The position numbers and the translations under genes were made by a program. The notes under the pieces are model-generated. The model was not told where the DNA came from and ran no database searches. It saw only the letters and a list, made by a program, of their open reading frames with translations. Of a stretch of DNA of 38,900 bases, positions 1-38,900 are shown one piece after another (positions within the stretch are counted from its first letter, which is position 1; each line of letters starts with the position of its first letter). Location: assembly GCA_002456975.1 (NCBI GenBank), contig NTKA01000014.1:1-38900 (forward strand), read 5' to 3'. The stretch comes from Halieaceae bacterium MED-G27. Its GTDB lineage: Bacteria > Pseudomonadota > Gammaproteobacteria > Pseudomonadales > Halieaceae.

Positions 1-453
1 GCCGACGGAACCCAAGTCGGCATCGTGTCCAACGCAGAAGCCAAAGAAAAAGCGGATGTTGCGGGTATGGATTTAGTCATGATGGCAGACGGGGAAACTC
101 CTGTTTGCAAAATCATGGATTACGGTAAGCATGTATTTGAGGCGAAGAAGCAAAAAGCCGCCCAGAAAAAACGCGCGAAACGAACACAGATCAAAGAGAT
201 GAAGTTCCGTCCAGGGACGGAAGAGGGTGATTACCAAGTAAAGTTGCGTAACTTGGTTCGCTTTTTAGAAAACGGTGATAAAGCCAAGGTGACACTGCGG
301 TATCGCGGGCGAGAATTGGCTCACCAAGAGCTCGGTATGGAAATCCTCAAGCGAGTTGAGGGTGACTTAAGCGAGTTGGGTACGGTTGAACAGTTTCCAA
401 AAATGGAAGGTCGTCAGTTGACGATGGTGATTGCACCCAAGAAACGAGGATAG
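1..453 (+). CDS. infC: Translation initiation factor IF-3 (5'-truncated by the window edge)
   Basis: IF-3 binds the 30S subunit, blocks premature 50S joining and checks start-codon pairing. The frame is open from base 1, so the N-terminal few dozen residues lie outside the window; the GTG at 25 is internal, not the start. What is visible matches the family: the end of the N-terminal domain ([12 protein letters not shown]), the lysine-rich linker helix ([21 protein letters not shown], here cited by its key lysines), and the C-terminal domain with [12 protein letters not shown] and the terminal [10 protein letters not shown]. It heads the infC-rpmI-rplT block, which in proteobacteria is co-transcribed, and its product partly controls its own translation through an unusual start codon; that start is not visible here. 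Family assignment is secure. Confidence 0.97.
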
Positions 454-531
454 TGGCCCGTGAATGCCCTATTGCTCGATTGATGACACGCCGAAACTCA
501 ATGGTTTCGGCCTTATGCAGGAGTATCTAAG

Positions 532-726
532 ATGCCAAAAGCCAAAATTCACAGCGGTGCCGCTAAGCGGTTCAAGAAAACGGCCGGTGGTTACAAGCGC
601 AAGAGCGCTTACAAGAGCCACATCCTGACGAAAATGACGACCAAACGTAAGCGTCAACTTCGTGGCACATCAATGATCCACAAGTCTGATGTTGTACTTG
701 TTGATCGTATGTTGCGCGCCAAATAA
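532..726 (+). CDS. rpmI: 50S ribosomal protein L35
   Basis: Small, strongly basic large-subunit protein of 64 residues, the normal length. The N-terminus [17 protein letters not shown] and the internal KRKRQLRGT are typical of bL35. It sits 78 bases after infC and 24 bases before rplT, the standard order. A purine-rich ribosome binding site (AGGAG) lies about 9 bases before the ATG. In enterobacteria L20 represses translation of this pair through an RNA structure upstream of rpmI; I did not identify that structure here. Confidence 0.97.
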
Positions 727-750
727 TCGTCGTAGTCAGGAGATAATCAC

Positions 751-1110
751 ATGCCAAGAGTTAAACGTGGTGTGACGGCGCATCGCCGACACAAGAAAAT
801 TCTAAAGCAGGCCAAGGGTTACTACGGTGCGCGTTCACGCGTATTTCGAGTTGCTAAGCAGGCGGTAACAAAAGCAGGTCAGTATGCTTATCGCGATCGG
901 CGTCAGCGCAAGCGTCAGTTTAGAGCGCTTTGGATTACGCGAATCAATGCGCAATCTCGAGCCAATGGATTGACTTATAGTCGCTTGATCAACGGTCTGA
1001 AGCGCGCGGGTATTACACTCGATCGACGGGTACTTGCCGACCTCGCAGTTCATGACAAGCCTGCCTTCGCGGCGGTTGTTGAGCGAGCACGGAGTGCTTT
1101 AAGCGCGTAA
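751..1110 (+). CDS. rplT: 50S ribosomal protein L20
   Basis: Early-assembling large-subunit protein of 119 residues, the usual size for bL20. The extended basic N-terminal arm ([37 protein letters not shown]) and the globular part ([30 protein letters not shown]) are diagnostic. It follows rpmI by 24 bases with AGGAG before the start. A hairpin terminator (1157-1182) follows and separates the ribosomal genes from pheST. Confidence 0.97.
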
Positions 1111-1156
1111 AGATGAAGTTGCAGACTCGCGTCTGTGCTCATTCATAGCGATAATC

Positions 1157-1182
1157 AAAAGGAGGCTCAGGCCTCCTTTTTT
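1157..1182 (+). terminator. Intrinsic terminator between rplT and pheS
   Basis: GGAGGC (1161-1166), loop TCAG, GCCTCC (1171-1176), directly followed by six T, with four A before the stem. This is a textbook rho-independent terminator. In enterobacteria the pheST operon is controlled by attenuation at this place through a Phe-rich leader peptide; the only short reading frame here (ATG at 1113, 11 codons, TAG at 1146-1148) contains no Phe codon, so classical Phe attenuation is not supported. Confidence 0.88.
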
Positions 1183-1184
1183 GA

Positions 1185-2225
<1,041 letters not shown>

Positions 2226-2234
2226 GGTGTAGCC

Positions 2235-4601
2235 ATGATTATTTCAGAGCAATGGTTACGAACCTGGGTCGACCCCAATGCCTCGACCGAAGAATTGAGC
2301 CACAAACTGACGATGGCGGGTCTTGAGGTTGACAGTATTGGACCTGTCGCAGAGGCGTTTACCGGCGTCGTTGTTGGCGAGATCGTATCGGCCGAGCAAC
2401 ACCCAGATGCTGATAAGTTGAGAGTCTGTGAAGTATCGACGGGTTCTGACACGGTACAAATTGTTTGTGGTGCACCCAATGCCCGAGCAGGTTTGAAAGC
2501 CCCGCTGGCGCAAGTGGGAGCTGTCTTGCCTGGCAACTTCAAAATAAAGAAGGCCAAGTTGAGAGGGGTTGAGTCGCAGGGGATGTTGTGCGCTGCTGCA
2601 GAACTCACCATCTCAGAAGACAACGATGGACTGATGGAGTTGGCGTCGGATGCGCCTGTCGGTGCGGATTTGCGCGAGTATTTAGAGCTTGATGACCAAC
2701 TGATCGAGTTAGGCCTGACACCCAATCGAGCGGACTGCCTGGGAATGCGTGGCGTCGCGAGAGATGTCGCTGTGCTATTTGATCAGGCGATAACTACGAA
2801 TCGCGCCGTAGCGGTTCCCGCTGAAATCGGCGAAACATTACCCATCACCATTGAGGCGCCAACTCAATGCGCCCGCTACTTGGGTCGAGTCATCAACAAC
2901 GTCGATTTAAGCCGCCCAACACCGGCGTACATGGTTAGCCGGTTGGAGCGCGCGGGACTTCGTTCGATTGATGCGGCAGTCGATGTCACCAATTACGTTA
3001 TGTTGGAATTAGGCCAACCGTTGCATGCCTTTGATAAAGATCAGCTGGTTGGCGGTATCGTTGTCAGGAATAGCCACTCTGGCGAGACCATTACTTTGCT
3101 TGATGGTACCGAGCAGGCGCTAGAGGGTGGCACCTTACTAATTGCCGATCATGAAAAACCGCTGGCAATGGCGGGCGTCATGGGAGGGCAAAGTAGTGGT
3201 GTTAGCGCGGATACCAAGCACCTGTTTTTGGAAAGCGCGTTCTTTCAGCCTGAGTTGATGGCGGGTAAAGCCCGTCGTTACGGTATGCACACCGATGCGT
3301 CGCACCGGTATGAGCGCGGTGTAGATTTTGAGCTGCCGCGCGAGGCAATGGAGCGCGCAACCGCCTTATTTATTGAGGCAGTGGGGGGAGTCCCCGGCCC
3401 GATAAACGAAGCGGTTTTTGAAGACGAGTTACCCCAGTCGGAACCAGTTTTGTTGCGCCGCGCGCAAATAGCGCTCCTGCTGGGTGTCGAGATCGCTGAT
3501 GCTGAGGTGGAACGCATCCTACAGGGACTCGGGTTTTGGGTGGTTAACCAATCAGATGGTTGGCTGTGCACGGCGCCATCGTGGCGCTTCGATATGGGTT
3601 TAGAAGCTGATCTGATCGAAGAGTTGGCGCGAGTCATTGGCTATGACGCTATTCCCTCACAAGCCATCAGAGCGGACCTAAAGCCGACTCCCGTCCCAGA
3701 AGATAAGCGGGCGTTAGCCAGTGTTAAAAACAGTTTGGTGGCTCAAGGATTCTTCGAAGCGATCACCTTTAGCTTCGTGGCAGCCGAACAGCAGCGTTTA
3801 TTTGATCCTGATATGAAGCCTGTGGCCTTGCGCAATCCGATTTCAAGTGATTTATCGGTGATGCGGACTAGCCTCATTCCTGGGTTGTTGAAAGCCGCGG
3901 CACACAACGCTAGCCGCCAGGCCAGCCGCATCAGATTGTTCGAGACAGGCCTGCAATTTTTGCCCGGCGAGCAGACTGTTCAACAGCCGATGTTAGCGAT
4001 GGTGCTGAGCGGCGACCGAGATCAGGAGGCGTGGTCAAATCCAAAAGACGCTGCTGATTTCTTCGACCTTAAAGGTGTCGTGGAGACACTTCTGGTGGCT
4101 AGTACCCAAGAGTTGCGCTTCGAGCGTGCGGTTTTTTCAGGGCTTCATGATGGGCAGTCGGCTGCGATTGTCGTTGGGGGAGATTGGGTCGGTAAGCTCG
4201 GGCGAGTTCACCCAGAGGCTGCAAAGCAGATGGGAGTTCCTCAGAACACCTATGTAGCCGAGCTGAGGCTCGATATCTGCACGTCGGCTATGATGCCCAG
4301 TTATGCCGACATTTCTAAGTTTCCTGAAACTCGGCGAGACCTAGCCTTTCTCGTCGATCAGGCAACCGATGCCGATGCCGTTTTGGACTTGGTGAGATCG
4401 GCAGCGGGTGAGCAGTTATCTAAGCTCGAATTATTTGATGTCTATCACGGAAAGGGCGTCCCAGAGGGCAAGAAGAGCTTGGCATTGGGTTTGACTTTTA
4501 GAGATCAAAGTCGCACGCTTGATGAGGCAGAAGTGACGGCGATTATCGGCCAAGTGGTTGATTCGCTGACAGAAAAACTAAATATCGAACTTCGAGCTTG
4601 A
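2235..4601 (+). CDS. pheT: Phenylalanine--tRNA ligase beta subunit
   Basis: Non-catalytic partner of PheS carrying tRNA-binding and editing functions. 788 residues, the normal bacterial size. In order: EMAP-like tRNA-binding domain (roughly residues 40-150, [26 protein letters not shown]), B3/4 editing domain (about 210-390, including [21 protein letters not shown]), B5 domain (about 400-475), the catalytic-like core, and the C-terminal anticodon-binding FDX-ACB domain (from about 695, [16 protein letters not shown] to the end). Follows pheS by 9 bases and precedes ihfA by 7, so the three are probably one transcription unit, as in E. coli. Confidence 0.97.
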
Positions 4602-4608
4602 TCTCGCT

Positions 4609-4908
4609 ATGGCAGCACTGACCAAATCGGAAATGGCAGAACGCTTATTTGAAGAGCTGGGCCTTAATAAACGAGAAGCCAAGGAGCTGGTAGAGCAGTT
4701 CTTTGAAGAGATCCGCATTTGCCTCGAAAACAACGAGCAAGTTAAGTTGTCTGGCTTTGGCAATTTCGACTTGCGCGACAAGAGTCCGCGCCCCGGGCGT
4801 AACCCTAAGACCGGAGAAGAGATTCCGATCTCGGCGCGACGCGTAGTGACCTTTAAGCCCGGACAAAAACTGAAAGCTCGGGTTGAGAAGCTAAGCGATA
4901 ATGCTTGA
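4609..4908 (+). CDS. ihfA: Integration host factor alpha subunit
   Basis: DNA-bending architectural protein that dimerises with IhfB. 99 residues as expected. The N-terminal dimerisation helices ([25 protein letters not shown]), the beta-arm with the intercalating proline region ([20 protein letters not shown]) and the C-terminal [12 protein letters not shown] are all typical of IHF-alpha. It directly follows pheT and its last 8 bases overlap the next gene, a conserved gammaproteobacterial arrangement. Confidence 0.96.
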
Positions 4909-5263
4909 GGCGTCGCACAATAACGAGCTCCCGCCGATACCCGGCAAACGGTATTTTACTATCGGTGAAGTGAGTACTTTGTGTGCTGTGAAGCCTCACG
5001 TGCTGAGATACTGGGAAGCCGAATTTCCCCAGCTAAAGCCCGTAAAACGGCGGGGTAATCGACGTTATTACCAACGTGGTGACGTTGAACTAGTCAGGGC
5101 TATTAGAGGCTTGCTCTACGAAGAGGGCTACACCATCGGCGGTGCCAGGCAGCGTTTGAGTAGCGATGACTCCTCACCAAATTCAGCTGAAGTGCAGTCC
5201 ACAGTTCGTGATTGCTTGAACGACCTCGAAGTGGCGCGAAGCTTGTTGCAAAGCGACGACTAG
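4901..5263 (+). CDS. MerR-family transcriptional regulator (ihfA-linked)
   Basis: 120-residue protein with an N-terminal MerR winged helix-turn-helix (ITIGEV-like start [20 protein letters not shown], then the wing [18 protein letters not shown], and [10 protein letters not shown]). The C-terminal part after about residue 90 is short and lacks the metal-binding cysteines of MerR/ZntR types, so no effector can be proposed. Its ATG overlaps the end of ihfA by 8 bases, implying translational coupling. A small MerR-type gene at this place is common in gammaproteobacteria; its target is not known to me. Confidence 0.9.
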
Positions 5264-5303
5264 CGTTCACTTACTCCAGCTTTACCCGTATACTTCGCGC
5301 CTT

Positions 5304-5380
5304 CGGGGCGTAGCGCAGTCTGGTAGCGCACCACACTGGGGGTGTGGTGGTCGCAGGTTCAAATCCTGCCGTCCCGACCA
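5304..5380 (+). tRNA. tRNA-Pro (anticodon GGG)
   Basis: 77 bases including an encoded CCA end. The acceptor stem pairs CGGGGCG with CGTCCCG (one G-U pair), the anticodon stem is CCACA/TGTGG with loop CTGGGGG giving anticodon GGG, and the T arm is GCAGG TTCAAAT CCTGC. It follows the MerR gene by 40 bases. tRNA-Pro next to this block is common in gammaproteobacteria. I saw no direct copy of its 3' end further along the window that would mark an integrated element. Confidence 0.96.
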
Positions 5381-5617
5381 ATCACTTCGAGCGCCTGCTA
5401 GTCAGCAGGCTACGCAGGTTCAGTACCCCAGCCCTTAAATAAGCTGCTCCGCCGATACGTCAGCGAGTAATCAACTGCTGCGCTTGATTTACTATCCGAG
5501 GTTAATAGCCCGATACAAAACAAGTGGCAGATATGCTCCTCATGATCTATGCCTAGTGAGGGCGCAGTACTCAATTTTTGAGTCGTTGCCCATATCCCAA
5601 TAATAGGAGCATGGTTC

Positions 5618-6328
5618 ATGAAACAAACGTTTGTAGGTCTATTAGTTACTTTAATGGCAATGTCCGTCTCAGCTCAGGAACTTGAGGGCCGAATCTACGG
5701 CCGAAGTGTCGAGTTCTCAGTGAGCAATCCCGCTGGGGTCGTGGCGGCTATGACACAGTTCAATGCATCAGAAGCCGGTCAAAACTTTCCAGCCAACGTC
5801 TTACTCAATCAGATAATTGCGGATGGAGAATCAGATACATCGCATACTGTTGATGTTTTCTATGCATCCGCAGCGGGAATGGACCAGGCAGCGTCGCAGC
5901 CCTCGATGGATGGAATGCGCTTTTTATCGGCTATGCAGGCGTCCGCTGACTTGAATGGCGCTGCTGTCTTTACTATGGATCGTGGACGTGGTTTGGCGAG
6001 CGAGCCTGGCACAGTAACCCAGTTGTTTTCGATGGAAGTTACCGATGCCGCTGCCTTTAACAAGGCGCTCGATAAGCTATGGGACTCAAAAGCAATGAAA
6101 GAGTTTCCAGGAGGTGTTTATCAGGGAACCTTTTTCGCCAATGGTACTGACTCCTCGACTCACTGGGTGTCTTTTGTCGCAAAAGACATGGCGACTTTAA
6201 CATCGGGTATGGATGCATTCTTCGCATCACCCGCCATGGGTGCCTACTTGAAAAATGCTAGCGACTTCCGGACAGTCACTAGGACTAGACTGCATCGGAC
6301 GCTGTTGGCCTTCCGCAACGACGGTTAA
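5618..6328 (+). CDS. Secreted protein of unknown function
   Basis: 236 residues. The N-terminus (MKQTFVGLLVTLMAMSVSAQE) is a clear Sec signal peptide with cleavage probably after SA, so the protein is exported. The mature part contains two similar halves (roughly residues 28-115 and 120-230), each with a VF/LFSMEVTD-type strand followed by a helix, which suggests a duplicated alpha-beta fold such as a dimeric-barrel-like protein; this is inference. I do not recognise a named family. A possible ribosome binding site (AATAGGAGC) lies before the ATG. It stands alone between the tRNA and the first redoxin gene. Confidence 0.7.
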   Translation: MKQTFVGLLVTLMAMSVSAQELEGRIYGRSVEFSVSNPAGVVAAMTQFNASEAGQNFPANVLLNQIIADGESDTSHTVDVFYASAAGMDQAASQPSMDGMRFLSAMQASADLNGAAVFTMDRGRGLASEPGTVTQLFSMEVTDAAAFNKALDKLWDSKAMKEFPGGVYQGTFFANGTDSSTHWVSFVAKDMATLTSGMDAFFASPAMGAYLKNASDFRTVTRTRLHRTLLAFRNDG

Positions 6329-6465
6329 ATTCACCCTCGCTTCACACTCAAGCTGCGCCTGCAATCTTGCGGGCGCGGATTTCTCAATGACTTATTGACT
6401 CCGCGTTGACACTCGCGTCAGAGGGTGCCATGGTCCTGTCGTTGGCTGGCTAATCCGAGTGAGTA

Positions 6466-7236
6466 ATGAAACCAATGAAAGCGGGAACCAAGATAGGACT
6501 AGCGGCGTTCGTATTAGCGCTGGTAGCCGCTCGCTATTGGTTCTATTTGGCCGCTGAGGTAGCACTGCCGGCGAACCGATTGTGGTTTGTGGTCGCGTTC
6601 TTGCTGGCGGCAAGCTTAGGCGTATTCGCCTTGATAAAGCGCACTAGCTGGTTGGGCGCTATTCCACCGATCGGTGCGATCGTTATTGGACTGTTTCTCC
6701 CTTTCACTATTGCGGTGAGTTCACAGAGTGTTGAGGCAAACCGTGTTATTGCTGTTGGCGACACCATTCCCTCATTTTCGGCGATCGATGGAGCTAGCAA
6801 TGCCTTCGATTCCTCGAGTCTGAATGGCCATCTCGTTCTCATAAAATTCTTCCGAGCCCATTGGTGACCCTACTGCGTCGGCGAGTTACGTCGACTAGAG
6901 GAGTTGAGAGCCGAGTTTGATCAGCGCGGAGTGACGGTTTTGACGGTGAGTGTTGACTCGCCCGAGGAAATCGCGGAAGGCCGCCATTTGCATGGCTCGC
7001 AGGCGACAATGCTGTCCGATACTGCGCTTCAGGTTACCGATGCATTCGGTCTGCGAAACACAGGTTTCCACTCAGCACCTGGCAGTGAAGAGGCCGAGGC
7101 CTTGCCTGTGCCAGCAACGCTGTTAGTCGATCGCTCAGGCAAAGTGCTTTGGATGGATTTATCCGAAGATTATCAGCGCCGTTCGGATCCGTCAGTGGTG
7201 CTCGCGGCCATGCGGGCTCATTTCGATACCCTGTAA
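6466..7236 (+). CDS. Membrane-anchored redoxin, probable selenoprotein (TGA at 6865-6867 read as Sec)
   Basis: The same frame runs from ATG 6466 to TAA 7236 apart from one TGA at codon 134. Read through, the protein is 256 residues: three predicted membrane segments (about 12-32, 43-63, 66-85), then an AhpC/TSA-type thioredoxin fold from about residue 95. The TGA falls in FFRAHW-U-PYCVGELRRLEE, where relatives have CPYC, so U replaces the first cysteine of the redox motif. Downstream the fold continues normally (VTVLTVSVDSPEE, ATMLSDTALQVTDAFGLRN, VPATLLVDRSGKVLW). With three membrane helices and an N-in start the redox domain would face the periplasm. A SECIS-like hairpin begins 10 bases after the TGA (6877-6895). 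A convergent, related gene at 7293-8516 has the same feature. Alternatives are a nonsense mutation or sequencing error, which would not explain the cysteine position, the hairpin and the second case. Exact start (6466 or ATG 6475) is uncertain. Confidence 0.87.
6877..6895 (+). promoter_or_regulatory. Candidate bacterial SECIS element of the first redoxin
   Basis: Seven consecutive pairs: 6877-6883 (GTCGGCG) with 6889-6895 (CGTCGAC), one of them G-U, closing a five-base loop AGTTA at 6884-6888. The loop starts 16 bases after the TGA, inside the range known for bacterial SECIS elements, and has a G at the second loop position as that model asks. A lower stem CTA/TAG (6870-6872 with 6896-6898) may extend it after a one-sided bulge. 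SECIS RNA is bound by SelB to bring in Sec-tRNA. Seen: hairpin and spacing. Inferred: function. Confidence 0.75.
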
Positions 7237-7278
7237 GTCGAGCTTGGTTTATAGGTCGCGTAGGCAATCCGGGTAGCG

Positions 7279-7293
7279 GCTCTACAATAGAGC
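7279..7293. terminator. Short hairpin between two convergent genes, possible bidirectional terminator
   Basis: GCTCTA / TAGAGC with a three-base loop CAA lies in the 56-base gap between the two convergent redoxin genes and touches the stop codon of the minus-strand one. There is no T-run on either side, so efficient intrinsic termination is doubtful. Confidence 0.35.
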
Positions 7294-8516
7294 TAGGTGT
7301 CTCGTTGCCGCCTTCTCGCGGCACGCTCAAGCCGGCGGTTTTTCAAAATAAACTGAATGAGGCGGAACGGATTGTGCCTGATCTTTCGCCAGAGCAAGCG
7401 CCGCAGCGCGGGTACGCTGTCGTAGCCTCCTTCGCGTTGCCCGTGGCCGGTATGCATAGGTAAATTCGGAACCTCGATGACGTCCAGTGGTAACTCCAAA
7501 CTCAGCTGCTGTTGGATTGGTAATAAGCAGGTCGTATCGTTACAGGCTTGATAGTGAATATCGATCGATAGACTAGTAGAGGGGGCATCTAAAGGTCGGC
7601 ATTCACTGGCCAGCTCGCCCGTCGCATAGATGGGTATCACTATATCAACCTGGCCGCTCCACACTTGAAGCTCTACCCCAAGCGACTCGAGCCTCAATGG
7701 ACTACTCGGGGGGTATTTTGCGGGCATCACCTGCAGTCCCTCGGGGCCGGTCACTGAGATCGCTGTGGCAGTGAGTCCCTCGGGGACAGGATCGCCATAG
7801 ATGTGCAAACCCTCGGGCAACGCAAAGCGAACAATCAGTTGTCGAATGATTCCCTGCCGAAGACTACCACTGCCGCCTCGTACCGAGGCTGTGATCGCGA
7901 TCTCATCCTTGTGCACGGACCTTGTAGGCGCACTCTCGTCGATGACGATGCTACCCAGAGCTGCGTCGATTAACGCCTCCGGGCTTTCTCTTTTCTTGTA
8001 GGAGTCGTGAAAAAACTTTGAAACAACAATGCCGTTTTCATCGCAGATATAGACACCTGGAAAGGGGATGCCGTAAAGAAAGGCATCCGACTTGGACACC
8101 TCAGTATTTAATAAACCAAACTGTTTGATAACAGCCGAGTCAATATCGGATAGCAGCGTGTACGGGATTTGATGATGCCGCCCGAACTCCTTGAGCGTTT
8201 CCTGATCATCATAGGATAGCGCGTACAGTTTGATGCCATTGGCTTCAAATTTCCCGAAGGCGTCTCGCAACTCAACTAGCTGCGTCCAGCACGGTGGTCA
8301 CCAGACTGCCGAGCGATAAAAGACCAATGCAGCTTTGGCGGATCCTCGGTCTTCATGGAAGTCGATCCGCTGCCCAGAGGAAGTTGGCAGCTGAAAATCG
8401 GGAAGTTTTGACCCCACCTCGGGACCCGTCGCGGTACCGGAAGGCATACTGGCACGCGCCGGATGGCCCACGGGCGCTGGGGCATCAAAGCCTAATGAGT
8501 CGCGCTCTACCACCAT
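7293..8516 (-). CDS. Redoxin-DsbD-alpha-like fusion, probable selenoprotein (TGA at 8298-8300 read as Sec)
   Basis: On the minus strand one frame runs from ATG 8516 (preceded by TAGGAGA, 8 bases upstream) to TAG 7293, broken only by TGA at codon 73. Read through it is 407 residues. Residues about 32-175 are an AhpC/TSA redoxin (VGSKLPDFQLPTSSGQ, ALVFYRSAVW-U-PPCWTQLVEL, IKLYALSYDDQETLKEFG, YTLLSDIDSAVIKQFGLLN, GVYICDENGIVVSKFF). U stands at the first cysteine of the CxxC motif (W-U-P-P-C). Residues about 190-350 resemble the N-terminal (alpha) domain of DsbD: LPEGLHIYGD, PIYATGEL, and a paired-cysteine motif IHYQACNDTTCLLPIQQ. The tail is rich in Arg. No signal peptide is evident, so the cellular side is unclear. 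A SECIS-like hairpin follows the TGA (8266-8284). Without recoding the product would stop at 72 residues, before any active site. Confidence 0.86.
8266..8284 (-). promoter_or_regulatory. Candidate bacterial SECIS element of the redoxin-DsbD-alpha gene
   Basis: Reading the minus strand, CGCAGCT (8284-8278) pairs with AGTTGCG (8272-8266) in seven consecutive pairs, one G-U, closing the five-base loop AGTTG (8277-8273). The loop begins 20 bases after the TGA. The apical loop is nearly identical to that of the neighbouring gene (AGUUG here, AGUUA there) although the surrounding coding sequences differ, which argues for a common SelB-binding signal. Confidence 0.75.
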
Positions 8517-8667
8517 GTTTGAGTCTCCTACAGTACGCCGAGCGTGGGTTGTTCCCAATATTTAGTCAATACCAACTGAAGTTTGGCTTCGCTCTGGCGC
8601 TACCACCACTGCTGAGCGGTCTTGAATCGGCCGCAGTCAACGTAGAGCAATGCTCTGCAGTGCAGGG

Positions 8668-9693
8668 TCAAGCAACGGCAGGAGCAATGAGTTCAAACGT
8701 ACCCTTATCAGCGTCCATCTTTGCTTCTGCGCCGATGGGAACCGTACTTTGTTTGTCGACATGCCCGAACATCGCGCCCGTAAAACACGGGATTCCAAGC
8801 GGTTCGCAATGCTGTCTGAGAATATCCATTAGAGAGAAGTTGCCTAGCCGGCGAATACCATCTGCCCCCGTGAAGTGACCAAAAACGATGCCTGCCAATT
8901 TCTGTAGATCGCCACTTAAGGCGAGCTGTGTGAGCATACGATCGATTCGGTATACCGCCTCATCGACATCTTCAAGAATCAATATTTTCCCAGAAAAGTC
9001 GGGTAGGTAAGGCGTGCCCATCAATGTGGATATGAGGGTCAAATTCCCACCTATTAATTGCCCGCTCGCTTTACCGGAGGCTATGGTCTGCGTGCGATAG
9101 GTACGCGCTACCAAATCGTCTTCGATGATGACGGGGTTCTGATATTGCTGTGGTTCGGCGTCAAAAAGCAGTCGGCGCATCTCGGAGTAGGTGAATTCGT
9201 TCCACTCTGACATGACGTTAGGGCCGTGAAAGGTGACGAGACCTGATTTGGCAAAAATGGCATTGAGCAGGCTGGTGACGTCGGAGTAACCGAGCAGTAT
9301 TTTCGGATTTTTGCTGATCATGTCGTAGTCGAGCATGGGCAGAATACGGCTAGCGCCCCAGCCTCCCCGGAGCGCGAAAACTGCGTCGATGTCGGGATCG
9401 GCGAAGGCTTCATTGAGGTCGTCTGCGCGATCTTGATCTTTGCCCGCCAAATAACCAAAGCGATCCATGACGTGCGAACCGATCTTCGCTTTTAAACCCA
9501 TGGCTTCTATGGTTTCTACAGCGAGCTGAAGCTGCAGTCTTTCGTAGGTGACACTCGCCGGTGCAATCAGGCCAACGGTCGCCCCAGGCTTTAACCGCTT
9601 GGGAATGGTTGCACTGGCCGCGGCTACAGTCATCGGGAGTGTGCTCAAGACGGCGCCAGCGGCGGCACCCAGGAGAATTTCTCTTCGTTTCAT
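8668..9693 (-). CDS. Peptidase S66 family (LD-carboxypeptidase / MccF-like), exported
   Basis: 341 residues. The start MKRREILLGAAAGAVLSTLP resembles a Tat signal (RR followed by a hydrophobic stretch), so the enzyme probably acts in the periplasm; cytoplasmic LdcA lacks such a leader. The S66 fold is clear: LKPGATVGLIAPAS near the N-terminus, ALRGGWGASRILPMLDYD, the nucleophile region LLGYSDVTSLLNAIF, TFHGPNVMSEW, GGNLTLISTLMGTPYLPDFSGKILILEDVDEAVYRIDRML, and the C-terminal GIPCFTGAMFGHVDKQSTVP. S66 enzymes cut the L,D bond of muropeptides or related amide bonds. It is divergent from a VanX-type dipeptidase, an 87-base gap apart, which supports a role in peptidoglycan-peptide breakdown. Confidence 0.9.
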   Translation of the reverse strand: MKRREILLGAAAGAVLSTLPMTVAAASATIPKRLKPGATVGLIAPASVTYERLQLQLAVETIEAMGLKAKIGSHVMDRFGYLAGKDQDRADDLNEAFADPDIDAVFALRGGWGASRILPMLDYDMISKNPKILLGYSDVTSLLNAIFAKSGLVTFHGPNVMSEWNEFTYSEMRRLLFDAEPQQYQNPVIIEDDLVARTYRTQTIASGKASGQLIGGNLTLISTLMGTPYLPDFSGKILILEDVDEAVYRIDRMLTQLALSGDLQKLAGIVFGHFTGADGIRRLGNFSLMDILRQHCEPLGIPCFTGAMFGHVDKQSTVPIGAEAKMDADKGTFELIAPAVA

Positions 9694-9780
9694 AGCCCGT
9701 ATCCCGCGGTATCATTAAGTGATTAGCTTGTCAGAGGCCAGGGCTAGCGGCAAGCGACGGATTGATTTTTGGAGAGCGCT

Positions 9781-10443
9781 ATGTATCGCAAGCTTACTCA
9801 TGTATTTGCTTTATTGTTGTCGGGGCCTGCTTTCGCCGACCACCCTTTGGTAGATATCGAAACAATAGCGCCGTCAATTGTGGTGGAGATGCGCTATTTC
9901 GGCAGCGATAATTTTGTAGGGCGTCCTATCGATGGTTATTTGGCGCCAAAATGCCTGCTGAGTGAGCCAGCGGCAAAAGCGCTCGGTAAAGCGCAAGGAG
10001 AGTTCGCAGTGTTTGGTCTATCGATCAAGGTGTTCGATTGTTATCGGCCGCAGCCCGCAGTCGATCACTTCATGCGCTGGACAATAGACGCTAACGATGT
10101 CTCTAAAAAGATCGAGTTCTACCCCGACGTCCAGAAGTCGCGATTAGTACCCGACGGTTATATCGCGGAGCGCTCTGGTCATTCACGTGCAAGTACAGTC
10201 GACCTGTCGCTGGTGTTCGAATCAAGCGGCGTGGAACTTGATATGGGAAGTGCGTGGGATTACTTTGATGTCATGTCCCATACAGAGAACAATAGCGTCT
10301 CGCTTGAGGCTCGTCGCAACAGGCTTCTGCTGCGAAGCGTTCTTCACAAGCATGGATTTGATAACTATTCGGCCGAGTGGTGGCACTTTACCCTTCGAAA
10401 CGAACCCTTTCCTGAGACCTACTTCAGCCATCCAGTGAAGTAG
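9781..10443 (+). CDS. D-alanyl-D-alanine dipeptidase, VanX/DdpX type (peptidase M15D), exported
   Basis: 220 residues from the ATG at 9781, chosen because GGAGAG lies just upstream and because it gives a proper signal peptide (MYRKLTHVFALLLSGPAFAD). Zinc-ligand and catalytic motifs of M15D are all visible: SGHSRASTVDLSL (His and Asp ligands), DYFDVMSH, and EWWHFTLRNEPFP (catalytic Glu and His ligand). FDCYRPQPAV is the usual arginine-containing motif. VanX enzymes hydrolyse D-Ala-D-Ala; outside resistance clusters the DdpX type serves nutrient recovery from cell-wall peptides. No vanA/vanH or regulator genes are nearby, so resistance is not suggested. Confidence 0.92.
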   Translation: MYRKLTHVFALLLSGPAFADHPLVDIETIAPSIVVEMRYFGSDNFVGRPIDGYLAPKCLLSEPAAKALGKAQGEFAVFGLSIKVFDCYRPQPAVDHFMRWTIDANDVSKKIEFYPDVQKSRLVPDGYIAERSGHSRASTVDLSLVFESSGVELDMGSAWDYFDVMSHTENNSVSLEARRNRLLLRSVLHKHGFDNYSAEWWHFTLRNEPFPETYFSHPVK

Positions 10444-10478
10444 CATCGCGGGACGCACTGACAATAGCGGGGAGCGAT

Positions 10479-12203
10479 ATGTTTATTTTCAAACGAGTGT
10501 GGGTGGTAGCTCTTGCTTTCATGGTCTCAGCCTGTAGTGAAAGTCAGGTTCCGGTTCCTGCAGATTACGTGTTTGTGAATGGCAAAATCTTCACATCGAA
10601 CTCCGCTGAGCCCTACGCTGAGGCACTCGCAGTCGGGGGGGCAGAGATACTCTATGTTGGCAGCGAAGATCGTCTTTCGGGATTTATCGATAACACTACT
10701 CAGATTATTGATATAGCGGGAGGTTTAGCGATACCGGGTTTCATGGATTCCCACACTCATATTTTCATGGGGTCCTATACCGACGTAGGAGTTAATTTGA
10801 GCCTTGCGGACACACCAAAAAAGCTTGAGTCGGCTCTCGAGGCAATTCGTGATGACAACCCCGGCAGTGCTCCTATCTATGCCCGAGGATGGCAGAATCA
10901 TCTCTTTACAGCCCAAGGCCCTCTAGCGGAACAGTTAGACGAGGTGTTTGGCGATCGGGTCGTGATCTTGCAGTCCGTCGATGGTCATTCGACCTGGTTT
11001 TCTTCCAAGGCCTTGAGGGATGGTGGCGTGACCAGTGCGACGCCAGATCCTGAGCCCGGTGTCAGCTTTTTTGAGCGTGACCCCTTTACCAATGAACCGC
11101 TGGGTACAGGAAGAGAGGCTGCCGGTAGCGACACTCTCGCGACCCTGATTCCCGGCGATTCGTCTGCCTACCGCGACCGATTAATCCAGTGGTTGCCTCG
11201 CGCCTCTGCCGCTGGACTGACCAGTGTGTATGACGCATGGTCTGCGGCACCCACTGAGCTCGATTCCTATGAGATTCTCTCGGCACTCGACTCCGCCGAT
11301 GCTCTGCCGCTACGAGTATTTGGCTCAGTTCGCCAACTCGCCTCAGCTGAAGAGATCGCTGATCGTTTTGAATTATTTCAAACGCGGTACAGCGGTAAAT
11401 TTGTCCGACCGGAAGCGGTCAAAATTGGTGTAGATGGAGTGCCTGAGGGACACACTGCGTTCTTGTTGACACCGTACGTCGATAAAACTGAAGAGGACTT
11501 TGGCCATCCAATGATGTCCGAGGAAGATTTGACACAGCAAATTACCACGTACTTCTCGCGCGATATTCCAGTACATCTTCATGCGATCGGTGGCGCAGCA
11601 GTCCGCATGTCGCTCGACGCTATTGAGGAAGCACGGCGCGTGACTGGAAACCAGACCGTTCGGGCTACCATTGCGCATATGGACTTCGTCAGTACCGACG
11701 ATATCGAGCGTTTTTCAATACTCAATGTCACTCCGCAAACGTCAATACAATGGGCAGCGCGAGATCCGTCATACTTCAACATTGGTTCCTTCGTTGGCAT
11801 GGACAAGGTCGAGGCGGCCTATCCAGTAAGGAGTTTGATCGAGGCCGGAGCAAATCAGACTTTCGGCGCCGATTGGCCAGCGTCAGCCTATCTCTCTACT
11901 TTCAAGCCCCTTCAATTAATCGAAGCCGCAGTGACTCGCAGGCTACCGGGCGAAAGCTCGATGCCCCAACGTAATCCGGAGGAGTCATTGTCGATCGCTG
12001 AAGCGATTGTTGCGATGACACGAAATACGGCAATTCAGGTCGGCGAGTCTGACCGACTAGGCACGCTGGAGGCGGGTAAGCAGGCGGATATAGTCCTGCT
12101 TGATCAAGACCTCTTTTCTGTGGAGTCGCATACCATCGGATCGACGTCGGTTCGTATGACTATGGTTGCAGGCGAGATTGTCTATCAATCGGAAGATTTA
12201 TAG
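10479..12203 (+). CDS. Amidohydrolase, YtcJ/amidohydro_3 family lipoprotein
   Basis: 574 residues with a lipoprotein signal (MFIFKRVWVVALAFMVSACSES, lipobox VSAC), so probably anchored in a membrane facing the periplasm. Metal-dependent hydrolase motifs: GFMDSHTHIFMG (HxH, near residue 90), PVHLHAIGGAAVRMSLDAI, ATIAHMDFV and FGADWPAS (the late Asp). The C-terminal part returns to the composite beta domain (GTLEAGKQADIVLLDQDLFS). Relatives of YtcJ act on N-acyl or amide bonds, but the substrate cannot be told from sequence. It follows the VanX-type gene by 35 bases in the same direction, so the two may be co-expressed. Confidence 0.88.
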   Translation: MFIFKRVWVVALAFMVSACSESQVPVPADYVFVNGKIFTSNSAEPYAEALAVGGAEILYVGSEDRLSGFIDNTTQIIDIAGGLAIPGFMDSHTHIFMGSYTDVGVNLSLADTPKKLESALEAIRDDNPGSAPIYARGWQNHLFTAQGPLAEQLDEVFGDRVVILQSVDGHSTWFSSKALRDGGVTSATPDPEPGVSFFERDPFTNEPLGTGREAAGSDTLATLIPGDSSAYRDRLIQWLPRASAAGLTSVYDAWSAAPTELDSYEILSALDSADALPLRVFGSVRQLASAEEIADRFELFQTRYSGKFVRPEAVKIGVDGVPEGHTAFLLTPYVDKTEEDFGHPMMSEEDLTQQITTYFSRDIPVHLHAIGGAAVRMSLDAIEEARRVTGNQTVRATIAHMDFVSTDDIERFSILNVTPQTSIQWAARDPSYFNIGSFVGMDKVEAAYPVRSLIEAGANQTFGADWPASAYLSTFKPLQLIEAAVTRRLPGESSMPQRNPEESLSIAEAIVAMTRNTAIQVGESDRLGTLEAGKQADIVLLDQDLFSVESHTIGSTSVRMTMVAGEIVYQSEDL

Positions 12204-12341
12204 TCGTCCTTGGTTGACCACCCTACGGCTAGCAGTTTTATTACTGATGTGAAACTCATGGTAGGCGCGAATACTCCAGTGGTGCCTCGATTGATCCTAG
12301 GTGTCCAATCGATCTAAGCCACCGTTGCTGATTGATAGTCG

Positions 12342-13820
12342 CTATTGTTTCTGAGGCCGAATGCAAAACAGAAGGCAAACCAGGGTGCCAATTGGGAAGA
12401 GCCAGGGCCACGCGAGGAGTGGCGCACTGAAGTCCGTAGCAAAGATAGGGTTCAAGAGCTGCGGCTGGTTAAGCAGCAGGATAAGCGACATGCTGATGGC
12501 AACCGCTCCTGCTAACCCCTTAACTTCAATGCGGTGGCTGATCAAGCTAGCCAAGAAGAGTCCAAGCATGGGGCCGAGCGTGTAGGTCGTCATTGAAAAC
12601 GCAAGAGTGATGATGTCGCCAGCACTCTTGGTGAACTGCCATGCGATAGCAGCAAGCCCTAGCCCCCAAGCGATAACGAATAATCGCGAGACCACAAGGT
12701 AGTGCGACTCCGCTTTGCCTGGATTGACGAATGGCCGGTAAAACATCGTCAGCGATATTTGCGAGAGGGCCGCCAGAATCGAGTCGAGACTGGAGATTGC
12801 GGCACTGAGAATACCGGCGACGATAAGTCCTTTAAGGCCTGTGGGCATTTCATAGATGATAAATAAGGGAAAAATTCGGTCCCCCTTTTCGGCTACAAGT
12901 GCTGCGAGTGGGGCATCAAGCGGGTTCAACTGATAAAAGGCAAAGAGACCAAGACCAACCACGAGCATCAGCGCGGGTACGCACTCGCCCACAATACTCC
13001 ACAGCAATGCTTTCTTTGCCTCGCTAGAGTCTTTGCAACACAGGAGGCGCTGAGTGAAGAGGTGATCGGTGCCATACACAGCGACCCCCTGAAACGGTAG
13101 CGCAATCAGCGCAGCCCAAAAGGTGAACGCTACCCTTGGATCGCTTGAAAGATTAATGACCGTTAGTTTCTCGTTTTGCCGACCTAGCTCCCACAGGGTG
13201 GCGAATCCGTCGGGTAGTGAGCCGAGCATGAAGACCAGCGCGGCGAGACCACCGATGACGAGTACAAAAAACTGTACCAGGTCGGTCCATATAACCGCAG
13301 CGACTCCACCCATCCATGTCCATAAAATAGCAAAGACTGCGATGACCAAAATACTCAGCCCCATTGTCCATCCCGTCAGCAATTCGAGCACTAGTGCTGT
13401 GGCATAGACCCTGACACTTTGACCGAGAATTCCCCCCAAAATGAACATAGCAGCCGTGAGCCGACCGGCTGTCACACCCAGTCTCTGGCTGATGTAGTCA
13501 TAGGGGCTATAGAACTCTTGTTCGTAGTAACGAGGAATCAGAAAGCGGGCAATCAACAACTTTGCAATGATTCCGCCGATCGCCAGTTGCAAGTAGGTGA
13601 AATCGCCTCCGGCTGCATAAATGAATGCAGGCACACCGATAAAGGTGACCGCGCTAATCGTCGTCGCGATAATCGAAGCACTGACAGCAAACCATGGTAT
13701 CCGCCGGCCTCCGAGAAAAAAGTCATGAGGCGTCTTTTGCTGGCCTTTGAGGCGATGGCCGATCCAGGTCGTCCCGCTGATATAGATCGCGACGACGATC
13801 CAATCGATGAGGCTAAACAT
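12342..13820 (-). CDS. Sodium:solute symporter (SSS family)
   Basis: 492 residues with about 13 hydrophobic segments. Family features: N-terminal VVAIYISGTTWIGHRLKGQ with DFFLGGRRIPWFAVSASIIATTISAVTFIGVPA (TM1-TM2 core of sodium site 2), YDYISQRLG, and AGILSAAISSLDSILAALSQ (the conserved Ser-rich helix of TM8). Overlaps the stop of the upstream PhyH-like gene by 8 bases, so they are translationally coupled. Imports an unidentified organic substrate, presumably the one degraded by the two genes ahead of it in the operon. Confidence 0.92.
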   Translation of the reverse strand: MFSLIDWIVVAIYISGTTWIGHRLKGQQKTPHDFFLGGRRIPWFAVSASIIATTISAVTFIGVPAFIYAAGGDFTYLQLAIGGIIAKLLIARFLIPRYYEQEFYSPYDYISQRLGVTAGRLTAAMFILGGILGQSVRVYATALVLELLTGWTMGLSILVIAVFAILWTWMGGVAAVIWTDLVQFFVLVIGGLAALVFMLGSLPDGFATLWELGRQNEKLTVINLSSDPRVAFTFWAALIALPFQGVAVYGTDHLFTQRLLCCKDSSEAKKALLWSIVGECVPALMLVVGLGLFAFYQLNPLDAPLAALVAEKGDRIFPLFIIYEMPTGLKGLIVAGILSAAISSLDSILAALSQISLTMFYRPFVNPGKAESHYLVVSRLFVIAWGLGLAAIAWQFTKSAGDIITLAFSMTTYTLGPMLGLFLASLISHRIEVKGLAGAVAISMSLILLLNQPQLLNPIFATDFSAPLLAWPWLFPIGTLVCLLFCIRPQKQ

Positions 13821-14589
13821 CGTTTACTGTTATGAGGCGACAGGCACCATCGCCGGGGTACTGCCGCTTGTTGGCGCCAGGGTAGGCATAGCCATTAATA
13901 AAGACTCGACGATAGTTGCTCGACGTATTCTCAAAGCTTGCATGAATCGCATAGGGACCAAAAAAGATTACATCGCCAGCCGTGGCATCGATGGTGACTG
14001 CATTCGATGGATCAAATGGTAAATCGGGCGGTTGCTCTGAACTGGACTGATAGTGGTGGCTGTCGAGACCAATAGCGCCAATGCTACCGGTGCCGGCTAT
14101 AAATTTAAGAGGCCCACTGTCAGGTGTCATGTCGTCGACGGCTATCAGCGTCTGGACAAAGCTGCCTCGTCCGTTGGGGTCTGACCAGGTGTCATTGCCT
14201 TTGTCACGATGCTGAATGTCCTGATGCCAGCCAAAGGTGACGCCATCGCGTGGTCGTTTGAAATGGGCCTGGCTGAGTAGCTGCTCCATCGCTGAGGATC
14301 CCAATAAATCAGCGGCGGGCCGAGTGAGTCTTTCATCGTTCCCTATGGCCAATAGCTCGGGTTCTGTACCGCCAGCCCAAACTACTCTTTTGATGACTTG
14401 CCCACCATCTTTTTCGCCCAGCACAAAAAAGGCGCCGTCGCTGAGCTCAGTCCCCCATAAGGCGCGGGCTTTGTTTTCCAGGCTGGTGAAGCAGCGTTTC
14501 ATGGTCTCTATTTCCGAGACGGAGAATTGCTGTCGGCGAATAAACCAACCGCGGTCAAAAAAATCTGTTTTCTCCGAATCGGTAAGCAT
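13813..14589 (-). CDS. Phytanoyl-CoA dioxygenase (PhyH) family protein
   Basis: About 258 residues; start at ATG 14589 or GTG 14595. Fe(II)/2-oxoglutarate oxygenase of the PhyH type: GVTFGWHQDIQHRDKG gives the HxD pair of the iron facial triad, FVQTLIAVDDMTPDSGPLKFIAGTGSIG is the typical core, and AGDVIFFGPYAIHASFENTSSNYRRVFINGYA supplies the distal His and the 2OG-binding Arg. The substrate is unknown; relatives act on small natural products or compatible solutes as well as acyl-CoA. Lies between the amidohydrolase and the SSS transporter in one operon. Confidence 0.9.
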   Translation of the reverse strand: MLTDSEKTDFFDRGWFIRRQQFSVSEIETMKRCFTSLENKARALWGTELSDGAFFVLGEKDGGQVIKRVVWAGGTEPELLAIGNDERLTRPAADLLGSSAMEQLLSQAHFKRPRDGVTFGWHQDIQHRDKGNDTWSDPNGRGSFVQTLIAVDDMTPDSGPLKFIAGTGSIGAIGLDSHHYQSSSEQPPDLPFDPSNAVTIDATAGDVIFFGPYAIHASFENTSSNYRRVFINGYAYPGANKRQYPGDGACRLITVNDV

Positions 14590-14685
14590 CGCCACGCTAT
14601 TACAAGCCTTTTGTTAATGTAGGGGATCGGGTGGGAACAAATACAATGGTTTCCCAAGTGCTCATAGTTTTTAGTAGATACGATG

Positions 14686-15675
14686 TCATAAACGATAGAC
14701 TCTCCGCGCTACGCCACTGAACAACTTGTCTTTTTCCGAGTCTGAAAACGATGCCGTCATTTTTTTAAACGCATTCCACAGCACTCTGTAGCCAAGTGAC
14801 AGGCGGTCTACGGGGAAGTTGCTCTCGAACATACAGCGAGAGGGCCCAAAACACTCAATGGTGAAGTCGTAGTAATGGCGTTGACTGGCCACGATTTCAT
14901 CGGAAGACGGCGGCATAGCCTGGGTGTGCCAACCGTATCCATTATCGGGCATGGCTAAGCCGCCCAGCTTGGCATAGGTATTAGGTAATTCTGCGAGCTG
15001 TATGACATCCTTTTTCCATTGCTTAAAGATTTCAGACTTTTTAGTTTCATAAGGTCCCACGCCCAGCGGTGTTCCAAAATGGTCGAGTACTATCGTGGTC
15101 GTCGGTATTGCTTTGGCGAGCTCGATTAGCTCTGGCAACTGATGATGATAAATCCAAGCATCAAAACTAAGTTGCCGCTCGCCCAGCTGTGTTATGCCCC
15201 GCCGGAAGTCCTCACACATTAATAGTTTGGGTGTAGCGGGTGCCGGGATGGCTAGGTCTGGCGTGCTATCGCTTGCAGCCTGGTGTCGAATGCCTTTCAA
15301 AAGCCCGCCAGCAGCCTCTTCGTGCGCATCGAGTATCTCTTCTAGGCTGTCGGAGCGGAGATCCGCATGAGCCACGATGCCCGCGATCGTTGCCTTTTCT
15401 GAATGTAACTTCGATGTTTCAGCAGCAGCGGCTACGTAGCGCGTTTCACCCACACATCGCAGATGTTCGGGGCCATCGTTTAAGTAGGAAGCACCGCACT
15501 CTATAAACACAGTTTGCGTGACATTATGACCACCATCTGTATCGGCGAGTAATTCCGGTAAATCGTAGCGGAGCGGCCCGGGTGGCCAGAGGTGGTGGTG
15601 TGGATCAACAATCTCCCGTTCTGGGTCGATAACTACTTCGGTTACCTGATTTAGCCACTCATTGTTGTTAAACAT
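14686..15675 (-). CDS. Amidohydrolase family 2 (lactonase / TIM-barrel hydrolase type)
   Basis: About 329 residues from ATG 15675, preceded by GCAGAGG; a longer TTG start at 15708 has no ribosome binding site. Metal-site motifs of the amidohydro_2 group are present: IVDPHHHLWPPG at the N-terminus, TIVLDHFG in the middle, and CMFESNFPVDRLSLGY with the late Asp. Relatives include L-fucono- and L-rhamnono-lactonases and PDC hydrolase. GLLKGIRHQA and LSFDAWIYHHQLPELIELA also fit that group. It is the first gene of the minus-strand operon feeding PhyH-like and SSS genes, suggesting uptake and catabolism of one sugar-acid-like or aromatic compound; this is inferred. Confidence 0.88.
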   Translation of the reverse strand: MFNNNEWLNQVTEVVIDPEREIVDPHHHLWPPGPLRYDLPELLADTDGGHNVTQTVFIECGASYLNDGPEHLRCVGETRYVAAAAETSKLHSEKATIAGIVAHADLRSDSLEEILDAHEEAAGGLLKGIRHQAASDSTPDLAIPAPATPKLLMCEDFRRGITQLGERQLSFDAWIYHHQLPELIELAKAIPTTTIVLDHFGTPLGVGPYETKKSEIFKQWKKDVIQLAELPNTYAKLGGLAMPDNGYGWHTQAMPPSSDEIVASQRHYYDFTIECFGPSRCMFESNFPVDRLSLGYRVLWNAFKKMTASFSDSEKDKLFSGVARRVYRL

Positions 15676-15863
15676 TAACCCGGCCTCTGCAGACTTTTCA
15701 TTCCACAAGATTACACCAGTTGATGATCGAGCGGCTGTCTATAGTTGCCGCTAGTCATGGCCTAGAAATGTGCCCCGATTTGGCTAATAGGGGGCCAGTT
15801 TTTCGATCACTGCAAAATCGGCACGGGTATTGCTTAGGTCACAGGTGGGGAAGGGACTTAATT

Positions 15864-16784
15864 ATGTTGCAGGCAACCGATGTTGAAATCGAACGAGTAC
15901 TCAGGGAGTTTGCCGATGCCGAGGTACTTAACAATGTTTTTGTGCGCAATGCGCGCGGTTATTTTTTCGACTTCGCAGCAATGCTGTTGGAGAACGCTCG
16001 CTCGCTAGATCGACCACTGATCGCGGGTCTCAATGGTTCACAGGGATCGGGCAAAAGTACACTCGCTGCCTTTTTACGTCGTGTTATCAACGAATGCTCG
16101 GATTATGACTGTCATGTCATATCGATCGACGATTTTTATCTAACAAAAGACGCACGTCAGGCCTTGGCTAGCAATGTCCATCCCCTACTAGCAACGCGCG
16201 GCGTGCCCGGTACCCACGATGTTGGCGCCATGCGGTCGATTATCGATCGTTTCAAAAGCAATGAATTCGGCAGTATCGAACTTCCTGTGTTTGACAAGCT
16301 GCTTGACGATCGCGCCAAAACGGTGCAAACGATCAATTTTGGTGCGAAGCGCAGCATTGTACTGGTAGAGGGCTGGTGCGTTGGTGTGCCGGCGCAGGCG
16401 ACCGAGGTACTCAGCCAACCCATAAGCCATTTCGAGTCGGTCAACGATACCGAGGCGATATGGCGTCACTACGTCAATGAGTCACTTGCTACCGACTACG
16501 CCGATTTATTTTCTGAGCTCGATTGTTTAAGCATGTTGAACCCCCCCAGTTTTGAGACTGTCTATGACTGGCGAGTCGATCAGGAGATGCGCTTGGTGCA
16601 AGCTCGGTCTTCAATGGGTACTGACCCTGATGCCAAAGGCATGAATCCTAGGCAGATCCGAGAGTTCGTCGAAAACTTCAGGCGAGTCAGTTTGCACGCA
16701 ATCGATGCGCTACCCGGTATTGCCGACTTTGGTTGGCACCTCAGGGCCGATCGCTTAATCACGGATCAGTGGAGTAGTATATGA
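15864..16784 (+). CDS. D-glycerate 3-kinase-like P-loop kinase
   Basis: 306 residues from ATG 15864, chosen because a strong GGGGAAGGGA lies just upstream; the frame is open further up to 15720 but that part is not protein-like. Walker A GLNGSQGSGKSTLA near residue 54, then VISIDDFYLTKDARQ and HPLLATRGVPGTHDV, the signature of plant/yeast-type glycerate kinases (and relatives such as YggC), and IVLVEGWCVGVP. Expected to phosphorylate D-glycerate to 3-phosphoglycerate. The three following genes make and phosphorolyse glucosylglycerate, which releases glycerate, so the assignment fits the context. Its stop overlaps the next start (ATGA). Confidence 0.88.
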   Translation: MLQATDVEIERVLREFADAEVLNNVFVRNARGYFFDFAAMLLENARSLDRPLIAGLNGSQGSGKSTLAAFLRRVINECSDYDCHVISIDDFYLTKDARQALASNVHPLLATRGVPGTHDVGAMRSIIDRFKSNEFGSIELPVFDKLLDDRAKTVQTINFGAKRSIVLVEGWCVGVPAQATEVLSQPISHFESVNDTEAIWRHYVNESLATDYADLFSELDCLSMLNPPSFETVYDWRVDQEMRLVQARSSMGTDPDAKGMNPRQIREFVENFRRVSLHAIDALPGIADFGWHLRADRLITDQWSSI

Positions 16785-17629
16785 CCCATCCCGTCGTGAT
16801 CTTTACCGATCTGGACGGCACTTTACTCGACCATAATGATTACTCGGCGACTGCCGCATTACCTTTATTGGCCGAATTGAAGCAGCGCTGTATTCCGGTG
16901 GTCCCTGCGACGAGTAAAACGTTTTCGGAGGTAGTCGAGTTACGACGAGAGCTCGATTTGGATGGCCCCTTTATCGTTGAGAACGGTGCTGCTGTCTTTG
17001 TGCCTGCGACTATGAACTTGCGTTGCCCAATTGGCAGCAAACTCGAGGGTGATTTCTGGTCGCGGGAATTTGGCGTGAGTCGTCAGGTCTTGGAAGACGT
17101 ACTCGACGCACTCGATATGGGGTCTAAGTATCAGTTCAAGTCCTTGACACAGATGTCCGTTGAGGAAATCAGCGAACTAACGGGCTTGTCGCCATTGGCT
17201 TCTGCTGCGGCTCGAGATCGTCGCTACTCTGAAACGATTGATTGGCGCGATACGCCAGAGCGGTTGGCTGAATTTTCTACTACGCTCACTGATATTGGCT
17301 TCGCGGTCTCGCGCGGCGGTAGATTCATTCATTTAATGGGACCTAACGATAAGTCTATCGCCATGCAATGGCTCCATGGAAAATTCCGGAAGGAAATCGA
17401 TGCTGACATGGTCAGCATTGCTGCCGGTGATGCGCCAAACGATAAAGCGATGTTGGAAGCCGCCGATTACGCATTGCTCATGCCGAGCGCAACCGGCCTC
17501 AAGTTCCAGTTGAGTCGCGAGGCAAACGTCTGGCACAGCATGTCCTCAGGACCCGGAGGCTGGGCAGATTCAATCAACCAGATTTTGGCTGAACTCTTGC
17601 CTACCACCAAGGACTCTCTGTATGGCTGA
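16781..17629 (+). CDS. Glucosyl-/mannosyl-3-phosphoglycerate phosphatase (HAD, MPGP family)
   Basis: 282 residues. HAD motif I IFTDLDGTLLDHN near the N-terminus, motif II in VPATSKTF, and motif III/IV in AAGDAPNDKAMLEAADYALLMPS. The cap and IVENGAAVFVP are characteristic of the mannosyl-3-phosphoglycerate phosphatase (YedP/MpgP) subgroup. Because the next gene is a GpgS-type synthase, the likely substrate is glucosyl-3-phosphoglycerate, giving glucosylglycerate. Overlaps its upstream neighbour by 4 bases and its downstream one by 8. Sugar specificity (glucose rather than mannose) is inferred from context only. Confidence 0.88.
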   Translation: MTHPVVIFTDLDGTLLDHNDYSATAALPLLAELKQRCIPVVPATSKTFSEVVELRRELDLDGPFIVENGAAVFVPATMNLRCPIGSKLEGDFWSREFGVSRQVLEDVLDALDMGSKYQFKSLTQMSVEEISELTGLSPLASAAARDRRYSETIDWRDTPERLAEFSTTLTDIGFAVSRGGRFIHLMGPNDKSIAMQWLHGKFRKEIDADMVSIAAGDAPNDKAMLEAADYALLMPSATGLKFQLSREANVWHSMSSGPGGWADSINQILAELLPTTKDSLYG

Positions 17630-18854
17630 TTTCTACCAAAGTCCCTATATCGCCACGTTGCACAATCTGAATGATGCACCCATCGAAAAGATGGAAGCCG
17701 AGCTATTTGAGTTCAGTGCCAAGCGGCCACTGGGCCTGATATTGCCATCGCTTTACTCTGAATTAGAGGGAGACGCGTTGACGCGTATCGTTGATGAGCT
17801 CAGCCACGTTCCCTACTTATCGCAGATAGTGATTGGTCTCGATCGAGCTGATCGAGCTGAGTACGCCAAGGCCGTGAAGTTTTTTCGACGTCTGCCTCAA
17901 AATCATCGAGTGCTCTGGCACGATGGTCCGCGGCTGCGCGAGATCGACTCTGATCTGGCGAAGCTAGGTCTCGCGCCCACCGAATTTGGAAAAGGTCGGA
18001 ATGTTTGGTATTGCATGGGGTATGTGTTGGCGACGGAAAAGGCGGATGCGATTGCTCTGCACGATTGCGATATCACCACCTATGATCGCAGCCTTCTAGC
18101 GAGACTGATTTACCCAGTGGCTCATCCCTTGTTCAGTTTTGAATTCTGCAAGGGCTATTATGCGCGCGTGGCAGATCAACGTCTCAACGGTCGCGCCTGC
18201 CGGTTGCTCGTTGGACCCTTGATTCACGCAACCAAACGCGTCGTGGGCGACAACGAGTTCCTGTCCTATCTCGAGAGCTTCCGCTATTTGCTCGCTGGCG
18301 AGTTCGCCTTTCGCCGCGACCTCTTGACCGATATGCGAGTGCCCAGCGACTGGGGGCTCGAAATGGGTGTTGCCGCCGAGATGTACCGCAACAACAGCAC
18401 GAATCGAATATGTCAGGTCGAGGTCGCTGACTTTTATGATCACAAACATCAGGAATTATCGATCGAGGACGCTAGTCGAGGCCTTTCGAGAATGTCGCTT
18501 GATATCACTAGGTCGCTGATTAGAAAGCTCGCTATTCAGGGAGTCGTATTTAATCAGGAGACTTTCCGGACACTGAAGGCTACCTACTATCGGATCGCCC
18601 TCGACTATGTAGAAAGCTATCGACGCGATGCCATCATGAATGGTTTGGCCTTCGACACCCACCTAGAGGAACAGGCGGTTGAACTCTTCGCCACCAATGT
18701 GATGGAAGCCGGTCGGCAATATCTCGAGCGCCCGATGGATGCACCGTTTATGCCGACCTGGGCCCGAGTAGTAAGCGCCATGCCCGATATTTTTGAGCGT
18801 TTGAAATCGGCAGTTGAGGAGGATCATACCGATTTTGTAGCGGAGCTCGACTGA
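17622..18854 (+). CDS. gpgS: Glucosyl-3-phosphoglycerate synthase (GT81 family)
   Basis: 410 residues. Retaining glycosyltransferase that joins glucose from an NDP-glucose to 3-phosphoglycerate. Evidence: LGLILPSLYSELEGDALTRIVDEL at the N-terminus, LGLAPTEFGKGRNVWYCMGY, the metal-binding DxD-type motif ALHDCDITTYDR, and GEFAFRRDLLTDMRVPSDWGLEMGVAAEM with VADFYDHKHQ. Length and motifs match the bacterial/archaeal GpgS group. It is between the phosphatase and the phosphorylase of the same operon; the next start is 1 base after its stop. Glucosylglycerate is a known compatible solute under salt or nitrogen stress. Confidence 0.92.
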   Translation: MADFYQSPYIATLHNLNDAPIEKMEAELFEFSAKRPLGLILPSLYSELEGDALTRIVDELSHVPYLSQIVIGLDRADRAEYAKAVKFFRRLPQNHRVLWHDGPRLREIDSDLAKLGLAPTEFGKGRNVWYCMGYVLATEKADAIALHDCDITTYDRSLLARLIYPVAHPLFSFEFCKGYYARVADQRLNGRACRLLVGPLIHATKRVVGDNEFLSYLESFRYLLAGEFAFRRDLLTDMRVPSDWGLEMGVAAEMYRNNSTNRICQVEVADFYDHKHQELSIEDASRGLSRMSLDITRSLIRKLAIQGVVFNQETFRTLKATYYRIALDYVESYRRDAIMNGLAFDTHLEEQAVELFATNVMEAGRQYLERPMDAPFMPTWARVVSAMPDIFERLKSAVEEDHTDFVAELD

Positions 18855-18855
18855 G

Positions 18856-20586
18856 GTGTCTCTGAGTCGGCAACTGCATACTTACCTCTCCAGCATCTAC
18901 AGCACGGTGCCTGATGTCGACGTCGGTCGTGTTGCCGCACAATTGCTTGACTCGATGTGCTTGAGCGAGAGCGCTACCCGGCAGGGAGATTACAACAACC
19001 TCTGGTCAGAGCGTGATATCGCTCTGATCACTTACGGTGACACTATCGTTAGTGGCAAAGAGGCGCCGCTATTGGTGCTTAGCCGTTTTCTCGACAAATG
19101 GATTGGTGACGCGATTACCTGGCTTCACATCCTGCCCTTTTTTCCATGGACCTCCGACGATGGTTTTGCGGTGATGGATTACTCGAGTGTCAATCAGGCG
19201 CTCGGGACCTGGGAAGACATCGAGCTGTTGGCAGCACGCTACAAATTAATGGCGGATTTGGTCTTAAATCATTGCTCGAGTCGCTCGATCTGGTTTGAAA
19301 ACTTTCGCGCGGGTAGATCCCCCGGTAGCAGTTATTTTTTTGTCGTTGATGACTCCTTTGACACATCGAATGTTGTGAGACCGAGGACTTCGCGGTTACT
19401 GCAAACGGTTATTACCCCTGATGGTGACAAAGATGTTTGGTGTACTTTTAGCGCCGATCAAGTTGACTTCAATTTTCGAAATCCCGAGGTGTTGGTCGAG
19501 TTTTGTCGAGTCATAAGGCTCTATCTTGATCGCGGGGTGCGGATTTTTCGCCTCGATGCTGTGGCGTTTGTTTGGAAGCGCTCTGGTACAAGTTGTATCA
19601 ACCTGCCTGAAGCACATGAATTAGTGGCGGTACTGCGGTTGCTTATCGAACATGCCGCCCCTGATGCCGTGGTGATTACAGAGACCAATGTCCCGAATAT
19701 CGAGAACCTCGCCTACTTTGGGCAGGGCAACGAGGCGCATGCCATCTACAATTTTGCGTTGCCCCCTCTGCTGGTGCATACCCTTATCAGTGGCGATAGT
19801 TCGCGGCTGTCGAGGTGGCTGATGAGCATGCCGCCGGCATTCCATGGTACGACCTATTTCAATTTTCTTGCCTCCCACGATGGTATCGGTCTGCGACCCA
19901 TTGAGGGCATTCTGTCAGACCAGGAAAAGGATCGAATGATCGATACTTTGCAATCATTTGGTGCACTGTTGTCGTGGAAGCGCGATGCTGACGGCGTCGA
20001 ATCTGTTTATGAAATCAACGTGTCACTCATTGATGCTCTGAGTGGGACCGAACATTCGGGCGTGGATGGCTTTGGGCTTGAGCGCTTTCTTCTGGCCCAC
20101 CTCATTATGCTCGGCCTTGAGGGGGTGCCCGCGATCTATATCCACAGTTTTTTGGGGACTCCCAACGATCTCAACCGGGTCGATAATACCGGTCATAACC
20201 GCGCAATCAATCGACATCAGTGGTCACTGGACGAGCTTGAAGCAGCGCTTGGTGGCGAGCAGAGTTCGCATCGGCAGGTACTCGAGGCGCTGAAAACGAT
20301 GATTGAGACTCGATCGAAACAGTCCGCATTTCACCCGAATGCGACCCAGTACACGCTGCATTTGCAACGCGAGGTTTTTAGTTTTTGGCGTCAGAGTATG
20401 GATCGGCGTCAGAGCATATTCTGCTTGCACAATGTATCCAACATCCCGCAGCAGATAGACTCCAATCGCCTGAATCTGGTGGGGACTGATCATTGGTATG
20501 ACTTGCTCAGTGGCGATGTCATCAGTGATGAGAGCTCGGTGATCGAATTGGGTCCCTATGAATCGGTTTGGCTCAGCAATCGCTGA
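18856..20586 (+). CDS. GH13_18 phosphorylase, probably glucosylglycerate phosphorylase
   Basis: 576 residues starting at GTG. Sucrose-phosphorylase-like alpha-amylase fold. Catalytic residues by motif: nucleophile Asp234 in VRIFRLDAVAF, acid/base Glu276 in VVITETNVPN, and transition-state Asp342 in FLASHDGIGLRP. The early ITYGDTIV and WLHILPFFPWTSDDGFAVMDY are typical of this subfamily. GH13_18 contains sucrose, sucrose-6-phosphate, glucosylglycerol and glucosylglycerate phosphorylases; being fused in one operon with GpgS, GpgP and glycerate kinase points to glucosylglycerate + phosphate giving glucose-1-phosphate + glycerate. The specificity is inferred from the neighbours. Confidence 0.9.
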   Translation: MSLSRQLHTYLSSIYSTVPDVDVGRVAAQLLDSMCLSESATRQGDYNNLWSERDIALITYGDTIVSGKEAPLLVLSRFLDKWIGDAITWLHILPFFPWTSDDGFAVMDYSSVNQALGTWEDIELLAARYKLMADLVLNHCSSRSIWFENFRAGRSPGSSYFFVVDDSFDTSNVVRPRTSRLLQTVITPDGDKDVWCTFSADQVDFNFRNPEVLVEFCRVIRLYLDRGVRIFRLDAVAFVWKRSGTSCINLPEAHELVAVLRLLIEHAAPDAVVITETNVPNIENLAYFGQGNEAHAIYNFALPPLLVHTLISGDSSRLSRWLMSMPPAFHGTTYFNFLASHDGIGLRPIEGILSDQEKDRMIDTLQSFGALLSWKRDADGVESVYEINVSLIDALSGTEHSGVDGFGLERFLLAHLIMLGLEGVPAIYIHSFLGTPNDLNRVDNTGHNRAINRHQWSLDELEAALGGEQSSHRQVLEALKTMIETRSKQSAFHPNATQYTLHLQREVFSFWRQSMDRRQSIFCLHNVSNIPQQIDSNRLNLVGTDHWYDLLSGDVISDESSVIELGPYESVWLSNR

Positions 20587-20683
20587 AACTATACTAGACG
20601 AGTCCTAGTTGAGAGGTTGGTGGCTAGCTTCATGCATTGACTATCGATAGTGTGGACACGTTATTTTCGAGGTGTCATGCAGC

Positions 20684-21430
20684 ATGATCATAGCGCTTGG
20701 CTTTTTGTTGGTTGCTTTGATCTATTCGTCGGTGGGGTTTGGCGGTGGATCGACTTACATAGCACTGCTCGCGGTCAGCGATCAGCCTGTTGCCTATATC
20801 CCGATCGTTGCATTGTCTTGCAACTTAATAGTCGTCGCGATTGGATGCTTTATGGCACTCGTGCGGCGCGGCGTTGATTGGAGGATCGCCGCTCCTTTCT
20901 TTCTTGCCTCGGTCCCCATGGCTTTTATCGGCGGGACAGTACGGCTGACAGATCAGGTGTTCTTTCTACTGTTGGCTGTCAGCTTGTTGATATCGGCAGT
21001 CCTTATGCTCGTTGATACACGGACAGAAAATATTGAGGGTTTAAGACATTCACAGTGGCCACTGGCCCTTGGCATTGGTGGGTTTCTCGGTTTGTTATCA
21101 GGCATGGTAGGTATCGGCGGCGGCATCTTTCTTGCGCCCATCCTGCACTACCTGCGCTGGTCGTCAGCCAAGACCATCGCGGCCATTTGTAGCTTATTTA
21201 TTTTGGTGAACTCGAGCGCTGGCTTGTTAGGTCAGATCGTGAAGGTCGGGGCTGACACGTGGCTTGATGCAATGAGCACCAATGTATTGCTCCTGTTAGC
21301 CGTCATGATAGGCGGGATGGTTGGCGCACGGGTCGTGATCGAGGGAATCGATCAACGGCAGGTCAAACGGGCGACAGCAGTATTGATTTTTTTGGTGGGG
21401 CTTAGGCTTGCTTGGCAATCAGTCGCCTAG
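20684..21430 (+). CDS. TauE/SafE-type sulfite/anion exporter
   Basis: About 248 residues with roughly eight hydrophobic helices, in two similar halves. The family motifs SSVGFGGGSTYIALL (first half) and GMVGIGGGIFLAPILHY (second half) are present, as is VGARVVIEGIDQRQVKRA at the end. ATG 20684 is preferred over GTG 20672 because GAGGTG lies about 9 bases upstream. Substrate not predictable. Its stop codon overlaps the end of the convergent RsbW-like gene by 12 bases. Confidence 0.88.
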   Translation: MIIALGFLLVALIYSSVGFGGGSTYIALLAVSDQPVAYIPIVALSCNLIVVAIGCFMALVRRGVDWRIAAPFFLASVPMAFIGGTVRLTDQVFFLLLAVSLLISAVLMLVDTRTENIEGLRHSQWPLALGIGGFLGLLSGMVGIGGGIFLAPILHYLRWSSAKTIAAICSLFILVNSSAGLLGQIVKVGADTWLDAMSTNVLLLLAVMIGGMVGARVVIEGIDQRQVKRATAVLIFLVGLRLAWQSVA

Positions 21431-21877
21431 CACTGCCTGCGGTATTTCCTCTCGCCACAGCACTTTGGACACCGTGATTTGGTTGCATCCATTAAGGAAT
21501 GCGTAGTCGATATTATCCATCAGGGTTTTCGTGAGATGGATACCTAACCCCCCAATCGGTTTTTCGGCCGGCCGGTCTCCCGAGAGATCGATCTCAGCAT
21601 CTAATGGGTTAAACGGTGGCGCGTTGTCCTCTAGTGCTAGGCTGACTCTGCAGTTGCTATCGATTCTCTCGCAGCCGAAACTAATAGTAAGCGTGCATAT
21701 CCCCCCCAACTGTTGGTTGCCGTGGGTGGCAACGTTGACAAATAACTCCTCTAACACCAGCTCGAACGGAAACTTTTGGGCCTCGGGGAGCTCCTGCTCG
21801 CACCACCAGCTCTGGAGTTTCTCTTGCAGGAATCCTAGCCGATTTGTCTCGGCAAGCAGTTCAAATGACTCTGTCAC
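21419..21877 (-). CDS. RsbW/SpoIIAB-like anti-sigma serine kinase
   Basis: 152 residues, GTG start. GHKL-type ATPase fold: N box ELVLEELFVNVATHGN, G1 ALEDNAPPFNPLDAE, G2 IGGLGIHLTKTLMD. Proteins of this kind either bind a sigma factor or phosphorylate a STAS partner. The start lies 9 bases after the STAS gene, so they are co-translated. No sigma-factor gene is nearby, so the target (sigma factor or other output) is unknown. Confidence 0.9.
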   Translation of the reverse strand: MTESFELLAETNRLGFLQEKLQSWWCEQELPEAQKFPFELVLEELFVNVATHGNQQLGGICTLTISFGCERIDSNCRVSLALEDNAPPFNPLDAEIDLSGDRPAEKPIGGLGIHLTKTLMDNIDYAFLNGCNQITVSKVLWREEIPQAVLGD

Positions 21878-21886
21878 GGGGCTCGC

Positions 21887-22216
21887 TTAAGCTGCCGTTG
21901 CCTCACTGATCGAGTCGAATATCGGCACGATCCGGTCAAATCCGCTGATTGTGAACACGGATGCCACGTCGCTACCGAGTGAGCAGGCGCTGAAGCTCAC
22001 ACCTTTGGTCTCGGCTGCTTTCGCCGCTACTAGAAAGGCTCGCAAGCCCGCTGGTGAGACGTAGCTGAGGGAGGCACAATCGACCACGACGCCAGCCTCT
22101 GCTCTTTCAACCGCTTGCTCAAAGTCAAGCTGTGTGGCGGAGGCTTCGTCGAAGCCCAAGCGTCCGCAAGGCTCTACGATAATAAATCGACCTTCAGTTC
22201 TTGTGATGATTTCCAT
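21887..22216 (-). CDS. STAS-domain protein (anti-anti-sigma factor-like)
   Basis: 109 residues from ATG 22216, which has AAGAGGTG just upstream. One STAS domain: IITRTEGRFIIVEPCGRL, VVVDCASLSYVSPAGLRAFLVA, GVSFSACSLGSDVASVFTISGFDRI. In SpoIIAA/RsbV proteins the loop before GL carries the regulatory phospho-serine (typical form YISSAGL). Here it reads YVSPAGL, so proline is at the expected phosphoacceptor position and only the preceding Ser54 remains. Either Ser54 is used or the protein is not regulated by phosphorylation. Operon: GPP34 - STAS - kinase. Confidence 0.9.
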   Translation of the reverse strand: MEIITRTEGRFIIVEPCGRLGFDEASATQLDFEQAVERAEAGVVVDCASLSYVSPAGLRAFLVAAKAAETKGVSFSACSLGSDVASVFTISGFDRIVPIFDSISEATAA

Positions 22217-22233
22217 AGACACCTCTTTGTTAT

Positions 22234-22893
22234 CTATACGGGGTAGGGGCTGGCGAGCATGGCGCGTGCAATCGCTTCTTGCTCTTCTTGGATCGCTTTT
22301 TCGACGAGGCCAGCGGTCAGGTCAAGATTGCTTACTTGTTCGATACGAGTCTCAAGGCTTGCAATCTCTGAGGTCGTTAGGAATGCCTCTAGTAGGCCGC
22401 CAACCCTTGCCAAACCAATAAGCACTGAATCTTCCGCACCGGGAATGTCTTCGCCGAGAAGAACAGCGAGAATACGAAGCTTTGCCTCTTTTTTTTCTTT
22501 GCCATCGGCGATTGGATACTTCCGGGACGACAGCATCCAGAGAAATCGACTTTCTTCCATGGTCAAAACACCTTGTTCGCAGAGCGATTGCAGTGCGAGT
22601 TTGATCAACTCCTGAAAGTCCTCTTGCAATTCTGACAGCCAATATCGGAGGCGCTGAGGTGTCGACGGCTCGCTGATCTTTGCCAGCACCAGAGCCAGGG
22701 TGGGATCGAGAGGAGCGCTGTGATTGATGACTCTGACCTCATCGAGATCGCACTCTAAATGATTGCTCTGAGTCAGGGTGACGATGCAGGCGCCAACAAA
22801 GGCCAAGCGGAAGGTGGACGTGCCCGCGGTGAATTCGATGTCACCCTGGTCATTAATGGCTAGTAGCAGTAACTCTTGGTGCAGTGACAGCAT
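22234..22893 (-). CDS. GPP34 (Golgi phosphoprotein 3-like) domain protein
   Basis: 219 residues, start supported by CGGAGGGAA just upstream. All-helical GPP34 features: MLSLHQELLLLAINDQG at the N-terminus, FVGACIVTL, LCEQGVLTMEESRFLW (turn carrying the W), and the end RIEQVSNLDLTAG with AIARAMLAS. Eukaryotic members bind phosphatidylinositol-4-phosphate at Golgi membranes; the role of bacterial members is poorly known. It opens an operon with a STAS protein and an RsbW-like kinase, which links it to partner switching here. Confidence 0.88.
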   Translation of the reverse strand: MLSLHQELLLLAINDQGDIEFTAGTSTFRLAFVGACIVTLTQSNHLECDLDEVRVINHSAPLDPTLALVLAKISEPSTPQRLRYWLSELQEDFQELIKLALQSLCEQGVLTMEESRFLWMLSSRKYPIADGKEKKEAKLRILAVLLGEDIPGAEDSVLIGLARVGGLLEAFLTTSEIASLETRIEQVSNLDLTAGLVEKAIQEEQEAIARAMLASPYPV

Positions 22894-23016
22894 GGTATTC
22901 CCTCCGTTTAATCAACATTGTGTTTTCAAATGCCCTCTGACGCTAGTCAGTGCGTAATCTTTTTTTGCTGTGCGATACTTCTCAAAGGGGATACAGAATG
23001 AATAGCCAATAAAGTT

Positions 23017-24972
23017 ATGCCTAAATTTGATTTACCGCTTCGCGTTTTTCTTGCTTTCACTGCATTGCTATCCCTTGTGGTGCTTGCGGTAGTGGTGGTG
23101 ATGGGGCTTCTCGCCCGGCAGTCCGTGCTTGAGCAGTCGGTGAGTGATGTGGGTTTGATCAGCGACGTTATCGATCGCGCAATTCAGCGCGATGGTGAAA
23201 TTCCTGATCAGGTTGAATTTATTATTGGCCAAAATATGGCGAACACCGCCAATGCCGTGGCTGAGTGGGTCGCCATGGCCGAGTCTAATCAGAGCAACTC
23301 GGCGGAACTTCGAGAGCGATTGAAGGAACTGGTTACTCGCAGCGATGTGGACGAAGTCTGGGTGACCGATGAGTCTGGCTTTACTTATCTGACGACGGTC
23401 GATGGGGTTGATTTTCGATTCAGTCCCGACGCCACCGAACAACCGCAAGCCTCTGAGTTTTACCCGCTGTTGCAGGGTCGCGAATCGCCAGTGATACAGC
23501 AGACACAGCAGCGAGAAATTGATGACAACTGGTTCAAATATGTGGGTGTGACCGGGGTCGACAGGCCCCGCATCGTTCAGGTCGGTAGGGATGCCTCTGA
23601 TATCAACCAACTTCGTGAGGCGGTGGGGGTCGCTGATTTAATTAGCGCCTTAGTTGCTCAGGAGTCTATCGAAGCACTCTTTTTGGTGGACAGTGAACTC
23701 ATGCCACTTCGCGGCGATAACAGAGCGGGCGCGGGCTTGTCTGGGTTTACGGCAATTGAGCGTGAGTTACTTGCGCGAATGTTCGATATCGGTAGCCCTG
23801 TTACCGACATAAGACCTAACTCGATAAACGTGGCTGCCCCACTATTGATGAATGGCAAGACAGTGTCTGGTGGCTTTTTCGTTGCTCTATCGAGATCGGG
23901 TCTGGACGCGCTTTTCGCACGAATTGTTCGCGTCTCGCTGCTGTTGTTTACTGGTGGTGTGATGTTGGCTTTGGGAACGGGCTACCTTGTCTCTCGAAGG
24001 GTCGCTGAGCCGATTTAGCAACTCACCAAAGCGGCGTCTGCTGTGCAGCGCGGCGATTATCGTCAGGCCGCGAAGCTACACAGCAATGCTAAAACCAATA
24101 GCGAGCTCGATCGTCTGGCGTCGGCGTTTCGTGATATGGCAGGCAGGGTAGAGGCGAGGGAGCAGATTCTTGATGGCTTAGTCAAGTCCAGAACCCAAGA
24201 GCTTGAGAGTAAAAACGCGCTCTTGGAGGTCAGTCAGGAACGTATCAACGAGCAACTCGACTTTGCCAATTCGCTGCAGCAAGCAGCGCTGCCGGTTCAG
24301 TTCCCGCTCGAAAACGCTTACCTCAGCGGAGGCGCGAGAATGATTCCGGCTTTGCAGGTGGGTGGTGATTTCTATGACTGCTTTCCGCTGTCAAATGATC
24401 GACTCGGCATTGTGATGGCAGATGTCAGCGGCAAGGGTGTCGCAGCAGCCTTCTTTGCCACCATGGCTCGGAACGCGGTACGCGAGGCAGCCGCTACCGA
24501 GTTGTCGCCAGCGAAGTGTCTGGCTCGCGCCAATCGGGAGCTGTGTGCGCGAAATCCAATATTGTTGTTCGTGACATTGAACTACGCCGTGTTCGATCTC
24601 AGAAGACGAACTATCGTTTTGGCTAGCGCCGGGCACTTGGAGCCATTTTTGCGGCGTGAGGGAGAGCCGGTAGCTGCTCTTCGCTGTGCCCAAGGTGTAG
24701 CCCTGGGAATCCTACCTGATGTGGAATTTCAGGAGTCGAGTTACCAGCTGGTGAAGGGCGATACGCTATTTTTTTTCACAGACGGTATCAACGAGGCGAT
24801 CAATGCTCGCGACGAGCAGTTCGGAGAGGTGCGATTAATCGCCGCGCTCAAACGCTCAGAGGGTTTGTCTGCGCGGGCAACACTTGATAACGTCTTTGAC
24901 TCCATCGATGATTTTGTTGGGAGCACGGCTCAGTTCGACGACATGACAGCGGCCGTCCTTCAAGTATCCTGA
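23017..24972 (+). pseudogene. Membrane sensor-HAMP-PP2C (SpoIIE/RsbU-type) phosphatase, split by in-frame TAG at 24016-24018
   Basis: One frame of 652 codons is open from ATG 23017 to TGA 24972 except for TAG at codon 334. N-terminal part: membrane helix (about 9-31), extracytoplasmic cache-like sensor (about 35-290), second membrane helix (about 305-328). The TAG falls right at the start of the HAMP domain: VSRRVAEPI-stop-QLTKAASAVQRGDY, where relatives have PI-x-QLT. Downstream: coiled coil, then PP2C motifs GGDFYDCFPL, VMADVSGKGVAAAFFATMA, FFFTDGINEAINARDEQFGE and FDDMTAAVLQ. Conservation of both halves means the stop is recent, an assembly error, or the two halves are separate genes (a GTG at 24043 could restart). 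The ATG has a weak ribosome site, but a four-codon frame at 22998 has a good one (AAAGGGG). Confidence 0.85.
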
Positions 24973-25039
24973 GTTAAGCTGCCCGATGTAATGAATTGAC
25001 TGAAGGTTTCGCACCAGACAACCACGTGATCGAAGGCGT

Positions 25040-25435
25040 GTTCCAGAGGGGGCTACAGTATTGATGAATACAGGTTTTTCTCAATATTGGCCCGATCGAG
25101 AGCGCTACATGGGTACCGCAAAGCTAGGTGCCGAGGGAGTGGCAGCACTTCACTTTCCTGGCTTCTCAGCTGAAACAGCGACGTTCTTGATGGAGGAGCG
25201 TCGCATTGTCGGCGCAGGCCTGGGTACGCCGAGCATCGATTTCGGTCAATCCAAGGACTTTATCGTGCACCAGTTATTATTTGAGGATAATGTGATTGGA
25301 CTAGAGAATCTGGCGAATCTGAATGCGTTACCGGCTACCGGTGCGTATCTAATCGCGTTGCCAACGAAAATTCGAGGCGGCAGCGGCGGTCCTTTGCGGG
25401 CAGTCGGCTTGGTGCCGACAGGAGAGGAAACTTAA
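25040..25435 (+). pseudogene. 5'-truncated cyclase (kynurenine-formamidase-like) remnant
   Basis: The frame reads VPEGATVLMNTGFSQYWPDR, then EGVAALHFPGFSAETATFLMEERRIVGAG, TPSIDFGQSKDFIVHQLLFEDN, NLANLNALPATGAYLIALPTKIRGGSGGPLRAVGLVP: the C-terminal half of a PF04199 cyclase. The N-terminal half, which carries the metal-binding HxGTHxDxPxH motif, is absent; upstream of about 25040 the frame has no family resemblance and meets a stop at 25001. A TTG/ATG at 25061/25064 could still start a 124-residue product but it would lack the active site. Overlaps the next ATG by 1 base. Confidence 0.8.
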
Positions 25436-25824
25436 TGAAAGCAGAGCGACTACCTGAGGGGCAGCGAAATGTCTTTGGCGACCCAATCGAGACCTGCTGT
25501 GTGGATCCAATGACCGGTTACTTTCGTGATGGTTCGTGTCGCACTGGACCTCACGATGTTGGTACTCATACGGTGTGTGCTCAAATGACTTCCGAGTTTT
25601 TAGAGTATTCTCGGGCCGCAGGCAACGACCTCATAACTCCCCGTCCAGAGTTTCAGTTTCCGGGTCTCAAAGAGGGGGATCGTTGGTGCTTGTGTGCGAT
25701 GCGTTGGGAGCAAGCCCACGCTGCCAGCAAAGCGCCCAAAGTTTATCTAAAGGCTACCAATATCGTGACGCTTCAGTTGATACCACTTAGCACCTTGAAG
25801 CCTTACGCAATCGATCTCGTCTGA
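25435..25824 (+). CDS. DUF2237 family protein
   Basis: 129 residues. Family motifs: NVFGDPIETCCVDPMTGYFRDGSCRTGPHDVGTHTVCAQMT, quoted here only by its CC, DPMTG and GxHTVCA blocks, then FLEYSRAAGNDLITPRPEF, FPGLKEGDRWCLCAMRW, and VYLKATN. Conserved cysteines suggest metal or redox chemistry but the function of the family is not known to me. The ATG overlaps the stop of the truncated cyclase, suggesting the pair was once one operon. Confidence 0.92.
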   Translation: MKAERLPEGQRNVFGDPIETCCVDPMTGYFRDGSCRTGPHDVGTHTVCAQMTSEFLEYSRAAGNDLITPRPEFQFPGLKEGDRWCLCAMRWEQAHAASKAPKVYLKATNIVTLQLIPLSTLKPYAIDLV

Positions 25825-25918
25825 CCGCTCCGCTCATAGTCCATATCGCCGAAATCGCAGGCTGGGTGGCTAGGATGGCTTCTGGTATTTTCCGCTCTAC
25901 TACAGGAGGGGAGTAGTT

Positions 25919-26740
25919 ATGAAGGTCACTGGGTTATCAGGAGCATTGGGCGCTGAGATAACAGATTTTGATGTGATGGCAGCGGTGAGTTCTGGTGCTG
26001 AGCAAAACATCAGAGATTTGCTCAATCAGCATGAGGTTTTGTGCTTTCGTGATCAAACCGTTACCCCTGCTCAGCAGCGTGACCTCGCGTCGATATTCGG
26101 TCCGCTTCAGACGCATCCAGCCTACGGCACAGTTGACGGCTTGCCCGAGGTGATGCTCCTCGAAAGCACCGAAGAGAAGCCTTCTAAAATCGAGGTATGG
26201 CACTCGGATATGACGTTTCGTGAGCATCCGCCCTCAGTGACCGTGTTAAAGGGGGTCACGATTCCTCCGGTTGGCGGTGATACGCTGTTTGCCAGTATGA
26301 CGTCGGCCTATGACGGCCTATCTGCAGGCATGAAAGCCTATTTGGAGCCGCTATACGCGGCCCATGACTTCGCTCAAGGGTTCAAGGAGAGTCTGTCTGA
26401 GCCCGGTGGGCGCGAGCGCCTTAAGGATGCGCTCCACCACAATCCGCCTATTCGGCATCGAGTGATTCAGACTCATCCGGAAACCGGCAAGAAAGCGATT
26501 TTTGTGAACGCGTTGTTTACTTCGCATATCGAGGGTGTGTCGCAACTCGAATCCGACTCAATTTTACGATTCCTGTATCAGCACGTTGTCTTGCCTGAGT
26601 TCACCTGTCGTGTTCACTGGCAACAAAACAGCATCGTGATGTGGGATAACCGAAGCACGCAGCATAAGCCGGTGAATGACTTTTTACCTGCGCCGCGCGC
26701 GCTACACCGGGTTGTCAGTGAGGGCTTTGCCCCCTACTGA
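25919..26740 (+). CDS. TauD/TfdA family 2-oxoglutarate dioxygenase
   Basis: 273 residues. Begins with the typical LSGALGAEITDFDVMAAV; iron ligands in VWHSDMTFREHPPS (HxD) and the distal His in IVMWDNRSTQHKPVNDF, with Arg RALHRVVSEG for 2OG. GDTLFASMTSAYDGLSAGMKAYL and HPETGKKAIFVNALFTSHI are standard family blocks. Strong AGGAGGGGAG ribosome site ahead of the ATG. Substrate (sulfonate, aryloxyacid, other) not predictable. Its stop codon abuts the stop of the convergent symporter gene. Confidence 0.92.
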   Translation: MKVTGLSGALGAEITDFDVMAAVSSGAEQNIRDLLNQHEVLCFRDQTVTPAQQRDLASIFGPLQTHPAYGTVDGLPEVMLLESTEEKPSKIEVWHSDMTFREHPPSVTVLKGVTIPPVGGDTLFASMTSAYDGLSAGMKAYLEPLYAAHDFAQGFKESLSEPGGRERLKDALHHNPPIRHRVIQTHPETGKKAIFVNALFTSHIEGVSQLESDSILRFLYQHVVLPEFTCRVHWQQNSIVMWDNRSTQHKPVNDFLPAPRALHRVVSEGFAPY

Positions 26741-28174
26741 TTAGCCCTGAATCGAGCGCATATAGCTCTCGACTTCACGTTTCACAGACGGCGCAAACAG
26801 ATACAGTGCGATCAGGTTGGGAACCGAAATCAGGAAGACCATGGCGTCTGAGAAGTCGAGAACTGCCTTGAGTTCCAAAATACACCCAAGCACCAGAAAC
26901 GCACAGAATACCGTCTGGAATATGATGGTGCGTTTTTTTCCTACACCCACCAAGTAATGCCAGGCGGTTAGCCCGTAATAAGACCATGCCAGAGCACTCG
27001 AGAAGGCGAAGAGAATGGCTGCAACCGCGATCAGATAGGGTGACCAAGGCAAGTGGAATGCAAAGGCCGCGGAGGTGAGCTCGATGCCTGCTAGCTCACC
27101 ACCCATGAGTCCATTGGGTACCGCTGTTGTGAGAATGACGAGTGAACTCAAGGAACACACCACAACGGTATCTATAAATGGTTCTAGCAATGCGACTAGT
27201 CCCTCTGAGGCGGGGTCCTTGGTTTTAACAGCAGAATGCGCGATCGATGCTGAGCCCAGTCCCGCTTCATTTGAAAACAAAGCGCGCTGGAATCCAATAA
27301 TCATGGCTCCAAGCGCACCTCCTCCCATGGCATCCAAACCAAAGGCAGATTGCGCCGCGGTGGTAATAGCCGAGGGTATGTGCTGCCAGCTCATACTGAT
27401 CACAATCAAACAGCCAATGATGTAGATGGCGGCCATGAACGGAACTAGGACTGCGGCAGCTCTTGCAATTGATTGAATGCCACCAATGATTACGAATGCC
27501 ACGGTACCAGCCAAGGCGAGCCCAAATAGCAAACCGTGGTCAGCAAGCACGCTCGACTCACCGCCTGTAATAGTTAGCATTTGAGCAAAGGCTTGGTTTG
27601 ACTGAAACATATTGCCGATACCCAAACAGCCGATCACTAGCGCAGCCGCGTAGCTAGCACCCAAAATGCGTCCTATTCTTGGTTTGTCTCGCTCGTTGAA
27701 GTAGGCATCGAGGTAAAACATTGGTCCACCCGACACACTCCCGTCAGGATTCACTCGTCGGTATTTAACACCAAGCGTGCACTCGATGAGTTTGGTGGAC
27801 ATCGACAGAATGCCGGCCAGAAAGATCCAGAATGCGGCGCCCGCACCACCAATGGTAATTGCTACAGCAACTCCACCAATATTACCGACCCCCACAGTCC
27901 CGGATACTGCGGTCGAAAGCGCCTGAAAGTGACTGATCTGACCCTCAGCGCCGTCATCCTTGTAATCCCCTCGGATGTGGCGAATCGCGAGCCAAAACCC
28001 TCGGACGTTAATGAACCTAAAATAAAAGGTGAAGAAGAGCGCGCCCACTGCGAGCCACATGACGATCAGCGGTACTTGTTGCCCCCCAATGGGCACAGCG
28101 AAAAATACAAAACTTGAGAGCGCTGCGGAGATTGGCGCCATGATCGATTCGATAGATTCCGCGATGGTATTCAT
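26741..28174 (-). CDS. Alanine/glycine:cation symporter (AgcS family)
   Basis: 477 residues with about ten membrane helices. Family signatures: LFFTFYFRFINVRGFWLAIRHI, quoted by its FRFINVRGF core, SHFQALSTAVSGTVGVGNIGGVAVAI (the N-terminal signature), FWIFLAGILSMSTKLIECTLGVKYR, and RALFSNEAGLGSASIAHSAVKT. Sodium- or proton-coupled uptake of alanine or glycine across the inner membrane. Divergent from the FAD oxidoreductase across a 229-base gap. Glycine is also the product of the tdh-kbl pair further on. Confidence 0.94.
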   Translation of the reverse strand: MNTIAESIESIMAPISAALSSFVFFAVPIGGQQVPLIVMWLAVGALFFTFYFRFINVRGFWLAIRHIRGDYKDDGAEGQISHFQALSTAVSGTVGVGNIGGVAVAITIGGAGAAFWIFLAGILSMSTKLIECTLGVKYRRVNPDGSVSGGPMFYLDAYFNERDKPRIGRILGASYAAALVIGCLGIGNMFQSNQAFAQMLTITGGESSVLADHGLLFGLALAGTVAFVIIGGIQSIARAAAVLVPFMAAIYIIGCLIVISMSWQHIPSAITTAAQSAFGLDAMGGGALGAMIIGFQRALFSNEAGLGSASIAHSAVKTKDPASEGLVALLEPFIDTVVVCSLSSLVILTTAVPNGLMGGELAGIELTSAAFAFHLPWSPYLIAVAAILFAFSSALAWSYYGLTAWHYLVGVGKKRTIIFQTVFCAFLVLGCILELKAVLDFSDAMVFLISVPNLIALYLFAPSVKREVESYMRSIQG

Positions 28175-28403
28175 TGTTTCGCCCCAGATGCTTTATTGCA
28201 GGATACACGATCGATCGCGAGGCGGCGGCTCTATCGCTTTTGGTTGCTCCCAACGCCAGATAGGCATCCATCTCAAAGTAGTTGAGATGCGTATAGAGGC
28301 AAGACTTTTGAGGCGGACGTCGGAAGCGCTTCCCGTCGAGCGTAGATATTGAATGGTTGAGAAGAGCCGCTCTTTCGCTGCCAGCTCTATACAAGGACAG
28401 GCA

Positions 28404-29513
28404 ATGCCACAGGCAAAACAGAAATTAGTCATTATTGGGATGGGCGATACTGGCGTTCTCTGTGCTGTGCGCTTATCGCGCCAATTCGATGTTACAGCCA
28501 TCACCACCAAGACTAGCCTTGTTAGTGGTCAGGAGTTGGGAATGCGATTAACCAACCCTGCATGGTGGCGGAAGCACTACAAGATTTCCTTACAGCGCTA
28601 TCGTCGTTTGCAGGGAGTTCGGCTAGTCCATGGCCGCGCCGAGTCCATCGATATTGTCAGCCAGCATGTCGAAGTTCAGTTGGCTTATGGCGAGGCGTCG
28701 AGTGTTCCTTATGATTACCTCTTAATTGCATCAGGTGCTAGCAATGGCTTTTGGCGAAACGACCGAATCAGCAGTGACGATGAAATAGAGGCGGGTATCG
28801 AGACCAATGCCGAGCGCTTGCGAAACGCAAGAAAAATCGATGTTGTAGGCGGTGGCCCAAGTGCTGTCAGTGTGGCATTAAACACAGCACGTCAATTTCC
28901 CGAGTCAACCGTTGCTCTGCATTTTTCAGGTCAGAAGTTGCTCCGCGGCTATCACGCCCTGACCCAGGATTACTATGCGCATGCCCTCGAGCAGGCAGGC
29001 GTCAAAGTGCACCCTAATCGGCGAGCCCTGTTGGCTGACCATCAAATCGATCAATTAGGATCGGGGCAGCTGACCTTTGGAGATGGTGCCGTGGTGGAGT
29101 CTGATGCCATTGTCTGGGCTATCGGGCGAATGCGGCCTCATTCGGACTTTTTACCCGATGAGTTACTCGACGAGCAGGGCTTCGTAGTGACAGATCTTAC
29201 GCTTCAAGTCTCCGGACAAAACAACTTATTTGCCATCGGTGACGTGGCTGCCACGGATCCGCTACGCAGCTCAGCACGCAATTGGGCGTATCGAGTGCTA
29301 GCCCATAATCTCGGACGATGTGCCAAGGGCAAGGAGCCCAATCGTATGTTCAGACCACCGAGCCATCGCTGGGGCTCAGTCGTCGGTCCCCAAGACGATG
29401 GTCTTCGCATTCACAGCCAGTCTGGTGGGATCCAGCGGCTGACACGCCGCTTGGTCGACCGCTTACTGTTGCCGTTGGTCGTTAGGCGCATCATTTATCG
29501 CGGGGTGGATTGA
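28404..29513 (+). CDS. FAD-dependent pyridine-nucleotide oxidoreductase (NDH-2/AIF-like)
   Basis: About 369 residues from ATG 28404 (AAGGA six bases upstream); the frame is open upstream to 28353 but without a ribosome site. FAD-binding motif KLVIIGMGDTGVLCAVRL, NAD(P)H-binding motif KIDVVGGGPSAVSVALNTA, and the second FAD motif NNLFAIGDVAATD. DYLLIASGAS is also typical. The active-site CxxC of disulfide reductases is absent, so it is more like AIF/FSP1 or NADH:quinone-type enzymes. It ends convergent with the DUF1295 gene. Physiological acceptor unknown. Confidence 0.9.
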   Translation: MPQAKQKLVIIGMGDTGVLCAVRLSRQFDVTAITTKTSLVSGQELGMRLTNPAWWRKHYKISLQRYRRLQGVRLVHGRAESIDIVSQHVEVQLAYGEASSVPYDYLLIASGASNGFWRNDRISSDDEIEAGIETNAERLRNARKIDVVGGGPSAVSVALNTARQFPESTVALHFSGQKLLRGYHALTQDYYAHALEQAGVKVHPNRRALLADHQIDQLGSGQLTFGDGAVVESDAIVWAIGRMRPHSDFLPDELLDEQGFVVTDLTLQVSGQNNLFAIGDVAATDPLRSSARNWAYRVLAHNLGRCAKGKEPNRMFRPPSHRWGSVVGPQDDGLRIHSQSGGIQRLTRRLVDRLLLPLVVRRIIYRGVD

Positions 29514-29522
29514 GGTGCTGAA

Positions 29523-30389
29523 CTAGTTGCGCGGAGGGAGCGGTAGAAACCCCGATACAGCTTTCATGTGGTCCCCATAGTTGGGTCTGCGTTCAAGGCT
29601 GCGCTTATCGATCATGGGTATGCTCGCCGCAAGAAACATGATCAACATGGCGATGGCTCCCGGTGTGATCCACAACCAGCTTTCAGGTCGAGCTGCCAAT
29701 CCGAACAGCATGAGGCCGAACCAGAACAACCATTCTCCAAAATAGTTGGGATGGCGGGAATAACGCCATAGACCCTGCGCCATGATTTCCCCTTCTTGAC
29801 AAGTTTTAAGGAAGCGATGGAGCTGAATATCCGAGACGAGGGAAATGAGGACAGCGAGCAGAGTGAGTAGTGCCGCCAGCCAATCCAGCGCGTTGACTTC
29901 GCGTGCGGGCATCGCAACTGCCGCATAGATTGGTAGGCAAGCGAGAAATACGATTGCTGTAGGAAATAGATGAATCGCTGAAAAATCAGCCAAGATATCA
30001 AGGCGTCCAGCACCCTGTTTAATGGGACCATAGCGCCAGTCCTCGTGATGAAGGCCCGGCCAGAATTTTGCCCAATTGGTAGTCAAGCGGACACCCCACA
30101 GCCACACCACAACAACAACCAACCAACGTCGGGTCAGATCGACGTCGTTAGCAGGTGAGGCCATAGCCCAATACAGTGCAATGAGTGGCGGGATAACGCT
30201 CCAATACGCGTCGTAGAAGCTGGAGTTTTTATAACCTCTGCTAAATAAGAAAATGACCACTGTGGCCAGCAAGTCAGCCCACAACACGTCCCACACTAGA
30301 GAGCCGTCAAGCACATACAGAAGGATTCCCGCAGCCGCGAGGGTAATTAGGTATGCGACGGTAATATGCAGTAGATCTTTGGTGTTCAT
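29523..30389 (-). CDS. DUF1295 / steroid 5-alpha-reductase-like membrane protein
   Basis: 288 residues with several membrane helices. The diagnostic C-terminal block is present: FLKTCQEGEIMAQGLWRYSR then HPNYFGEWLFWFGLMLFGL, and RRPNYGDHMKAVSGFLP at the end. The middle YWSVIPPLIALYWAM and WGVRLTTNWAKFWPG, YGPIKQ are also typical of DUF1295. Such proteins resemble NAD(P)H-dependent steroid reductases or isoprenylcysteine methyltransferases; the substrate is not known. Confidence 0.88.
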   Translation of the reverse strand: MNTKDLLHITVAYLITLAAAGILLYVLDGSLVWDVLWADLLATVVIFLFSRGYKNSSFYDAYWSVIPPLIALYWAMASPANDVDLTRRWLVVVVVWLWGVRLTTNWAKFWPGLHHEDWRYGPIKQGAGRLDILADFSAIHLFPTAIVFLACLPIYAAVAMPAREVNALDWLAALLTLLAVLISLVSDIQLHRFLKTCQEGEIMAQGLWRYSRHPNYFGEWLFWFGLMLFGLAARPESWLWITPGAIAMLIMFLAASIPMIDKRSLERRPNYGDHMKAVSGFLPLPPRN

Positions 30390-30459
30390 GGAATGTACCT
30401 GCGGGATTCTTAAGTGGCTGTAATGCTAATCTAGATAGTCCAGATGAAATGATTATCGC

Positions 30460-30831
30460 TCAATGATCCGCCGCGTAGTGGTCGGCGCCCAAAAAATGTA
30501 GGGAGACGTAGGGCTCCTCGCCGACTACCCAGCTGTCATGGGGTGTTGAAGAGACGTAAAAAAGGTCTCCAGCGCGCATTTCAATCGGCGCTTCACCTTC
30601 GACAGCCGCAGTTGCGCAACCCGATATTACCAGCCCAAGGTGTTCTACCCGGCAGAACGCCTCGCCCTGCGCGGCACCGACGTCGCTTGACCACCGCCAT
30701 CCAGGTTGGTAAGTCGCCCTGCCAATCGTCATTCCGCCCAGGTGAATGATTTCAAACTTCCCTCTGTCGAATTCACGGATTTCATCGGGCTGCTCAAATC
30801 GTTTGAGGATGACGTCGGGGCTAGGAATCAT
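30460..30831 (-). CDS. Cupin-domain protein
   Basis: 123 residues forming one small beta-barrel: FEIIHLGGMTIGRATYQPGWRWS, FCRVEHLGLVISGCATAAVEGEAPIEMRAGDLFYVSSTPHD, cited by its HLG and GDLFYV turns, then VSLHFLGADHYAADH. Candidate metal ligands are His in EHLG and HDSW, but the first canonical cupin motif (GxxxHxH) is weak, so metal binding is uncertain. Convergent/unlinked neighbours give no functional hint. It starts ahead of a 195-base divergent gap. Confidence 0.78.
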   Translation of the reverse strand: MIPSPDVILKRFEQPDEIREFDRGKFEIIHLGGMTIGRATYQPGWRWSSDVGAAQGEAFCRVEHLGLVISGCATAAVEGEAPIEMRAGDLFYVSSTPHDSWVVGEEPYVSLHFLGADHYAADH

Positions 30832-31026
30832 GATTTTATTATCTCGGGATCGATGGGCTTAGTTCAGTCGCTTGAGTAAAACCGCGATATTAGTCGTTGT
30901 CGACAAGTTTGTTGAGGGAATGTTTCACGTGGTTATCTGGCGTATCGTAGTCAGACGGTGACAGACCAATATCAAAGTCAGTCGCGGGCACATTCATTCT
31001 CAACAAACAACTTGAGGTCAACGTTG

Positions 31027-31311
31027 ATGAGTTCAGATGCATTAAGGAACCGGGTCGGGCTATTGATCGCTTGGCTCAATTTCGTATTGCTGATGGCCTG
31101 CGTATTAAAGTTTATACCGGTTGCGCTCTGGAAACTTGAAAATCTCAAGTGGATAGATATCGGGAACGCTGGATTTTCTAGTCAGGCCGAACAACAAGCT
31201 TGGGCGCTAGATTTGATCTCAGATACCCATCTGATTCTCCTCGTTTGGTTAAGCGTGGGCTTACTCAACCGGTGGTTCTCGGGTCGCGCGTGGTGGCGTC
31301 CCTGGCGTTAA
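31027..31311 (+). CDS. Small membrane protein of unknown function
   Basis: 94 residues from ATG 31027, which has TTGAGG about 9 bases upstream; the open frame begins at 30958 but that earlier start lacks a ribosome site. Two hydrophobic segments (about residues 11-32, LLIAWLNFVLLMACVLKFI, and 68-86, LILLVWLSVGLLNRWF) suggest two membrane helices with an acidic-to-neutral loop between. No family recognised. Confidence 0.6.
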   Translation: MSSDALRNRVGLLIAWLNFVLLMACVLKFIPVALWKLENLKWIDIGNAGFSSQAEQQAWALDLISDTHLILLVWLSVGLLNRWFSGRAWWRPWR

Positions 31312-31533
31312 CTCCCTCGCTTGGATCGCTTGCAAGCCTCTTGCGTATTAACGTTATCTGATCAGCGTTGTGCTCCACGGGGTCAAATCGATGCGCGCGC
31401 TGTTGTGATTGTTCATTCAGTGCTGTTTGAGAGGTTGGGAATAAGTCGTTAGGAGCAGAATGTTTACTGATACTATGACGCCTGCTTCTGCTGCTGTTAT
31501 TTCAAAGATGCCCGTAATTTGAGCTGGGGTTAA

Positions 31534-33198
31534 ATGTCTAAGCGGTTTCCATTGCTGTACTTGCTTCCTAGTTTGGTTCTTTTCCTGGGGATTTTGAATA
31601 TCGTCACGGAATTAGATCGTGTTGCTGATCGGGCCAATGCGACCTTCGAGCGCAACTTTAAGCGGGATGCCATGCGCCGAGAGGGCATGAGAAATATCTT
31701 AACAAGCGATGTCCGGGAGTTTGTGGCTGAGTCACTGACCAGCGCTGCATCGATTGATTTCGCGGCTAATATCGGGAGTGACTTAACACTACTGGAAGCC
31801 GCTTTTGAGCCTCTGAACTTGCATCTGAATGATCCTCGATATCAGTTCTTTCGGGTGTTGCTGATAGAAATGCCATTGGACCAGCCAGCCGCCAGAATTG
31901 TACGTCGAGTCTATCCCAGCGATACCCTTGTCGAGGGAGTGGACATCAGTAGTCACCCGGCGCTGCTCAATTTTGATGCTAGCGCAATGAAACCGTTTGC
32001 TTCATCAAACTATATTTCCATGTTTAATGCAGATCCCATCTTGGCTATCGATGAATCTCAGCCCGTCGTGTTACGACGACTTATGCTGACGCCAGGCACC
32101 ATGGAAGACTCTGGCTGGTTTCTGGTCATTAGTGCAGGCCTGTCGGCGATGCATCGATCAATCGATTATGTCGGCAGTGGTATGTTGGATGGCGCCACGC
32201 AGATTTTAGTGAAGACCTACCAGCCGGGCACTGATCGCTGCATGTTTGTCTATGAGGTCAGGGTTGGCCCGCGTGGCTGCGACCATCCAATCGATGCGGG
32301 TTTTAAAGGCTATCAAACAGCCAACACGACAGCGGATGGGGATATTCGCGTTGTGTCGGATTACTTGCCGACGCCTACCTATCGCTCGCTGCAAGAAGTC
32401 GCAGATGCGCTGCCAAGCCGCTGGTTCATCACTCTGCCTATTCTCGCTGCGTTTCTTCTGTTCTTTGGCATCCTGTTTTCTCAGAATCGGCGACAGGCCT
32501 TGAATGAGCAACTGCGTGCGACGCAGCAGTCACTCGATGATAGTTATGCTCTCTCGGTCTCTGTTTTCGAGACGATGACGACACGATTGAATGGTATGGT
32601 GGAGTTTGCGTGGAGCATGTATGAGCGTGATCCAGACGGTGCTGAAGGTCGATACTATCGTCTTGCTGCTCAGGATTTTGCCGAGACCTGGTTAAACCTC
32701 GATAAACTTTATCTCTCTGAAGACAGAAACGTCGAAGCGTTGAATATCCCTAACTGGGAAATGTTCAGCAGAGATCGTATTGCGCTAATTGCAGACCGAA
32801 CGCTAAAGGCGGCAACGACAGATTCGGATGTCGACGTGCGCCTCTTGATTGATCACGAACTTCCTGAAGAAATTCCCTGCTCAGGGTATTGGTTTGCGGC
32901 CGCTTTGGTAGGCGCGATTATCGCCTCCGGAGAGACCACAGAGGCCGGTTTCATCGAGGTGCGAGTGTGGGCAGAGGAGCGTGATAGCAGCGTTATCGAG
33001 GTTTGTTTCAGTGTGCACGATACCGGTATTGGTTGGACGCTGATGGCGCCAGAACCGGCGAATGGCGAGGTGGCTGTCGAAGAGTCCGAAGCGGTTGTTT
33101 GTCTTAAGGTAATTGTTGAAAAAACATCAGTTGAATTAGTTGCAGAGCATTTGTCACCCACCCGAAACGAGCATAGCTTTCGGGTTATCGCTTCCTAA
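31534..33198 (+). CDS. Membrane histidine-kinase-like protein, probably degenerate
   Basis: 554 residues. N-terminal helix (about 5-23), a large extracytoplasmic sensor (about 30-300), a second helix ITLPILAAFLLFFGILFS (about 302-319), then a cytoplasmic coiled segment and an ATPase-like domain. The helix that should carry the phospho-His (LSVSVFETMTTRLNGMVEF) has no His, and the N box is absent; only the G1-like VHDTGIGW remains. So autophosphorylation looks unlikely and it may work as a signalling scaffold or receptor. No response regulator lies next to it. Downstream is tdh, but 176 bases away. Confidence 0.72.
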   Translation: MSKRFPLLYLLPSLVLFLGILNIVTELDRVADRANATFERNFKRDAMRREGMRNILTSDVREFVAESLTSAASIDFAANIGSDLTLLEAAFEPLNLHLNDPRYQFFRVLLIEMPLDQPAARIVRRVYPSDTLVEGVDISSHPALLNFDASAMKPFASSNYISMFNADPILAIDESQPVVLRRLMLTPGTMEDSGWFLVISAGLSAMHRSIDYVGSGMLDGATQILVKTYQPGTDRCMFVYEVRVGPRGCDHPIDAGFKGYQTANTTADGDIRVVSDYLPTPTYRSLQEVADALPSRWFITLPILAAFLLFFGILFSQNRRQALNEQLRATQQSLDDSYALSVSVFETMTTRLNGMVEFAWSMYERDPDGAEGRYYRLAAQDFAETWLNLDKLYLSEDRNVEALNIPNWEMFSRDRIALIADRTLKAATTDSDVDVRLLIDHELPEEIPCSGYWFAAALVGAIIASGETTEAGFIEVRVWAEERDSSVIEVCFSVHDTGIGWTLMAPEPANGEVAVEESEAVVCLKVIVEKTSVELVAEHLSPTRNEHSFRVIAS

Positions 33199-33374
33199 CC
33201 TTTCTTTCCTTATGAAGGCCCAGCGGGGTTAGCCCGATGGCGAGGTTCCGCTTGCCGCATTGATCACTTCAAGCTGTTTGTAGAGCAAAAGCTGTTTGGA
33301 TCGCTCGATGCTTGTCATCCGACTTTGTCCAACTAGCGAACAATTGATGTTGAGTGTCGAAGAGTGTCTCCATC

Positions 33375-34409
33375 ATGAAAGCCTTGGTGAAAAAGAGAGC
33401 GGAGGAAGGGCTCTGGTTAGAGGATGTGCCCATTCCCGAAATTTCAGGAAACGATGTCCTGATTAAAGTCCACAAAACCGCAATCTGTGGCACCGATGTT
33501 CATATTTATAACTGGGATGATTGGGCGCAGAAAATGATCCCCGTCCCAATGACAAGCGGTCATGAATTCGCGGGTGAAATCGTTGAACTTGGCAGCAATG
33601 TAACGGGGCTACAGATCGGTGATATTGTGTCGGGTGAGGGTCACGTGGTGTGTGGTCGCTGTCGTAATTGCCTCGCAGGCCGCTTGCATTTATGCCCCAA
33701 TACATTGGGTGTTGGCGTTAATCGTGATGGGGCATTCGCGGAGTATGTGGCCATCCCGGCTACCAATGTATTTCGGCCTAATGTTTATATTCCAAGCGAC
33801 CTACTCAGTATCTTTGATCCCTTCGGTAATGCTGTGCACACTGCGTTGTCGTTTAACATGGTGGGTGAAGATGTCATCATCACCGGCGCCGGCCCCATCG
33901 GAATCATGGCCGCTATGGTGGCCGGCCACTGCGGTGCTCGCAATGTGATTCTCACTGACGTTAACGAGTATCGTCTCGACTTAGCGAAGCGCATCGTACC
34001 CAAGGTACAGCCGATTAATGTCGCGAAGCAGCAAATCACCCGAAGCTTTATGGAAAGCTTGGGAATACTCGAGGGCTTTGATGTCTGCCTCGAAATGTCC
34101 GGGTCGCCTATGGCGTTTCGCGATGTGCTCGACAAGATGATCAACGGCGGCAATATCGCCATGCTCGGACTGATGCCAGACGATACCGGCATTGCCTGGA
34201 CCGATGTGGTCTTCAAAGGCCTGAATATCAAGGGCATCTATGGGCGAGAGATGTATGAGACTTGGTACAAGATGGTAATGATGGTGCAGAGCGGTCTGCC
34301 TGTTGAGCGGATTATCACGCATCGATTGCACTATACCGAGTTCCAAGAGGGCTTCGACATTATGCGCTCGGGACAATCCGGGAAAATAATTCTCAACTGG
34401 AAAGATTGA
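33375..34409 (+). CDS. tdh: L-threonine 3-dehydrogenase
   Basis: 344 residues from ATG 33375; the canonical start MKALVKK supports this over GTG 33354. Zinc-dependent medium-chain dehydrogenase oxidising L-threonine to 2-amino-3-ketobutyrate with NAD+. Catalytic zinc ligands Cys38, His63 and Glu64 ([24 protein letters not shown]); structural zinc cysteines 93, 96, 99 and 107 ([16 protein letters not shown]); NAD-binding [14 protein letters not shown]. coli numbering coincides at Cys38. Followed 1 base later by kbl, the classical operon. Confidence 0.97.
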
Positions 34410-34410
34410 T

Positions 34411-35601
34411 ATGAGTTACCAATCAGCAAGGGCGAGCTTTGCAACTGAAATTGAGGAAATTCGATCAGCAGGCTTGTGGAAGACCGAACGAGTGATTGCA
34501 TCGGATCAGAAAAACGGCATTACACTCGAGGATGGCTCGAATGTCGTGAATATGTGCGCGAACAACTATTTGGGTCTCGCGAATAACCAGGAGGTCATGC
34601 AGGCTGCCAGCGACAGTCTTTCCAAGTGGGGCTTCGGCGCGGCATCGGTGAGATTCATCTGTGGTACGCAGGGTATTCATAAGACACTAGAGCAACGCGT
34701 TAGCCAGTTTCTTGGTACGGAAGATACCATCCTCTATGCAGCTTGCTTCGATGCCAACACGGGCCTGTTTGAAACTATTCTGGGTCCGGAAGATGCTGTG
34801 ATCTCCGATGAGTTGAATCACGCCTCGATCATCGATGGGGTTCGGCTCTGTAAGGCTAGTCGCTATCGTTACAAGAATAACGACATGGGTGATCTTGAGA
34901 CTCAGCTTAAGGCTGCGCGAGAGGCTGGGGCACGTCGAATATTGATCACTACCGATGGTGTTTTTTCGATGGATGGCACCATTGCACAGCTTGATAAGAT
35001 TTGCGATATAGCCGATCAATACGATGCTATGGTTCACCACGACGACTGTCACGCCACTGGATTTGTGGGCGCCAAAGGCAGAGGCGTTCACGAATACTGT
35101 GATGTTATGGATCGCGTTGACATCATCACGGGAACGTTCGGTAAGGCTCTGGGCGGCGGCTCTGGAGGGTTCACGGCAGCTAGGCAGGAAATTGTTGATT
35201 TGCTTCGCCAACGATCGCGGCCTTATCTGTTTTCGAATACGCTCGCTCCAGCAATTTGTGCAGCTTCTTTGAAAGTACTCGATATGCTCGAGGCATCCAC
35301 CGAACTTCGCGATCGTCTCGAGGCCAATACGCACTATTTCAGACAGCGCATGCAGGAAAATGGCTTTGCTGTTCCGGAGGGTGATCATCCTATTGTTCCC
35401 GTGATGCTGGGCGATGCGGTATTGGCTCAAAAAATGTCGGAAAGACTGTTGGAGCTTGATATTTATGCCATCGGCTTCTTCTTCCCGGTGGTGCCAAAGG
35501 GAAAGGCACGAATCCGTGTACAGATTTCTGCAGGGCATACGCGAGACGATCTCGATCGAGCCGTTAGTGCATTTGTTCAGGCAAGTCGAGAGCTGACTTA
35601 A
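34411..35601 (+). CDS. kbl: 2-amino-3-ketobutyrate CoA ligase (glycine C-acetyltransferase)
   Basis: 396 residues, standard length. PLP enzyme that splits 2-amino-3-ketobutyrate with CoA to glycine and acetyl-CoA. The PLP lysine is Lys245 in [46 protein letters not shown] and [19 protein letters not shown] are family blocks. Works directly on the unstable product of Tdh, which explains the 1-base spacing. Stop at 35599-35601. Confidence 0.97.
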
Positions 35602-35683
35602 CAGCAGGTCGGATTCCGTGTCTGGTTAAACGCGCTGGCGTTCATCCGCTTAGTGAGTCAGTGACTGTCTCGAGGCGGGGCGG

Positions 35684-35851
35684 TTAATTGATCATTATGT
35701 TCGCTTTGCTCGGTTTATTCGTTTGCTCTTCGCGGAACTCGAAGAGTTTTTGTTGGGGCAGTGAACCGGAGAAGGTCGCCACAACCCCTGAAAACCCAGC
35801 AAGTGTGATAGCAACCTGTGCTATCGCAATTAATATTTGCTGATCGATCAT
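35684..35851 (-). pseudogene. Short membrane-protein fragment with an LAGFSGVV motif
   Basis: From ATG 35851 the frame reads MIDQQILIAIAQVAITLAGF then SGVVATFSGSLPQQ and ends after about 55 residues. The helix with LAGFSGVVA followed by a charged stretch is the usual beginning of a family of small bacterial membrane proteins of about 150 residues or more, so this looks like a decayed N-terminal remnant. The frame is also open upstream to 36028 but that part is not protein-like. No clear ribosome site. Confidence 0.4.
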
Positions 35852-36053
35852 GGGGTTGGTACCGGAGGCCGGTAACGTATCTATATTTAGCCCTTCTGCT
35901 AAGCCATATGCAGCAATGGTTTCAGCGTGGTATTGTACAAATATCCACCAATATTGTCCAAAATGTTGTCCAAAGTTTCTGTATAGCTGAGCAGAAATAC
36001 CCCCCCGGGGAGGCAGAACTCTTATCACTGTCGCAGTAGTTACCCGCCAGACA

Positions 36054-36079
36054 CATTAGAAACCAATTTGAAAAAAGGT
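36054..36079 (+). repeat. Imperfect repeat, copy 1
   Basis: CATTAGAAACCAATTTGAAA and six more bases. It matches 36659-36684 in most positions, the differences being mainly A/G exchanges (AAACCAATTTG against AAGCCGGTTTG). It lies upstream of the NTF2-like gene, copy 2 just after it. Meaning unknown. Confidence 0.45.
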
Positions 36080-36284
36080 GATCTTTAGAAGCGGGGCCGT
36101 GATGACGGTCGTATAAGTACTAATTTTCCCGTTTGCCGATTTTTAGGTAGATCATCAGCGTAGCGAGGTCGATCATCATGTTTCTTGCTGGGGTAAAATG
36201 TAATCATCAAGATGCTACTGGCCTGTCATTTCTTGCGATGAGAAGCACAGCCTCGAAGTTTTTAGATATTCATTGGAGTGGAAT

Positions 36285-36653
36285 ATGAGTGATAAGCAGC
36301 AGGTTGAAACGTGCGTAGAAACATATATCGAAAGTATGAGCAGGTCGGATCCTAGTCTTGTCAAGCAGGCATTTCATCCGAATGGCAATGTGGTCGGGTA
36401 TCTTCACGGTGATTTTATGGAGATGTCAGTGGATGATTTTGCTGACTTCGTCGCGTCCCAGCAGCCATCTCCACAGGAATCAGGCGACGGAGTAAGTTTT
36501 CAAACTTTGGCATGTGAGTTAGAGGGCGCAACGGCGCTTGTGAAAGTTAGGGATATTTACCTAGGAATAACATTCGTAGACACGCTATCGTTAATCAAGA
36601 CAGACGACGGATGGCGAATCTATAACAAACTATTTCATGTCGAAGCTGAGTAG
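36285..36653 (+). CDS. NTF2-like / lumazine-binding-like small protein
   Basis: 122 residues from ATG 36285, with TGGAGTGG 5 bases upstream; the frame also opens at 36273. Cone-shaped NTF2 fold is suggested by the N-terminal helix VETCVETYIESMSRSDPSLV with QAFHPNGNVVGYLHGDFMEMSVDDF, then TALVKVRDIYLGITFVDTLSLIKTDDGWRIYNKLFH, cited by its DDGWRI-KLFH end, which is typical of the Lumazine_bd_2/SnoaL-type group. Members may bind or convert small ligands; no activity can be assigned. Confidence 0.78.
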   Translation: MSDKQQVETCVETYIESMSRSDPSLVKQAFHPNGNVVGYLHGDFMEMSVDDFADFVASQQPSPQESGDGVSFQTLACELEGATALVKVRDIYLGITFVDTLSLIKTDDGWRIYNKLFHVEAE

Positions 36654-36658
36654 GTGAG

Positions 36659-36684
36659 CATTAGAAGCCGGTTTGGAAAAGACG
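36659..36684 (+). repeat. Imperfect repeat, copy 2
   Basis: CATTAGAAGCCGGTTTGGAA and six more bases, 5 bases after the stop of the NTF2-like gene. See copy 1 at 36054-36079; the two bracket that gene in the same orientation. Confidence 0.45.
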
Positions 36685-36799
36685 GTTTCAGAGAGGCGAG
36701 TATCATTGCCCTCGCAAAACAGCTTGTCTGTGTTGACTTGCTGGCGTGTCAGAGTTTCGATAAAATTGCGCTAACAAGAACATAAAAAGGCAAGGTGTC

Positions 36800-37096
36800 T
36801 TGTTGAGAAATCTCTTTGTTGCTCTCTCGATCATCGCATTGCAAGCTTGTGCTACTACTCAGACAACCTATGGAGCGGATGGAAGGACTACACACATTAT
36901 TACCTGCTCCGCCTCGGGTGGCGTCGATATGATCTCATGCTTTGTTGAGGCAGGAGATATTTGCAAAGAACGAGGGTACGACGTGGTGAACCAAGAGTTG
37001 GACGTTGCCACAGATACTGTGGTTGGTGGATCAGAGGGCTACGTCGGATCTATGAATGCCCAGTCAGTGCACGTCCTTATGGTGGCCTGTAATTAA
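36800..37096 (+). CDS. Small lipoprotein of unknown function
   Basis: 98 residues from TTG 36800 (a second TTG follows at 36803), with AAGGTG 5-6 bases upstream. MLRNLFVALSIIALQACATT carries a lipoprotein signal with lipobox LQAC. The mature part has three further cysteines (IITCSASGG, ISCFVEAGDICKERGYDVV) and ends LMVACN; ICKERGYDVV is a motif often seen in small outer-membrane lipoproteins. An inverted repeat (AACAAGA 36773-36779 with TCTTGTT 36798-36804) would put the start codon in a hairpin. Function unknown. Confidence 0.65.
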   Translation: MLRNLFVALSIIALQACATTQTTYGADGRTTHIITCSASGGVDMISCFVEAGDICKERGYDVVNQELDVATDTVVGGSEGYVGSMNAQSVHVLMVACN

Positions 37097-37157
37097 CCCG
37101 CCACTATCGTGAAGAATAAATTGAAGGAACAGTTACTGCATCAGTTAAGGTTTGCGG

Positions 37158-37694
37158 CTATTTTGTATTCACGACCAAGACATCCACGTCAATCAGCGAG
37201 AGTAGGCGTTCGATTTTGGCCGGCTGAATGTTATTAAAGTTGTGACTGTGGCCTTTAGTCCCTACCACGACCAGTTCTGCTTGTGTGCCCAGTGCGACTG
37301 ACGCTATCACCCCTGCCGATTCACCTTGTGCGATGTGGAGGTTAGCGTTATCAACTTGCGCATGTCTTAGTAGTGAGCCTCTGTATGGGTGAGATCGAGA
37401 ATCTTTGTATGCGTTTACGACATGCAGTTTGTCACCACACCACAATGAAGCCGCCTTCGCACCTTCTAGGATTTTTTGATTACGCAGTTTCTGCTCGCTG
37501 TTATCGGTTCGACACTTCACGGCCGCCAAAACCGCGCCACTTTCAGTCTTAGTCACGTCGCTAACTAACAGCACGGGACATTTTGAGTTTTTGAAAGCAT
37601 TCTATTTGCTAGAGTTAAATTTAAAGAAGGAATCGACAGTTGGTGTTTTTCGCATCAAAACCATTGTCGCACCACATGCTTCCGCTGATTGCAT
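37158..37694 (-). pseudogene. UspE-like universal stress protein, broken (in-frame TAG at 37602-37604)
   Basis: Minus-strand frame reads MQSAEACGATMVLMRKTPTV DSFF (from 37694), stop TAG, NAFKNSKCPVLLVSDVTKTE, then a second Usp domain with GKVLAAV-like SGAVLAAVK, LHVVNAYKDS and the nucleotide-loop-like ELVVVGTKGHSHNFNN, ending VDVLVVNTK at 37158. This is the end of Usp domain 1, its TAG-interrupted link, and domain 2 of a tandem Usp protein such as UspE; the TAG stands near where UspE has a Trp (TGG to TAG is one change). Most of domain 1 is missing or no longer in frame. A 138-residue product from GTG 37574 remains possible. Confidence 0.7.
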
Positions 37695-37758
37695 CAGCGA
37701 GCCAGCCCAGTTACTGCACCTAGTGATGTTCAGTGGTTTTAAATATCGGTTTCCGCAA

Positions 37759-38385
37759 TTATAAGCAGCAGGCCACCTTTAATTGCGAGCCGCAACTTAT
37801 CCTTCCTTCCAACTGACCTGCTTCAGTAGCGGTCATGCCAAAACCTGTCTGAGAAGACCAACCTTCACAAGTGAGTTCATCGCCAGAGTTGAATTCAACA
37901 CCGGTATTAAGCTCTATCACCCCACCCTGCGACGGCATCATTACTGGCAAAATCCAGGCTCTACCAGTCATGGTCTCAGAAGGGCAAGTAATTGCCGCGT
38001 CATCACATGGCTTTGCGACTGAATTCGCAAACTCTGTAGTGTTACATATTTTGCTTCCCGAGAATCTTCCATCGCAGGCCTTCACCATTTGCGTTAAGCC
38101 AGCATCACCAAACAAAACCTGATTGGAATAGCCTTGGAAAATTGGATCGCTAGCTGTTTCCATTGCGCTGATTCTGACATCGTTATCGTTAACTGCAGTT
38201 TCAACTGCAGAAAAGTTCGCGTTCATATCTGCTGCGCTCGTTTGTGTTCCTGCCTCAAATTCATTTGGTACATCCAAGGGGCCACTAAGCGCAGCGGAAC
38301 TTATCATCAAAAGTAATGCCGCAAAGACCTTAAAATGGCTCCACTCAAATATTTTCTTTACCTTCCCCACGTTCCATTCTCCCAT
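37759..38385 (-). CDS. Secreted protein with coiled-coil N-terminus, function unknown
   Basis: About 208 residues from ATG 38385 (a TTG at 38400 is possible). Membrane/signal segment FKVFAALLLMISSAALS then VPNEFEAGTQTSAADMNANF followed by SAVETAVNDNDVRISAMETA, a short coiled coil that is common in exported proteins of marine bacteria. The C-terminal domain has paired cysteines (ACDGRFSGSKIC, CDDAAITC, LTCEGW, ISCGSQLKVACC), suggesting disulfides. The start overlaps the end of the upstream repeat protein by 28 bases, so the two are probably an operon. Confidence 0.68.
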   Translation of the reverse strand: MGEWNVGKVKKIFEWSHFKVFAALLLMISSAALSGPLDVPNEFEAGTQTSAADMNANFSAVETAVNDNDVRISAMETASDPIFQGYSNQVLFGDAGLTQMVKACDGRFSGSKICNTTEFANSVAKPCDDAAITCPSETMTGRAWILPVMMPSQGGVIELNTGVEFNSGDELTCEGWSSQTGFGMTATEAGQLEGRISCGSQLKVACCL

Positions 38386-38900
38386 GTTGTTGATCCCCAA
38401 ACCGTCTCGGTCTCATTTTGTACAGTCCAGCCAGAATATTCCCAAGAGGTTGCACCCCAGATCGAGTATAACGCCAACGTGTTATCAAGTGGTGCAGCGT
38501 CCACCGTATCTGGCACACCGTCACCGTCGTCATCAGTATCTTCGTTATTACCTACACCGTCTTGATCCGTATCCGTGGTTTCACTTGCATCCAAAGGAAA
38601 AGCATCTTCGACATCCGAGGCACCATCATTGTCGTCATCTGTATCTTCGTTGTTTCCAATACCATCTCCATCGGTATCTACTGATTCACTTGGATCCAGC
38701 GGAAAAGGATCTTCAAGATCTGGGACACCATCTCCATCATCATCTGTATCAGCATTATTCCCTATACCGTCTCCGTCTAGGTCATATTGCTCCAGCGGAT
38801 CAAGTGGAAATGCGTCGGCATTGTCTCCCACGCCATCACCGTCCGTATCAGCGACTTCAGAGGGGTCGAATGGATAAAAGTCCTCGCTGTCTCTAGTTCC
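38358..38900 (-). CDS. Thrombospondin type-3 repeat protein (3' part; 5' part beyond the window)
   Basis: The minus-strand frame is open from the window edge to TAA 38358, so only the last 180 residues are visible. They contain Ca-binding TSP3 repeats of the form DTDGDGIGNNEDTDDDGDGV with PDxxDxFPLDPSE; three complete 35-residue units are at 38487-38801, with a shorter unit before them. The C-terminal tail has a twofold WGATSWEYSGW / WGSTTWENGTW repeat. Such acidic repeats occur in secreted or surface proteins of marine gammaproteobacteria and need calcium to fold. The rest of the protein, its signal and main domain, are not visible. Confidence 0.85.
   Translation of the reverse strand, partial: GTRDSEDFYPFDPSEVADTDGDGVGDNADAFPLDPLEQYDLDGDGIGNNADTDDDGDGVPDLEDPFPLDPSESVDTDGDGIGNNEDTDDDNDGASDVEDAFPLDASETTDTDQDGVGNNEDTDDDGDGVPDTVDAAPLDNTLALYSIWGATSWEYSGWTVQNETETVWGSTTWENGTWGR
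38487..38801 (-). repeat. Three tandem 105-bp repeats coding for TSP3 units
   Basis: Units at 38697-38801, 38592-38696 and 38487-38591 each encode 35 residues beginning D-x-x-E and ending F/AAPL, with the DxDxDG calcium loops in the same places. The DNA copies diverge at many third positions, so the array is not a recent duplication. Confidence 0.8.

Follow-up and report, generated by a model that had tools for sequence, protein, structure and literature searches.

Two convergent genes with in-frame TGA codons in a marine gammaproteobacterium: a probable pair of selenoprotein genes

The question raised by this locus is whether two TGA codons, each lying within the reading frame of one of two convergent genes (P1 and P2), end translation or encode selenocysteine (Sec). 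The standard code splits each gene into two open reading frames (ORFs) and, apart from the TGA, the frames of both genes are open throughout. An earlier note on the window (the whole stretch of 38,900 nucleotides analysed here) had described two convergent genes with in-frame TGA, and both codons are indeed found where it had placed them. The features of the locus are listed below.

6466-7236, plus strand: P1 gene, with PF00578 and the motif W-U-P-Y-C; 256 aa with the Sec codon read through
6865-6867, plus strand: in-frame TGA of P1, most likely a Sec codon, residue 134
6877-6895, plus strand: bSECIS-like hairpin of P1, arms 6877-6883 and 6889-6895, loop AGUUA at 6884-6888
8516-7293, minus strand: P2 gene, with PF00578 and PF11412; 407 aa with the Sec codon read through
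8300-8298, minus strand: in-frame TGA of P2, most likely a Sec codon, residue 73 (from ATG 8516) or 87 (from TTG 8558)
8284-8266, minus strand: bSECIS-like hairpin of P2, arms 8284-8278 and 8272-8266, loop AGUUG at 8277-8273
7527-7544, minus strand: CX4C pair in the DsbD-N-type domain of P2, YQACNDTTCLLP; C325 and C330 counted from ATG 8516

The stop codons of the two genes are separated by 56 bases. The mechanical ORF of P2 begins at TTG 8558 and is longer than the frame that begins at ATG 8516; the latter is the probable start, judging from the relatives and from an AGGAG upstream of it. The coordinates of the CX4C pair were derived from the P2 frame and then checked against the window sequence. 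Around the site, P1 reads ...IKFFRAHW-U-PYCVGELRRLEEL... and P2 reads ...VFYRSAVW-U-PPCWTQLVELRDA.... Elsewhere in the window, a minus-strand frame (38358-38831) holds repeated units of the D-x-D-x-D-G type, which by eye resemble calcium-binding repeats.

The TGA is strictly conserved at the redox site, W-U-x-x-C, of both genes. It is present in 19/19 distinct close orthologous segments of P1 and in 29/29 of P2, counted after identical segments had been merged and matches below 50% identity or not spanning the site had been excluded. Within the genus, a P1 orthologue occurs in 20 of 57 genomes, each with exactly one internal TGA, and a P2 orthologue in 9 of 37, all with TGA; among these nine matches, one (G031) is truncated where its contig stops, and a TAG is seen as well in two, apparently at the very start of the match, ahead of the ATG. 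P2 was scanned for with six peptide patterns and, because one of these is the Cys form, a Cys version was not disfavoured. In the collection of named genomes, 27 P2 loci were found, of which 26 cover the site (L102 begins downstream of it), and these have TGA in 26/26 cases and no Cys. Full-length P2 was also found in six of 390 genomes sampled across the order, all with TGA, although these six matches are not independent, as the source genome, G006, G016 and G017 had already been counted and L142 and L143 match L091 and L104 in their identity to P2 and at the site.

Cys does occur at this site in more distant sequences. Six loci of one-domain P2 relatives were read at the site, two with TGA and four with TGC, and the distant homologues of P1 have Cys, with TGA in L107-L109 (43-45% identity). 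No further in-frame stop was found in the aligned proteins (22 and 20 sequences), and the protein is conserved on both sides of the TGA. Thus, in P1 and in P2 alike, the UGA occupies the position of a redox Cys and the frame is conserved beyond it, as is characteristic of selenoproteins.

Additional evidence is provided by the silent sites. For sequences that share a residue, the identity of their codons was compared, in stretches of ten codons, with the expectation from the codon usage of the family; only matches that span the site with at least 50% identity were used, and sequences less than 2% apart in codons were merged. In both genes the top-scoring stretch starts at the TGA, with a value of 0.50 against a median of 0.10 in P1 (rank 1 of 231) and of 0.31 against a median of 0.06 in P2 (rank 1 of 275). 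Because all the stretches of a gene share one tree, relatedness is largely controlled in this test. Among the P1 stem codons, GGC, GAG and CGT are each found in 19/19 sequences and GTC/ATC always ends in C; the codons just past the hairpin vary as expected from codon usage. Among those of P2, ACG is found in 28/29 and GAG in 29/29. The first codon after the TGA, which lies outside the hairpin, is constrained too (CCC in 17/19 for P1 and 25/29 for P2). This silent-site constraint indicates that the hairpin is conserved beyond the needs of the protein. As an evolutionary pattern, the peaks at the TGA and the conservation of the codon itself clearly exceed chance.

The hairpins themselves give a more mixed picture. 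Each consists of seven pairs, one of them G-U, and a five-base loop, which starts 16 nt after the TGA in P1 (AGUUA) and 20 nt after it in P2 (AGUUG), exactly the geometry that had been described before. Both lie within the published limits for bSECIS elements (loop of 3-9 nt, stem of 4-16 pairs, spacing of 16-37 nt, a G within the first two loop positions and an MFE of -7.5 kcal/mol or lower), which is a weak argument alone because such hairpins often arise by chance. An Rfam search of the window matched only a tRNA and no SECIS. When folding energies were compared with those of synonymous recodings, made with the codon usage of 20 window genes, p was 0.02 for P1 and 0.25 for P2, and p<0.05 was reached in 2 of 47 segments (P1 of the window and L099); L087, which contains an N, was left out of this test and of the hairpin-frequency test. 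In about 10% of the recodings of either window gene, a stem of the same length forms whose loop is headed by G; the share with a G[G/U] loop head on such a stem is 2.6% for P1 and 7.2% for P2. Dinucleotide shuffles gave z values of -2.0 (P1) and +0.3 (P2) for 60-nt segments and of -2.7 and 0.0 for segments of 41-42 nt. P2 and most relatives thus do not beat a codon-shuffled control, the very comparison by which the earlier note had proposed to judge the hairpins, and folding energy from shuffles and recodings was dropped as evidence, as it is not significant overall.

The near-identical AGUU loops, presented in the same note as a shared feature of the two genes, proved to be largely a coincidence specific to this species. 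The loop of the P2 family is GGN, except in the window (GUU) and in L099 (GUC); because the family has Gly (GGN) where P2 of the window has Val (GTT), the relatives have loops such as AGGUG or GGN closed by C-G, and the loop match was dropped as evidence. Since the two hairpins lie at different codons (loop at 16 versus 20 nt), they are not simply one inherited element.

Pairing was counted in 19 P1 sequences (18 distinct ones and the outgroup L108) and in 27 P2 sequences; the outgroups L107 and L109, in which the P1 stem is not kept in the same form, were excluded. Pair 17-27 of P1 is G-U in 18 sequences and C-G in L108, which keeps the stem, and the outermost P1 pair is A-A in 4/19. In P2, pair 21-31 is G-C in 16 sequences, G-U in 8, A-U in 2 and contains an N in one, pair 19-33 is broken (C-T or C-A) in 6/27 and pair 18-34 (A-C) in 1/27. 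The compensatory changes expected in relatives are therefore present in part, as the change in L108 and those at pair 21-31 keep the stem, but covariation is slight and some pairs break; with too few varying pairs, it was rejected as main evidence. The pairing of CAA with TTG in L085 and L096 (2/2) is not significant by a hand estimate, because TTG is also common with CAG. Two one-domain Sec-type relatives of P2 with about 35% identity, L149 (G664) and L152 (G540), have CAG-CTC-GTN at the place of the P2 hairpin and a loop head of GUU or GUG, and the position of this hairpin may therefore be older than the P2 fusion.

The machinery for Sec is complete in the source genome, whose assembly (2.02 Mb, 75% complete) carries the window on contig C6. 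The tRNA-Sec gene selC (69.7 bits, cut-off 47), selB (390.7 bits, cut-off 242) and selA (577 bits, cut-off 268) are direct neighbours on contig C21; C58 carries selD (398 bits, cut-off 125), so that the four genes expected of a genome with selenoproteins (selA, selB, selC and selD) are all present; the P1-P2 pair and selA-selB-selC are on separate contigs of this assembly. Judged by its closest named relatives, which are records of Halieaceae and Luminiphilus (HTCC2080 among them), the source genome is Luminiphilus or close to it, in keeping with the marine gammaproteobacterium that the earlier note had assumed as host. Its view that Sec use is patchy in this lineage agrees with the finding of selB above the cut-off in 21 of 57 genus genomes.

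The presence of P1 follows that of selB, which was detected in 17 of 20 P1 carriers and in 4 of 37 genomes without P1 (p=4e-8 by Fisher's test, with no correction for phylogeny; G032, in which selB is split and below the cut-off, is not included in these four). The P1 carriers in which selB was not detected (G019, G067 and G072) are assemblies that are 79-83% complete. A tRNA-Sec scoring above 60 bits was found in 16/20 P1 carriers and 5/37 non-carriers. Outside the genus, nine hand-picked genomes were inspected, and selB is above the cut-off in 4/5 with a TGA homologue (G678, G485, G520 and G039, the TGA of G520 being known from the stop count alone) and in 0/4 with a Cys homologue (G232, G621, G377 and G383). 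One genome, G646 (L132:6403-7119), has a P1 homologue with TGA, and the hairpin is conserved too, one pair having changed on both sides from G-U to C-G. In this genome, rated 100% complete, no selB above the cut-off and no selC were found, and its sole tRNA-Sec match above the cut-off is a tRNA-Ser according to ARAGORN. In G646 the system may have been lost, a contig may be missing or the codon may be decoded in another way.

The two genes are also linked to the sel genes in some relatives. In three (L126, L127 and L129) of the 12 neighbourhoods that were fetched, selC has selA-selB next to it and is no more than 7 kb from both genes, P2 being 2.0-5.6 kb and P1 3.3-6.8 kb away. P1 occurs with sel genes in L128 and L131, at a distance of about 1 kb in the former and 12.5 kb in the latter; in L130 the sel genes are accompanied by the cut-off start of P2. 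In the named HTCC2080 locus (L082), which is probably from the same genome as L126, P1, P2, selA, selB and selC are all present. L132, L133 and L134 have a P1 homologue and no sel genes in the neighbourhood; L135, L136 and L137 (G007, G063 and G066) have selA-selB-selC, and P1 and P2 were not found there. These last three genomes may hold other selenoproteins.

By coordinates, P1 and P2 are adjacent in 12 of the 20 P1 carriers. Across 22 P2 loci, P1 is a neighbour in six, all close relatives, and other families among the greedily called ORFs near P2 are shared by three or four loci each, some of them being spurious frames of P2 itself. A search of viral sequences yielded no P2 relative, and a search of plasmids yielded distant Prx-domain matches on five plasmids, none covering 80% of P2. 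In G019 (L055:1379-1480; 79% complete), where selB was not detected, only the last 34 residues of P2 were found beside a TGA-bearing P1; possibly, the loss of Sec use is under way in this genome.

Some further observations concern the sel genes themselves. selC serves as an insertion site for mobile elements in E. coli, and it looks like one here as well: on C21 of the source genome, selC is immediately followed by two ORFs that look like recombinases from their sequence (L017 190-2087), and a similar ORF of 567 residues follows selC in G030 (L131 4332-6226), where roughly 8 kb precede a nitroreductase-like gene. The latter, named by eye, stands directly after selC in G006 and about 3.5 kb from it in G074. 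G008 has two tRNA-Sec matches of equal score (C136 and C229), a duplicate or an assembly artefact. selD, which scores above its cut-off in 46 of the 57 genomes of the genus, is much more widespread there than selB (21/57), which would fit a separate use of selenophosphate, for example for selenouridine in tRNA.

Judged from these sequence data, the locus is very probably a convergent pair of selenoprotein genes with Sec inserted at both UGA codons. The earlier note had proposed the same, pointing to the likeness of the loops and to the hairpins, and its proposal stands for other reasons: it is supported by the conservation of the TGA, the silent-site peak, the presence of selA, selB, selC and selD, the co-occurrence with selB and the linkage to sel genes, and not by loop likeness or hairpin stability. 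If the TGA codons were instead true stops, both genes would be broken by nonsense codons or would encode truncated products, with the downstream parts as separate ORFs. This is how the standard code splits them, and G646, which keeps the TGA without a detected selB, and G019, with its 34-residue tail of P2 beside P1, could be read in this way; however, a stop retained in 19/19 and 29/29 distinct segments, with protein conserved on both sides, no second stop in the 22 and 20 aligned proteins, a silent-site peak at the TGA and the full Sec machinery in the genome, makes this explanation highly improbable. Very unlikely, too, is the reading of UGA as Trp or Cys by near-cognate suppression. A C after the UGA makes for a leaky context, both genes have TGAC and G646 would need some such route, but the site aligns with Cys in homologues, P1 tracks selB and a leaky stop predicts no silent-site constraint extending to about 11 codons downstream.

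Another explanation concerns the hairpins, which might be a by-product of constraint on the proteins and on some codons, Sec insertion needing no specific hairpin. The folding energies, which mostly match those of synonymous recodings, the equally long G-headed hairpins in about 10% of these recodings, the scarcity of covariation and the constrained CCC codon outside the hairpin (17/19 and 25/29) all point in this direction. Codon identity at most stem codons, however, is far above the expectation from codon usage and drops right after the hairpin, and this explanation is accordingly considered improbable.

If P1 and P2 are indeed selenoprotein genes, a complex of SelB, GTP and Sec-tRNA(Sec) would bind the hairpin just downstream of the in-frame UGA at which the ribosome has arrived, and selenocysteine would be inserted there in place of termination. 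The P1 product would be a membrane-anchored thioredoxin/Prx-like protein with a U-P-Y-C redox site, and the P2 product would be a U-P-P-C Prx-like domain fused to a DsbD-N-type domain endowed with its own C-x4-C.

The AhpC-TSA domain (PF00578, cut-off 26 bits) is matched with 87 bits by P1 and 97 bits by P2. In P1, three hydrophobic stretches precede the Prx-like domain, which suggests a three-helix membrane-anchored protein, and because lysines occur ahead of helix 1 and between helices 2 and 3, the Prx-like domain is probably periplasmic. No membrane stretch was found in P2 and its N-terminus is of low confidence in the predicted structure, so this protein is probably soluble and cytosolic. 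The predicted structures have a pLDDT of 83.6 (P2) and 81.7 (P1), and the best 50 structure matches listed are peroxiredoxins (Bcp/PrxQ, AhpC, Tpx and others) and ResA/DsbE-type oxidoreductases. The DsbD-type domain of P2 is supported by the sequence match and not by the fold matches: PF11412 scores about 35.6-35.7 bits in P2 of the window (cut-off 25) and is matched by 22/22 P2 orthologues, with E values up to 0.001, and C325 and C330 are invariant in 22/22 aligned orthologues. This C-x4-C pair is the likely partner of the Sec/Cys pair, and electrons would pass between the two.

As for the assignment to known families, neither protein reaches the cut-off of any NCBIfam model, and the two score 34.9 and 39.0 bits with NF040769, for which a SelL-related redox protein would have at least 120 bits. 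True peroxiredoxins typically have a Thr three residues before the peroxidatic residue (TxxC/U), and both P1 and P2 have an Ala there. DsbD consists of an N-terminal domain, a multi-helix membrane domain and a C-terminal thioredoxin domain; of these, P2 has the N-terminal-type domain alone and, as it contains no membrane stretch, is without the membrane domain of DsbD. P2 shares with the N-terminal domain of DsbD (PF11412) an above-cut-off match and a conserved Cys pair, and differs in that the domain sits behind a Sec-type Prx-like domain and that the Cys spacing is C-x4-C. Both Prx-like domains have ResA/TlpA-kind oxidoreductases and Bcp/PrxQ peroxiredoxins among their top matches by sequence and by fold; P1 and P2 differ from these by having UxxC and no Thr three residues before the site. 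An AhpC-TSA domain with UxxC, as found in both proteins, is instead the mark of the Prx-like UxxC selenoproteins.

The relevant sections of five papers (PMC13188914, PMC9312934, PMC5029168, PMC1088965 and PMC2398784) were used for comparison. Prx-like thiol:disulfide oxidoreductase selenoproteins (PF00578, UxxC) are catalogued in PMC13188914 and PMC9312934 and carry the name "Prx-like 1" in PMC2398784; the relevant section of a 2022 review lists Prx as TxxU. As described in these sections, they have in common with P1 and P2 the AhpC-TSA domain, the UxxC motif, the existence of Cys homologues and the occurrence in marine bacteria; P1 differs by its three N-terminal membrane helices, and a DsbD-N-type domain such as that of P2 is not among the features given there. 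Neighbouring selenoprotein genes are already known from marine reads, according to the sections compared of PMC2398784 and PMC13188914. The present locus resembles them in having two adjacent redox selenoprotein genes, and differs from those described there in that the genes are convergent, pair a P1-type with a P2-type protein and lie near selA-selB-selC in some relatives. In the open-access literature, no description was found of the P2 fusion (searched as selenoprotein with DsbD, AhpC or peroxiredoxin-like) or of selenoproteins of this genus (Luminiphilus, Halieaceae, OM60 or HTCC2080). We rate P1 as a new member of the known Prx-like UxxC selenoproteins and P2 as a fusion for which no description was found. 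Proteins like these are easily missed or called truncated because the standard code splits their genes at the TGA.

A broader reading is offered tentatively, as a real possibility that falls somewhat short of being probable. P2 may represent an obligate-selenium two-domain family, which exists only in the Sec form, with Cys never replacing Sec and with an internal relay from the Sec/Cys pair to the C-x4-C pair that depends on Sec; together with P1, it may mark a small selenium island, whose gain and loss go along with those of selA-selB-selC in gammaproteobacteria of the surface ocean and which reached Deltaproteobacteria/Myxococcota, if the record labels are right. Cys homologues exist for nearly all selenoproteins, as stated in the section consulted of a review, and a fusion found only with Sec (26/26 named loci covering the site) offers a natural way of testing which abilities of Sec are beyond Cys. 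Furthermore, a Sec system was detected in some closely related genomes of the genus and not in others, one genome having P2 reduced to a 34-residue tail, and the family includes one genome that has kept the TGA without a detected selB. With such relatives available, the loss of Sec use could be studied stepwise.
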